From NCBI GenBank assembly GCA_039679385.1, contig JBDKVB010000051.1:1-47983 (forward strand): a stretch of 47,983 nucleotides of DNA. The letters run 5' to 3'. A model generated the notes under the pieces. That model did no database searches and had not been told where the DNA came from. It saw nothing but the letters and a program-made list of their open reading frames with translations. The DNA is from Armatimonadia bacterium. GTDB taxonomy: Bacteria > Armatimonadota > Zipacnadia > Zipacnadales > JABUFB01. Numbering within the stretch: position 1 is the stretch's first letter; each line of letters opens with the position of its first letter. Below are positions 1 to 47,983 of the stretch, one piece after another. A program made the translations under genes and the position numbers.

Positions 1-2
1 GG

Positions 3-104
3 AAAGTAACCATCGTAGCTTGCATGCGCAAGCTGCTGACCATGCTCAACGCGATCCTGGCGCAAGGCGTACCTTACCACCACCCCACGCCCGAAACGGC
101 TTGA
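3..104 (+). CDS. IS110-family transposase, C-terminal end (partial)
   Basis: Only the last 33 codons are in the window; the frame is open from base 3 to the TGA at 102-104. The peptide contains ACMRKLLTMLNAILAQG, which matches the conserved C-terminal end of IS110/IS116/IS902 transposases (usual form ACMRKLL-hydrophobic-LNAM-L). These enzymes are DEDD/RuvC-like recombinases guided by a bridge RNA and leave no target duplication. Whether the rest of the gene is intact cannot be seen. The element's right end should lie within the following few tens of bases. Confidence 0.8.
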   Translation, partial: KVTIVACMRKLLTMLNAILAQGVPYHHPTPETA

Positions 105-277
105 CAAACATCACAGTTACTCTCCACGCGGTGGCGAGGGGGAAAGGCGACGGCGGAAGGCAAAGGCAACGGCATCTCGCCCGTGCTGTTGACTCTCATC
201 ACGACAAGAGGACGCCTTGCGGTCTCGGCGTGGGACGGAGCCCCACCCCCAGGGACGTGGACTAAGCTGTGTGCGGG
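105..277. repeat. Intergenic stretch with one copy of a short GC-rich repeat
   Basis: No gene is supported here. Bases 159-182 (GGCAAAGGCAACGGCATCTC and CCC) match bases 47820-47843 at 21 of 24 positions, so a dispersed intergenic repeat is present at both ends of the window. The stretch between the transposase stop and the repeat probably holds the right end of the IS110 element. Confidence 0.55.
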
Positions 278-1648
278 CTAGAGCCACTTGAGGCTCGACA
301 TGAACCGCCGGAGCTGCAGCTCCAGGGCATCGGCACGCTCCTGCTCGCGCTCGACGACGTTCACCTGCTCGCGAGGGTCAGTGCGCAGGTTGTACAGCTC
401 GCGGCCCGACGCCACCGGGATCTGCACCGGCACAGCCGGGTCTTTGGCGGCATCGAAGCCCTTCGCGCCGCCGAGGAACAGGTGCAGGCTCCAGTCGTGG
501 TCGCGCCAGGTCCAGGATTTGCCGTGGTGTCCGATGCAGGCGAAGTCGCGCACGCTCTCGGTCTCGCCTCGTACGAGAGGCAGGATAGAGCGCCCGGTCT
601 GCCCGTCCGGAGGGGCGACGCCGAGGAAGTCGTAGAGCGTCGGCGCCACATCGCAGAGCTGGAGGATACCGTCTGTCCGAGTGCCCGCGCCCGTGCCATC
701 GGGAAGGCGAAGCAGGAAGGGCACATGGACGAGCTCCTCGTAGTTCCAGGGCCGGCATTTGCGGACGATACCGTGGTCGCCGAAGGGCTCACCGTGGTCG
801 GTCGTGAAGAGGATCAGCGAGTTGTCGAAGTAGCCGAGGCGCCGGGCCTCCTGGAGTAGATAGCCGACCCAGCGGTCGACGAAACTGACCTCGCCGGCGT
901 AAAGGGCCTTCGTGTTGCGCAGCTCCTCCTCGCTCATGTAGCCCTTCACCACGGAGGGCACCGGGTCCAGGATCTGCTTGCCCCGGTAGCTGCTGTCGGC
1001 GTAGCGGCGATAGAGGTCTTCCGGCGGGTCCCAGGGCTCATGAGGATCGAAGCAGTCGACCCAGAGGAGGAGGTTGTCGCGGCCCTTCATGCGCTCCAGC
1101 CACTCGGCGGCCCTGCGGCAGACCTGGGCGACGAAGTAGTCCTCCTCCGTGCGGCGGCGGGAGAGGTTGCGCAGGTACTGGCGGAAGCCGTCCTCGAACC
1201 AGGAGCTGCGCTCCTCCTGCGGATTGGGCTTGAAGTGCCGGGCCATGCCCGCGGAGACATCGAGGGTGTCATCGACGACCCAGGGATCGTACTCCTGGCC
1301 GCGGATGAACTCGGCGGTGTCGAAGCCGCGCGAATAGCCCATGGTGGGCTTGTGCATGTGGTAGACGTCGGTGATGAGGCCGGTGGTGAAACCCTTGTCC
1401 CAGAGCCACTCGGCCAGGACGATGTCTCGGGGCTCCAAAGCCTGCCAACCCCGGAAGGGAAGGGTGTGGCGACCCGTCCACATGGCCGTGCGAGTGGGCA
1501 AGGTCGGCAGGCCCTCGCTGAAGGCCTGGTCGAAGACCAGCGATTCGCGCGCGAAGGCGTCCAGATTGGGTGTGCTGATCCACTCATTGCCGTAGCAGCC
1601 CAGGTGGTCCAGGCGCAGGCTATCGGCCACGATCACAATCGCATTCAT
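278..1648 (-). CDS. Sulfatase-like hydrolase of the alkaline phosphatase superfamily, Thr at the nucleophile position
   Basis: A 456-residue cytosolic-looking protein with no signal peptide or membrane segment. The N-terminus (IVIVADSLRLDHLGCYGN) holds the metal-binding Asp residues and the LGCYG signature of sulfatases, and a second metal site is visible as TTDHGEPFGDHG. In true sulfatases the catalytic Cys or Ser lies in C/S-x-P-x-R; here the sequence is TLPTR (residues 49-53) followed by TAMWTG, so the formylglycine precursor is replaced by Thr. Thr is the nucleophile in related phosphodiesterases and phosphotransferases of the superfamily, so a phosphoester substrate is possible. The ATG overlaps the stop codon of the upstream lipid kinase (TGATG), which fixes the start. 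An in-frame extension upstream lies inside the kinase gene and is not used. Confidence 0.85.
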   Translation of the reverse strand: MNAIVIVADSLRLDHLGCYGNEWISTPNLDAFARESLVFDQAFSEGLPTLPTRTAMWTGRHTLPFRGWQALEPRDIVLAEWLWDKGFTTGLITDVYHMHKPTMGYSRGFDTAEFIRGQEYDPWVVDDTLDVSAGMARHFKPNPQEERSSWFEDGFRQYLRNLSRRRTEEDYFVAQVCRRAAEWLERMKGRDNLLLWVDCFDPHEPWDPPEDLYRRYADSSYRGKQILDPVPSVVKGYMSEEELRNTKALYAGEVSFVDRWVGYLLQEARRLGYFDNSLILFTTDHGEPFGDHGIVRKCRPWNYEELVHVPFLLRLPDGTGAGTRTDGILQLCDVAPTLYDFLGVAPPDGQTGRSILPLVRGETESVRDFACIGHHGKSWTWRDHDWSLHLFLGGAKGFDAAKDPAVPVQIPVASGRELYNLRTDPREQVNVVEREQERADALELQLRRFMSSLKWL

Positions 1649-2553
1649 CAGCGTCCTCCCTTGGCGGTCACAGGCCCCGGTCGCCAGAGAAGCGCGCGAC
1701 CGGGCGCTACACGCACCGACAGAGGCGTCTCGCCTCGTAGGTCGCCATCGACGTTGATCGGCACCGGCTCCTCGGCTTCGAGGTGGATGTCCTTGCCCCG
1801 CCAGGTATGCACTGCGGGATGGCTGAGGTGAGTGCCGTGCATCACCCGAGGGAAGCTGCGCAGGAACTCGAGGCGGCTCATCGCGCCCACGACGACGACA
1901 TCGAGCCATCCGTCGTCGATCTCGGCCTGAGGCGCAATCTTCATCCCGGCACCGTAGGAGCGAGCGTTGGCAATTGCCGTTAGCAGGGCCGGGCCTTCCC
2001 AGTGCTGGTCATCGACGGTGAGCTTCATGCGAGTGCTGCGGAAGGTGCGGAACTCCCCGGCCACCGCGAGAAGGTAAGCCAGGAGACCGCCGACAGCGCG
2101 CGACTTGCGTGCCATCCGTCCGGCCACCCGGGAGTCGAAGCCGATTCCCAGGACGTTCACCGCCCACCATCGGCCGCCGTCGATCTCCAGGAGGTCCACC
2201 GGCTCCGGAGCTCCCTGGACCAACTGCGCGGCCGCGAGAGCAGGCTCCAGGGACAGGCCGAGCGTTCGAGCCATATCATTGCCGGTGCCTGCGGGGATGA
2301 CACCGGCGGGGACTCCGGTGTCGAGCAATCCCGTGAGGACCTGGGAGAGGGTGCCGTCGCCACCGGCGGCGAAAACGGCGTCGACCCCGGCTTCAGCGCA
2401 CTCGCCGGCCATATGCATGGCGTCGTCATGGGCGGTAGTGAGGTGGATCTCGACCTCCCAGCCAGCCTCGCGAAGGACCTCCTCAGCAGCGACTGCCGCC
2501 CGAGGCCCCCGTTGACGACCCGAGCGTGGATTGGCGATTACGGCGACGTGCAC
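1648..2553 (-). CDS. Diacylglycerol kinase / lipid kinase family protein (DagK/YegS-like)
   Basis: A 301-residue protein of the DAGK catalytic family, which phosphorylates lipid alcohols such as diacylglycerol with ATP at the inner membrane surface. Visible motifs are the N-terminal NPRSG, the nucleotide-binding GGDGTLSQV and PAGTGNDMAR, all typical. The start is GTG, preceded by AGGAG about nine bases upstream. It is the first gene of a two-gene unit: its TGA overlaps the ATG of the sulfatase-like hydrolase by one base, so the two are translationally coupled. It could be a diacylglycerol, sphingosine or phosphatidylglycerol kinase; the substrate cannot be told from sequence. Confidence 0.9.
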   Translation of the reverse strand: MHVAVIANPRSGRQRGPRAAVAAEEVLREAGWEVEIHLTTAHDDAMHMAGECAEAGVDAVFAAGGDGTLSQVLTGLLDTGVPAGVIPAGTGNDMARTLGLSLEPALAAAQLVQGAPEPVDLLEIDGGRWWAVNVLGIGFDSRVAGRMARKSRAVGGLLAYLLAVAGEFRTFRSTRMKLTVDDQHWEGPALLTAIANARSYGAGMKIAPQAEIDDGWLDVVVVGAMSRLEFLRSFPRVMHGTHLSHPAVHTWRGKDIHLEAEEPVPINVDGDLRGETPLSVRVAPGRALLWRPGPVTAKGGR

Positions 2554-2644
2554 GACGTGTTGCTCCTGTTCGAGAAGGATTCAGCGGCGGTCCGCCGAAG
2601 TGTGCCAGCAGTCCTTGCGCCGTCCTGTGGGGTCGTGTAACATC

Positions 2645-3142
2645 ATGAGCAGTCGGCCACAGCCAGACGATTTGTGCTGCCATTGCGGCATACCGGTTCC
2701 GCAGCACCTACGTGGGCTCCGGTGCCCGTACTGCGGGGCGGAGTTCACGCGATCGGACAGCCAGCCTTCCTCGACCGGCTACCTCACCCCGTTCGGATTC
2801 GGGATGTGTGGCGTGCTGATCGGCGGGCTCCTGGGCGCGACCCTTGCCCTCTGTTCCGAGAGCTTGCGCCTGGGCGACCCGCGTCTACTTTTGTTCCCTG
2901 TGGCGGGTGCCTGCACCTGCGCCCTGGCGACCACGTGGGTAGGTGTGAGGCTTGATGCGGGTGTTCGCAGAGGCTATGAAGTGTTGCTGTTCGCGCTGGC
3001 CGTCGCCGGATTCGGCGTGCTGACCCTGGCTCTCGCCGGCGTCACTTCGCTGGAGACGCTGGGAGTTGCAGGGGTCTGTGCCCTGTTAGTGGCGGTCCCG
3101 GCGGTCTCAAGGTTCGTACACAAGGCAGCGCCCCAGCCCTGA
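2645..3142 (+). CDS. Small membrane protein with N-terminal zinc ribbon
   Basis: A 165-residue protein. Residues about 10-31 form a zinc ribbon with two Cys pairs (CCHCG and CPYCG). Four hydrophobic segments follow, roughly at residues 47-70, 80-102, 108-130 and 135-155. Such zinc-ribbon plus membrane proteins are common in bacteria and have no fixed function; the ribbon would be cytosolic. The ATG at 2645 places the ribbon at the very N-terminus; further upstream the frame is open but overlaps the divergent kinase leader. It lies 29 bases before proA on the same strand and may be cotranscribed. Confidence 0.7.
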   Translation: MSSRPQPDDLCCHCGIPVPQHLRGLRCPYCGAEFTRSDSQPSSTGYLTPFGFGMCGVLIGGLLGATLALCSESLRLGDPRLLLFPVAGACTCALATTWVGVRLDAGVRRGYEVLLFALAVAGFGVLTLALAGVTSLETLGVAGVCALLVAVPAVSRFVHKAAPQP

Positions 3143-3171
3143 TCAGGCCGGGCCCTTCAGGAGGTTTCGAC

Positions 3172-4464
3172 ATGAGCGTTCACGATGCGGTTGTTGAGCG
3201 CGCACGCCGCGCGAAAGAGGCCAGTGCCGCCCTGCGCAGTGCCTCGACCGACACCAAGAACAAGGCGCTCCGGCGCATGGCGGAGCTGCTCCGAGCCAAG
3301 CACGCCAAGATCACTCGCGCCAATGCCATTGACATGGAGAACGGGCAGACCAAGGGCCTGTCCTCGGCGATGCTGGACCGACTGCGGCTGGACGAGAAGC
3401 GGATCGAGGACATGGCGATTGCCTGCGAGGAGATCGCCAGCCTCGAGGACCCGGTCGGCCACGTGCTCGACGAGTGGGAACGGCCGAATGGGATGAGGAT
3501 TCAGAAGGTCGCCGTGCCGATGGGTGTCATCGGGATCATCTACGAGTCCCGGCCGAATGTGACGGTGGACTCGGTGGCCCTGTGCCTGAAGGCCGGGAAC
3601 ACGGTGCTGCTGCGTGGCGGCTCGGAGGCCATCAACTCCAACGTCGCACTGGCCGAGATCCTGCAGGATGCCTGCGAGCAGGTCGGCCTCCCCGCAAGCT
3701 GCGTGGAGATCATGAACATCACCGACCGCGAGGCCGTGCGGGAGATGTCGCGCTGCGACCAGTTCCTGAGCCTCATCATCCCCCGGGGCGGGCATGACCT
3801 GATCCGTGCCGTGACGGAGAACGCGACGGTGCCGACGCTGAAGCACGACCGCGGGATGACCCAGATCTACGTGGACGAGACCTGTGACGTGGACATGGCG
3901 GTCAAGGTGGTCCACAACTCCAAGGTGCAGCGGCCGGGTGTATGCAATGCGGTGGAGAACCTGTTCATCCACAGTGGGAATACGGAAGCCGCCGGGGCGA
4001 TCCTGAAGGACCTCAAGGAAGCGGGCGTGGAGCTCCGAGGCTGCCTGCGCACCTGCTCGCTGGTCGAGGGCATCAGCCGGGCCAGTGACGAGGACTTCGA
4101 CACCGAGTACCTGGACCTGGTGCTGTCCGTCAAGCTGGTCGACTCCCTGGAGGAGGCCATTGCCGAAATCGGGCTCCACTCCAGCGGGCTCACGGAGTGC
4201 ATCCTCACCGACAACCAGGAGAACGCCGACCGGTTCCTGCGCGAGGTCGACTCCGCCGCTGTGTATCATAACGTTGCGACGCGTTTCACCGATGGCGGGC
4301 AATTCGGCCTCGGCGCCGAGATCGGGATCTCGACCGACAAGATCCATGCTCGCGGCCCGGTGGGTGTACGCGAGCTGACCACCTACAAGTATGTCGTCAG
4401 GGGCAACGGCCAGTGCCGTGACGCCGCTGACGCCGCCATGCAGACGGTGCGGAAGTGGTCCTAG
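3172..4464 (+). CDS. proA: Glutamate-5-semialdehyde dehydrogenase (gamma-glutamyl phosphate reductase)
   Basis: Second step of proline synthesis: NADPH reduction of gamma-glutamyl phosphate to glutamate-5-semialdehyde in the cytosol. The 430-residue length is normal for ProA. The aldehyde-dehydrogenase-like fold is evident, with the catalytic Cys at about residue 258 in QRPGVCNAVENL, the YESRPNVTVD segment and the LRGGSEA nucleotide-binding region. AGGAGG stands six bases before the ATG. The kinase for the first step, proB, follows 48 bases downstream. A large open frame on the opposite strand is a compositional shadow. Confidence 0.97.
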   Translation: MSVHDAVVERARRAKEASAALRSASTDTKNKALRRMAELLRAKHAKITRANAIDMENGQTKGLSSAMLDRLRLDEKRIEDMAIACEEIASLEDPVGHVLDEWERPNGMRIQKVAVPMGVIGIIYESRPNVTVDSVALCLKAGNTVLLRGGSEAINSNVALAEILQDACEQVGLPASCVEIMNITDREAVREMSRCDQFLSLIIPRGGHDLIRAVTENATVPTLKHDRGMTQIYVDETCDVDMAVKVVHNSKVQRPGVCNAVENLFIHSGNTEAAGAILKDLKEAGVELRGCLRTCSLVEGISRASDEDFDTEYLDLVLSVKLVDSLEEAIAEIGLHSSGLTECILTDNQENADRFLREVDSAAVYHNVATRFTDGGQFGLGAEIGISTDKIHARGPVGVRELTTYKYVVRGNGQCRDAADAAMQTVRKWS

Positions 4465-4512
4465 GGGTCGACGCAGCACATACCGCCACGGAGTGACACG
4501 AACTCTCTCTCG

Positions 4513-5640
4513 ATGAAGGATTTACGCTCTCCCCTCAAGTCTGCGGAACGCGTCGTCATCAAGATCGGCACCCGCATCGTCACGGGGAAGGGTCCAGGAC
4601 TCGACGCCGAGTTCCTGGACGGTCTTGCACGCCAGGTTGCGCGGCTCAGCGAGCGTGGCTGTCAGGCCGTCCTGGTCACTTCCGGCGCTGTGCATCTTGG
4701 GCGCAGGGCCCTGGGGCTGAAGGCGAAGTCGGAGGACATCAGCCTGCGTCAGGCTGCAGCGGCGGTTGGTCAGCCCGAGCTGATGCGCAACTACATGGAG
4801 GCCTTCGCCGCCCATGGGCTGATCACGGCGCAGCTTCTGCTGACCCGTGACGATGTGCAGGACCGGCACCGCTACCTGCACCTGAGCAACACCCTCGCGA
4901 CACTTCTCAAGCGCCACGTGGTGCCGATCATCAACGAGAATGACAGCGTATCGGTCGAGGGCGTCACCTTCGTCGAGAATGACGTCCTGGCCGCGCTGGT
5001 CGCTGCGAAGACCCGCGCCGATGTGCTCATCTTCCTGTCGGACTCCGACGGCCTGTTCACCGGCAACCCCAAGACCAACGCCGACGCGTGCCTGATTCCG
5101 GTGGTGCAGCCGGGCGATGATGTGAGCCGCTTCGCCGACGGCGCCGGCGGCCCGGAGAGTCGTGGTGGCATGGAGAAGAAGTGCGAGGCGGCCCGGATGG
5201 CTGCGGCAGCGGGGATCCCGGCGGTCATGGTCAACGGGCTGGAGCACAACATCGTGCTGCGAGTCCTCGACGGCGAGGAGATTGGGACGATCTTCGTGGG
5301 CGGTCATGTGATTCCGGCTCGGAAGCGCTGGATCGCCACCGCCGCGCGTGCCCGGGGAGAGATCGTGGTGGATGCGGGCGCCTGCCGGGCACTGACCAGT
5401 GCGCGAGGCAGCAGCTTGCTCCCCATCGGTGTGGTGGAGGTGCGTGGTGAGTTTCAGGCCGGTGACCTGGTGCGGGTTCTCGGTCCGGAAGGTGCGGAAG
5501 TGGGTCGCGGACTGGTGAACTACTCCTCCGATGAGATCCTCAAGATCCGCGGGCATCAGTCCAGCGAGATCATCGACCTTCTCGGCCACGTCGGACACGC
5601 CGAGGTCATCCACCGTGACAACATGGCGCTCGTGAGTTAG
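4513..5640 (+). CDS. proB: Glutamate 5-kinase with C-terminal PUA domain
   Basis: First step of proline synthesis: ATP-dependent phosphorylation of glutamate. The 375-residue protein has an amino acid kinase domain (residues about 10-260; VVIKIGTRIV, VTSGAVHLGRR and INENDSVSVE are recognisable) and a PUA domain from about 285 to 370, the arrangement of E. coli-type ProB, which is feedback inhibited by proline. It follows proA, the reverse of the common proBA order. No strong ribosome binding site is visible before the ATG, so translation may depend on the upstream gene. Confidence 0.96.
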   Translation: MKDLRSPLKSAERVVIKIGTRIVTGKGPGLDAEFLDGLARQVARLSERGCQAVLVTSGAVHLGRRALGLKAKSEDISLRQAAAAVGQPELMRNYMEAFAAHGLITAQLLLTRDDVQDRHRYLHLSNTLATLLKRHVVPIINENDSVSVEGVTFVENDVLAALVAAKTRADVLIFLSDSDGLFTGNPKTNADACLIPVVQPGDDVSRFADGAGGPESRGGMEKKCEAARMAAAAGIPAVMVNGLEHNIVLRVLDGEEIGTIFVGGHVIPARKRWIATAARARGEIVVDAGACRALTSARGSSLLPIGVVEVRGEFQAGDLVRVLGPEGAEVGRGLVNYSSDEILKIRGHQSSEIIDLLGHVGHAEVIHRDNMALVS

Positions 5641-5693
5641 TCATCGCATCGCCTGACGGGCGCCGAAGTGAACCCGAAAGGAGGGCGCTGCGC

Positions 5694-8053
5694 ATGACCC
5701 ATCCGAGTGGTCTCCCCCACCGTCCGCAATCCACCCTCGCCTCCCGGAGGTGGTGCCTGATGACTGCTCTGGTCCTCGTGGCAGCACTGACGGCGGCCGC
5801 CGTGCAAGCGGAAGTCGAGGTCCGTGCCGGAGCCGGTGGTGTCTCACTTGCGGCGGGAGCGCCCGGGCACCTCGAGGCTCTCCTTACGGGTGTCTCCTAC
5901 CAGGCCGTGGACGACGCCGGTCTGGTATTCAAGACCACGGACGCCCGGCTTGAGCCGACGGGCGAGGTTGCGTTCTCGCTGGAAGGCCCGGCTGCTGCCG
6001 AGGCGAAGGTCACGGCTCGTCTCTCCCCGCTGCTTCATGGGTTTCGCCTCGACTGGTCCATTGTCTACACCGGCGCTAAGCGCAAGTGGGATGGCTGGGC
6101 CAGCGGGTTCCGCTACAGCTTCGCCCGGGAGAACTCGGGAGCGAAGAGCTGTCCGGTGACTCGGTGGGTCAGGCCCACGGGTGCCAAGTCCTGGGAAGTG
6201 CCCGGCGACGCCCTCTACCCCGACCTGGAGTGGCAGCTCCGCCAGGTGATCTTTGGCGATACCGCGCTGGTGATCGCCGACTCCGAGTACAACCCCGACT
6301 GGTTCTATCAGGGCGACCTGCGTCGTGTGGGATCCTCTCGCCGCGCCTTGCCCTCTGAGCCGCCCTTCGAGATCCACAACTCGACGGCTTTCCTCATCTT
6401 GCCCACTGCTGAGTTGGACCCGGTGCGTGTTGCGGCTGAGGCTGCCGGACGGCCTCTCACAGTCGCGCTCAGCACGGGACGGACAGGCAACCTGTTCGCT
6501 CCGCAGGAGCCCATCAGTCTCAAGGCGACCGTCGACAACGTCAGCACAGAGAGTCGGACGGGCAAGCTCGCAGTGACGGTACACGACTACCAGGGCAACC
6601 AGCTCCTCGACACCAGCTACCCCGTGGCGCTCGGGCCGCTGGCGAGGACGGAACTCGCAGTTAGTCTGCCGGGACAGCCCCGGGGAGTGCTCTTCGTCGA
6701 CTACCGCCTGTCCTGGGAAGGTGGCGAGTACGCCGGCCGGACGACGGTGGGCATCCTGCCGGATCGCAAGGCTACGGGCACGCTGGCCTCCTCGCCCTTT
6801 GGTATGTCCTCGCTCATTGCCACGCCGGAGCGCTACCCGGATCAGTATGACTTCGCCACGGTCTCGGCTCTCAGGAGCGGATTGGCGTGCGCTGGCTCCG
6901 GACAAGCCCCTTCACGCTCAAGGAGACCTACACTCCGGATGACGATCAGCGGGCTCACCAGCGCATTGACCTGCTGGCCTCACGAGGGATCCTGCCGCAT
7001 GTGCATCCGAGCGCGAGCATGCCGAAGGAAGGCGAGGAGGAGACCTTCCGCAAGACCTTCAAGGCGGCGTTGCAGCGTTTCAGTTGGACGGGGCCCTACT
7101 GGGAGCTGGGCAATGAGTACAACCTGGGCGTCGCTTCGGCCCCGGACTACGTCAACCGGATGCTGCGACCGATCTATGAGGTCACGCGAGAGGCGTTCCC
7201 GCAGGGCAAGGTGATGTGCGCCGGGCTGGGCGGAGTGCACAAGCCCTGGTTCCCGGACTTCGTCAAGGCCGGTGGGCTGGAGGCCTGCGACGTGCTGTCG
7301 GTGCATCCGGGTTGTCATCCGCGTGCGCCGGAGTTCTGGGAAGGCTTCACGGGCTGGGTGTTCCGGCCGCAGATGCTGGAGGCGATGCGGACTGCTGCCG
7401 AGCATGGGAACAAGGAAGTCTGGGTCACGGAGGCCTATGCGCCGACGTCGCCGGGACGCAAGTACGTGGACCTACGGACCTCGGCGGACTACCTTGTCCG
7501 GACCTATGCGTGCTCGCTGGCGCTGGGCGTCCGCGTGATTGAGTGGTACACCTTCCAGGATGGGACGTGGTTCTCGCAGCGCCCGCGACCGGACGATATC
7601 GAGCACAACTTCGGCATCGTCTACACCGACCTGACGCCCAAGCCGGCCTATGTTGCCTACGGAGTCATGACCGAGCAACTGGAGGGTGCGACCTGCCAGG
7701 GGCGGCTGGACCTTGGTGCCGAGGACCTGTACGGGGTGCGCTTTGACCGTGCGGGTCAGCCCGTGGATGTGCTTTGGTCGTACCGGGAGAAGCACGAGAC
7801 GGATGTGGCGGGCTGGCCGCCGGAGAAGTACGCGGACGTCGCTCGCGTGGCCTCTGAGCCCTGGGTGGAGCGCTGGAAGGCGCCTGTGACGGTAACGCTC
7901 CCGGCAGCCGGAAGGGTGACGGTGACTGATGTCATGGGCAGGACCCGGACGCTGCAGCCCGAGGGCGGTCAGGTGACCCTGAGCTTGACGGGCTCGCCGG
8001 TCTATGTGACGGGCCTGGGCCAAGTGCCGCTGCGGAAGGTCTTCTGGGAGTAG
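5694..8053 (+). pseudogene. Secreted clan GH-A-like glycoside hydrolase, interrupted by a one-base frameshift
   Basis: Two frames form one protein of about 786 residues. The first begins at the ATG at 5694 (AAGGAGG eight bases upstream) with a signal peptide (basic start, then MTALVLVAALTAAAVQA) and a beta-rich region. Near 6870 the frame shifts: reading GCT-CTN-CAG-GAG would give ALQERIGVRWLR, so one base is missing around 6870-6872. The second frame carries a TIM-barrel with WELGNEYN (candidate acid/base Glu at 7115-7117) and WVTEAY (candidate nucleophile Glu at 7430-7432), the pattern of clan GH-A enzymes such as GH39 or GH5. Codon use and motifs remain good after the break, so a recent mutation or an assembly error is more likely than old decay. 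The substrate is unknown. The next gene is also a secreted carbohydrate-active protein. Confidence 0.75.
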
Positions 8054-8173
8054 CTCTGGGCCTGGGAGTTGCAGTGTGGGTTCGGGTTCGGAGGCAGGTG
8101 AAAGTGCCTGTCTCGGGCAATATGCGCGGTGTGTACTGTCACCATTGCTCCTGATACGTGGAGGGTGATCGCT

Positions 8174-11100
8174 GTGGGCAAGACATGGCTTCTGTGCCTG
8201 GTGGCCCTGACGGTTTGTTCGCTGGGCTGGAGTGCTCCGTCCTTGCTGGCCACTCGTGTTGGGGCGCGTCTGCCGGTTCTGGATGGCGAAGTGTTGTCGG
8301 ACGCCGCCTGGACTGCGGCACCGGCCGCCTCGGGCTTCACGCTCCTGGGCAAGCCGGGGGTTGCTGCGACGCAGACCACTGAGGTGAAGGTGCTGTTTGA
8401 TGAGCGCAACCTCTACATCGCCTTCGTCTGCCGCGAAGCGCAGATGGATAAGGTCGTGTCCGGTGTCACGACGGCGGACGGACCGGTGTATAACGACGAC
8501 AGCGTCGAGGTCTTCCTGGCGCCCACGGCCGACCGCACCGTGTATTACCACTTTGTGGTGAACCCCCTGGGCGTGGTGCTGGATGAACTGCGCCAGGAGG
8601 GGAAGTACAACACGGGAGCCCGGGCAGCGGCCAAGAAGGGCAAGGAGCTCTGGAGCGTCGAGCTGGCAGTTCCGCTGGCCTCGCTGGGGATCGACGAGAC
8701 CACGACGGGCACCTGGGCTGTGAACTTCTGCCGTGAGGAGCGGCCCACGGGCGAGCTGAGCTGCTGGTCGCCGTGCTCCTCCGGGTTCCACGAGCCCGCA
8801 GCCTTCGGCACCCTTACGGGGCTGTCGGTCAACTTCGCGCCGCTCATGACGGCCTCACTGCGGCAGCGGATCGGGGCCTACACCGAGGAGCTGACACAGC
8901 TTCAGCGAGAGGCCCGTCCCTATGGTACTCTCGAAGCCGGGCGCATCGTTCTCGGTGCCACGGACCGCCGGCTGTCGGAACTGGAGGGCATGCGCAACGC
9001 CCTCAGCCGCCGCTTCGACGTGGTCAAGGCACAGGAACTCGGCAGGGGTCTTGCCGACGTCGCGCAGGCGACCGCGGAGATCAGGGCACGCGTGGGGCGG
9101 CTGCCGCTGGTGGCCAAGGCAGGTCGTACCGGCTACGTGGTCTGCCAGGAGAGCACGATGGTGAAGGTGCGTCCTGACAAGCCCTATGCCGCGAATCCGG
9201 CCGGGCAGGTCAGCGTCAGTCTGGCACGCAACGAGTACGAGGCTGCGCAACTGGTGCTCATCCCGCTCAGCGACACCTTGCGCAAGGTGACTGTGACCGC
9301 GGGCGAGTTGACCGGTCCGAAGCGCGTCAAGCTTGCGGCGGAGAACGTCAGCGTGAGGGTCGTCGGGTATGTTGACGTGAAGCAGAAGTCTGGCAGAGCG
9401 CCGATGGACCCCGGTCTGATGCCCGATCCACTCCTGCCAAACGCACCAACGGATGTGGACCGGACGCGAGTGCAGTCCTGGTGGGTCACGGTACATGCTC
9501 CCAAGGACCAGCCCGCCGGAATCTACCGGGGCACGATTGTTGTGCATCCGCACAACGCGCCGGAAACCAAGATCCCGCTGCAGGTACGGGTCTGGAACTT
9601 CACGCTGCCGACCACTTCGCGACTGCGGAGTTCCTACGGGATCAACATGGCGATGGTGTACAGCCGCTATGACATCGCCCCCGGACCGGGACAGCCGACA
9701 GGCTGGAATGCCGGTGCCTGGGTCGGCGCGGATACCCAGGGACGGGCCAACTACTTCGGCAAGATGGACTACGACCTGGCCTTCGACTATGACGTGAAGT
9801 ACAAGGGGAAGCGGTCGTGCCGGGTTCACATCGCCAGTCTCGAGAAGGGCACGGTGGAGTCTCCGCGCTTTGCGTATCACACCAACGAACTGGACGTGAA
9901 GCCGAACACGGAGTACGAGGTCTCGGTGTGGTACCGGACGGCCCCGGGGGAAAAGAGCGGAGCGTCCTTCTATCTAGGTGGCGCCGGTGCGATGGGACTG
10001 CCTGCCACCGAGGGACAGTGGAAGCAGGGCGTGTACAGCTTCAACACCAAGGACCTGATCAAGCTGCGAGTCTACCTGAAGACCGAGACGGTGGGTACGG
10101 TGTGGTTCGATAACGCTCGTCTCGCACCGAAGGGCGCCGGGGCTGAAGTGAACCTGCTGCCGAACCCGGACTTCGAGGGCGGCGACGAGACTGCCCGCGA
10201 CCGGCTGCAGGAGGCGTACTACCTCAACGCCCTGGAGCACCGCTGCAGCCCGACCAGTCTGGTGGCGCCGAAGATCACCATCGACGCGGACAACCGGGTC
10301 AGCATGGACTGGACGGAGTTCGACGCGAAGATGGCGCGGTACATCGCCGCGGGTCTGTCGGCCTTCAATGTGTACTGGTGCCGGCTCCCGAGCGGCTGGG
10401 GAACGGTGGAGACGGTGGAGGACCAGAAGCGGATCGATCAGGCGCGGCAATTGCTGCAGCAGACCCAGGCACACCTGGAGGAGAAGGGCTGGACGCACCT
10501 GGCCTACATCTACACCATCGACGAGCCGGGCGCGAAGGCCTTCCCGCAGGTGAAGCAGGCCTTCGAGCTGGCGCACTCGACGGCACCGAAGCTCAAGACG
10601 CTCCTCACCTACGGCTACGGGGCAAGCAAGCCGATCGAACCGGGCGCTCCCAAGTATGCCGACCTGTCGGGGTTCGTCGACATCCATGTGCCGCACTCGG
10701 ACTGCTTCGAGCCGATCTACCTGCAGAAGCGACAGCAAGCCGGTGACGAGATCTGGGCCTACGTGTGCATCTCGGCTCAGCGGCCATACCTGAACTGTTG
10801 GGGCGTGGACTACCCGGGGCTTGACCACCGGCTGCTGTTCTGGCAGCTCTTCGACCACGATATCACCGGGTTCCTGTACTGGCAGATCAACTACTGGAAG
10901 GCCGACCCGTGGACCGACACGCTCACCTACCCCGGTGGCAACGGTGACGGCTCGCTGATCTACCCGGCGCAGGACGGCCCGGTGGATTCGCTGCGCTGGG
11001 AGCTGTGCCGCGATGGTACGGAAGACTATGACATGCTCGCGATGCTGCGAGATACGCTGGCTGCGGCGAAGGCCAAGGGCTATCGCGGAAACGCCGACGC

Positions 11101-11227
11101 GTACCTGAAGTTCCCGCAACTGACGAAGTCGTGGACCGAGTACACCGAGAACCCACGCCTGCTCGAGGAGCAGCGCCAGAAGGTCGGCAACTACCTGGAG
11201 CAGCTCACGAGGATCGCGGAGCGGTAG
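8174..11227 (+). CDS. Secreted GH123-like protein: CBM9-like domain, inserted jelly roll, DUF4091 C-terminus
   Basis: A 1017-residue exported protein. GTG at 8174 is chosen because GGAGGGTGATC stands just before it and the product then starts with a clean signal peptide (VGKTWLLCLVALTVCSLGWSA). Residues about 25-215 resemble the CBM9-like domain (VLDGEVLSDAAW, YNDDSVEVFL). A beta domain with RNEYEAAQLVLIP follows, then a carbohydrate-binding-like insert at about 528-646, and a TIM-barrel ending in the DUF4091 signature WELCRDGTEDYDML. This layout matches GH123-type proteins, whose catalytic Asp-Glu pair corresponds to YTIDEP here (Asp783, Glu784). GH123 members act on beta-N-acetylgalactosaminides; many relatives are uncharacterised, so the substrate is not assigned. 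It probably works with the preceding hydrolase on an external glycan. Confidence 0.85.
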   Translation: MGKTWLLCLVALTVCSLGWSAPSLLATRVGARLPVLDGEVLSDAAWTAAPAASGFTLLGKPGVAATQTTEVKVLFDERNLYIAFVCREAQMDKVVSGVTTADGPVYNDDSVEVFLAPTADRTVYYHFVVNPLGVVLDELRQEGKYNTGARAAAKKGKELWSVELAVPLASLGIDETTTGTWAVNFCREERPTGELSCWSPCSSGFHEPAAFGTLTGLSVNFAPLMTASLRQRIGAYTEELTQLQREARPYGTLEAGRIVLGATDRRLSELEGMRNALSRRFDVVKAQELGRGLADVAQATAEIRARVGRLPLVAKAGRTGYVVCQESTMVKVRPDKPYAANPAGQVSVSLARNEYEAAQLVLIPLSDTLRKVTVTAGELTGPKRVKLAAENVSVRVVGYVDVKQKSGRAPMDPGLMPDPLLPNAPTDVDRTRVQSWWVTVHAPKDQPAGIYRGTIVVHPHNAPETKIPLQVRVWNFTLPTTSRLRSSYGINMAMVYSRYDIAPGPGQPTGWNAGAWVGADTQGRANYFGKMDYDLAFDYDVKYKGKRSCRVHIASLEKGTVESPRFAYHTNELDVKPNTEYEVSVWYRTAPGEKSGASFYLGGAGAMGLPATEGQWKQGVYSFNTKDLIKLRVYLKTETVGTVWFDNARLAPKGAGAEVNLLPNPDFEGGDETARDRLQEAYYLNALEHRCSPTSLVAPKITIDADNRVSMDWTEFDAKMARYIAAGLSAFNVYWCRLPSGWGTVETVEDQKRIDQARQLLQQTQAHLEEKGWTHLAYIYTIDEPGAKAFPQVKQAFELAHSTAPKLKTLLTYGYGASKPIEPGAPKYADLSGFVDIHVPHSDCFEPIYLQKRQQAGDEIWAYVCISAQRPYLNCWGVDYPGLDHRLLFWQLFDHDITGFLYWQINYWKADPWTDTLTYPGGNGDGSLIYPAQDGPVDSLRWELCRDGTEDYDMLAMLRDTLAAAKAKGYRGNADAYLKFPQLTKSWTEYTENPRLLEEQRQKVGNYLEQLTRIAER

Positions 11228-11388
11228 TCTGGGAACCGGGCTGCCAGGACGGCAGCGCACGGTCGTCTCGCGTTACCCTGGGCCGTCGGGAATCTCGGCA
11301 GAAGGCTGAGTCATCCCTGGCGGCCCGGTTGTGTCGCTGGAGGATGCAGAGCAACGCCTGATTCAGGGCCGGACGGCGAGGTTGTCTC

Positions 11389-12144
11389 ATGATCGTCGAT
11401 GCACACGCACATTTGGGATACGACTTCATCTTTGACGAGGACTTCACGGCGCAGGCGCTGCTCGACAGCCAGGAAGCGAACGGCATCGACGTGACGCTGG
11501 TGCAGCCCGGCACGGCGCATGACCTGGCAACCGTGCAGCGCTACCATGATGCCATCGCGGAGCTGGCACGAGAGCATCCGGGGCACTTCCGGGGTATCGC
11601 GAATCCGAACCCGCACCTGCCCGGGGACGACTATGAGGTGGAGGTTCGCCGCTGCGTCGAGGACCTGGGGTTCGTCGGGATCAAGATGCATCCGACGGCT
11701 CACGCGGTGAACCCGGTGGGTAAGCACGGACGCCGGGTCTTCGCGATGGCCCACAGTCTGGGCGTGCCGGTGATGGTTCATACGGGAGCGGGCATCCCCT
11801 GGTCGGCGCCGTCCTTGCTGGGGCCGATCGCCGGGGAGTACCCGGACCTGCCGATCGTCATCGCCCACTGCGGGATGATGGTGCTGGCGGGCGAGGCCGG
11901 GCAGCTTGCCGGCGCTCATGACAAGGTCTATCTCGAGGCCAGTTGGACAGCCGGCTTCCTGATCCGCGAGTGGGTGCGAACCCTTGGCGAGGACCGAGTG
12001 ATGCTCGGCTCGGATCACGCGGACAACGCCGCGACGGAGATTGCAAAGGTCCGGTCCTGTGGGCTCGACGCATCTGGGCAACAGGCAGTGCTGGGCAGGA
12101 ATGCCGCGGAGGTCTTCGGTCTGGCTTGCCAGTCCTCCAGGTAG
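11389..12144 (+). CDS. Metal-dependent amidohydrolase (amidohydrolase_2 family)
   Basis: A 251-residue cytosolic TIM-barrel hydrolase. The N-terminal VDAHAHLG is the first metal-binding His pair, followed by IKMHP, MVHTGAG, VIAHCGMM and LGSDHAD, which supply the remaining His and Asp ligands of the ACMSD/TatD-like amidohydrolase_2 superfamily. Family reactions range from decarboxylation to hydrolysis of lactones or amides; the substrate cannot be named. GAGG stands just upstream of the ATG. It has 161 bases of non-coding sequence before it and 195 after it, so it is likely its own unit. Confidence 0.85.
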   Translation: MIVDAHAHLGYDFIFDEDFTAQALLDSQEANGIDVTLVQPGTAHDLATVQRYHDAIAELAREHPGHFRGIANPNPHLPGDDYEVEVRRCVEDLGFVGIKMHPTAHAVNPVGKHGRRVFAMAHSLGVPVMVHTGAGIPWSAPSLLGPIAGEYPDLPIVIAHCGMMVLAGEAGQLAGAHDKVYLEASWTAGFLIREWVRTLGEDRVMLGSDHADNAATEIAKVRSCGLDASGQQAVLGRNAAEVFGLACQSSR

Positions 12145-12287
12145 GCCGCGCCTTCGGGCGATCACCGGAGGCCTTGGGGCGTTTTTCGGACGCTGGAACA
12201 GGACTGCCGCGCGAAGGTGTTGTGAATAGCGAGACATGCGAGGCCTGAGTCCGAAGGGAAAGGTCGGGCCCCGCGAGGGCCGCATCT

Positions 12288-12316
12288 TTCACACTTGCGA
12301 GGCGCTGTGCTACACT
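12288..12316 (+). promoter_or_regulatory. Sigma70-type promoter of the Ubl-conjugation operon
   Basis: TTCACA (12288-12293) and TACACT (12311-12316) are separated by 17 bases, matching five and four positions of the consensus boxes. The expected start near 12323 leaves a short leader containing GAGGGG before the ATG at 12340. No other good promoter was seen before the six-gene unit. Confidence 0.6.
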
Positions 12317-12339
12317 ATTCGGCGCCGAGGGGAATTCGT

Positions 12340-13275
12340 ATGATACGCTCCATGGGGAGCTTGAGGCTGACCGGAGCCCTGCTTACGCTGGTGGCGCTCA
12401 CCGGCAGCTTGGGCCTTGCTAGCGCGCAGGACATCAGTGCGGCCGTTGAGCGCGTCGACCCGGCGGTGGTGACCCTCAAGGCGGAGGATCGGGAAGGCGC
12501 AGGTTTCGTCGTGAATGAGGCGGGGAACCTGGTCACCAATGCGCACGTGGTCGGTGGCGCCCGCGAGGTGGACGTTCGCTTCACCGACGGGAAGGTCCAG
12601 AAGGCCCAGGTTGTCGCCAGCGACGACAAGAAGGACCTGGCCGTCCTGAAACTGGCGGAGAACGCGAAGGCCTATGCCGAACTGGGAGCCACGGCGAACC
12701 TCAAGCCGGGTGCCGAGGTAGCTGCCCTGGGCGCGCCGCTGGGCCTGGAGAACTCCGTCACCAAGGGTGTTATCAGCTCGAAACCGCGGCGGATCGACGG
12801 CAACGACTACCTGCAGATTGACGCGGCGCTGAATCCGGGCAACTCCGGTGGCCCTGTGATTGACGGTCGTGGCGCCGTGGTCGGGGTTAGCACCATCGTG
12901 GCCCGACGTGCGGAGAACGTCGGCTTTGCGGTTCCGTCGGACGTTCTGGCCGCTTTTCTGGACCAGCACAAGATTGCGTATCACGTGATCTCCGGCGATA
13001 CGCTGCAGGCACCGGCACCCGCACCGGCACCCGCTGCACCGACTCAGGGCACTCCGTCCTCTCCTACACCCTTTGGGGAGGAGGCGCCGACGAACCTGCT
13101 GCTGGTGATCACGGTGGCTGCCGGGGTCGCCATCCTGTGCTCGGTCGTCACGAGCCTGCTTGTCCTGCGCCTGACGCTGCACAGGGCCACGCAACGCCTG
13201 GCAGCGAACACGCCCTTGTCGATCAACCCGCCGGTGCAGGAGGACTTGTCCGACGTCGATATCACGCTTCACTGA
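12340..13275 (+). CDS. Membrane-anchored trypsin-like (HtrA/DegS-type) serine protease heading the Ubl operon
   Basis: A 311-residue protein. Residues 1-29 form a signal peptide (ALLTLVALTGSLGLASA). The protease domain has an intact triad: His69 in TNAHVVGG, Asp99 in DDKKDLAVLKL, Ser169 in NPGNSGGPVI. No PDZ domain follows; instead there is a Pro/Ala-rich linker (222-245), a transmembrane segment at about 252-277 and a 34-residue tail ending EDLSDVDITLH. With the signal peptide cleaved, the protease faces outside and the tail inside. The start at 12340 has GAGGGG upstream. It lies 20 bases before the Ubl gene and shares its promoter. The tail peptide DLSDVDI recurs in the soluble JAMM protein of the same operon. 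A longer reading from 12295 would begin upstream of the likely transcription start. Confidence 0.88.
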   Translation: MIRSMGSLRLTGALLTLVALTGSLGLASAQDISAAVERVDPAVVTLKAEDREGAGFVVNEAGNLVTNAHVVGGAREVDVRFTDGKVQKAQVVASDDKKDLAVLKLAENAKAYAELGATANLKPGAEVAALGAPLGLENSVTKGVISSKPRRIDGNDYLQIDAALNPGNSGGPVIDGRGAVVGVSTIVARRAENVGFAVPSDVLAAFLDQHKIAYHVISGDTLQAPAPAPAPAAPTQGTPSSPTPFGEEAPTNLLLVITVAAGVAILCSVVTSLLVLRLTLHRATQRLAANTPLSINPPVQEDLSDVDITLH

Positions 13276-13295
13276 TCTGGGGAGGCCCGAGAATC

Positions 13296-13565
13296 GTGGG
13301 CAAAGTCAGCGTAACTGTCATGGATACCACCGGCAACAAGGAGCAGCAGGCCAGCCTGCCCGACGATGCGCCGGTGCGTCGCATCATCGCCAAGCTGGTG
13401 CAGATGATGAGCCTGCCGACGGTCGGCCCCGACGGCCAGCCGATGAGCTACAAGTTCCACCACAAGGCCTCCGGCAAGCAGCTCTCCGACGAGCAGACCC
13501 TCTCCGAGGCCGGTGTTCAGGACGGCGACGTCCTGCGCCTGCAGCCTGAGATCACGGCCGGCTAG
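13296..13565 (+). CDS. Ubiquitin-like beta-grasp protein
   Basis: An 89-residue protein starting at GTG 13296, with GGGGAGG ten bases upstream. The pattern of strand (KVSVTVMDTTG), strand, helix (DDAPVRRIIAKLVQMM), strands and a final DGDVLRLQPE strand is the ubiquitin/YukD beta-grasp order, including the SGKQLSDEQTLSEAGVQDGD segment that parallels the LIFAGKQLEDGRTLSDYNI region of ubiquitin. The chain ends ITAG with a single exposed Gly and nothing after it, so no removal of a tail is needed before activation. Position directly before an E1 and in one operon with an E2 and two JAMM proteases supports the role of the conjugated modifier. The start is not open to much doubt, since the frame upstream is inside the protease gene. 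Confidence 0.88.
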   Translation: MGKVSVTVMDTTGNKEQQASLPDDAPVRRIIAKLVQMMSLPTVGPDGQPMSYKFHHKASGKQLSDEQTLSEAGVQDGDVLRLQPEITAG

Positions 13566-13623
13566 GCCGGCGCCCTCTCTGAGCACCACTTTGGCGACCC
13601 GGCCGGCGTCCATCGGGAGCATC

Positions 13624-14826
13624 ATGGCTCAGGAACCCGCATCGCAATCGGAAGTGCTCGACGTCACGCTGGAGGAGGACCGCTATTCGCGCCTCCGCCT
13701 GATTCCGTGGTGGAGTCAGGAACGCCTGGCAGCGGCCCGAGTCCTGGTCGTGGGCGCCGGTGCGCTGGGCAACGAGATCTGCAAGAATCTCGCGCTGCTC
13801 GGCGTGGGTCGCGTCATGGTCATCGACCTGGACAGCATCGAGGACACCAACCTGACCCGCAGCGTCCTGTTTCGGCACCGCGATCAGGGGCGACCGAAGG
13901 CTGAGGTCGTGGCGGAAGCCATGCGGGACCTCAACCCGGACGTGCGAGTGGAACCCGTGGTCGGCAATGTGCTGCACGATCTGGGCGCCGGCGTGTTCGG
14001 CGAGATGGACCTTGTTTTGGGCGCCCTGGACAACCGCGAGGCACGGGTACACATCAATGCCACCTGCTGGAGACTGGGCAAGCCCTGGATTGACGGGGCC
14101 ATTGAAGTCGTGCAGGGCGTTGCTCGGATGTTCGTGCCACCCGAGGGTCCGTGCTATGAGTGCACCATGTCGGCCCTCGACTACCGGCTGATGTCGATGC
14201 GGCGCTCCTGCGCACTGCTGACCCGGGAGGAAGTGCTGCAAGGGAAGATCCCGACGACCCCGACGACGGCCTCGGTGATCGCAGGGATTCAGGTGCAGGA
14301 GGCCATCAAGTGGCTGCACCGGGACCGTGGCCTGCCACTGCTGGCCGGTAAGGGGTTCGTCTTCAACGGCCTGACCCATGACTCTTATGTCGTCGAGTAC
14401 CAGCGCCGCGAGGACTGCCCGGCTCATGACGAGGTCGGCGAGATTGTGCCGCTGGACCTGCGGGCCTCGACGGTGACCCTCGGCGAGATGCTGGAGCACG
14501 TGCGGGAGCAGGTCTCCCCGCAGGCGATTCTGGAGTTCGACCGCGAGATCTGCACCGCCTTCGTCTGCCACCACTGCAACAGCCGGGAGCCGGTGTTCGC
14601 GCTACTGGGCACACTCACGGCCGGCGATGCCGTCTGCCCCGAATGTGGCGAGGCACGGGAGCCGGAGATGACGCACGCGGTCTGCGGGACCGAGCCCTAC
14701 CTGGACCGGACGCTTGCGCAGATGGGTATCCCGCCCTACGATCTTGTGAGAGGTCGCGAGGGCATGAAGGCACGGCACTTCCTGCTTGCCGGAGACCGGC
14801 AAGAGACTCTCGGCGTACTGGCCTGA
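13624..14826 (+). CDS. E1-like Ubl-activating enzyme (ThiF/MoeB fold) with C-terminal zinc ribbon
   Basis: A 400-residue adenylating enzyme that would activate the Ubl C-terminus with ATP and pass it to the E2. The Rossmann loop VGAGALGNE (43-51), the DLDSIEDTNLTR segment with Asn76 and Arg79, Lys92 and LGALDNREAR (Asp136) are the ATP-site signature of E1/ThiF enzymes. Cys177 and Cys180 (GPCYEC) form a Cys pair, and Cys196 (RRSCALLTREE) is in the position of the thioester Cys. From about 278 on there is a separate domain with further pairs (CHHC 315-318, CPEC 338-341) and a final segment MGIPPYDLVRGREG that may be the E2-binding part. GGGAG precedes the ATG. Residues 10-17 (EVLDVTLE) are one of the acidic beta-like peptides found in several operon members. 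Confidence 0.92.
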   Translation: MAQEPASQSEVLDVTLEEDRYSRLRLIPWWSQERLAAARVLVVGAGALGNEICKNLALLGVGRVMVIDLDSIEDTNLTRSVLFRHRDQGRPKAEVVAEAMRDLNPDVRVEPVVGNVLHDLGAGVFGEMDLVLGALDNREARVHINATCWRLGKPWIDGAIEVVQGVARMFVPPEGPCYECTMSALDYRLMSMRRSCALLTREEVLQGKIPTTPTTASVIAGIQVQEAIKWLHRDRGLPLLAGKGFVFNGLTHDSYVVEYQRREDCPAHDEVGEIVPLDLRASTVTLGEMLEHVREQVSPQAILEFDREICTAFVCHHCNSREPVFALLGTLTAGDAVCPECGEAREPEMTHAVCGTEPYLDRTLAQMGIPPYDLVRGREGMKARHFLLAGDRQETLGVLA

Positions 14827-14838
14827 ACGGCAACCAAC

Positions 14839-15852
14839 ATGAACGAGCCCAGCGACGAGCTTGAGGTTGAGATCACCGGCAGCGCAGCGGGGACACGAAC
14901 CGCGGCGACGCCGGTCGTGTTTGTGACCGACCAGGCCCTGCGCGAGATGCGGGCCCATGCGGCCGAGGACACCAGCAAGGAGCGTGCAGGGATCCTCGTT
15001 GGATCGGCGGCAGCCTCCTCCGAAGGCACGCTGGTGTCCGTCGAGGCGATGATTCCGGCGCTGCACACCGAGGCACATCGCGGCAGCGTGACCTTCACGC
15101 ACGAGACCTGGACGCAGATCAACGCCTGCAAGGACCGCGACTACCCGGACCTGCGCATCGTCGGCTGGTACCACACGCACCCGGGGTTCGGGCTGTTTCT
15201 GTCTGACTACGACAAGTTCATCCACACCAACTTCTTCAGTCTGCCCTGGCAGGTGGCGCTGGTTGTCGACCCGCGGGCAGAGGAGTCCGGGGTCTTCGTC
15301 TGGCGCAACGGGCAACTGGCCGGTCCGCTCGATCCGCGGCTTGTGGCCCAGACGGGTGCGGAGATGCCTATGCCTACCATGCCCCAGATAGCCGCCGCAC
15401 CGACGCCGACCCCGCGCGGTGCTTCGCGAGTGTGGCAATGGTGTGTGTCGGCGCTGCTCGTGGTGGTGCTGGGGCTGCAAGGCTTCCAGTTGTACTCGTC
15501 GCGGATCAAGCCGCCGGAGCCTACGGCGGTGGTAGCCAGTGCGCCGGCACCAGTGCACACCGAGTCACCTGAGCTAGCGGCGGAGGTCAGGGCACTCAAG
15601 GAGCAGGTCGCCTCGCTGCAGACTGAGGTGACCCGTGGGAAGCCCGCACCTGCCGGCGAAGCGGAGCAGAAGTACACGGTGCAGCGTGGGGATAGTCTGT
15701 GGCGGATTGCGCGGCGTGTCTACGGGGATGGGAACCTGTGGGGAGCCATCGCGCTGGCGAACGGTCTCAAGGGGAACGACCTCGAGCCCGGCATGGTGCT
15801 GAAGATCCCGAAGCCACAGGTGCCAAAGGGTGAAGCCCCGGATGCCGGATGA
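14839..15852 (+). CDS. JAMM (MPN+) deconjugase with transmembrane segment, coiled coil and LysM domain
   Basis: A 337-residue protein. The N-terminal JAB/MPN domain (about 25-165) has the full zinc-protease signature: Glu48, His112, His114, Ser122 and Asp125 (HTHPGFGLFLSDYD, i.e. HxH-x7-S-x2-D). A Pro-rich linker leads to one transmembrane segment (199-217, VWQWCVSALLVVVLGLQGF), then a helical region able to form a coiled coil (243-263) and a LysM domain (279-324, YTVQRGDSLWRIARRVYGDG). There is no signal peptide, so the JAMM domain should be cytosolic and the LysM outside, where it can bind peptidoglycan. The fusion ties isopeptidase activity to the cell wall. The gene starts 12 bases after the E1 and overlaps the next gene by 11 bases. 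Residues 7-12 (ELEVEI) are again an acidic strand-like peptide. Confidence 0.9.
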   Translation: MNEPSDELEVEITGSAAGTRTAATPVVFVTDQALREMRAHAAEDTSKERAGILVGSAAASSEGTLVSVEAMIPALHTEAHRGSVTFTHETWTQINACKDRDYPDLRIVGWYHTHPGFGLFLSDYDKFIHTNFFSLPWQVALVVDPRAEESGVFVWRNGQLAGPLDPRLVAQTGAEMPMPTMPQIAAAPTPTPRGASRVWQWCVSALLVVVLGLQGFQLYSSRIKPPEPTAVVASAPAPVHTESPELAAEVRALKEQVASLQTEVTRGKPAPAGEAEQKYTVQRGDSLWRIARRVYGDGNLWGAIALANGLKGNDLEPGMVLKIPKPQVPKGEAPDAG

Positions 15853-16558
15853 GGAACCGGGCAAGGAAGAGGCAGAGGAGCCGGACGACCTCTCGGATGT
15901 GGAGATCGAGACGCCGGGGGTGTGGGAAGAGCGCCTGACGGAGGCGCTCACGCCCTCAGAAGACCCGGGGATGGTCGTCGCCGCCTGTGGCCACCCGCAA
16001 GGTGAGCCACGGGTCTACCTGCACGCCGAGGTGCTGAGCCGGATTCTCGAGCATACCCGTGGAGAGACCTCGCGCGAAGTTGGCGGGGTATTGCTGGGCA
16101 GCTTCTACCTGAGCCACGACCGGCGTGTAACCGATGTGCGTGGCGCCGTTCGGGCTCCCCTGACTCGGGCCGGGCAGGCGCATGTGACCTTCTCGCATGA
16201 TACCTGGGCCGCAATCTTCCAGTCGGTCGACCCGGAGCCGGGCCGATCGATCGTCGGGTGGTACCATAGCCATCCGAACTTCGGCATCTTCCTGAGCCGC
16301 CAGGATGTCTTCATCCAGGAGAACTTCTTCGACAGCCAGGGACACATCGCGCTGGTGATCGACCCGCTCCGGCATCAGGCCGGAGTCTTCAGGTGGGAGG
16401 AAGGGCGGGTCTGCCCCGCCCCGGGGTTTTGGATCAGCGAAGAGGAAGGCAAGGAGGAGAAGGCGCGACGGCTCGCCAAGATGCTCTCGTACCGTACGAG
16501 TCGCAACGCCACGCCCGGATTCCTGCAGCGGATGCTGGGTCGGTTTCGACGCCGCTGA
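15842..16558 (+). CDS. Second JAMM (MPN+) deconjugase, soluble
   Basis: A 238-residue protein without membrane segments. After an acidic, probably disordered start (residues 1-45) comes a JAB/MPN domain with Glu79, His142, His144, Ser152 and Asp155 (HSHPNFGIFLSRQD), so the zinc site is complete. The tail is basic (MLGRFRRR). Residues 16-22 read DLSDVEI, nearly identical to the cytosolic tail of the operon's protease, though the codons differ. It is related to the preceding JAMM (both have GWYH-S/T-HP, FGxFLS and a following NFF), so the two probably arose by an old duplication. ATG 15842 overlaps the previous stop and has AAAGGG eleven bases upstream; a GTG at 15830 is the alternative. Likely role: removal of the Ubl from targets. 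Confidence 0.9.
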   Translation: MPDEEPGKEEAEEPDDLSDVEIETPGVWEERLTEALTPSEDPGMVVAACGHPQGEPRVYLHAEVLSRILEHTRGETSREVGGVLLGSFYLSHDRRVTDVRGAVRAPLTRAGQAHVTFSHDTWAAIFQSVDPEPGRSIVGWYHSHPNFGIFLSRQDVFIQENFFDSQGHIALVIDPLRHQAGVFRWEEGRVCPAPGFWISEEEGKEEKARRLAKMLSYRTSRNATPGFLQRMLGRFRRR

Positions 16559-16634
16559 AGATGCACCCAAGGCGGGGCCTCGCGGCTCTTTCGGGTGCCA
16601 ATCACAACCAAAGACTAGTAGGTAGACCCCCACC

Positions 16635-17186
16635 ATGAACGCTCGACTACGCCGGCTTTACGCCGACTCCCAGAAGATCCAGGATGAGTTCACAGGCCAC
16701 CCGCACATCGAGGTGGTGCCGCTTCTGGGAGACCCGCCGGAAGCCTACCAAATCACGTACCATGTCACGGGGCTGCGGCTGGACCGGGCAACCAACCGGC
16801 CCGTGCGGATTCGTGAGCATCGGGCACGGATCCACCTGCACCAGAACTACCCGCGCGAGAAGCCGAAGTGCGTGATGGACACGGACATCTTCCATCCGAA
16901 CATTGGTCCCTACATCTGCATCGACGACTACTGGGCTGCGGGCGAGAGCATTGCGGATGTGATCATTCAGATCGGTGAGATGATCCAGTACCGGAACTAC
17001 AACACCAAGAGTCCCCTGAACGCCGTGGCCGCACGATGGGCTGAGCAGAACCGCCACCTGCTCCCGGTAGGGGACGTGGACCTGTACCAGCCGGAGATAG
17101 AGATTGATCTGCTGGGCACGCCGACTGACAAGCAGGGACCGCGAGGTCACAGTGAGGGTGATCAGGTGGACATTCAGTTGAAGTAG
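16635..17186 (+). CDS. E2-like Ubl-conjugating enzyme (UBC fold)
   Basis: A 183-residue protein with the classical E2 core: an N-terminal helix (RLRRLYADSQKIQDEF), YPREKP (72-77) matching the YPFKPP turn, HPNIG (87-91) and the catalytic Cys95 in YICIDDYW, followed by the helix SIADVIIQIGEMI and SPLNAVAARW, equivalent to the DPLN-AA segment of eukaryotic E2s. A C-terminal extension (about 145-183) contains PEIEIDLL and ends DQVDIQLK, both acidic strand-like peptides. It would accept the Ubl from the E1 as a thioester and transfer it to lysine. No E3 is encoded nearby, so it may pick targets itself. A 76-base gap with a GCACCC/GGGTGC hairpin separates it from the JAMM gene. It appears to end the operon. 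Confidence 0.92.
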   Translation: MNARLRRLYADSQKIQDEFTGHPHIEVVPLLGDPPEAYQITYHVTGLRLDRATNRPVRIREHRARIHLHQNYPREKPKCVMDTDIFHPNIGPYICIDDYWAAGESIADVIIQIGEMIQYRNYNTKSPLNAVAARWAEQNRHLLPVGDVDLYQPEIEIDLLGTPTDKQGPRGHSEGDQVDIQLK

Positions 17187-17220
17187 GTTTACCGCCGCGT
17201 CGCCTTTTCTTGCGCCCATC

Positions 17221-17249
17221 TTGACTTTTTCTTGCTTATTTGCTACAGT
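17221..17249 (+). promoter_or_regulatory. Promoter of the Flp pilin gene
   Basis: TTGACT (17221-17226) and TACAGT (17244-17249) with a 17-base spacer in an AT-rich island that stands out from its surroundings. A small hairpin (CTGCCC/GGGCAG, 17264-17280) lies in the leader. This separates the pilin transcript from the Ubl operon. Confidence 0.65.
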
Positions 17250-17301
17250 ATACCGTAACGCTACTGCCCTGCCGGGGCAGCAAGGCCAGGAGATGGCCGC
17301 C

Positions 17302-17484
17302 ATGCTTGGTAGACTGCGCATAAGGCGCAAGCGGCGGAAGGGCCTCACAACGGTTGAGTACGCGCTGATGCTGTTTTTCTTCGCAGTCACGTGCATCTTC
17401 GGCTTCCCGAGCCTGGCCAAGAGCACTATGAGGACAGTCACGAACACAGGGGATTGTATCGACCGTTGTGCGGCGACCCGCTAG
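17302..17484 (+). CDS. Flp/Fap-type (type IVb) pilin
   Basis: A 60-residue pre-pilin. A basic leader (LGRLRIRRKRRKG) ends at the Gly before LTTVEYALMLFFF; the Glu at +5 and Tyr at +6 of the mature protein are the hallmark of Flp pilins processed by TadV-type prepilin peptidase, and the following hydrophobic helix forms the fibre core. Only about 45 mature residues remain, the normal size. ATG 17302 is preferred because AGGAG stands nine bases before it; ATG 17293 lies directly on that site. No tad secretion genes are in the window. It has its own promoter, so a link to the Ubl operon is positional only. Confidence 0.85.
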   Translation: MLGRLRIRRKRRKGLTTVEYALMLFFFAVTCIFGFPSLAKSTMRTVTNTGDCIDRCAATR

Positions 17485-17544
17485 GGGCGAGTTGCAGCCG
17501 GTTGCAGTTCACCTGCGGTAACCGACGTGTCAGGGATCCGGGGA

Positions 17545-17577
17545 GCCGGCACGGGGTGAGCTCGGGCTCGTGCCGGC
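17545..17577 (+). terminator. Hairpin after the Flp pilin gene
   Basis: GCCGGCACG (17545-17553) pairs perfectly with CGTGCCGGC (17569-17577), and the loop can pair further (GAGC/GCTC). There is no run of T after it, so this is either a weak terminator or an mRNA 3' stabilising hairpin that could yield more pilin mRNA. Confidence 0.45.
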
Positions 17578-17600
17578 GTGACGGTTCGCTTGCGAGAGGG

Positions 17601-17629
17601 TTGACAGGCGGGGCGGATCGCGGCATAAT
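17601..17629 (+). promoter_or_regulatory. Promoter of tRNA-Ala
   Basis: TTGACA (17601-17606), a perfect -35 box, and CATAAT (17624-17629) with a 17-base spacer; the start would be about ten bases before the tRNA. The strongest promoter in the window by sequence. Confidence 0.8.
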
Positions 17630-17645
17630 GGCAACTCACACCCTT

Positions 17646-17721
17646 GGGCGAGTAGCTCAGCTGGGAGAGCGCCTCCCTCGCACGGAGGAGGTCGAGAGTT
17701 CGAATCTCTTCTCGTCCACCA
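17646..17721 (+). tRNA. tRNA-Ala (anticodon CGC)
   Basis: A 76-base tRNA with encoded CCA. The acceptor stem GGGCGAG/CTCGTCC includes the G3-U70 wobble pair that identifies alanine tRNAs. The D arm (GCTCAGCTGGGAGAGC), anticodon stem CCTCC/GGAGG, loop CTCGCAC with anticodon CGC at 17679-17681, and T arm (GAGAGTTCGAATCTCTT) are all regular. It reads GCG, in line with the high GC content. Confidence 0.97.
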
Positions 17722-17732
17722 TGTGGCCACTC

Positions 17733-17764
17733 AGCCGCCGACCGAAAATGGTTGGCGGCTTTTG
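17733..17764 (+). terminator. Rho-independent terminator after tRNA-Ala
   Basis: AGCCGCCGACC (17733-17743) pairs with GGTTGGCGGCT (17750-17760), allowing one G-T pair, with a CGAAAAT-type loop and followed by TTTTGT. It ends the single-gene tRNA transcript. Confidence 0.8.
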
Positions 17765-17814
17765 TGTATCTGGGGTCAGGGGCGGCGGCAGGTTATCTCG
17801 GGAACCCTAAGCAT

Positions 17815-17843
17815 GTGTGATAGCATTACACTAAGGGTATACC
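17815..17843 (+). promoter_or_regulatory. Candidate promoter with inverted repeat before hsp20
   Basis: GTGTGATAGCATTACAC (17815-17831) is an imperfect inverted repeat with arms GTGTnAT and ATnACAC. A weak -10-like TATACC lies at 17838-17843, and the left arm falls at the -35 position. A repressor bound here would block the promoter. It does not match the CIRCE element (TTAGCACTC-N9-GAGTGCTAA). Confidence 0.35.
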
Positions 17844-17888
17844 GTCGCAAGCAGGAACTATTGAACCGAGCACGGGGAGGTGCTTACT

Positions 17889-18332
17889 ATGTCGATTATC
17901 CGATGGCGTCGTCCAGAAAGCTTGCCCACTGTCTTCGATGAGATCGACAGGGCCGTTGACGATTTCCTGCGGTACCCTCTGCGCCGCGCCGTATACCACG
18001 ATGCTGTGGAGTTCGGCCCGGCCGTGGATGTGTACCAGACAGAGGACGAGGTCGTAGTGAAGGCGGAGCTGCCGGGAGCCAAGCGCGAGGACATCACCCT
18101 GACGCTGGAAGAGGGTGGCCTGGTGCTCGCCGGGTCTACCTCGCATGAGGAGGAAACGACCGAAGAGGGGTACTACCGCAAGGAGATCCGCCGGGGGCAG
18201 TTCCGGCGCTTCATCTCGCTGCCGGCACCCGTCAAGGCCGAGGAGATGACCGCGACCTTCGACAACGGGGTCCTGACCGTCCGGGGGCCGAAGGCTTCCG
18301 AGGACAAGGGCAAGAAGATCGAAGTGAAGTAG
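17889..18332 (+). CDS. Hsp20/alpha-crystallin small heat shock protein
   Basis: A 147-residue ATP-independent holdase. The alpha-crystallin domain runs from about residue 40 to 135: VDVYQTEDEVVVKAELPGAKREDI at its start, a central RRGQFRRFISLP strand and the late GVLTVRGPK strand. The N-terminal region is short (SIIRWRRPESLPTVFDEIDR). GGGGAGG stands eight bases before the ATG at 17889; the ATG at 17880 overlaps that site. A strong terminator follows. The basal promoter with inverted repeat upstream suggests stress control by a repressor. Confidence 0.93.
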   Translation: MSIIRWRRPESLPTVFDEIDRAVDDFLRYPLRRAVYHDAVEFGPAVDVYQTEDEVVVKAELPGAKREDITLTLEEGGLVLAGSTSHEEETTEEGYYRKEIRRGQFRRFISLPAPVKAEEMTATFDNGVLTVRGPKASEDKGKKIEVK

Positions 18333-18372
18333 TCTGCACCGGCGCCCGAGGGCGCCTGGGAAGCGTCAACGG

Positions 18373-18408
18373 AGGCCGGGTCGCGAGGAATCGTGGCCCG
18401 GCCTTTTT
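18373..18408 (+). terminator. Rho-independent terminator of hsp20
   Basis: GGCCGGG (18374-18380) pairs with CCCGGCC (18397-18403), followed by TTTTT (18404-18408). It lies between the convergent hsp20 and mreB genes; on the minus strand the stem is preceded by A residues, so its effect there is weaker. Confidence 0.85.
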
Positions 18409-18464
18409 CGTGTGGGGATAGTTTCGCAGGGGCGGATCAGGGAAGGAGAGGGCGAAGGCGCCTC

Positions 18465-19487
18465 TCAGTGGGCTGCCAGCGACCGTACGCCGAGGGGCAA
18501 GGTATCGATCTCGTCGAGGACCTTGCCGGTCCCGATGGCGACGCAACTGATGGGGTCGTCGGCGATGCGAACCGGGATGCCGGTCTCGATCTCAAGCAGT
18601 TGGTCGATACCGCGGAGCAGCGCGCCGCCACCGGTCAGGGTGATGCCGCGCTCGATGATATCGGCGGCGAGCTCCGGGGGCGTATGCTCGAGGATGGCCT
18701 TGACCCGGCCGACGATCTGTGAGACGCCCTCGGAGATGGAGTAGCGCACCTCCACCGAGCTGACGCTCACGGTCTTGGGGAGGCCGGAGATGATATCGCG
18801 ACCGCGGACCTCGGTGTCGAGCTCCTCGGCCATCTCGAAGGCGGAGCCGATGTCCATCTTGATGCGTTCCGCCGTGGGCTCACCGATATCCAGACTGTAG
18901 ACGCGCTTGATGTGCCGGACGATGGACTCGTCGAGGTGGTTCCCGCCAATGCGCAGGGAGTCGCTGACGACGATTCCACCCAGGGAGATGACCGCGATGT
19001 CGGTGGTACCGCCGCCTACATCGACGACCATGTTGCCGCCAGGCGTGGCGATGGGCAGGCCCGCGCCGATGGCGGCGGCCATGGGTTCCTCGATGGGAAT
19101 GGCTTCGCGTGCACCGGCGGACCGGGCAGCATCGAGTGCGGCACGACGTTCGACGCTGGTGGCGGCGGAGGGAATGCAGATCACAACGAGCGGCTTGGAG
19201 AATCGGGCACGCTTGCCACAGGCCCTGCGGATCAGGTGGGCGAGCATGTCGCGGGTGATGGTGTAGTCGGCGATGACGCCGTCGCGGAGTGGCCGAATGG
19301 CCACGATGTTGCCGGGGGTGCGGCCGAGCATCTCACGGGCTGCCTCGCCAACCGCCAAGACACGTCGAAGCCGTCGCTCGACGGCGACCACGGAGGGTTC
19401 GCGGATGACAATGCCGCGTTTCCGGGCAAAGACGACGATGTTTGCGGTACCCAGGTCAATGCCCAGGCGGTCGCCTAGGCCAAACAT
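18465..19487 (-). CDS. mreB: Rod shape-determining protein MreB
   Basis: A 340-residue actin-like ATPase that forms membrane-attached filaments guiding lateral wall synthesis. Motifs seen: phosphate 1 (GIDLGTANIVV), phosphate 2 (VVDVGGGTTDIAVISLGG) and the adenosine motif (GITLTGGGALLRGIDQLL), with the N-terminal MFGLGDR instead of the long amphipathic helix of some MreBs. Its first 13 bases overlap the 3' end of murA, so the two are coupled. The usual mreC and mreD partners do not follow; the gene ends next to a convergent terminator. It could be an Mbl-type paralogue, but the context with murA favours MreB function. Confidence 0.95.
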   Translation of the reverse strand: MFGLGDRLGIDLGTANIVVFARKRGIVIREPSVVAVERRLRRVLAVGEAAREMLGRTPGNIVAIRPLRDGVIADYTITRDMLAHLIRRACGKRARFSKPLVVICIPSAATSVERRAALDAARSAGAREAIPIEEPMAAAIGAGLPIATPGGNMVVDVGGGTTDIAVISLGGIVVSDSLRIGGNHLDESIVRHIKRVYSLDIGEPTAERIKMDIGSAFEMAEELDTEVRGRDIISGLPKTVSVSSVEVRYSISEGVSQIVGRVKAILEHTPPELAADIIERGITLTGGGALLRGIDQLLEIETGIPVRIADDPISCVAIGTGKVLDEIDTLPLGVRSLAAH

Positions 19488-20767
19488 AGTGCCTTCCTGC
19501 TTTGCAGGTCACTGCAGCGCACGATGTCGGCACCAATCGAGCGCAGCTTGCCCTCGAGGTTGTCGTAACCGCGATCCAGGAATCCGGCGCCGCTGATTCC
19601 GGTCTGTCCCTCTGCCACGAGGCCCGCGATCACCAGAGCGGCGCCCGCCCGGATGTCGGTGGCCTCAACAGGTGCCGCATAGAGACGCGGCTGGCCCTTG
19701 ATGATGGCTGCGCTGTCAACGATGCGTACGTGTGCCCCCATGCGTGCGAGCTCATCGGTGTAGTTGTAGCGGGCATCGAAGATGGTCTCTTCGATGATCG
19801 AGGTGCCCTTGGCAATGGCGGCGAGGACACCGTGGCAGGGCTGCAGGTCGGTGGGATAGCCGGGATAGGGCGCCGTCACGATGTCGACGGGAAGCGGCCG
19901 GCCGGAAGCGCGGACGCGGACCCAGTTCGGCCCGGTCGTGACGGAGGCACCGGCACGGCGCAGGACATCGAGGACGATCTCCATGTGGTCCGGAGCACAG
20001 TCTTCGATGGTGACGTCGCCGGTTGCGGCAGCCACCGCGTACATGAAGGTGCCAGCCTCCATGCGGTCGGGAATGGCGCGGGTCTCGGCCTCGTGGAGTC
20101 TGTCGACGCCACGGATGATGACGGTGGCAGAGCCTACGCCGGTGATGTCGGCCCCGCACTTGATGAGGAACTCCTGGCAACTGACCACTTCAGGCTCACG
20201 CGAGGCATTCTCGATGATCGTGGTGCCCTCGGCCAGGGCGGAGGCGAGCATGATGTTGACGGTTGCGCCGACACTTCGCATCCGGGGGTCCATGAAGATT
20301 CGGGTGCCGCGGAGACGGGAAGCTTTGGCCCGTACGACGCCGTTGCGCTCCTCGACGCGCGCACCAAGGGCCTTGAAGCCCTGAACGTGGAAGTCGACGG
20401 GGCGATGACCGATGACGCATCCACCCGGGAGAGGCACCTCACAGGAGCCGAAACGGGCCAGCAGTGGTCCCGCCACGTAGAAGGAGGCCCGCATCTTGCG
20501 GACCAGTTCGTAGGGCGCCGCGAGGGCGGTGATGTTGCGTGCATCGATCCTGAGCTTCCTCGGGGCCACGAACTCGCACTTGGCACCGAGGGCGCGAAGC
20601 ATCTCGATCATCGTACCAACATCCTCGATATCGGGGATGTTGTCGACGACGGTCTCGCCTTCGACCAAGAGCGACGCGGCCAGAAGGGGTAAGGCACCGT
20701 TCTTGGAGCCACTGGCTCGAACACGGCCTGCCAGCGGCTTCCCACCGGTCACTAGAATCTCATCCAC
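19475..20767 (-). CDS. murA: UDP-N-acetylglucosamine 1-carboxyvinyltransferase
   Basis: First committed step of peptidoglycan synthesis: transfer of enolpyruvate from PEP to UDP-GlcNAc in the cytosol. The 430-residue length is standard. Lys22-Asn23 in SGSKNGALP and the catalytic Cys117 in LPGGCVIGHRPVD are present; a Cys here, rather than Asp, predicts fosfomycin sensitivity. The start is GTG with AGGGGG upstream. It is the first gene of a murA-mreB pair joining wall precursor supply with wall shape. Confidence 0.96.
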   Translation of the reverse strand: MDEILVTGGKPLAGRVRASGSKNGALPLLAASLLVEGETVVDNIPDIEDVGTMIEMLRALGAKCEFVAPRKLRIDARNITALAAPYELVRKMRASFYVAGPLLARFGSCEVPLPGGCVIGHRPVDFHVQGFKALGARVEERNGVVRAKASRLRGTRIFMDPRMRSVGATVNIMLASALAEGTTIIENASREPEVVSCQEFLIKCGADITGVGSATVIIRGVDRLHEAETRAIPDRMEAGTFMYAVAAATGDVTIEDCAPDHMEIVLDVLRRAGASVTTGPNWVRVRASGRPLPVDIVTAPYPGYPTDLQPCHGVLAAIAKGTSIIEETIFDARYNYTDELARMGAHVRIVDSAAIIKGQPRLYAAPVEATDIRAGAALVIAGLVAEGQTGISGAGFLDRGYDNLEGKLRSIGADIVRCSDLQSRKALCLA

Positions 20768-20883
20768 GGATAAAGGCCCCCTTAGCGGCTTGTGGCGTGA
20801 GAGCGAAGTTCGTCAGCGTCGCCCGCCCACCGGGGCGGTTCCCTCCACGCTGACCTGATCTGCAATGGGCCGCCACGTTCCCC

Positions 20884-20912
20884 ACTATACCACTTCTTCG
20901 TCACGTTGAGAA
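20884..20912 (-). promoter_or_regulatory. Candidate promoter of murA-mreB
   Basis: On the minus strand TTCTCA (20907-20912) and TATAGT (20884-20889) are 17 bases apart, in a locally AT-richer patch. The leader to the GTG at 20767 would be about 110 bases. Confidence 0.5.
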
Positions 20913-21078
20913 TGACCTTCCAGCCAGGGCCTCGCCGGCATCTGCTCGGCGCCTCAGCCCTTCCTTCGGTATCGCCTCTGCGTACAGGCAAGCGCAGCAA
21001 GGCGGAGGTGAGGTACCCTCAGAGTTGGGTGGTACGTTGCGCCCGGGGCTGTTCGCGCAGCCGGTGCCGGAAAAGGAA

Positions 21079-21108
21079 GATGGCCCGCGTGCTCGCACAC
21101 AGGCCATC
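21079..21108 (-). terminator. Probable terminator of the ATP synthase operon
   Basis: Reading the minus strand, GATGGCC (21108-21102) pairs with GGCCATC (21085-21079) around a loop that itself contains GTGCGAGCAC, and is followed by TTCCTTTTCC. The T run is broken, so efficiency is uncertain. Confidence 0.55.
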
Positions 21109-21143
21109 GGAAGGCTGAACTCTCGGGTGGAGGGACTGCTAGG

Positions 21144-21560
21144 TCAGGCCGAGCGCCCTGCTACCTTGAGGCGGTTGAGGGCCCGGCGGAGCGCGATCTC
21201 TGCCCGGCGCAGGTCCGTGTCGGGCGTCCGGCTGTTCAGTCGGTCGCGGGCACGCGTCTCGGCCGCCTGGGCTCGGGACACGTCGATCTTGTGGTTCTCC
21301 TCGACGGCGTCGGCGAGGATCACGACCTGGGAGGGCATGACTTCGCAGATTCCGCCGGAGCAGGCGAAGCAACGCGCGACCTTCTTGCTGGGCTCCCGGA
21401 CGAGGAGCGTGCCGACGGTAAGCTCAGCAACCAGGGGTGCATGGCCCCGCTTGACGCCGAAGTAGCCATCGGCGCCCGGCGCTCGCAAGGACTCCACGGG
21501 GCACTGAAGGACCACGCCCTCCTGGGTCACAATCTGCAGTTGAAAGGTGGCTGCTGCCAT
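21144..21560 (-). CDS. atpC: ATP synthase F1 subunit epsilon
   Basis: A 138-residue central-stalk subunit that couples rotation and can inhibit ATP hydrolysis. The N-terminal beta sandwich (FQLQIVTQEGVVL, GYFGVKRGHAPLVAEL) and C-terminal helix pair (RAQAAETRARDRL, RRAEIALRRALNRLKV) are typical; the C-terminal helices are present in full. Last gene of the operon, 74 bases after atpD. Confidence 0.94.
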   Translation of the reverse strand: MAAATFQLQIVTQEGVVLQCPVESLRAPGADGYFGVKRGHAPLVAELTVGTLLVREPSKKVARCFACSGGICEVMPSQVVILADAVEENHKIDVSRAQAAETRARDRLNSRTPDTDLRRAEIALRRALNRLKVAGRSA

Positions 21561-21634
21561 AGCGACTCACTCACCGACCGGCTTCCGCAGCCCGAGAAGG
21601 CAGCGCCGTACCGGCCTGTCGATCTGGGCCAGGG

Positions 21635-23122
<1,488 letters not shown>

Positions 23123-23135
23123 CTATGCAGGAGAG

Positions 23136-23999
23136 CTACTCCGCCAAGGCGTCGGCGCCCGCGATGACCTCCAGGAGTTCGTTGGTGATCTGCGTCTGTC
23201 GAGCACGGTTGAAGTCACGCGTCAGGGTGACGATCATTTCCTCGGCGTTGTCCGTCGCGGTGGTCATGGCGGTCATCCGCGCGCCCTCTTCGGAGGCGGC
23301 AGCATTGAGCAACATTTCGTAGACCGCGGCGTCCGTTGCACGAGGGAGAAGCGAAGCCAGCAGTTGCTCCGCCGGGGGCTCGAAGAGGATCGAGCGGGCC
23401 GCGTCGCCGTTCTTGGCAGCCTCAGGAGGCGCGATGGGGAGCAGTTGCCTTGCCGTCGGCACATGCCGCATGGCGGAGTAGAAGCGGCTGTACAGGACGT
23501 GGACCTCGCCGACCTGGTTGGTCAGGAGCATGGTCTGGAGCTGACGGGATAGCTGCCTGGCCATGGTGGCTCGCCCGGCGTCATCGGGAGAGGGATAGGA
23601 CTGCACCACATCCCAGGGGCCCTTCGCGAAGGATTGGGCGGCCTTCGGGCCGATGGTGATGAGCTTGACGGGACGATCCAGGCCACTAAGGAAGCCGGCC
23701 GCTTCGCGCAAGAGGGTAACGTTGAAGCTGCCGCATAGGCCGCGAGATCCGGCGATGACCACGACCCCTACGGGCTCAACGTCGCGCGGCTCCAGGAAGG
23801 GGTGGCTGATCTCGCCAACGCGGCCGGCGACATCACGCAAGATTTGGTCGAGGCGGTCCCAGTAGACGCGGCCGTTCTCCACGGCGCCCTGCACGCGGCG
23901 CAGCTTGGCAGCCGCGACCATCTTCATGGCTCGCGTGATCTTCCAGATGCTCTGGACGGTATGGGTTTTGCGTCGTATCGCGCGTAGGTTCTGTGGCAT
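23136..23999 (-). CDS. atpG: ATP synthase F1 subunit gamma
   Basis: A 287-residue rotor shaft. The N-terminal helix (IRRKTHTVQSIWKITRAMKMVAAAKLRR) and the C-terminal helix (MTAMTTATDNAEEMI, FNRARQTQITNELLEVIAGADAL) form the coiled coil that turns inside the alpha-beta ring; SRGLCGSFN is the conserved core segment. Lies between atpA and atpD as usual. Confidence 0.97.
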   Translation of the reverse strand: MPQNLRAIRRKTHTVQSIWKITRAMKMVAAAKLRRVQGAVENGRVYWDRLDQILRDVAGRVGEISHPFLEPRDVEPVGVVVIAGSRGLCGSFNVTLLREAAGFLSGLDRPVKLITIGPKAAQSFAKGPWDVVQSYPSPDDAGRATMARQLSRQLQTMLLTNQVGEVHVLYSRFYSAMRHVPTARQLLPIAPPEAAKNGDAARSILFEPPAEQLLASLLPRATDAAVYEMLLNAAASEEGARMTAMTTATDNAEEMIVTLTRDFNRARQTQITNELLEVIAGADALAE

Positions 24000-24074
24000 G
24001 TGTTGCTCGCGGGACTCTCGGTCCCTAACGCTTCCTCAGAAGTCGGCCCGGGATCGTGGTACCAGAACGGACAG

Positions 24075-25580
24075 TTAGCCGGCGGCCTTCTTGGCCTCTG
24101 CAATCGCCTTGCCCAGCAGCTCTACGTTCTCGTCGGAGAGGGCTTTACTGGCGCGCATCTCGGCGATCAGTTGCGGGTACTTGTCGTGCACGTGCTTGAT
24201 GATCTTGGGCTCCAGCTCGCGGATCTGGTTGGTCTCGACGTCTTCATAGAAGCCGCGGGTGCCGGCGAAGATGGCGATGGTCTGATCCTCGGTGGCGAGC
24301 GGGCTGTACTGGTCCTGCTTGAGCACCTCGACCATGCGCTGACCGCGAGCGAGGATGGCGCGCGTCTGCTCGTCGAGGTCAGAGGAGAACTGAGCGAAGG
24401 CCTCGTACTCGCGGAAGGAAGCCAGATCCAGCTTCAGGCGGCCGGCCACGCTCTTCATCATCTTGGTCTGAGCGGCGGAACCGACACGGGACACCGAGCG
24501 GCCAACGTCGATGGCGGGTCGGATGCCCTGGTAGAACAGGTCGGGCTCCAGGTAGATCTGGCCATCGGTGATCGAGATCACGTTGGTCGGGATGTAGGCA
24601 GAGAAGTCGCCTTCCTGGGTCTCAACGATCGGCAGAGCGGTGAGCGATCCGCCACCCAGCTCGTCGTTGAGCTTGCAGGCGCGCTCCAGAAGCCGCGAGT
24701 GCAGGTTGAAGATGTCGCCGGGATAGGCTTCGCGGCCCGGCGGACGACGGAGCAGCAGAGAGACCTGGCGGTATGCAACGGCGTGCTTGGACAGGTCATC
24801 ATAGACGATAAGGGCATGGCCGCCGTTGTCGCGGACCTGCTCGCCGATGGTGCACCCGGCGTAAGGGGCGATGTACTGCAGCGCTGCGGGGTCACTGGCG
24901 GTAGCGGCAACGATGCAGGTGTACTCCAGCGCGCCGTATTCGGCGAGGGTCGCGGCCACACGTCGAACGGTGGACAACTTCTGACCGATGGCGACGTAGA
25001 TGCACTTCACGCCGCTGTTGCGCTGGTTGATGATGGTGTCGATGGCGATTGCGCTCTTGCCGATCTGGCGGTCGCCAATGATGAGCTCGCGCTGGCCACG
25101 GCCGATCGGGGTCATGGAGTCGACGGCCTTGAGGCCGGTCTCCAGGGGCTCACTCACCGGCTGGCGCTCGACGACGCCGGGAGCCTTGACCTCGATGAGG
25201 CGCGTCTCGTCACTGTCCACCGGGCCCTTGCCGTCCAGTGGCTCACCCAGGGGAGAGACGACGCGGCCAAACAGGGCGTCACCGACCTTGGTCTCGGCGA
25301 TGCGGCCGGTTGCGCGGACCGTGTCGCCCTCCTCGATGCCGGTGTCGGGGCCCATGAGAATGCAGCCGACGTTGTCTTCCTCGAGGTTCAGCGCGATGCC
25401 CTGAACGCCGCCGGGGAACTCGACCAACTCGGAGGACATGACGTTCTCAAGGCCGTAGACATGGGCGATACCGTCGCCGACCTGCAGGACGACGCCCACA
25501 TCCTCCATCTTCAGCTTTGACTCGAAACGCTCAATCTCCTGGCGCAAGACCTTGGAGACTTCCTCAGCTCGCAGAGGCAA
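24075..25580 (-). CDS. atpA: ATP synthase F1 subunit alpha
   Basis: The 501-residue non-catalytic nucleotide-binding subunit. [15 protein letters not shown] is the Walker A loop, [17 protein letters not shown] holds Walker B, and the arginine finger lies in the [13 protein letters not shown] segment. The N-terminus ([17 protein letters not shown]) binds the delta subunit. Normal length, no odd features. The long plus-strand open frame across it is a shadow of GC-rich codon use. Confidence 0.98.
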
Positions 25581-25697
25581 GGCATGTCACCTCGTTAGAA
25601 ACCATATGTGTAAGGGAGTGGGACAGACCTGGGTCCTTCTCCCCCGTCGCGGTTACCCACAGACCGCTCCAACAACCCCAGGGGTTGGACCGCAACA

Positions 25698-26246
25698 CTA
25701 ACTAGATGGCGCGGTGGCTATCCGGCCGACCATTTCCTGCAGCCAGCCCTGCAACGACCCGTCCATCACCCGGCCGAGGAGATGGACCCGCGCGCCACCC
25801 AGGATCTCGGGTACGAGCTTGAACTCAGCCACCACGGGCCTGCCGACGAGCCTGGCAAGTGCGCTTTGTAGGCGCTGCTGCTGCTCGGCATCCGGCTCCC
25901 AGGCGACCTCGACGAAGGCTCGGACCCGTCCCGCATCCTCATCCGCGAAGTCCGTGAAGACGTCCGAGGCACCGAGGAGAACCTCGGCTCGGTGCTTCTC
26001 CAGGAGCACGTCGAGAAGGCCGGCCACGGTTGTTGAAGGCGCCTCACCGGCGACCTTCCGCAGGAGATCGCGCTTCTCGGCCACTGTGATCCCCGGGTGC
26101 TGAAGGACTTCAAGGGTCCTCGGGTCGCGAGTGACGGCCTCCTGCAGCCGGGCCAACTCTTCACGCACCGGCTCCACCTGTCCAGCGTCAGCGGCCAGGC
26201 GGTAGACGGCAGCGACGTATCTTCGGATGAGAGTGCGGTCGATCAT
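25698..26246 (-). CDS. atpH: ATP synthase F1 subunit delta
   Basis: A 182-residue peripheral-stalk subunit linking the alpha subunit N-termini to subunit b. The N-terminal helical domain (IRRYVAAVYRLAADAGQ) and the C-terminal GGARVHLLGRVMDGSLQGWLQ are the family landmarks (usual form GG-ri-GD-iDgSv). Position between atpF and atpA is standard. Confidence 0.93.
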   Translation of the reverse strand: MIDRTLIRRYVAAVYRLAADAGQVEPVREELARLQEAVTRDPRTLEVLQHPGITVAEKRDLLRKVAGEAPSTTVAGLLDVLLEKHRAEVLLGASDVFTDFADEDAGRVRAFVEVAWEPDAEQQQRLQSALARLVGRPVVAEFKLVPEILGGARVHLLGRVMDGSLQGWLQEMVGRIATAPSS

Positions 26247-26297
26247 GAGTCTATCTCACAGTGGCGGACTGGTAACGGTCCCGGGTGCAAGGCGGAG

Positions 26298-26828
26298 CTA
26301 GGACCCCTGCTGCCCAGCCAGTTTCTCTACGTCGGCGATGAACTGGTCCATGAGTGCCCGGTGGCGCTCGTCGGTGAGAGTTGCCTGGAGCAGCCTGCGG
26401 GCCATGGCTGCGGCCGTATCGTTGGCTTCCTCACGCAACTGCTGGGAAGCCTCCTCGGCCTCTTTCACGGTCTGCGCACGGGCCAGCTTCTCGATGTCCC
26501 GGGCATGGTCACGGGCCGTCTTGCGCGTCTGTTCGGCATCCTGTGTCGCAGTGTGCTTGACGTCCTGGGCCTCATCCTGGGCGGCGGCGAGGAGTTCCTC
26601 GCGACGCGCAGCGATCTCGGCCCGTTCGGCGGCGGCACCGGCACGGTCGGACTCTGCGGCATCCAACTGCTCGTGGATGCGCTGGCGGCGCTGCTCGATG
26701 AACAAGCCGACGGGCTTGAACATGAAGCGCTTCATCAGCCACACCAGCAGCACGAAGCTGATGGTGTTGATCAGCAGCGCCGACGGTTGGATCCCGAGTT
26801 CCTTGATGATGTTCTGAAACTCTTGCAT
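26298..26828 (-). CDS. atpF: ATP synthase Fo subunit b
   Basis: A 176-residue peripheral stalk protein: an N-terminal transmembrane helix (ALLINTISFVLLVWLMKRF) followed by a long charged helix (residues about 40-170) that dimerises and binds delta. The cytosolic helix is rich in Ala, Arg, Glu and Gln as expected. ATG 26828 is chosen; an in-frame GTG two codons upstream (26834) is the alternative. Confidence 0.93.
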   Translation of the reverse strand: MQEFQNIIKELGIQPSALLINTISFVLLVWLMKRFMFKPVGLFIEQRRQRIHEQLDAAESDRAGAAAERAEIAARREELLAAAQDEAQDVKHTATQDAEQTRKTARDHARDIEKLARAQTVKEAEEASQQLREEANDTAAAMARRLLQATLTDERHRALMDQFIADVEKLAGQQGS

Positions 26829-26930
26829 GGTCACATTCTACCTATCGCTGCTCGATGGCGCCGATGAAGTCGCGGCGCGCTTTGTGGCTGCAGAAGAGGC
26901 ATGCAGCCACCGGTCACGCGTGACTGGGTT

Positions 26931-27200
26931 CTAGCCGCCGGCGGCTTTGCTCAGCACATCGACGACAGCCGGGAGCTTGCTGTAGAGCATGAAGAAGATC
27001 AGCAGCGCGTAGATGACCAGCGATTCGATCAGAGCCAGAGACAGGATCAGAGCGAAACGAATGTCACCGGCAGCATCCGGTTGGCGGGCGATGCCCTCCA
27101 TTGCCGCGGCTGCCGCGCGGCCCTGGCCAAGAGCGGCGCCGACAACAGCGATCGGCAGACCAAGTCCCACAGCAAGAGCGAGTGCAGCTCCGTAGAGCAT
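26931..27200 (-). CDS. atpE: ATP synthase Fo subunit c
   Basis: An 89-residue two-helix proteolipid of the rotor ring. The cytosolic loop is ARQPDA, and the ion-binding Glu is in the second helix, ALIESLVIY. A Gln (GQG in helix 1), Ser after the Glu and Tyr four residues on are shared with Na+-binding c subunits, but the Thr next to the Ser in those proteins is Leu here, so proton coupling is more likely. GAALGQG in helix 1 has Ala in place of one Gly of the GxGxGxG packing motif, which affects ring size. Confidence 0.95.
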   Translation of the reverse strand: MLYGAALALAVGLGLPIAVVGAALGQGRAAAAAMEGIARQPDAAGDIRFALILSLALIESLVIYALLIFFMLYSKLPAVVDVLSKAAGG

Positions 27201-27260
27201 TTGCGGCCTCCTTCTGGTGAAACGAGTAACCCGTCGTATTCAAGTGTCGAGTTGTACAGG

Positions 27261-28025
27261 TCAGGCGTCTGCGGACTGCGTCTCGGGCTCGTGTCCATGG
27301 GCTGAGCCGTGCTCCTCGGGCAGAGCGCCCGAGATGTAGGAGGCTGCCAGCATCATGAAGACCAGGGCCTGGACGAAGCTCACAAAGATGTGGAACAGGA
27401 CCATCGGGAACTGGATCGGGATCGGGACGTGAATGGCTGCGAAGATCCCGCTCGCCAGCACCACGAGCTGGGCAATGACCGTGTCCTCACCGAAGATGTT
27501 GCCGAACAAACGGATGGCCAGGGAGAGGACGCGTGCAAATTCCCCGATCACGTGGATGGGGATGTTCAGCGGGAACAGCCACCAGGGCTCTCCCACGAAG
27601 TGCATCAGGTAGTGCAGGCCCTGGGTGCGGAAGCCAAGGTACTGCACGTAGAGGATCGTCGGGATTGACAGGGCGAAGGTCATCGTGAGCGAAGCTGTGG
27701 GCGAGATGAAGCCAGGGACCACGCCGAACAGGTTCAGCCCCGCGACGTAGATGAAGATCGTACCCAGGAAGGGTGCGAACCTCTCTCCCCCCGGTCCCAT
27801 GGTGGACCTGCAGAAGTTCTCGAAGCTCTCAAAGGCCCACTCCCAGACGACCTGCCAGCCATTGGTTGCCCGAAGGTCCATGCGCCGCGTGCCGGCACGG
27901 ACCATCAGCAGGATCAGACCGATGACGATCCAGGCCGACAGCACATTGACGGTGAGGTAGGGCCGTAGCTGGGCCGGCTCCAGGTTCACGAGAAAGTTGA
28001 CCCAAGTGGCCAGATGCTCTTCCAT
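27261..28025 (-). CDS. atpB: ATP synthase Fo subunit a
   Basis: A 254-residue membrane stator with the ion half-channels. The essential Arg lies in LSLAIRLFGNIFGED, and VPIPIQFPMVLFHIFVSFVQALVFMML supplies the last two helices with the conserved Gln. The tail is His/Glu-rich (EEHGSAHGHEPE). ATG 28025 (MEEHLATW) is chosen since a start further upstream would add a basic, non-conserved extension. Confidence 0.94.
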   Translation of the reverse strand: MEEHLATWVNFLVNLEPAQLRPYLTVNVLSAWIVIGLILLMVRAGTRRMDLRATNGWQVVWEWAFESFENFCRSTMGPGGERFAPFLGTIFIYVAGLNLFGVVPGFISPTASLTMTFALSIPTILYVQYLGFRTQGLHYLMHFVGEPWWLFPLNIPIHVIGEFARVLSLAIRLFGNIFGEDTVIAQLVVLASGIFAAIHVPIPIQFPMVLFHIFVSFVQALVFMMLAASYISGALPEEHGSAHGHEPETQSADA

Positions 28026-28118
28026 GGCAATCCCGCGTCTGCGATAAAGAGGCTTCGGCGCTCTGACTTCCGGGAGAGAACTCGCCGGTGCAGTGCGTCG
28101 CAAGGGATACGACGTCGG

Positions 28119-28523
28119 TTAGCTTACTGCAGTTCTGTTATTGACACGCGCACCGAGGGTCTTGAGCACGATCACTGCGATCGGCAGCAAGTACCCGGCG
28201 GCAGCAGGTATGATCAGGTTCGGCGTCCATGTGACCACGAGATAGATGGCGATCCCGGCGAGGACAAACTTGGCGACGAAGGCCAAGCCGTAGGGCCAGC
28301 GCAGCGGTGGGATCTCTTCGGGGACGCGTGCCAGGCGCTCAACGACCAACACCGTAACCGACAGCGTCAACAACCCTGCAACAACGCCCCCCAGGAAACC
28401 GAGGGCGACGTCCGCCCCTCTATCTACCCACAGGCCACAGGCTATAAGGAGGGCCGTGACCGACGTCGTTGCGCAGGTTCTCCGAAAGAAGCCGATGCTC
28501 CCGCCCGGCACGCTTGTCCTCAA
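28119..28523 (-). CDS. atpI: AtpI-like ATP synthase assembly protein
   Basis: A 134-residue membrane protein with four predicted transmembrane helices, in the place and size of AtpI (ATP synthase I chain), which helps assemble the c ring. Sequence conservation in this family is low and the call rests largely on position between atpZ and atpB. Its start overlaps the atpZ stop by four bases (ATGA-type). Confidence 0.75.
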   Translation of the reverse strand: MRTSVPGGSIGFFRRTCATTSVTALLIACGLWVDRGADVALGFLGGVVAGLLTLSVTVLVVERLARVPEEIPPLRWPYGLAFVAKFVLAGIAIYLVVTWTPNLIIPAAAGYLLPIAVIVLKTLGARVNNRTAVS

Positions 28524-28735
28524 TGCCCCTTCATGGCGCGGAACAGCTCAACAAAGCCCGCAACCGTGCCGAGGATAAAGCCGACGATGGTGAAGGCCGG
28601 CTCGGTGTTCAGATGCTTGTCCAACCATGCGCCGGCCCCTGCGCCGATGCCGACACAGAGGGCCAGGGTAATCCCGACCGTGCTGAGCCTCAGGGCGTCG
28701 CGATAGGAGCTCGATGGATCCGGCAAGGTAACCAC
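28520..28735 (-). CDS. atpZ: AtpZ-like F1Fo ATPase accessory protein
   Basis: A 71-residue protein with two transmembrane helices (STVGITLALCVGIGAGAGAWLD and FTIVGFILGTVAGFVELFR). The WLDK-h-ln-t-P and second-helix GTVAGF pattern fits the F0F1-ATPase subunit (AtpZ/AtpQ) family. Start is GTG, only about nine bases from the predicted transcription start, so the mRNA has a very short leader. First gene of the operon; the downstream order IBEFHAGDC is canonical. Confidence 0.82.
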   Translation of the reverse strand: MVTLPDPSSSYRDALRLSTVGITLALCVGIGAGAGAWLDKHLNTEPAFTIVGFILGTVAGFVELFRAMKGH

Positions 28736-28750
28736 CCACTGGTCCCGGTA

Positions 28751-28779
28751 AGTTTACTCAGGCAAGGGAGGGTTGTCAA
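28751..28779 (-). promoter_or_regulatory. Promoter of the ATP synthase operon
   Basis: On the minus strand TTGACA (28774-28779), a perfect -35 box, and TAAACT (28751-28756) with a 17-base spacer. It shares its -35 bases with the divergent gntR promoter. Confidence 0.72.
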
Positions 28780-28802
28780 GAGAAGAGTAGATTGACTATA
28801 CT
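28773..28802 (+). promoter_or_regulatory. Promoter of the GntR regulator gene
   Basis: TTGTCA (28773-28778) and TATACT (28797-28802) with an 18-base spacer. The heptamer TTGTCAA reads as a -35 box in both directions, so this promoter and that of the ATP synthase operon cannot easily be occupied at the same time. Confidence 0.6.
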
Positions 28803-28902
28803 GAATATGCGGAGTGGTCTGAGTAGAACCTCAAGACGCTCCGGCCTCGTCGAGAATCCCGGGTGCCGGAGGCCCGTACAGCCATTGGAGTTGTGGGCAC
28901 AG

Positions 28903-29670
28903 ATGACACAGTACCGTATGCCGAAGCTCTCACCACAGGACAGCCGACCGCTGTACACGCAGATCATGAGCGTGCTTGAACGCGGGATACGTTCGGGTCG
29001 TCTAGAGCCTGGTGACCAGTTGCCGACTCAGGAGGCGCTGGCAGAGCACTTCGGTGTGAGCCTCGCACCGATCAAGCAGGCGCTGCGGGAACTGGAGGAC
29101 CGTGGCATCATCGCAACTCGTCAGGGACGCGGGACCTATGTTCTTGACGCCACGCCCTTGAGTGAGGAAGTCATCGACGCCAACCGGATTCCGCATTTCA
29201 GCCGCGACATCCGGGAGCGCGGCGGGGTTCCGAGCTCGAACCTGCTGAGCATGGAGCTGGTCGATGCTGAGGCCTGCCCCGAGGTGGCCGCGGAATTGCA
29301 CGAAGGCGCCGGAGCCAAGCTACTTCGCATCGAGCGCGTGCGACTGGCGGATGAGGAGGCCCTGTGCCTCCAGACCGGCTACTTCGCCGAGCACATGGTG
29401 CCGGGTCTGATCGAGCGCGGACTCGGCGAGCAGGAATCCCTCACAGAGGTGCTGCGGGCCGAGTATGGAATCACCGTGGCGGTGTCGCGGCAGAAGATCT
29501 CGGCAACCGCGGCGACCGCACATGACACGAAGTGGCTTCCGGTCAAGGTAGGTGAGCCCTTGCTGCTTGTCGAACGTACCTCCTATCTTAGCAACAACCA
29601 GCCGGTTGAGTTCGTGATCGACCGGCGGCTGCCGAAGTTCAACTTTGTCGTTTGGCTGCGCCGACAGTAG
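28903..29670 (+). CDS. GntR/HutC-family transcriptional regulator with UTRA domain
   Basis: A 255-residue DNA-binding protein. The winged helix at about 15-85 has the GntR signature (PLYTQIMSVLERGIRSGRLEPGDQLPTQ split over two helices, then EALAEHFGVS and RQGRGTYV). Residues about 100-250 form a UTRA ligand-binding domain (RIERVRLADEEALCLQTGYF, LLLVERTSY, PVEFVIDRR). UTRA regulators sense small molecules such as sugar phosphates. The ATG at 28903 is chosen; a later ATG at 28918 is possible. It is divergent from the atp operon with overlapping promoters, but sugar or stress targets are equally possible. Confidence 0.9.
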   Translation: MTQYRMPKLSPQDSRPLYTQIMSVLERGIRSGRLEPGDQLPTQEALAEHFGVSLAPIKQALRELEDRGIIATRQGRGTYVLDATPLSEEVIDANRIPHFSRDIRERGGVPSSNLLSMELVDAEACPEVAAELHEGAGAKLLRIERVRLADEEALCLQTGYFAEHMVPGLIERGLGEQESLTEVLRAEYGITVAVSRQKISATAATAHDTKWLPVKVGEPLLLVERTSYLSNNQPVEFVIDRRLPKFNFVVWLRRQ

Positions 29671-29725
29671 GGTAGGCAGACAAGGGTCAGGCTCCCGACC
29701 ACAAGGTGGAGTCCCGGACTTTACT

Positions 29726-30550
29726 ATGAAGAACATCCTGGTTGGTTACGACAATTCCCGGTGGGCGCTGGTTGCGCTGGAGCAGGCTATTGGCCTTGCC
29801 AGCGGGCTACATGCACGCCTGCATCTTCTGCAGGCGGTGGAGCCGGCAGGACCTGCGGCCGAAGTGGCCGACGTGGCTCCCAGCGAGGACCCGCTGAGCT
29901 ACATGGACCGCATGGACGCGATGATGACGGAGGACGATACGCCTTCGCTGCACGATGAGGACCTGTCGGCTGCGGCCCGGATGTGTGAGGAGGCCGGTGT
30001 CCACTGTGTCCAGCACCGGCAGAGCGGGCTGGCAGTGCGAGTGCTGCGCGAGTACTCGCCGGCAATGGACCTGGTGGTGCTGGGTCGACGCGGCACAGTC
30101 GGCCGGAGACTTGTGGGAAGCACAGCCTCGAGCGTGATCTCCAGGCCCATCGTCCCGACCTTGCTTTGTCGCGATGAACAGGTGGCCTGGCGCCGCCTGC
30201 TGTTAGTGTTCGAGAACTCGGTGACGGGTGGCCGGGCCGTCAAGGTCGCCGGGACCTTGGCCTCCGAGCTTAACCTGGGGCTGGACGTGGTGATTGCCGA
30301 CAGCGACCGCGAGCGCGGCAGACGGGTCGGAGAGCAGGCAAAGATGGCGCTGCGTGCCTACCACGTTGAGGGGGAGTTCATCCACCACGAAGGTCGCATC
30401 GTGGAGGCTCTCCAGAGCGCCGCGCTGCAACTGCAAAGCTCCGTCGTTATCGTTCCGCAGGGCCGGACCTGCCCGTGGCCCTGGTCACGCGCTGAAGCGG
30501 TTCGCGCCGCCATCGAGTTCCCCACTGCGCTGGCACTGGTGGTCCCTTGA
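29726..30550 (+). CDS. Universal stress protein, tandem UspA domains
   Basis: A 274-residue protein with two UspA units. The first (residues 1-150) starts MKNILVGYDNSRWA and has the nucleotide-loop region VLGRRGTVGRRLVGSTAS; the spacing between its second and last Gly is seven residues rather than the usual nine, so ATP binding is uncertain. The second unit (from WRRLLLVFENS) is more divergent and lacks the loop. Follows the gntR gene by 55 bases on the same strand. A convergent gene lies 59 bases downstream. Confidence 0.85.
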   Translation: MKNILVGYDNSRWALVALEQAIGLASGLHARLHLLQAVEPAGPAAEVADVAPSEDPLSYMDRMDAMMTEDDTPSLHDEDLSAAARMCEEAGVHCVQHRQSGLAVRVLREYSPAMDLVVLGRRGTVGRRLVGSTASSVISRPIVPTLLCRDEQVAWRRLLLVFENSVTGGRAVKVAGTLASELNLGLDVVIADSDRERGRRVGEQAKMALRAYHVEGEFIHHEGRIVEALQSAALQLQSSVVIVPQGRTCPWPWSRAEAVRAAIEFPTALALVVP

Positions 30551-30609
30551 GGCAGGAATCGCCCCGACTAGAGGGCTGGTGGGAAGCGCCGTGAGGTTGC
30601 GCTGCGGCG

Positions 30610-33411
30610 CTACTGCAGCAACTGCTCGAAGGGCACGACTTCGCCTTTGCGTTGCATCGCCACGTGGGCAGGCTCGTAGCAGCCATAGAAGGGGACGTTG
30701 AGGTCGATCCACAGGCACAGGCGCTGCAGGTCCTCGGGCGGCAGCTTCACGTCATGGTGGCCCGTTAGGAGCATGCGCACAAGGCCGCTGCTGCGTGCAC
30801 CGAATTGCCCGGGCGTCGTCTCCGGAATCCACTCTCCCCCATTTACGCTGTCGAACCACGGAACGTACTTCTTCTGCGCGAGGCTCCGGTAGGAGCGTGT
30901 GAAGGGATCCTTGTCGCTTGCGAAGTCCCCGGTGAGCGGGAGCTTCTGCCCGCTGCCTCCCGGCTGGTGACAGGTCACGCAGTGGCGGTCGAGGACCGGC
31001 TGCACCAGGCGCTGGTAGGAGAAGGGACGGGTGCCCTCAGGACCGGCGACAGGCTGGGACGGTTCGCGCAAAGTGGCCTGGGCACGGCGGTTCGCAGGCG
31101 CGGTCTGACGCGGCTCATGGCAGCCGATGCAGGAGCGCACTTCGCCGGGTTGCAGGTAGGCAAGACTGCGCATCGTCTGGACCGCCATGCCCTTCTCGTC
31201 TAGGGCCTGGAAGTAGAGCGGCACACGAGCCGGCGCGACGAAGTTGGCAGAGCCATCCTCCTCGACGGGCACCGTTCCGATCACCGCACGGGCGCTGATC
31301 TGCCGGGCCACACTCATCTTCGGGTCGTCCGCGGCGTAGGTTGTCTTCGGCAGGATCTGCACCAGGCGCAGCCACTTCACCCGGACGGCAGGCAGTGCGG
31401 CCACGCTGTCGTAGACATTCAGCAGCATCATCCGGCCCCAGGAGGGCTGGTCGTCGCGTGGCGCCGGGTAGCGGAAGCCCGTCGGCGAAGTCTGCACGGG
31501 AGCCGCGCTCTCGATGCTGATCGTGGGATCACGGTAGATCAGCTCGCGGTTGCCGAAGCGGTCCTGGAGGTAGACGCCCAGGGTCACCGAGTGTGCTGCG
31601 GACTGCGTCGACCACCGTGGACTGTAGGAGGTCAGCCAGAAGTCGTCGCTCAGAGGCCAGGGAGTTGTGTAGGCCGACGAGGGATAGCCCTCGGCCTCGG
31701 GAAAGGCGACCTCAGGAGTCAGGCGCTCCAGGGGTGCAGAACCATCGAAGCCCAGAAGCGGATTGAGGAGAGCCAGCGAACCGTAGGCATAGCCATGGTG
31801 CGCTCCGGCGACGGCCATCAATCGCGGGGAATCCGGCACCGGCCGTACATGCCACAGGCCCCAGGGCTTGCGCTCGTGGTTGTACTGCCCGTAGATTGCC
31901 ATCGCGCCGGAACCGTCCGGGCGGCATTGCCAGAGGCTGTGCGAGAGGTTTGTGTGGCGGTCGACGTAGTCCCAGCGGGTGTAGAGAATCGAGCCGTCGT
32001 GGCCGACGGCCGGGAGCCACTCGTGGGTCTCGTGATCGGAGAGTCGCTGGAGTCCTGAGCCGTCGGCGCGCATGCGATGCAGGGTGTAGGTGGGCACCGG
32101 TCGCCCGCTGCAGCGGGTCTCTCCCCCACGCCGCGTGGACATGAAGACGAGGTCACCGTCGGGCAGCCAGCAAGGGTGGAGGTCGTCGTAGGGGCCCTCG
32201 GTGAGCTGCCGCAGGTCGGTGCCGTCGAGGTTCACGCGGAACAGGTGGAAGCGGAACCTGGCTTCGCGGGTGAAGCTGAGTTTGCGGTTGGCCTCGCCCT
32301 GGGCGTAGGCAAAGAGCACAGTGCGACCCTCCGGAGACAGCGACGGCGTGAGGAAGTTGCCGGGAGGCAGCGCGTCGCCGATCACGTCTCGCAGGCGTGG
32401 CTCACCGAAGGCGTCCTCCAACGCGAACAGCCCACCGCCGGGTCGCTGGAGACTGCCGAAGTACTGGTCGCACATGTGGGCCAGCACGCCTGGCTCGCGC
32501 TTGACGAAGAGAAGGTCGCGGAAGGTCAGCAGCGGATTGGAGAAGGCGACCTGCCGCAGGACTTCGCGGGCCGAGTAGTACAGGTCACGCTGCGACTCGC
32601 TGGAGGCCTTGCCCTGGCGATCGAGGGACTGTGCGGCGGTCTCCAACTCCTGCAGCCGCGCTGTCAGGGCCGTGCGAGGGTTGGGATCCCGCTCGCGGAA
32701 GAGGGCCAGTAGCTTCTGCGCACGGGTGAGAACCTGGCGGCTGAGGTCGATGGTATACCGGGCTCCGCTGTCGGCCTTGCCGATGCCGTGGGAGACGGAG
32801 GATCGACCCGCGCTGCTCTGGTCGGCAGGTCGTTTCAGGGCGATGTTGCGTGCGGGATCGTTGGTCGGGTAGACTTCGACTTCGTCCAGGTGGAAGGAGT
32901 TCTTGCCGGGGAGTTGGCAGCGCACCCAACGGGCCTCGACCTGCTTACCGCGCAGGTCAAGGAGCAGGGGCTTGCCATCCCTGGCACCTCCGAAGGCGGG
33001 CCCGGTGTGCTCGAAGATCGGCTTCCAGGTGATGCTGTCGGTGGAGACGAGGACCAGCATGCCCTTGGAGCGGTCCATCAGCCCCTGGGATTCGTTGCGG
33101 TTGTAGAGGAGGAGATGGTCGAGGACGAAGGCCTGGCCAAGGTCGACCTGCCACCAGGGCTTCTCCGAGTTGGTGGTGTGGAAGCCGTAGGAGCCCGTCT
33201 TCTTGCCGTCCACGGCTCCGGCTGCGTCGTCGTAGGTCGCCGCGCCCTGGATCTCGCCGGAAGGATTGGGAGGGAGCAGACTGAGGCCGGCGTCGCGGTC
33301 CCACTCGGCATGCAACTCGGCGCGGAGTGACTCGGCGATCGGCACCGCGGGGTTGGCACGGACAGTGCAGCACAAGGCGAGCAGACACGGGACCCACAGG
33401 TGGCGCCACAT
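30610..33411 (-). CDS. Secreted F5/8C-domain protein with TolB-like propeller and two c-type haem motifs (hydrazine synthase alpha-like)
   Basis: A 933-residue exported protein. The ATG at 33411 follows GGAGGACTGACG and opens a signal peptide (MWRHLWVPCLLALCCTVRA). Residues about 45-215 form an F5/8 type C (discoidin) carbohydrate-binding domain (WWQVDLGQAFVLDHLLLYN). A long middle part with repeated DG-blades (LHPCWLPDGDLVFMSTRRGG, RMRADGSGLQRLS) is a TolB/WD40-like propeller of the type seen in hydrazine synthase alpha and its many non-anammox relatives. Two CxxCH motifs (CIGCH at 761-765, CVTCH at 811-815) lie in the C-terminal cytochrome part. It may be a polysaccharide-associated electron-transfer protein. 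There are no anammox partners, so hydrazine synthesis is not implied. Confidence 0.82.
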   Translation of the reverse strand: MWRHLWVPCLLALCCTVRANPAVPIAESLRAELHAEWDRDAGLSLLPPNPSGEIQGAATYDDAAGAVDGKKTGSYGFHTTNSEKPWWQVDLGQAFVLDHLLLYNRNESQGLMDRSKGMLVLVSTDSITWKPIFEHTGPAFGGARDGKPLLLDLRGKQVEARWVRCQLPGKNSFHLDEVEVYPTNDPARNIALKRPADQSSAGRSSVSHGIGKADSGARYTIDLSRQVLTRAQKLLALFRERDPNPRTALTARLQELETAAQSLDRQGKASSESQRDLYYSAREVLRQVAFSNPLLTFRDLLFVKREPGVLAHMCDQYFGSLQRPGGGLFALEDAFGEPRLRDVIGDALPPGNFLTPSLSPEGRTVLFAYAQGEANRKLSFTREARFRFHLFRVNLDGTDLRQLTEGPYDDLHPCWLPDGDLVFMSTRRGGETRCSGRPVPTYTLHRMRADGSGLQRLSDHETHEWLPAVGHDGSILYTRWDYVDRHTNLSHSLWQCRPDGSGAMAIYGQYNHERKPWGLWHVRPVPDSPRLMAVAGAHHGYAYGSLALLNPLLGFDGSAPLERLTPEVAFPEAEGYPSSAYTTPWPLSDDFWLTSYSPRWSTQSAAHSVTLGVYLQDRFGNRELIYRDPTISIESAAPVQTSPTGFRYPAPRDDQPSWGRMMLLNVYDSVAALPAVRVKWLRLVQILPKTTYAADDPKMSVARQISARAVIGTVPVEEDGSANFVAPARVPLYFQALDEKGMAVQTMRSLAYLQPGEVRSCIGCHEPRQTAPANRRAQATLREPSQPVAGPEGTRPFSYQRLVQPVLDRHCVTCHQPGGSGQKLPLTGDFASDKDPFTRSYRSLAQKKYVPWFDSVNGGEWIPETTPGQFGARSSGLVRMLLTGHHDVKLPPEDLQRLCLWIDLNVPFYGCYEPAHVAMQRKGEVVPFEQLLQ

Positions 33412-33521
33412 CGTCAGTCCTCCAGCCCGAGACGCCTGGACTCCGCGGAAGGGTGCTGGAGAGACCTTCTTCCCGAGAGGTGACATTCCTTCTCGCGGGG
33501 GAAGCGCTGCAGGCAGACAGC

Positions 33522-33551
33522 AACACGCCCGCCGGTGAGGGCGGGCGTGTT
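33522..33551 (-). terminator. Strong hairpin between pseudopilin and cytochrome genes
   Basis: AACACGCCCGCC (33522-33533) pairs perfectly over 12 bases with GGCGGGCGTGTT (33540-33551) around a six-base loop. On the minus strand it is followed by TTGCTGTCTG, a poor T tract. It probably ends or attenuates the pilin transcript. Confidence 0.6.
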
Positions 33552-33609
33552 CGGGCAAGCTAGGATGGCACTTGGCGAAGGGCCACCGAGAGCGGCGGCC
33601 TCGTCGCGC

Positions 33610-34284
33610 TTACTGCCGGTCCCACAGGTAAGTGCGGTTGACGTCGGAGAGGGCTGTGACGGTCTCCCACTTGACGTGCCCGTCGGCATACGCGCAGTTC
33701 AACCCGCCGTTGTGCCAGGGCCACGTGGTCTCGTTGGCACTACCGTTGATGTAGGTGATACCATTGGCGTTGGTCATGACCGAGCCGACGGCATGGCGAG
33801 CACAGTAGTGCTGGTACCAGGCGTTGTTGGACTCCGCCAAGATCACGGTCTCTGCCGGTGCCGTGAAGCTGGCCAACATCGTGCCGCCGCTCCAGCCTTC
33901 CTGGAAGACGTGCGTCATCGGCATCTGATAGCGGGTGTTCTGCAGGCTTCCCGGCCACTTGCCGGCAAGCTGGGACGTGATGTCGATGTTCTGTGAGGGA
34001 CACGCGAAGATCTGGCGGTTCTTCACGTAGGGGAGGATCTTGTCAGCCCAGATGATGCGTCCGGCCGGGTAGGTGTTGCCATCGTCGTAGCAACTGGCGA
34101 ACTTCTCGTCGTAGTCCTGCAGGTACATCATGTGAGCGAGGGCGAGCTGCTTGACGTTGGAAGAACAGGAAGACTGCCGCGCCTTTTCTCGTGCGCGCGC
34201 AAAGACCGGGAAGAGGATGGCTGCAAGGATGGCGATGATGGCGATCACGACCAGCAGTTCAATCAGCGTGAAGCCACGGCGCAT
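33610..34284 (-). CDS. Type II secretion/pilin-like protein (prepilin N-terminus, H-X9-DG C-terminus)
   Basis: A 224-residue pseudopilin. The leader MRRG is cut before [20 protein letters not shown], with Glu at +5 of the mature protein. The following [15 protein letters not shown] is the form common in Armatimonadota. Near the C-terminus H191 and DG201-202 make the H-X9-DG motif typical of the DUF1559-type pilins. Several Cys in the globular part (40, 65, 95, 161, 197) could form disulfides. A good promoter lies upstream and a hairpin downstream, so it is a single-gene unit. Confidence 0.92.
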
Positions 34285-34368
34285 GTGGGATCGACCTCCT
34301 GATGCTGGTTGTCAAGGCCGCCAGGGGGACTTCACGGTTACCCCCCCCACAGCGGCTTTTGCACGAAG

Positions 34369-34397
34369 ATCATAGCTGGTGTTGACAAATAGTGCAA
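34369..34397 (-). promoter_or_regulatory. Promoter of the pseudopilin gene
   Basis: On the minus strand TTGCAC (34392-34397) and TATGAT (34369-34374) with a 17-base spacer. The leader of about 80 bases contains a run of eight G (C run at 34341-34348 on the plus strand). Confidence 0.68.
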
Positions 34398-34410
34398 GGA
34401 GTAGTGTAAC
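34382..34410 (+). promoter_or_regulatory. Candidate promoter of the acetyltransferase gene
   Basis: TTGACA (34382-34387) and TGTAAC (34405-34410) with 17 bases between. It overlaps the divergent pseudopilin promoter. A second TTGACA at 34424-34429 offers an alternative -35 box. Confidence 0.45.
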
Positions 34411-34522
34411 GGCTTTACATTGCTTGACAGGTGCCCTTCGCCGGTCGCGAGCGTCTGCGAAGGTCAGAGTCGCGAGACCAGCGAAGGTAGGCTCTTCATC
34501 AACGACTAGCGAGGCCCGAGAC

Positions 34523-34999
34523 ATGACTGCACAAGGCACAGCACTGCTGGTTCGGTGGGCGACACGCTGGGATCGGGAGCCGGCCATTCAACTGATGGCA
34601 GCCCTGGCAGACCAGCACGAAGTCAGCACCGACCTCGACACACTGCGCGAGGCCTTCGAGTTCGCCCTGCGCAATCCGGAGGAGTACCGATTCGCCTTTG
34701 CGGAGCGAGACCGCCAGATCATCGGCATGGCGGCGCTGCACCGCAGCTACACCTCCTGGCACGGCCGTCTTCGCGGGACCATCGAGGATGTGTATGTGGT
34801 GGAGGAGGCGCGGCGTTCAGGGGCAGCTACGGCACTGTTCGAGTTTCTGCACGGTGAGGCCCGACGTCGCGGCTACTGGTCGCTGTCATTGGATGTGCTG
34901 GAGAGCAATGAGTCGGCCCGAGCCTTCTATGAGCGGTTCGGGATGAAGAACTCCGGGTACCTGGTGTATGAAATGGAACTGGGCACCGAGGAGGGCTAA
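34523..34999 (+). CDS. GNAT-family N-acetyltransferase
   Basis: A 158-residue acetyl-CoA-dependent acetyltransferase. Motif A is VYVVEEARRSGAATALFEFL (R-R-S-G-A-A in place of Q/R-x-x-G-x-G/A), and the late LDVLESNESARAFYERFGM is motif B, the classical GNAT ending. The substrate is not predictable. The ATG at 34523 begins just before the conserved core. The EamA gene follows after 28 bases. Confidence 0.9.
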   Translation: MTAQGTALLVRWATRWDREPAIQLMAALADQHEVSTDLDTLREAFEFALRNPEEYRFAFAERDRQIIGMAALHRSYTSWHGRLRGTIEDVYVVEEARRSGAATALFEFLHGEARRRGYWSLSLDVLESNESARAFYERFGMKNSGYLVYEMELGTEEG

Positions 35000-35027
35000 G
35001 GCCCCTTCGCCCCACAAGGAGCAAAAG

Positions 35028-35579
35028 ATGAGTCCGACGGCGCTTTTGGCGTGCCTGGTTGCGGTCCTCGCGTGGGGAGCCAACGGGCTATTCGACAAAC
35101 TTGGCGTGAAGGGGATCGACCCCCTGCATGCCGTCCTGATACGCAATGCCTTCTCGACAGCGGTGATCGCCGGCCTCTGCGCGGCGACAGGCCGACTGAA
35201 GGAAGTGACTCACCTTGAGCCAAGGGCGTACTTCTTCCTCGCGCTCAGTGGGCTGCTGGGAAGCGTGCTCGCACAGACTGCCTACTACTTCGCGATGAAG
35301 ACGGCGCCGGTGAGTCAGGTCGTGCCGATCACGGCCACCTATCCGGTCGTCGCGTTTCTGCTGGCGGCCTTCTTCCTGCGGGAGAGCTGCACGCCCGGTC
35401 GGTTCGTGGGAGTGCTGCTGGTGGTTGTGGGGCTGATGCTGGTTGCGAATCCGGGACCCGACAAGGCGCAGGCTGCTCAGGCTGCGAAGCTGGCCGGGCG
35501 CACAGCAGCGGTGGAGTATGCTACCGAGGAACTGCCGGCGGCAGACAGCGACGGCGCCGAGGACTCTGGAGAAGGTTAG
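35028..35579 (+). CDS. EamA/DMT-family transporter, single-domain
   Basis: A 183-residue membrane protein with one EamA unit of about five transmembrane helices (residues 1-145, WGANGLFDKLGVKGIDP at the start, APVSQVVPITATYPVVAFLLAAFF in the late helices) and a hydrophilic acidic tail. Most drug/metabolite transporters have two such units; half-size ones act as homo- or heterodimers. AAGGAG precedes the ATG by seven bases. No partner half is in the window. Confidence 0.87.
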   Translation: MSPTALLACLVAVLAWGANGLFDKLGVKGIDPLHAVLIRNAFSTAVIAGLCAATGRLKEVTHLEPRAYFFLALSGLLGSVLAQTAYYFAMKTAPVSQVVPITATYPVVAFLLAAFFLRESCTPGRFVGVLLVVVGLMLVANPGPDKAQAAQAAKLAGRTAAVEYATEELPAADSDGAEDSGEG

Positions 35580-35586
35580 CGGGGCC

Positions 35587-36492
35587 TCAGCGCTCCAGGC
35601 TGTCGCGGAGGCGGAGAAGTAGACTGTAGGCCTGCTTGCGTGAGACACCACTGGCGGCGGCGAGTAGGTCGGCCGCTTGCCCAGTGCGCAGGCCGGCTTC
35701 GAGGGCCAGGCGCGCTGCCTGCTGCAGATCTCCCACAGCGGGCACAGCTTCCTCGGCAGAGGTCTGCGTGGGGCCAAAGACGAGGGTGTACTCTCCCAGG
35801 GGCTCAACGCTCGCGCAGTGCTGCCGCAACTCCCCCAGAGGCTCACGACGGACTTCCTCGAACTGCTTGGTCATCTCGCGGGCCATACACACGAGACGGT
35901 CGTCCCCCAGTTCGGCGGCAGCATCCTCCAGGGATTGGCGCAGGCGGTGCGGCACTTCGTAGACCACCACGGGGAAGGGCGCTGTGGCGTTCTCGCGATA
36001 GAAGCGACGGCGCTCGCTCGACTTGCGCGGAGCATACCCGGCGAAGAGGAAACGGTCGGAGTTGAAGCCCGACACTGACAGGGCGCTGAGCACGGCACTG
36101 GGACCGGGGATGGGGATCACGCGAAAGCCGCGTTCCCAGGCGGTCGCGACCAGGTGGGAACCGGGATCGGAGATGACGGGCACCCCGGCGTCGGTCACCA
36201 GCGCGATGGACTTGCCGCTTGAGAGAGCCTCGACAAGCTGATTGGACTTCTCGCGCTCGTTGTGCTCGTGGCAGCTCTGCAAGGGGCGATGCAGGCCAAG
36301 GTGCGACAGAAGGGTCTGGGTGCGACGGGTGTCCTCGGCAGCGATGAGGTCGACGTCGGCCAGGGTCTGCCGGGCGCGATCGGAGAGGTCGGACAGATTG
36401 CCGATGGGGGTAGCGACGATGTACAGGCAGCCCCGCGAGGAGGAGACCGAATCGGCAGCGGGCTCAGTCCCAGGCCCGGGCGTATCCTGCAT
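35587..36492 (-). CDS. rsmI: 16S rRNA (cytidine1402-2'-O)-methyltransferase
   Basis: A 301-residue SAM-dependent methyltransferase of the tetrapyrrole methylase fold that modifies C1402 in the ribosomal P site. LYIVATPIGNLSDLSDRARQ, AEDTRRTQTLL, ALVTDAGVPVISDPGS and the PGPSAVLSALSVSG loop are the family signature. The C-terminal helical segment (GQAADLLAAASGVSRKQAY) is also typical. Ends seven bases from the convergent EamA gene. Confidence 0.96.
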   Translation of the reverse strand: MQDTPGPGTEPAADSVSSSRGCLYIVATPIGNLSDLSDRARQTLADVDLIAAEDTRRTQTLLSHLGLHRPLQSCHEHNEREKSNQLVEALSSGKSIALVTDAGVPVISDPGSHLVATAWERGFRVIPIPGPSAVLSALSVSGFNSDRFLFAGYAPRKSSERRRFYRENATAPFPVVVYEVPHRLRQSLEDAAAELGDDRLVCMAREMTKQFEEVRREPLGELRQHCASVEPLGEYTLVFGPTQTSAEEAVPAVGDLQQAARLALEAGLRTGQAADLLAAASGVSRKQAYSLLLRLRDSLER

Positions 36493-36551
36493 AGTGTCTC
36501 ACCCCCTGAGGCGCTGGTGTGGGACGGCGTGTCCGGCGACGCGAGGCGAAG

Positions 36552-37373
36552 CTAGCGGCCCCAGTCGCGGGAGTAACGGAAGTCGCGGTCAATGGAGCGC
36601 GGCGAGATCTTGGCGATGAGCGGGATGCGGCGCTTGTACTGCGAGTTGCGCACCATCCGCAGGACGCGGTCGATCAGGTCGAGCGTGAAGCCCAGGTTCG
36701 CCAGTTCCTCGCGCGACCAGCGGAGATCGACCATGTGGTACAGGAGCCGGTCGGCCTCCTCGTAGGTGAAGCCGAGCTCGCCCTCGTCGGTCTGCCCGGT
36801 CCACAGGTCGGCGGTCGGGGCCTTGGCGATGATCTCCTGCGGGACCCCCAGGTAAGTGGACAGCGCCCGGACCTGTGTTTTGTACAGGTCGCCGATCGGG
36901 TTCACGGCCGAGGCCATGTCACCCCAGAGGGTAGTGTAGCCCAGCAGCGCCTCGGTCTTGTTGCTGGTGCCAATCACCATGGCGGTCTCAAGGACTGAGT
37001 GGTCATAGAGAATCGTCATGCGCTCGCGGGCCATCTTGTTCGCACGACGCAGGCGGGTAGCATCGGGATAGCGCTCGAAGTAGGCGTCGATCTGCGGCGT
37101 GATCTCGATCACGCGGGTCTCGATGCCCAACTGCTCGGCGGCCAGACGGGCATGGCCTTCGCTCTCGGGGCTGCTGGAGGCATAGGGCATGATGATGCCC
37201 AGAGTGTTCTCCGGGCCCAGGGCACGAGCAGCCAGGAAGGCGGAGAGCGTCGAGTCGATCCCGCCGGACATCCCCAGAACGCCTCGGTGGAAACCGAACT
37301 TGGTGATCTCATCGCGCAGGAATCCGGTCAGGATATCGGTGACCAGGGCGCAGTCGATATCAAGCACGCTCAT
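36552..37373 (-). CDS. nadE: NAD+ synthetase (ATP pyrophosphatase subunit)
   Basis: A 273-residue enzyme that amidates nicotinic acid adenine dinucleotide to NAD+. The PP-loop [48 protein letters not shown] and the [16 protein letters not shown] loop are diagnostic. It has no glutaminase domain; that function is probably supplied by the overlapping upstream gene. ATG 37373 has GGAGG five bases upstream, inside the preceding gene, and overlaps it by 14 bases. Confidence 0.95.
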
Positions 37374-38217
37374 CGGCGATCCTCCGCAGTTCACGCAGAG
37401 CCAGGTCCACGTTTTCCTCTTCAACGAGTGGGGCGGCAACTCTCGCGCGGCGAATCTCGGCCGGGTCGATCCGGGCATCCACTAGCGCGGGCTCAAGCAG
37501 AGGACCGCAGGCGACCGTCTTGCCGTTCGGGCCGACCGCACGGCTCTGACCCCAGAAGTTGACGCCATCCTCGTAGCCGATCCGGTTGCAGAAGAGAACG
37601 TAGGATTGGAACAGGTTCGCGTAGGTGCTCAGCATGGCCTCGTAGGTGTGGGCGATGGCGAGGCCCTCGGGATCGGCACCGCGGCTCGGGGAGTTCGAGA
37701 CCACGAGGAGGTACTGCATCCCGTCCTGCGCCATCAGGTAGGGCAGGACCGGATGCCAGAGGTCCTCGCACACCAGCAGACCCATGCGCCCGAAGCGGGT
37801 GTCGAAGGCGCGGACCGAGCGGCCGGGTGACAGGTAGCGACCCTCGTCGAACATCCCGTAGGTGGGCAGGTAGACCTTGCGGTGGCAGTGCACGACTTCG
37901 CCGCCGGACAAATACACAGCGGAGGCGAAGACGCTGCAGGCGTCGGTCTCCTCGACCAGACCGCACACGATATCGAGCTTCTGACTCGCCTCGAAGAGCG
38001 GAGCCAGCCGCTCGGCCTCGAGGTTGAGCGCGATGTCGGAGGTGAGGTCGCGCAGGTAGTAGCCGGTGAGGGAGAGCTCCGGGAAGATCAGGAGGTCGAT
38101 CCCGTCGGCGACAGCCTGCTCGGCGATCTGCAGGTGAAGGGCGAGGTTGGTGTCCAGGTCGCCGAGACGGGGCCCGATCTGAGCGAGACGCACGCGGAAG
38201 GGCGTTGTGGGTCGCAT
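37360..38217 (-). CDS. Carbon-nitrogen hydrolase, probable glutaminase subunit of NAD+ synthetase
   Basis: A 285-residue nitrilase-superfamily amidase. The catalytic triad is visible as Glu in [12 protein letters not shown], Lys in [11 protein letters not shown] and Cys in [10 protein letters not shown]. The C-terminal part ([27 protein letters not shown]) is like the linker joining glutaminase and synthetase in fused NadE enzymes. Together with the 14-base overlap with nadE, this points to a split glutamine-dependent NAD+ synthetase. ATG 38217 is chosen; an upstream GTG at 38292 would add an Ala/Pro-rich stretch. Confidence 0.85.
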
Positions 38218-38351
38218 AGTGATAGGTTCCGATTCCTTCGCACCGACGGGCGAAGGTGGTGCCGCCCGGTCTGCGTTAGCGTTCGTCGCCACGCCGCCGG
38301 GCGGCTTGTTCCTCGGTTCACCTCAAGAGCCGGCGGTGCCGGCCTGTTATG

Positions 38352-40019
38352 CTATTGGCCGCCCTGGATGGGCATGTTGGGCATCATCGGCATGCCACCG
38401 CCCATCGGGTTGTTCTGGGACTCCTTCTGGAACTCGTCGATCCACTTCTGCTCTTCGGCGGCGAGGTCCTTGGCACCGAGAGCTTCGAGCTTGGACTTGA
38501 CCTGCTGGTGGATCATGAAGTTCTGCCACTCGTAGGCCAGGGCCCAGTCGGAGGCGGCCTTGTAGGAGTCGATGGCCTGCTGCTTCATGTTCTTTTCCTC
38601 GTAGAGCGATGCCAGGGACATGTGTACGTCCGGCGTAGAGACAGCGCTCTGGTCCTCGGTGAGCTCCTTGAACAGGGCCAAGGCCCCGTCCTTGTCGCCA
38701 CTCTCGCGGAGGAGGACGGCGAGCTGGTAGCGGGCGCCCATGTTGGTCGGGTCGTCGTTCTTGGCCTTGTTGAGTAGCTGAACCGCGTTGGCCTTGTCGT
38801 TCTCGTCGAGGGCCTTGTAGGCGGCCAGCTCCGGGTCCTGGATCTGGATCTTGGCGGCCTTCTTGAGGTTCTGGGTGTACTCGGTCCAGGCCTCGGTCTT
38901 GCGCTGCTCGGTGAGCTGCTTGCGGTAGTCTTCCTTCTTCTGGGCGAAGTCAGCCGGCAACTCGACCTTCTTGTCGAGGAGCTGGAGGATGTGGAAGCCG
39001 TAGCTGGTCTCGATGACGTTGCTGACCTGGCCGGGATTGAGGGCGAAACAGGCCTTGTCGAACTCGGGGACCATTTCGCCGCGACCGAAGTATTCGGACT
39101 TCTCCGGTTCGGTCTGGCCGGGTGTAGGCGGCTTCTGGGTGACCAGGAGGCCGCCGTCCTTGGCGCTGCCCGGGTCGTCGCTGTTCTCCTGGGCGAGCTT
39201 GGCGAAGTCCTCACCCTTCTGGATGCGCGCGAGGAGGTCTTCGGCCTTCTTCTTCGCGAGGGCCTTGTAGTCCTTAGCCGGCTGGGCCTGGTTCTTGTTG
39301 CCCTGGGCCTGCTGGTCGGCCTCGCGCAGCTTGTCGGGCATGATGAGGATATGGCGGGCCTTGGCCTTGGCGTAGCTGTCTTCGAGGTCCTTGTCGGACA
39401 CCTTGACAGCGTCCTTGACCTTCTGCTCGAGCTTATCGAACATCACAGTCTCAAGGACCTGCTCGCGGTTCTGTGTGTAGTCGGAGCGGATCTTGGCCTT
39501 GTACTGGTCCTGGGTCATGCGGCTCTTGGCGAGGTACTTGGCCAGAGCCCGGCGGCTCGGATAGGAGCGCTCGATGGTCTGCTGGACCATCTCATCGAGC
39601 TTCTTGTTGACGTCGGCACCGCTGACCTTGATGTCTTCCTTCTTGGCGGCCGCGGTCTTGAGGATGCGGTCGACCATGCCATCAAGGACGTTCACCTTGA
39701 GGTAGCGGTCGCTGGTGAGGGCCTGCCCCGGCGGCATTGAGCGACGCGACATCTCAAGGGCGGCCTCGTACTCGGCGCGCTCAATCTTCTGGTCATCGAC
39801 GACGGCGACCACAGTGCTAACCTTCCGCTGGCCTTCCTTGCCTGCCTGGCCCCGGCCGCCGGAGCTTGGTCCTCCGAAGGTGTAGAAAGCGCCGACGACA
39901 AAGATGACAATGATGAGCCAGAAGAGGATCTCCATCGGGCTACCGACGCTGAACTTCTTCTTTCCGACTCCGACCTGGAGCTTTTTGCGGAATACCTTGC
40001 GCAGCCTTACAATAGACAT
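38352..40019 (-). CDS. Membrane-anchored PpiC-type peptidyl-prolyl isomerase with TPR-like tail
   Basis: A 555-residue foldase of the SurA/PrsA type. A basic cytosolic start, a transmembrane anchor at about 30-48 (EILFWLIIVIFVVGAFYTF), a SurA-N-like helical region, and a parvulin domain (ARHILIMPDKL, FAKLAQENSDDPGSAKDGGLL, MVPEFDKACFAL, SYGFHILQLLD). The parvulin domain is interrupted by a Gln/Lys-rich insert. The last third has repeated helical pairs resembling TPRs (LNKAKNDDPTNMGARYQLAVLLRE split by turns), and the end is Met/Pro/Gly-rich. It would act on exported proteins outside the membrane. Confidence 0.88.
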   Translation of the reverse strand: MSIVRLRKVFRKKLQVGVGKKKFSVGSPMEILFWLIIVIFVVGAFYTFGGPSSGGRGQAGKEGQRKVSTVVAVVDDQKIERAEYEAALEMSRRSMPPGQALTSDRYLKVNVLDGMVDRILKTAAAKKEDIKVSGADVNKKLDEMVQQTIERSYPSRRALAKYLAKSRMTQDQYKAKIRSDYTQNREQVLETVMFDKLEQKVKDAVKVSDKDLEDSYAKAKARHILIMPDKLREADQQAQGNKNQAQPAKDYKALAKKKAEDLLARIQKGEDFAKLAQENSDDPGSAKDGGLLVTQKPPTPGQTEPEKSEYFGRGEMVPEFDKACFALNPGQVSNVIETSYGFHILQLLDKKVELPADFAQKKEDYRKQLTEQRKTEAWTEYTQNLKKAAKIQIQDPELAAYKALDENDKANAVQLLNKAKNDDPTNMGARYQLAVLLRESGDKDGALALFKELTEDQSAVSTPDVHMSLASLYEEKNMKQQAIDSYKAASDWALAYEWQNFMIHQQVKSKLEALGAKDLAAEEQKWIDEFQKESQNNPMGGGMPMMPNMPIQGGQ

Positions 40020-40121
40020 GGTGTTCTCGCAGACGATGAGATGTGATGGGTAGGCGGCCGGTGGACCGCGACGCCCTCCGGCTTGCGACGGGTAGAGCAA
40101 GGGACGGCCAAGCGGACCCCG

Positions 40122-41462
40122 TCAGGACTCCTTGGCGAGGGTCGCTTCTACCTTCATCGAGCAGAACTTGCCGCACATGGAGCACGCCTGCGGGTCTCTC
40201 GAGGCCCGATCGCCGCGGACCTTGCGGACGCGTCCCGGATCGAGAGCGAGCTCCGTGACCTTCTCCCAGTCGAACTCATGTCGGGCTCGCGAGAGCCGGT
40301 CGTCCCACTCACGGGCACCGGGGACACCTTTGACGATGTCCGCGGCATGAGCGGCGATTCGCGAGGCCATCACCCCGTCCCAGACATCCTGCGCCGTCGG
40401 CAGGCCGAGGTGCTCGGCCGGTGTGACATAGCACAGGAAGTCGGCCCCCGCAGCAGCGCACAGCGTCCCGCCGATCGCGCCGGTGATATGGTCGTAACCG
40501 GCAGCGACATCGGTGACCAGCGGCCCCAGGACGTAGAAGGGAGCGCCCTGGCAGAGGCGCTTCTGGGTCATGACGGTGCCGGCGATCTGGTCCAGGGGCA
40601 TGTGACCGGGCCCCTCGACAAAGGCCTGCACACCCGCTTCGCGGGCACGCGCCACAAGCTCGCCAAGGATGACCGTCTCGGCGATCTGGCCGCGATCTGA
40701 GGCGTCGGCGAGGGCTCCGGGGCGCAGACCGTCGCCCAGACTGATGGCGACGTTGTAGCGCTTCAGCAGGGCCAGAAGCTCGTCGTAGCGCTCGTACAGC
40801 GGGTTCTCCTGCCCATTGACCTTCATCCAGCGGGCGAGGAGACTTCCGCCACGGCTCACGATTCCACAGACTCGCGGCTGCGTCTCCAAAGCTGCCACGG
40901 AGGCGCGGGTAACGCCGCAATGCAGGGTCTGGAAGTCTACCCCATCTGCCGCATGGCGTTCAAGGGTCTCAAAAAGCAGCTCAGGCGTCAAGGCCATGAA
41001 GGAGCCGAAGCGCTTCTCGGCCTCACCGAAAGCCTGGTAGATCGGCACGGTGCCCAGAGCCACGGGACACTCGCGGCGGATCGTCTGGCGGATGTGATCG
41101 AGATCGCCGCCGGTGCTCAGGTCCATTACGGCATCGGCGCCGGCCGCGACCGCGACTTCGAGCTTCTTGAGCTCCACATCGAGCTCAGGGTAGTCTTCCG
41201 AGGTGCCAAGGTTCGCGTTGACTTTGGTGCGCAGTCCGGTGCCGAGTCCGAAGGGCTTTGCGGGCCCCTCGGGGCTTCCCATCAGGACGATGGTGCCGCG
41301 GCGGAGACCGTCGCGCAGTGTGTCTTCGGATACGTTCTCGTCACGGGCGACAGCGGCGACCAGCGACTCGAGGACCTTGTCCCAGTCCTTGAGTTCGACG
41401 GTGCCGGTTGGTGCCTGCTGCCCCCCTGGCAGGTTCGTACTGGATGGTGACGGCTGTGTCAT
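40122..41462 (-). CDS. thiC: Phosphomethylpyrimidine synthase
   Basis: Radical-SAM-type enzyme that rearranges aminoimidazole ribotide to the pyrimidine of thiamine. At 446 residues it is the short form lacking the N-terminal extension of proteobacterial ThiC. The iron-sulfur motif near the C-terminus is CSMCGKFC (C-x2-C-x3-C), one residue shorter than the C-x2-C-x4-C of E. coli-type ThiC. VGTVPIYQAF, LHCGVTRA and VEGPGHMPLDQI are standard landmarks. ATG 41462 has GGAGG ten bases upstream; an in-frame TTG at 41468 is the alternative. A TPP riboswitch controls it. Confidence 0.96.
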   Translation of the reverse strand: MTQPSPSSTNLPGGQQAPTGTVELKDWDKVLESLVAAVARDENVSEDTLRDGLRRGTIVLMGSPEGPAKPFGLGTGLRTKVNANLGTSEDYPELDVELKKLEVAVAAGADAVMDLSTGGDLDHIRQTIRRECPVALGTVPIYQAFGEAEKRFGSFMALTPELLFETLERHAADGVDFQTLHCGVTRASVAALETQPRVCGIVSRGGSLLARWMKVNGQENPLYERYDELLALLKRYNVAISLGDGLRPGALADASDRGQIAETVILGELVARAREAGVQAFVEGPGHMPLDQIAGTVMTQKRLCQGAPFYVLGPLVTDVAAGYDHITGAIGGTLCAAAGADFLCYVTPAEHLGLPTAQDVWDGVMASRIAAHAADIVKGVPGAREWDDRLSRARHEFDWEKVTELALDPGRVRKVRGDRASRDPQACSMCGKFCSMKVEATLAKES

Positions 41463-41472
41463 GTGCAATGCG

Positions 41473-41529
41473 CCTCCGCGGTCGGCGGCAAGCGCAAACC
41501 GCCGACCCGGGCAAGAAGGCGGTCGGCGG
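41473..41529 (-). promoter_or_regulatory. Expression platform of the thiC riboswitch
   Basis: On the minus strand the nine-base CCGCCGACC occurs twice (41529-41521 and 41488-41480) and its complement GGTCGGCGG once between them (41507-41499). The middle copy can pair with only one of the two. Pairing with the downstream copy forms a hairpin ending three bases before the ribosome binding site GGAGG (41477-41473); pairing with the upstream copy frees that region. No good T tract follows, so control of translation is more likely than termination. Confidence 0.6.
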
Positions 41530-41552
41530 CCGTGAGGGACACGGAACCGTCG

Positions 41553-41675
41553 GTCGCTTCCCTGCGCCGGTATTATCCGGTTCAGGTCCTGGGGTCAGCA
41601 GCCCGGTGCGGACGGTCGACGTCCGATCACGCACCGGGGCCGCACTCTCAGCAGAGGGCTAGCTCCCCCAGCGAC
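41553..41675 (-). promoter_or_regulatory. TPP riboswitch (THI element)
   Basis: The minus-strand RNA has the conserved TPP aptamer: P1 GTCGCT/AGCGAC, GGGGGAGC, CTGAGAGTGCGG, an extended P3 stem (GTGCGGACGG region), CTGACCC, then GGACCTGAACCGGATAATAC and CGGCGCAGGGAAG. These match the THI box consensus closely. It precedes thiC by about 85 bases, as expected. Confidence 0.95.
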
Positions 41676-41715
41676 AAGGGTGTGGCACCAGCTTCTTTGG
41701 TTACCAACCGTTGGC

Positions 41716-41745
41716 ATTATAGGCCCGGAAGGCTCGCCAAGGCAA
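41716..41745 (-). promoter_or_regulatory. Promoter of the thiC transcript
   Basis: On the minus strand a perfect TATAAT (41716-41721) and TTGCCT (41740-41745), 18 bases apart, about 40 bases before the riboswitch. Confidence 0.75.
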
Positions 41746-41867
41746 GGGAGACGGCGCGGGGCCCTCAGTTGCGTCAAGGACCGCCGGCGCAGGAGCCTCA
41801 GACGGCCGCCAGGGAGACGGATCTTCGGGTCTGTCTCGCCGCCGGAGCCAGACAGGACGGACGACGG

Positions 41868-43367
41868 CTACTCAGTCGGCTCCGGCAGGGCCTGCAGCTC
41901 CCCGGCAGCGACCCTGGCCTCCGTCGCACGCAGGCGACGCAGGACGGTCTCCTTGGGCAGGAGCTCCAGCAGGTGGAACAGGCTCGGGCCGATGGTGGTT
42001 CCCGTCACGGCGGCGCGGCACGGGTGGATGACACCGGCGGCCTTGAGGCCCAACTCGGTTGCCAGGCCGCGGACCGCGGCCTCGATGGTCTCGCAGGTCC
42101 AGGGGTCCAGGGCCTCCAAGCGGTCAGCGAGCTTGGCGAGGACCGGCGCCGTCTCGGGCTTGGACAGCCACTGCTCGCGTGCCCGGGCGTCGTAGTCGTA
42201 CTCGTCGGTGAAGAAGTAGCGTGCCCAGCCCTCAAAGACGCTGAGGAGCCTGGCGCGCTCACGCATCAGGTCGATGACCTTGCTAAGCCACTCGACGCGC
42301 TCGGCAGAGGGGTCCTGCTCGAAGAGCCCCGCTGTCTGCAGGCGCGGGAGGACCTTTGCGGTGAGAGTGTGCAGGTCGCCCCGCTTGACGTACTCGCCGT
42401 TGAGCCACTCTGCCTTCTTGAGGTCGAAGACGGCCGGGGCCTTGTTGCAGGCCTCGAGGCTGAAGCGGGAGATGATGTCCTCGCGGCTGAGGACCTCGTT
42501 CTCATCGCCCGGTGCCCAGCCGAGGAGCGTCAGGAAGTTGAACATGGCCTCGGGCAGGTAGCCCTGGGCCTCGTAGTCGGTGACGGCCACGGAGCCATGG
42601 CGCTTGGACAGCTTCGTGCGGTCCTCGCCGAGGATGATCGGCAGGTGCGCGTACTTGGGCGTGGTGAAGCCCAGCGCCTCCTGAAGCTGCAGGTGGATCT
42701 GCGTGTTCGGCAGGTGTTCGACGCCACGGATGATGTGGCTGACCTGCATCAGGTAATCATCGACGACCACCGCGAAGTGGAAAGTGGGATAGCCGGAGGT
42801 CTTGAAGATGACCGTGTCGGCGATGAGCGCGTTCTCGTAGGTCACGTCGCCCTGAATGAGGTCGGGGATGACGGTGGCGCCGGTCTCCTTGACCCGGAAC
42901 CGGAGGCAAGCCGGTCGTCCCTCCTCCTCGTAGGCGCGACGCTGGGCATCGGTGAGTTTCGCACACCGGCCGCTGTAGCGCGGAGCCTGGCCCCGAGCCC
43001 GCATGATCTGCCGCTCCTGCTCCAGCTCTTCGGGCGTGCAGTAGCACTTGTACGCACGGCCCTCCTCCAGCAGCTTGTCGAGGTAGCTGTGGTAGATGTC
43101 GAGGCGCTCGGACTGCACGTAGGGTGCATGCGGGCCGCCGATATCCGGACCTTCATCCCAGTTGAGGCCCAACCAGCGCAGGCCGCCGTAGATGACGTCG
43201 AGGGCCTCGGGCGTCGAGCGTACCTCGTCGGTATCCTCGATGCGCAGGAGGAACTGGCCGCCGAAGTGGCGAGCAGTCAGCCAGGAGAAAAGCGCAGTGT
43301 GGACGTTGCCCACGTGCATGAAACCCGTCGGGGACGGGGCGAAGCGAGTGCGAATGATGTCAGACAT
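41868..43367 (-). CDS. gltX: Glutamyl-tRNA synthetase
   Basis: A 499-residue class I aminoacyl-tRNA synthetase. The HIGH-like motif is HVGN in RFAPSPTGFMHVGN, and the KMSKS-like motif is KLSKRHG in EDRTKLSKRHGSV. The CYCTPEELEQER segment is the usual zinc-binding or insertion region, here with two Cys. ATG 43367 has GGAG eight bases upstream; a longer upstream reading adds a non-conserved Pro/Ser-rich leader. Whether it charges tRNA-Gln as well cannot be told. Confidence 0.97.
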   Translation of the reverse strand: MSDIIRTRFAPSPTGFMHVGNVHTALFSWLTARHFGGQFLLRIEDTDEVRSTPEALDVIYGGLRWLGLNWDEGPDIGGPHAPYVQSERLDIYHSYLDKLLEEGRAYKCYCTPEELEQERQIMRARGQAPRYSGRCAKLTDAQRRAYEEEGRPACLRFRVKETGATVIPDLIQGDVTYENALIADTVIFKTSGYPTFHFAVVVDDYLMQVSHIIRGVEHLPNTQIHLQLQEALGFTTPKYAHLPIILGEDRTKLSKRHGSVAVTDYEAQGYLPEAMFNFLTLLGWAPGDENEVLSREDIISRFSLEACNKAPAVFDLKKAEWLNGEYVKRGDLHTLTAKVLPRLQTAGLFEQDPSAERVEWLSKVIDLMRERARLLSVFEGWARYFFTDEYDYDARAREQWLSKPETAPVLAKLADRLEALDPWTCETIEAAVRGLATELGLKAAGVIHPCRAAVTGTTIGPSLFHLLELLPKETVLRRLRATEARVAAGELQALPEPTE

Positions 43368-43483
43368 GAGGGAGGCTCCGAGTGTAGGAACGGGTGGAAG
43401 TAGTGAGGCTGGTATGGACGGACGTAAAGGATGGGAAAGGCGACTCGCAGACCGCAAGGAGCGGCGGAATCAGGGCAAAGCGG

Positions 43484-44572
43484 CTATTCGCCGCCGGTCG
43501 CCCCTGCCCCGGCGAAGGTCGTCGGTCCCACCTCCAGGATGTTGGGATCGTCGCGCAGCAACGCCCGTACCGAATGGGCTGCGGGAAGGAAGCGCGGGCT
43601 GTCGGGTGCGAGGCCAAGGACCTCGGTGACCAGCTCAAGGACGGTCACCGGCTGCGTACTGACGTTCATGATCTCGTAGACGAGGGCCAGGTTGTCGTCG
43701 TCGATGAAGTACCCCGGGTGATCCGGCGGCAGCTCCTCGGCGAGTAACTCGTCAAGATTGGGTCCCGCTGCCTTCTCCGTAGTTGTGGCCTGCTTGTTCA
43801 GCAACTCCAGCGCGGCCTTGATGCCGGCCCGGACATCGCCGGGGATCCAGTACAGCCCCGGCTCGGCGTAGAGGCGCTCCTCGGCGAGCATCTCTCGCAG
43901 CAGTTCCAGCGGGTCGAAGTCGGCCGGATGCAGGCGGTAGACGAAGAAGCCCAGGATCTTGTTGCTGATGGGCCGGCGGGCGGCCCGGACCAGGTTGACC
44001 GCGGTCTCGAGGCAGTCGGCTCCACGCAGACCTTCGGCGGTGCAGCCGGACCGCAAGGCAGCGATCTCCTCGTTGCCGTCGAGGTCGCAGTAGAAGAGCA
44101 CGTCGTCCTCGTTATCGCCCTCAGGGAACAGCAGCCAGGAGCGCGGAACCAGCCTGCCGTCGACCTCGCAAAACACCTCGGCCTTGCGGACGAGGCGGCT
44201 GAGGAGCTCGGTGTAGTAGGCGCTGTCACGGCCGCCAAGGCTAGCCATGAAGTCGGCGACCTCAGGGATCGGGATCGGGCGTCCCAGGTCGGCGATGAGC
44301 GTTTCCACGGAGCGGTTGAAGTTGCTGCCGGTGAGGATGCCCCGGGCCAGGAGGTCGAACTTGCCCTGCTGCACTGAGAAGCGTGGGTCCTGTTCCAGCA
44401 CACCACGAGCGGCCTGCGGAGCGACGTGCAAGGATTCGGGAAGAGCCCGGAGCACAATGCAGCCGGGTGTCGGTCCCGGCCTGCGCAGCATCACTTCGAA
44501 CAAAGCGTCGCCAAGGGTGCGACGTGCGTAGTCAGCTGGTGTCAAGGTCACGGGTGTTTCCTCGCGGCTCAT
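43484..44572 (-). CDS. Unknown protein with several winged-helix-like units
   Basis: A 362-residue soluble protein that I do not recognise. It shows about four units with a helix-helix-strand-strand pattern like HARE/winged-helix domains: residues 18-77 (ALFEVMLRRPG to FDLLARG), 88-152 (SVETLIADLGRPIPIPEVAD to WLLFP), 190-250 (AVNLVRAARRPISNKILGFF to YWIPGD) and 315-355 (TVLELVTEVLGLA to ILEVGPTTF). Between the second and third is an acidic stretch (EGDNEDDVLFYCDLDGNEE). Similar units occur in RNA polymerase delta and in DNA- or RNA-binding adaptors. It lies between rimO and gltX on the same strand with short gaps, so a role in translation or gene expression is a fair guess only. Confidence 0.7.
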   Translation of the reverse strand: MSREETPVTLTPADYARRTLGDALFEVMLRRPGPTPGCIVLRALPESLHVAPQAARGVLEQDPRFSVQQGKFDLLARGILTGSNFNRSVETLIADLGRPIPIPEVADFMASLGGRDSAYYTELLSRLVRKAEVFCEVDGRLVPRSWLLFPEGDNEDDVLFYCDLDGNEEIAALRSGCTAEGLRGADCLETAVNLVRAARRPISNKILGFFVYRLHPADFDPLELLREMLAEERLYAEPGLYWIPGDVRAGIKAALELLNKQATTTEKAAGPNLDELLAEELPPDHPGYFIDDDNLALVYEIMNVSTQPVTVLELVTEVLGLAPDSPRFLPAAHSVRALLRDDPNILEVGPTTFAGAGATGGE

Positions 44573-44587
44573 AAGGATCTCGGGCGG

Positions 44588-45955
44588 TCAGGGGTCCCGC
44601 CGCAGGTCATTGCGGGGAAGGTCTATTCTCCCTCGGAGATCATGGACCTCCGCCGCAGTGATCTGGACGTCGGCGAACTCACCGGGTTCGAGAACGAGGT
44701 CTGCCGCCGGCAGAGTCACCTTGACTTCCCCGTCAATCTCTGGTGCGTCACGGTAGGTGCGGCCACGCCAGATGGTTCTCTCCAGGGGCTCCTCAAGCAG
44801 CACCTTCATAGTGCGGCCGACAAAGCGCTGGTTGATCTCCAGCGAGAGAGTTTCCTGCACTCGCATCAGCTCATCAAGGCGCTCGTCGGCAACCTCCAGC
44901 GGAACCTGGTCGGGCAGCGTCGCCGCACGGGTGCCGGTTTCCGGCCAGTAGCGGAACACGGAGAGCCGGTCCAGTCGCGCCTGGGTGATGAAGTCCAGGA
45001 GCAACTCGAAGTCGCGGTCGGTCTCACCGGGGAAGCCAACGATGAAGGTGGTGCGTACAGTCGCCTGGGGGTTGTGGCGACGCAGGCTCTCCACCAGCTT
45101 CAGGTAGGTCTCGGCATCGCCCTTGCGGCCCATGGCTCGCAGCACGGACTGTGAAGCGTGCTGCAAGGGGATGTCGAAGTAGGGGAGGACCGGCCCGGCT
45201 CCACACATCGCGGCGATCGTATCCTCATCCAGACTGTCAGGGTGCAGGTAGAGCATTCGCAGCCAGCCGTCGTAGGGCACTTGCTGCAGGTCTGATAGCA
45301 GGTAGGCCAGCCTGAGGCGCGGCTCCAGGTCCTTGCCGTAGGCGCTGGTATCCTGGGCGATCAGGCAGACCTCACGCGCCCCGGAGTCGACGAGGTGCTC
45401 AAACTGGCTACGCAGGGCCGGGACAGCAACGCTGCGATAGCGGCCTCGAAGCTGAGGGATCGTGCAGAAGGCGCAGCGGTGATTGCAGCCATCTGCTATC
45501 TTCAGATAGGCCAGCCAGGAGGGCCCTGTCAGGACTCGCGGGGACGAACCATCATAGACGTAACTGAGGGGCGCGTCAACAAAGGCGCGGCGTCCGGCCA
45601 GGGCGCCCTCGACGGCCTCCACGATCGACGGCACCGCCCCAACTCCGACAAAGGCGTCGACCTCGGGCAGCTCGTCAAGGAGCGTCTCCTTGTGGCGCTC
45701 GGCAAGACATCCGGCGCAGATCAGGGCACGGCACTTGTCCCTCTTCAACTCCGCGAGGTCGAGGAGAGCATCGATGGCCTCCTCCTGCGCGGGCTCGATG
45801 AAGGCGCAGGTGTTGACGATGATGACCTCGGCCTGCTCTACCTCTTCGACGATCTCATAGCCTGCCTGCTGCAGCAGTCCGAGCATGGCCTGGGAATCGA
45901 CGAGGTTCTTGGGGCATCCGAGAGAGACGAGAGCGACAGTGGCCTTGGCGGGCAT
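44588..45955 (-). CDS. rimO: Ribosomal protein S12 methylthiotransferase
   Basis: A 455-residue radical SAM enzyme that methylthiolates Asp88/89 of ribosomal protein S12. The N-terminal UPF0004 domain has SLGCPKNLVDS and two further Cys (VNTCAFI and ICAGCLAERH); the radical SAM motif is CNHRCAFC in DGCNHRCAFCTIPQLRG; a TRAM domain ends the protein (FVGRTMKVLLEEPLE onwards). VDSQAMLG distinguishes it from MiaB. The start codon at 45955 is followed by a short non-conserved MPAKAT. Confidence 0.96.
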   Translation of the reverse strand: MPAKATVALVSLGCPKNLVDSQAMLGLLQQAGYEIVEEVEQAEVIIVNTCAFIEPAQEEAIDALLDLAELKRDKCRALICAGCLAERHKETLLDELPEVDAFVGVGAVPSIVEAVEGALAGRRAFVDAPLSYVYDGSSPRVLTGPSWLAYLKIADGCNHRCAFCTIPQLRGRYRSVAVPALRSQFEHLVDSGAREVCLIAQDTSAYGKDLEPRLRLAYLLSDLQQVPYDGWLRMLYLHPDSLDEDTIAAMCGAGPVLPYFDIPLQHASQSVLRAMGRKGDAETYLKLVESLRRHNPQATVRTTFIVGFPGETDRDFELLLDFITQARLDRLSVFRYWPETGTRAATLPDQVPLEVADERLDELMRVQETLSLEINQRFVGRTMKVLLEEPLERTIWRGRTYRDAPEIDGEVKVTLPAADLVLEPGEFADVQITAAEVHDLRGRIDLPRNDLRRDP

Positions 45956-46027
45956 GAGTGGGGTATCCAGGTTGGGGCAGGAATGGGCCGACTGATTGAT
46001 GGGACTGCGGGTGATCGTGGTGAGGCC

Positions 46028-46657
46028 TCAGGGGCGGGAAGCAACCAGGGTCCACACCAGTTCACCGATCTGGTAGAGCGTTACGGCAAGACCTTGTTGA
46101 CCGAACATGCGCGGGAAGGAGGAGAGCAGCGGGTGGTACTCCTCCTCCACCTCAGGGATACGCTGGATGACCTGCTGTCTGTGGGCGGCATCCTGAAACA
46201 TCGTGTCCGCGACCAGGATGCGACCGCCGGGGGCCAGGACGCGAGTCATCTCACGGACGGCCGCCTGCTTGGCCTCGTCATCCAGATGGTGGATGGCGTA
46301 GGCGGCGACGACGATATCCGCAGACTCGCTCGCGACCGGCAGCGAGAGGAAGGGATCGTCGACCAGGCTCACGGTGTACTTGCCCGGCCAGCGCACAACC
46401 TTCTCCTTCGCCTGGGCGAGCATCCGGCGCGAAGGATCAAAACCGAGGACACGACAGCCCACTTCCAGAAACGGGAGGGCGGAGTTGCCGGTTCCCGTGC
46501 CGATGTCGACAACCGTCTCGCCGGGACGCGCTTGGGACAGCCTGGCGAGGCTCCCTATCGCCGCGTCATAGCACAGCCGTGCCTTGTGCCGAATCCGAGT
46601 GTCGTACTCGTCGACCCAGTCGTAGGTGTCGAAATCCCAGCGTTTTGACTCGCCCAT
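46028..46657 (-). CDS. Class I SAM-dependent methyltransferase (YrrT/UbiE-like)
   Basis: A 209-residue methyltransferase with motif I VVDIGTGTGNSALPFL, motif post-I VLGFDPS, and AYAIHHLDDEAKQAAVREMTRVLAPGGRILVAD as the later motifs. The N-terminal WVDEYDTRIR resembles the YrrT and UbiE start. Substrate unknown. ATG 46657 is preferred, with AGGAGG upstream; the open frame further upstream overlaps the DNA methyltransferase gene, which ends 35 bases earlier. Confidence 0.85.
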   Translation of the reverse strand: MGESKRWDFDTYDWVDEYDTRIRHKARLCYDAAIGSLARLSQARPGETVVDIGTGTGNSALPFLEVGCRVLGFDPSRRMLAQAKEKVVRWPGKYTVSLVDDPFLSLPVASESADIVVAAYAIHHLDDEAKQAAVREMTRVLAPGGRILVADTMFQDAAHRQQVIQRIPEVEEEYHPLLSSFPRMFGQQGLAVTLYQIGELVWTLVASRP

Positions 46658-46692
46658 CCAGTGGTCGGCCTCCTCAGCGCAGCCTCGGTCGG

Positions 46693-47673
46693 TCAGGGCC
46701 TGGTGTTCTGGAAGATCAGGCAGTAGTGGTGGTGGTAGTTGGGCACGAAGACCTTCGGGAAACCCCAGATTCCGAGCGGCTTGCTGTCCTGACACCAGAT
46801 GCGCTCGCCCTGGAAGCTGAGGGTCTGGCTGATGCGCCGGGCCAGGTCCCAGGCCAGGGGCTTCACTTCGCCCTCGGGCGCGCGGCAGTTCTGAACCACG
46901 CAGACGAGGTACTTGCGGGGCTTCAGAAGTCGGGCGCAGGAGTCGAAGACGCGGCCCAGAGACTCGATGAAGTCCTCGTAGGACTCCACGTTCCCCAGGT
47001 CCTCCTCGGCGTTGCTATAGTGCGTGTCGAGTCCGCGTCGGGCTCGCCGCTTCTGGGCTGACAAGACTCCGCCGCGACTGGTGTGCAGCATGTTCCAGTA
47101 GGGCGGCGAGGTGATAACGAAGTCAAATCGCGGCAGGCCGTGCGAGTGGTTCTCGGGACCGGAGCCCTGATGCCAGAAGTCCGGGGTCGCGATCTGCCGG
47201 GAGTCGCCCTCGATGACGCGCACTCGGTGATCAGGGCTCAGGGCCTGGAGGCGTGCAGCAGTGACCCGGGCATACTTGGGCGACAACTCGACGCCGACAC
47301 CGCGGCGACCCGTCTCCAGGCAACTGACGAGCGTCGCACCGCTCCCGCAGAAGGGGTCGAGCACCCAGCCGTCATGCTGGGTGAAGAACTCCAGGAACTG
47401 CGCGACCATCTCTTCCGGGAAACGCGCGGGATGGAACTCGGTGTCCCGGTTGCGGCGGTAGCGTCGCGAGTCACATACGAACCAGGACTTGGTGGCTTTG
47501 ATCCACTCTCTGCCGGTGAGGTCGTTGAGGTCGCCACGATTCGGCGGCGACGGGGCCGACTCTGCGGGCTGTGGTTTTGGGGTGGTCGGCTCAAACATGG
47601 GAAGAGCCAGGGCGCCGGGCGGCGACGGGACTAACTCTGCAGGTTGTGGTTTTGGAGTGGTCGGTTTGGGCAT
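46693..47673 (-). CDS. Site-specific DNA methyltransferase (N4-cytosine/N6-adenine type)
   Basis: A 326-residue amino-methyltransferase. HPARFPEEM, then SAM-binding DPFCGSGATL (106-115), then the catalytic TSPPYW (188-193) give the order of N6_N4-MTases with motif I before motif IV. The N-terminal 45 residues are a Pro-rich tandem repeat: PTTPKPQPAE occurs at residues 4-13 and 29-38. No restriction enzyme gene is in the window, so it may be an orphan or have its partner outside. Later starts, such as the Met at residue 26, would remove one repeat. Confidence 0.87.
   Translation of the reverse strand: MPKPTTPKPQPAELVPSPPGALALPMFEPTTPKPQPAESAPSPPNRGDLNDLTGREWIKATKSWFVCDSRRYRRNRDTEFHPARFPEEMVAQFLEFFTQHDGWVLDPFCGSGATLVSCLETGRRGVGVELSPKYARVTAARLQALSPDHRVRVIEGDSRQIATPDFWHQGSGPENHSHGLPRFDFVITSPPYWNMLHTSRGGVLSAQKRRARRGLDTHYSNAEEDLGNVESYEDFIESLGRVFDSCARLLKPRKYLVCVVQNCRAPEGEVKPLAWDLARRISQTLSFQGERIWCQDSKPLGIWGFPKVFVPNYHHHYCLIFQNTRP
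47560..47664. repeat. 75-base tandem duplication inside the DNA methyltransferase gene
   Basis: A 30-base core starting CTCTGC occurs at 47560-47589 and 47635-47664 with four differences, and the similarity extends upstream over GGCGGCGACGGG. The period of 75 bases keeps the frame and gives the repeated Pro-rich N-terminus. Confidence 0.85.
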
Positions 47674-47983
47674 CGGGAGCGTCAGGACCTCGGCGAGCGA
47701 CTGGAGACGGTGAGTACACCTCGGCTCTCGGGATTGTAGACGCAGCAGGCAGTTGTGGCAAGGGGCGGCCCAACGTCACCTCACCCTTGCCTGCGCTCCT
47801 CACGGCAGAGAGGCGAAACGGCAAGGGCAACGGCACCTCACCCCGGCCTTCGGCCTCCCCTCAATGAAATGGCCTGTCAAGAGGGCGGGGCGAGCGGGTG
47901 TGTCCCTAGCCGTGAGACGTGCGTCCATCGCCGTTGGCCATGTGTATACATGGCCACGGATTTGCGGTTACGCCTTTGGCGGC
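47674..47983. other. 310-base intergenic region with two repeat copies and an inverted repeat
   Basis: No gene is supported. Two related units, at about 47757-47786 and 47820-47843, share CAACG-CACCTCACCC and match the repeat at 159-182. At 47935-47956 TGGCCATGT and ACATGGCCA form a perfect inverted repeat with a four-base loop (GTAT), which could be an operator or hairpin. A short open frame reads in from the right edge on the minus strand, but is too short to identify. Confidence 0.6.

Follow-up and report, generated by a model that had tools for sequence, protein, structure and literature searches.

The window, by which we mean the whole 47,983-nucleotide stretch of DNA that was analysed, carries an operon of six proteins on its + strand (12340-17186): a serine protease, a YukD-type ubiquitin-like protein (Ubl), an E1, a JAMM protein with a transmembrane (TM) helix and a LysM domain (JAMM1), a second JAMM protein (JAMM2) and an E2 (Table 1). 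Hydropathy suggests that the protease consists of an N-terminal signal anchor, a periplasmic protease domain, a TM helix (residues 248-281) and a short cytosolic tail. Every operon protein except the Ubl bears, at one terminus, a short acidic peptide with the consensus [DE]-h-[DE]-I-x-h, in which h is a hydrophobic residue; a variant form of this consensus reads [VI]-L-D-[IV]-x-L.

Table 1. Genes of the operon and the acidic peptides located in their products.
Feature	Position	Strand	Evidence
HtrA/trypsin-like serine protease	12340..13275	+	Pfam Trypsin_2, 110 bits; NCBIfam degP_htrA below cutoff
Protease C-terminal peptide DLSDVDITLH, at C-terminus (tail EDLSDVDITLH, then stop)	13243..13272	+	Sequence; tail conservation
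YukD/EccD-type Ubl ending ITAG	13296..13565	+	Pfam YukD, 62 bits; beta-grasp model
E1, ThiF-type adenylating enzyme	13624..14826	+	Pfam ThiF, 190 bits
E1 N-terminal peptide EVLDVTLE, residues 10-17, just 5' of ThiF domain	13651..13674	+	Tail-matrix score in top 1% of background N-termini
JAMM1: JAMM domain, TM helix (residues 195-213), LysM	14839..15852	+	Pfam Prok-JAB/JAB, LysM; hydropathy
JAMM1 N-terminal peptide ELEVEI, residues 7-12	14857..14874	+	3/598 background N-termini equal or better
JAMM2, soluble JAMM peptidase, RPN11-related	15842..16558	+	Pfam JAB, 48 bits; RPN11 match from residue 47
JAMM2 N-terminal peptide DLSDVEI	15887..15907	+	Matrix score 16.7; 0/598 background N-termini as high
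E2, UBC fold	16635..17186	+	Pfam UQ_con; UBC match stops near residue 143
E2 first tail peptide PEIEIDLL, residues 153-160, adjoining UBC domain	17091..17114	+	Orthologue conservation
E2 C-terminal peptide DQVDIQLK, residues 176-183, exact C-terminus	17160..17183	+	Orthologue conservation

Peptide copies within and beyond the operon

The original prediction had drawn attention to EVLDVTLE in E1, ELEVEI in JAMM1, and PEIEIDLL and DQVDIQLK in the E2 tail, and all four are present where it placed them. It had also named the DLSDV peptide, copies of which were found in the protease tail and in JAMM2 (DLSDVEIE), although the V-E-I-E-T of the latter misses the strict pattern h-[DE]-h-x-h by one residue. 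The wider statement that five of the six operon proteins bear a candidate peptide, and that the sixth is the Ubl itself, was borne out more strongly than first stated, given the conservation in relatives described below.

The peptides are not buried in folded domains, the contingency that had been singled out beforehand: the domain matches start after them (ThiF from residue 25 in E1, from residue 28 in JAMM1 and from residues 47-57 in JAMM2) or end before them (UBC to approximately residue 143 in E2). This placement, together with variable linkers and a pLDDT of 46-50 for the E1 peptide in one AlphaFold construct, indicates a flexible or disordered location. In each of the membrane proteins, the end that bears the peptide is predicted from hydropathy to be on the cytosolic side.

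Further copies are present outside the operon. The same genome encodes, on another contig (C138), a third JAMM protein (JAMM3) with the N-terminal sequence DDDLSIEL and an FHA membrane protein with GELEIEL in its N-terminal region. In relatives, the genes downstream of E2 encode one more JAMM as well as membrane proteins of the Prok-RING (PF14446), FHA and TPR types. The peptide occurs in several of these, internally in the RING linker (GGDVLDIELED), as DEEVLDISL or DDEIDINL in the FHA proteins and as DVLDVEIE in the TPR proteins. Where the N-terminus of an FHA orthologue could be read, a related acidic [IV][LI][DE][IV] segment was nearly always present, with differing matrix scores. In a matrix scan, the motif was missing from the RING protein of this genome and, in some families, from the upstream E2 paralogue.

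The FHA protein, E2 and Ubl are present in families f1, f2, f3 and f6 of the order. The 12 genomes of families f4 and f5 are without E2 and FHA, and the Ubl is also missing from them bar one marginal match (E = 1e-3). A LapA-like membrane protein, whose gene is unlinked to the operon, was found in 35 of 41 genomes. Its N-terminus reads DDDLDLDLD or DDFDIEL in many of the genomes that bear the system and in none of the eight f4 genomes, which lack it; several system-bearing genomes have a LapA-like protein without the motif. The 24 system-bearing genomes gave higher motif scores for this protein than the 8 without the system (Mann-Whitney p = 1e-4), a contrast that shared ancestry may explain in part, since f4 is a single clade. 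In practice, the motif is restricted to the Ubl system.

The position of the peptide is not fixed within each protein. The E1 copy takes forms such as ILDIDLEEDRY and PIDVDLHEDRY in relatives, and in three E1s (L073, L074 and L075) the copy before DRYSR has decayed, with DDLDIEL, DDLGIEL or DDLHIEL now at the extreme N-terminus. Such turnover, in which the presence of the motif is retained, is typical of a short linear motif; the position is conserved as a function and not as a residue.

Background frequency and conservation of the peptides

As a background sample, 598 further proteins were called as ORFs in 0.8 Mb of the 5.6 Mb genome (60 stretches plus the window). Within the terminal 25 residues, the strict pattern h-[DE]-h-x-h occurred in 4.2% of these proteins at the C-terminus, 4.3% at the N-terminus and 8.5% at either end. 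With such a background, its presence in four of five operon proteins is unlikely (binomial p = 2.5e-4 against the 598-protein sample), although this value rests on sites that were chosen after the fact. The comparison of frequency between genome and operon came out in favour of the original prediction, with conservation providing the cleaner test and the decisive evidence.

Of 291 genomes from the phylum, 49 contained E2 homologues, which were also located at 14 places in a contig search, and their neighbourhoods were compared. Regular expressions that required several acids in a narrow window overlooked obvious copies, so a scoring matrix and a tight C-anchored pattern, [DE][ILVM][DEGQ]I[DETQK][LFI]x-COOH, were used instead. 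A degenerate DNA pattern search returned 84 sites versus 36 in a reversed control and was too unspecific for use. As the matrix and the tight pattern were both settled after inspecting the tails of relatives, the occurrence of the pattern in related Armatimonadota operons in 17/17 readable protease tails and 30/30 main-E2 tails, versus 0/598 background C-termini, describes the uniformity of the tails and is not a test in itself. Elsewhere, the density of the pattern at any position was approximately 9e-6 per residue. The E2 copy in the window, GDQVDIQLK, is one residue off this pattern (Q at -7). Across an alignment of 29 E2 sequences, the linker between the UBC domain and the C-terminal peptide varies freely in length and sequence, and the Ile column of the peptide (I180) is invariant. 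The first E2 tail peptide is conserved as QP[ED]h[DE]h in most of the 29 orthologues.

An independent test was provided by the scoring matrix, which was built only on the protease and E2 tails of relatives and then run on the N-termini of unrelated proteins. Background N-termini that scored as high as the peptide or higher numbered 6/598 for E1, 3/598 for JAMM1, 0/598 for both JAMM2 and JAMM3, and 1/598 for the FHA protein. None of these five proteins was used in training, and Fisher combination across them gave p of about 2e-8, a value to be read with the proviso that the three JAMMs are paralogues and the five proteins are not fully independent. Among relatives, 43/64 JAMM N-termini and 9/22 E1 N-termini scored above the 99th percentile of the background, as did none of the 21 Ubls. 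Conserved, anchored, relocatable, carried on unrelated folds and missing from the Ubl, the peptides are strongly supported by these comparisons as functional shared elements of the Ubl system.

The Ubl as candidate binding partner

The Ubl is the only operon component in which the tail matrix found no peptide, in the window or in relatives. It is also the most conserved member: its identity is 72-89% in most relatives and falls to 61% in the two that are most distant, compared with approximately 60-70% for E1 and E2 in near relatives. It is a single 89-residue domain with no signal or TM segment. YukD is its best family model (PF08817, 62.1 bits versus a cutoff of 27), with ubiquitin and Rad60-SLD below cutoff, which does not place it in the SUMO family. 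Its structural model matched archaeal Ub, NEDD8 and SUMO chains with Foldseek, and EccD5, ISG15 and ubiquitin with VIA-align, where the EccD5 Ubl was among the top matches. A hand alignment suggests that an arginine pair in helix 1 (R28, R29) corresponds to K45 and K46 of SUMO, and R29 is at least 90% conserved. In SUMO, K46 is a key basic prong of the groove that receives the SUMO-interacting motif (SIM) (PMC12751080).

At a few loci, the protease stop codon is in frame with the Ubl, so that read-through of the natural DNA yields the protease tail and the Ubl as one chain. This is an artificial construct and implies no claim of stop read-through in nature. In the AlphaFold model of this first construct, the peptide block (residues 11-20) had a mean pLDDT of 75, a moderate confidence only, against 50 and 54 for its flanks, and a two-residue beta bridge formed at 18-19. 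In the second construct, in which the E1 N-terminal peptide was placed C-terminal to the Ubl, the peptide was disordered (pLDDT 46-50). With one construct intermediate and the other negative, the structural evidence for docking of the peptide on the Ubl is mixed. The SIM-like reading put forward by the original prediction divides in two. Its first part, that these are functional peptides of a Ubl system, stands on the strong support given above; its second part, strand addition to the Ubl, is plausible, although the constructs are discordant and the core is non-canonical in the protease, E2 and JAMM copies.

From these results we infer that the partner of the peptide is the Ubl. The best explanation, to which we would assign a probability of roughly 0.6, is that the products of the operon form a membrane-associated system for attaching and removing a ubiquitin-like protein, and that its members share a short docking motif on flexible termini for SIM-like binding of the Ubl as candidate partner. 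By analogy with a SIM on SUMO, the Ubl sheet would gain an edge strand from the acidic beta peptide, next to the basic helix of the Ubl. E1, E2, the JAMM peptidases, RING and the membrane adaptors could each hold the Ubl, or targets modified with it, via this one low-affinity contact, during which the catalytic face of the Ubl would stay free, as is reported for SUMO (PMC12687455). The protease tail, JAMM1 (with its LysM outside), RING, FHA and LapA-like members would tether the assembly to the inner membrane.

The alternative that survives best, although we regard it as unlikely, is a docking partner different from the Ubl, for instance a surface of E1 or E2, the RING protein or some unlinked hub; the peptide would then be a mark of belonging to one complex. 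The negative second construct and the presence of the motif in the unlinked LapA-like membrane protein would both suit such a partner. However, E1, the main E2, the JAMMs and the FHA protein bear the motif themselves, and of the shared components only the Ubl lacks it. We consider it improbable that the peptides act independently of the Ubl as homotypic beta segments, stacking on one another in a RHIM-like manner to co-assemble the system. While an alternating hydrophobic pattern on almost all members is what stacking would call for, acids conserved at every second position would repel one another once the strands were stacked. In addition, the copies in E2 and the protease stop one residue short of the C-terminus, which would suit a groove. 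A recognition sequence for processing or turnover, whether a C-terminal degron or an adaptor tag, appears less probable again, as the copies at the exact C-termini of the protease and E2 are accompanied by N-terminal copies in E1, JAMM and FHA proteins and by internal copies in RING. Finally, acidic beta-like patterns are frequent in disordered termini, as the 8.5% background shows, but a chance origin is refuted by conservation in relatives (17/17 and 30/30 tails versus 0/598) and by the combined p of 2e-8 for the five proteins outside the training set.

Relation to SUMO and to other bacterial Ubl systems

Should the peptide indeed dock on the Ubl, the closest parallel would be with SUMO. The SIMs of the SUMO E1 subunit SAE2, of the SENP proteases and of SUMO E3s likewise consist of a few hydrophobic residues flanked by acids and lie in flexible extensions of proteins that serve one Ubl in conjugation, deconjugation or E3 roles (PMC12687455, PMC12751080), and those of SAE2 and the SENPs are described in such extensions specifically (PMC12687455). 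The SIM core is psi-x-psi-psi or psi-psi-x-psi (PMC12751080). This spacing fits the E1 VLDV and the [VI]LD[IV] of FHA, RING and TPR proteins, whereas the protease, E2 and JAMM copies alternate as h-x-h-x-h. The flanking acids are also present: nearly every copy has [DE] ahead of the core and inside it. We do not accept the peptides as SIMs in the strict sense, as most copies deviate in core spacing and strand addition in the groove between beta2 and alpha1, where a SIM binds, is a candidate mode only. In contrast to SUMO SIMs, nearly every protein of the present system has a peptide, including the protease, E2, FHA and membrane proteins; strict alternation is seen in most copies; the protease and E2 copies are anchored at the C-terminus; and the modifier is a bacterial YukD-type Ubl, for which peptide binding is proposed from sequence and models.

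The presence of one short acidic peptide on nearly every protein of the system, across unrelated folds and with the Ubl as the exception, suggests a bacterial equivalent of the SIM that serves to bring enzymes together at a modifier. We consider it an even question whether this extends to a bacterial docking code, in which E1, E2, RING, JAMMs, a TM protease and envelope adaptors would read one Ubl non-covalently via a single peptide, as a prokaryotic and possibly independently evolved counterpart of SUMO/SIM, with a W-x-[DE] dialect in a sister clade that has another Ubl. SIM-type recognition is regarded in one account as a hallmark of SUMO, with no counterpart in the ubiquitin realm (PMC12687455). 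If true, the conservation of a Ubl-docking peptide across almost an entire bacterial conjugation pathway would mean that peptide-based reading of a Ubl exists outside eukaryotes. Furthermore, the motif would serve as a handle: LapA-like, FHA and TPR proteins that carry it elsewhere in these genomes become candidates for membership in, or reading of, a pathway about which little else is known.

Among bacterial systems, Bil (BilABCD) and type II CBASS are likewise operons with a Ubl or substrate, an E1, an E2 and a JAMM. Among the PADLOC models, E1-E2 and BilD match the E1 of the window and BilC gives a weak match to JAMM2; there was no match for the Ubl or E2. A Bil system is ruled out by this lack of a match and by the one-domain Ubl, as BilA has two Ubl domains. 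A CD-NTase, the enzyme expected in a type II CBASS operon, was not identified by Pfam among the six operon proteins. The present system differs from both in its single-domain YukD-type Ubl, its separate E1 and E2, its two or three JAMMs and its membrane protease, LysM, RING and FHA partners. Prokaryotic gene neighbourhoods of the RING/JAB/E2/YukD-like type, described by the Aravind group and reportedly treated in its 2011 paper on prokaryotic RING domains, have the component set of E1, E2, JAB, Ubl and Prok-RING in common with the present operons. The passages searched in an earlier paper by that group (Iyer 2006, PMC1779556) make no mention of a shared terminal peptide. No common peptide is described for such a Ubl system in the limited literature searched.

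A second form of the peptide is seen in the operons of family f18, where the Ubl is more diverged. Reading by eye, and without a statistic, W-x-[DE] was found in all eight E2 tails seen (including GWVEL, FWMES, EWVDE, EWLDI, VWIDE and LWKDL) and W-x-E in the four JAMM N-termini (EWQE, HWQE, EWEE and DWEE). This variant is partly reminiscent of the LIR/AIM of Atg8, an acidic-hydrophobic peptide that adds a strand to a Ubl-fold protein, whereas the clade of the window is without a conserved W/F/Y-x-x-L core. In f18, the signature has switched jointly in two unrelated proteins, which suggests that the E2 and JAMM peptides have a common partner.

Ubl precursors and operon variants

Residues extend beyond the ITAG terminus in the Ubl precursors of L033, L035, L039, L045, L046 and L078 (RWL, RGIAP, RVVV, GCFCVC, ESFRVC and RAIG), which therefore require a processing step. 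A JAMM protein may perhaps carry out this trimming.

The operon is broken by inserted genes, in either the Ubl/E1 or the E1/JAMM1 gap, at L031, L036, L043 and L060 (NucS-like; an ion channel; AAA with DUF4276; and one without a match among the families searched). A second E2 paralogue lies upstream, adjoining the protease gene, at L064, L065, L068, L070, L072, L073-L075 and L078, and carries no terminal peptide. The related operons of family f18 (L048-L055) have W-x-[DE] on their E2 tails and W-x-E on their JAMM N-termini, next to a more diverged Ubl with a C-terminal HG.

Peptide-bearing proteins outside the operon

The cluster on contig C138 encodes a Prok-RING membrane protein, a third JAMM and an FHA membrane protein, and the latter two contain the peptide. 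The motif of the LapA-like protein, compared among its orthologues, was seen only in genomes with the Ubl system, yet is missing from some of these.

Coordinates of Ubl-system and associated features
Feature	Position	Strand	Remarks
E1 reading frame	L073:5209-6478		Split by a stop between ThiF domain and C-terminal part
Second Ubl-system cluster	L146:6239-9018		Own genome, contig C138; unlinked to window operon
Row of several short Prok-RING-domain membrane proteins	L147:9037-13976	(-)	Own genome, contig C157
LapA-like membrane protein	L079:14374-14862	(-)	N-terminal DDDLDLELEL; orthologues L208-L239

Follow-up and report, generated by a model that had tools for sequence, protein, structure and literature searches.

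The window, by which we mean the whole stretch of 47,983 nucleotides analysed here, encodes a putatively exported di-haem cytochrome with the predicted fold of the hydrazine synthase (HZS) alpha subunit, joined to an F-type-lectin-like domain. Rather than making hydrazine, it is in our reading a redox protein anchored to sugar; we consider this reading somewhat better than even (probability about 0.55). The protein is homologous to HZS alpha and matches it in predicted fold; it contains both CxxCH motifs, lacks the ligands specific to HZS and keeps the conserved His and Arg of the lectin. Since the residues that make hydrazine are missing, the protein probably serves in sugar-anchored redox chemistry and belongs to a wider family that includes the anammox enzyme.

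Domain architecture and predicted fold

The gene lies on the minus strand (33411-30610), which the initial annotation had not given, and its translation runs from an ATG at 33411 through 933 codons without an internal stop to a TAG at 30612-30610. That annotation had described a signal peptide, an F5/8C domain, a TolB-like propeller and two CxxCH motifs in one exported protein resembling HZS alpha, and these elements were all recovered (Table 1): a putative signal peptide by reading the N-terminus by eye, the F5/8C domain by Pfam, a TolB-type propeller with the backing of the predicted fold, and the CIGCH and CVTCH motifs within the same protein. Pfam further identifies the HZS_alpha middle domain (PF18582) at 91.1 bits against a cut-off of 26.6, and a PD40 repeat at residues 400-429 that falls just below its cut-off (E 4e-4, 20.6 bits against 20.9).

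Table 1. Features of the HZS-alpha-like gene in window coordinates.
Feature	Coordinates	Strand	Basis
HZS-alpha-like di-haem c-type cytochrome gene, 933 aa	30610..33411	-	translation, Pfam, AF2 model, Z 34.1 to 5c2v_A
Putative Sec signal peptide, residues 1-19	33355..33411	-	by-eye reading: MWRHLWVPCLLALCCTVRA, then NPAV
F5/8C (F-type-lectin-like) domain, residues 59-170	32902..33237	-	PF00754 E 7.6e-13, PF22633 E 8.6e-10; PDB FBP32 1.8e-9, fucolectin-related 1.4e-7
His78, first residue of lectin basic triad	33178..33180	-	H-X26-R spacing
Arg105, second residue of lectin basic triad, followed by N-E	33097..33099	-	H-X26-R spacing
Arg114, possible third basic residue, at Arg105+9 rather than +7	33070..33072	-	assignment inferred
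Beta-propeller (TolB/HZS-alpha type), approximately residues 295-642	31486..32529	-	model secondary structure, VIA-align rows; limits approximate
Cys434, family-invariant (118/119 rows), non-Cys in 14/14 anammox rows	32110..32112	-	alignment
HZS_alpha middle domain, residues 701-766	31114..31311	-	PF18582 E 6.8e-26
Haem alpha-I motif CIGCH, residues 761-765	31117..31131	-	119/119 family and 14/14 anammox rows
Haem alpha-II motif CVTCH, residues 811-815	30967..30981	-	119/119 family and 14/14 anammox rows
His885-His886, candidate distal ligand of haem alpha-II	30754..30759	-	alignment: aHis772 on His886; the conserved one is His885

The proposed likeness to HZS alpha is backed by sequence, profile and predicted fold. 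The best PDB sequence match of the window protein is the alpha subunit of Kuenenia hydrazine synthase (E 2.5e-12, or 1.9e-31 with a 26-row profile). An AlphaFold2 model, for which the window protein and named loci were aligned (56 sequences in all), reached a mean pLDDT of 87.7 and a pTM of 0.86. With this model, Foldseek returned HZS alpha chains as the top two matches in the PDB (E 1.4e-28 and 1.6e-28), and VIA-align placed model residues 295-922 on residues 54-805 of 5c2v_A (Z 34.1, rmsd 3.2, 555 aligned residues, 24% identity). Together, these matches point to an HZS-alpha body behind an extra N-terminal lectin-like domain and three helices, the latter modelled at residues 221-289.

The next-best fold was TolB (Z 25.1), which shares the beta-propeller; its best row, however, spans only model residues 234-642 at 14% identity, as expected of a generic propeller match, and TolB is not known to carry haem. 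HzsA (5c2v chain A, NF052339), on the other hand, presents the propeller, the middle domain and the C-terminal cytochrome domain in the same order and has two CxxCH motifs. The window protein departs from it in the loss of aTyr591 and aCys303 and in the added N-terminal lectin-like domain, and its gene has no adjacent beta-gamma gene.

Haem ligands and the case against hydrazine synthesis

Ligand columns were read from an alignment that sets the window protein beside 118 further rows of its family and 14 distinct rows of anammox HZS alpha. The anammox rows were drawn from Planctomycetota genomes, where 17 of 294 sampled carry an alpha subunit above the curated threshold of 800 bits. Every family row (119/119) and every anammox row (14/14) has the Cys and His residues of both CxxCH motifs, which argues that the motifs are not there by chance.

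The ligands that distinguish HZS are a different matter. Tyr591 is the proximal ligand of haem alpha-I in HZS according to PMC12607021 and PMC12758564. Its column, four residues after the CxxCH histidine, holds Tyr in 14/14 anammox rows and in 1/119 family rows, and Gln769 in the window protein. The zinc-ligand column of aCys303 holds Cys in 13/14 anammox rows and Tyr510 in the window protein, and the six commonest residues of the family there (Y, F, N, A, H and S) account for 107 of the 119 rows; Cys303 is described as not universal even within anammox (PMC12758564, main text). The initial annotation had proposed comparing the haem ligands with the HZS-alpha structure, and the outcome is mixed: both CxxCH sites and their histidines are retained, but aTyr591 and aCys303, which set HZS apart, are missing. 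The designation as a c-type cytochrome consequently survives, and that as a hydrazine synthase does not.

The distal ligand of haem alpha-II, aHis772, aligns to His886, a position that is His in 43/119 family rows, and the neighbouring His885 is His in 113/119. The main text of PMC12758564 describes the distal alpha-II ligand as absent in its clade I of the HZS homologs; the family of the window protein has a conserved histidine within one position of that column, a candidate for this ligand. Six further residues are near-invariant in the family and missing from the anammox rows: Cys434 (118 of 119 rows), Arg479 (118), Trp480 (117), Tyr482 (118), His539 (116) and Met747 (115). These residues may line the pocket of haem alpha-I.

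That the protein is nonetheless a true or cryptic hydrazine synthase, performing N-N bond chemistry, is extremely improbable, even with a shared predicted fold and with alpha- and beta-gamma-like genes present in one genome. Beyond the replacement of aTyr591 by Gln and of aCys303 by Tyr, the window protein scores 51.2 bits on the NCBI equivalog model of HZS alpha, against the cut-off of 800 that those 17 of 294 Planctomycetota genomes pass. Furthermore, the HAO family (PF13447) had no match in either of two genomes, that of the window (G000) and that of a relative (G098), versus 14, 8 and 9 matches in the three anammox genomes used as positive control. As far as tested, the organism is accordingly non-anammox, as the initial annotation had supposed. 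On the ligands, the score and the lack of an HAO-family match we reject hydrazine synthase, in agreement with the main text of PMC12758564, where non-anammox HZS homologs are likewise judged not to be hydrazine synthases.

The F-type-lectin-like domain

The best PDB relatives of the N-terminal domain are lectins, namely FBP32 (1.8e-9), the fucolectin-related protein (1.4e-7) and the platelet aggregation factor Sm-hPAF (5.7e-6). In the eel lectin AAA, the sugar-binding triad consists of His52, Arg79 and Arg86 (PMC5712786, main text); for the spacing between His and Arg, this review gives X24 in its wording and X26 by its residue numbers. The window protein presents His78-X26-Arg105, the spacing of residues 52 and 79 in AAA, with Glu107 at Arg+2 and Arg114 at Arg+9. 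It therefore resembles the F-type lectins described there (AAA, FBP32) in its match to FBP32, in the His and Arg of the triad and in the acidic residue at Arg+2, and differs from them in the possible third basic residue, which stands at +9 where AAA has +7, and in the fusion to a cytochrome. Among the lectin-bearing relatives, the third basic residue is most often found at Arg+6 to +8.

By our test, the lectin domain is present in 35 of the 119 family rows and absent from 84. In all 33 lectin rows that could be parsed, a His lies 26 or 27 residues ahead of the Arg (27 and 6 rows, respectively), and 28 of them have Asp or Glu at Arg+2. Given the conserved H-X26-R and the lectins as best PDB relatives, the domain first called discoidin is better called F-type-lectin-like. 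The fusion to a discoidin-type domain is hence borne out in a sharper form, and the His and Arg expected to contact the sugar are present.

Distribution of the family

A whole-protein search gave matches in 126 of the 201 sampled genomes of the window's phylum, many of them short propeller matches, and PF18582 was used for counting for this reason. By this measure the family occurs in 28 of the 201 genomes and in none of 14 control genomes, with up to at least 23 matches per genome and two in the genome of the window. Close relatives of the window protein are found in G098 (62%), G168 (61%) and G187 (62%, at a contig end). The best 80 of at least 568 loci comprise 49 from Planctomycetota, 11 from Verrucomicrobiota, 6 from Kiritimatiellota, 3 from Hydrogenedentota and 2 from Lentisphaerota, the remainder being one from Armatimonadota, one from Pseudomonadota and others without an assigned phylum.

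In a quick FastTree tree of the alpha rows, the closest neighbour of the window protein is the G098 copy (support 0.996), and the G168 copy joins next (1.0). In a Hydrogenedentes MAG (L095), a relative that falls on the window's side of the tree lies 3 bases ahead of a gene belonging to the other lectin clade.

Genomic neighbourhood and the beta-gamma homolog

Named by eye, the neighbours of the window gene include a pilin-like gene upstream and a universal-stress-like gene downstream; no redox or glycan pathway genes were seen among them. A pilin motif typical of Armatimonadota does not occur in any of the best 80 of at least 568 loci. A beta-gamma gene is likewise absent from the neighbours of the window gene between 24 and 42 kb in the window, so that the pairing with an adjacent beta-gamma gene expected from relatives was not found at this locus. 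The genome of the window has one strong beta-gamma match, a di-haem gene on contig C128, 61% identical to the G098 protein P0002. The best PDB matches of P0002 are HZS beta (4.5e-41) and HZS gamma (2.8e-38), and the NCBI model for the beta-gamma fusion, with a cut-off of 1250 bits, gives it 215.

The second alpha copy of this genome, also on C128, has SUMF1 (confirmed by Pfam) and sulfatases (named by eye) as neighbours. A conserved sulfatase/SUMF1 neighbourhood was rejected for the window gene, as these genes are present at the second copy and absent here. Among the best 80 of at least 568 loci, 8 have a sulfatase homolog and 6 have one of SUMF1, both raw counts with no background rate.

We then weighed whether the window protein could be the subunit of an HZS-like alpha/beta-gamma complex that acts on a small molecule or modifies a protein, with the lectin domain serving only as an anchor. 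We regard this as possible but rather unlikely. In 8 of 20 regions, picked by likeness to the window protein and not by a beta-gamma neighbour, the alpha-like gene adjoins a gene for a fusion of a propeller with a di-haem peroxidase-like part (L064, L068, L069, L070, L073, L074, L076 and L079). In seven of the eight the beta-gamma gene precedes the alpha gene, in parallel with the anammox loci L200 and L205 (beta, gamma, alpha), and in the eighth (L064) it stands between two alphas; in clades I-III of the HZS homologs, alpha comes first (PMC12758564, main text). Across the 201 genomes, 23 carry a beta-gamma homolog of roughly 40% identity or higher, and each of these 23 belongs to the 28 genomes with PF18582 (23/28 versus 0/173 without; Fisher 1e-25). 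This cut was chosen after the list was seen, a looser one of about 150 bits giving 24/28 versus 6/173, and the statistic overstates the evidence because the genomes are related.

Several observations speak against such a complex for the window protein itself. The alphas that adjoin a beta-gamma gene are other paralogs: in the tree, the nine lectin-bearing alphas of this kind fall in a clade without the window protein, and on the window's side only L098 has a beta-gamma gene within 300 bases. In the four beta-gamma sequences aligned, the position of gCys165, the third haem bond of HZS gamma, is occupied by Leu, and the L068 copy looks frame-broken. More broadly, a beta-gamma gene was found in the available flanks of only 8 of the 80 loci (the best 80 of at least 568), 34 of the 80 having at least 15 kb of flank.

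Cytochrome c maturation

The genome of the window encodes one CcmF-like protein, composed of a PF01578 domain and a ResB-like tail. Neither CcmE, which was matched in 5 of 14 control genomes, nor a ResB separate from that tail was found in this genome. Of the maturation system sought on the basis of the initial annotation, the CcmF-like component is thus present, and CcmE and a separate ResB are not, which leaves less than a textbook system.

This gap favours an improbable alternative, in which the protein would act as a scaffold or a sugar sensor, its haem sites unloaded or merely structural in this organism; the genome is estimated to be 96.6% complete. The assembly is, however, divided into 184 contigs, and contig breaks could hide maturation genes. 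The CxxCH motifs in 119/119 rows also argue against unloaded sites, as do the di-haem beta-gamma gene of the same genome and a relative in which ccsA- and resB-like genes stand between two alpha-like genes. The G098 copy that groups with the window protein itself lies in a cluster that comprises five alpha-like genes, one beta-gamma gene, a SUMF1 gene and such ccsA- and resB-like genes, these last two named by eye.

A probable glycan-anchored redox protein

Taken globally, glycan-anchored electron transfer or redox chemistry is the most likely working of the window protein. Mechanistically, haem alpha-I would be ligated canonically by His765, in a pocket of family-specific invariant residues, and haem alpha-II would be bis-His coordinated by His815 with either His885 or His886. 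The lectin domain would tether the protein to a glycan resembling fucose or galactose, either on the cell surface or on a substrate, and haem alpha-II would relay electrons to or from a partner, for which the MauG/CCP-like beta-gamma homolog that this genome encodes at another locus is the best candidate. What the initial annotation had observed is confirmed, and its interpretation is partly supported; the electron transfer linked to polysaccharide or surface binding that it suggested is an inference.

Against the sugar-anchored redox protein stand the lack of redox or glycan neighbours, the location of the beta-gamma gene on another contig and the few loci with an adjacent one, as well as the position of the window protein outside the lectin clade that adjoins beta-gamma, the restriction of the lectin to a minority of rows and the incomplete set of maturation genes.

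A broader proposal, which we put forward as speculative, is that of a widespread family of glycan-targeted haem enzymes: HZS-alpha-fold cytochromes, in part steered by lectins, with a MauG/CCP-like beta-gamma partner. In such a family, the alpha-I pocket formed by the six invariant residues listed above would catalyse redox chemistry on sugars or sulfated glycans, and HZS would be a late, specialised offshoot.

Non-anammox HZS homologs, including co-located alpha and beta-gamma genes, have already been published (PMC12758564, PMC10732223). The window protein resembles these sets (clades I-IV of PMC12758564 and the hzs-like genes of PMC10732223) in keeping CxxCH, in having lost aTyr591 and aCys303 and in the fused beta-gamma gene of the same genome. 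Unlike the sets of PMC12758564, where alpha lies beside beta-gamma, the window gene stands alone. The main text of that paper makes no mention of discoidin, sulfatase or Armatimonad, and we found no lectin-fused HZS-alpha-like form in a partial coverage, by main texts, of the literature on HZS with lectin, HZS-like names, sulfatase or CRTAC1. What is new may be that the lectin fusion recurs and that the family has invariant residues of its own. Hydrazine synthase was long held to be without relatives (PMC12758564); a branch that combines the HZS-alpha fold with a sugar-binding lectin domain offers a concrete hint at what a function outside nitrogen metabolism may be.

Possible transcript boundary and other features of the window

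The gene of the di-haem, HZS-alpha-like cytochrome is separated from the pilin-like gene by an inverted repeat with perfect 12-base arms and a 6-base loop, which may divide the transcripts of the two genes; a terminator scan of the window did not include this repeat among its predictions. Elsewhere in the window, the TPP riboswitch lies upstream of ORF 41468-40122, and NAD synthetase, as judged by eye, is represented by adjacent nitrilase-like and NadE-like genes and not by a single fused protein.

HZS-alpha-like and beta-gamma-like genes

The same genome carries a second HZS-alpha-like gene (a 1158-aa ORF), adjoined by two sulfatase-like genes and followed directly, with a 1-base overlap, by a gene with a SUMF1/FGE domain (Pfam). 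One more sulfatase-like gene and a sialidase-like gene are found downstream within 10 kb, all sulfatase and sialidase names being assigned by eye.

As for haem attachment, a CcmF-like protein of this genome bears a ResB-like tail, and CcmE was looked for in the genome and not found; its cytochrome c maturation set appears unusual or incomplete.

The beta-gamma-like proteins, fused homologs of the HZS beta and gamma subunits, keep a histidine one residue past the aligned gHis144 of HZS gamma (4 of 4 aligned), in the context M-A/W-H-G-V-R. In G098, a relative's genome, one beta-gamma-like gene and five HZS-alpha-like genes share about 23 kb with a SUMF1 gene and with genes resembling ccsA and resB; this cluster looks like a gene island of the HZS-alpha-like/beta-gamma-like system.

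Coordinates of the features (L, locus, counted within each locus)
Feature	Coordinates	Location	Remarks
Inverted repeat	window 33522-33551	between pilin-like and cytochrome genes	
TPP riboswitch	window 41542-41679	minus strand	55.1 bits vs 54.3 threshold
NAD synthetase, two genes	window 36552-38292		named by eye
Second HZS-alpha-like gene and neighbours	L003:2813-10712	own genome, contig C128	
CcmF-like protein gene	L089:7965-9851	own genome, contig C22	
Beta-gamma-like genes	L088:9755-11605; L064:12437-14308		
HZS-alpha-like gene cluster	L064:6390-20000 and L065:1-9240	genome G098, contig C5
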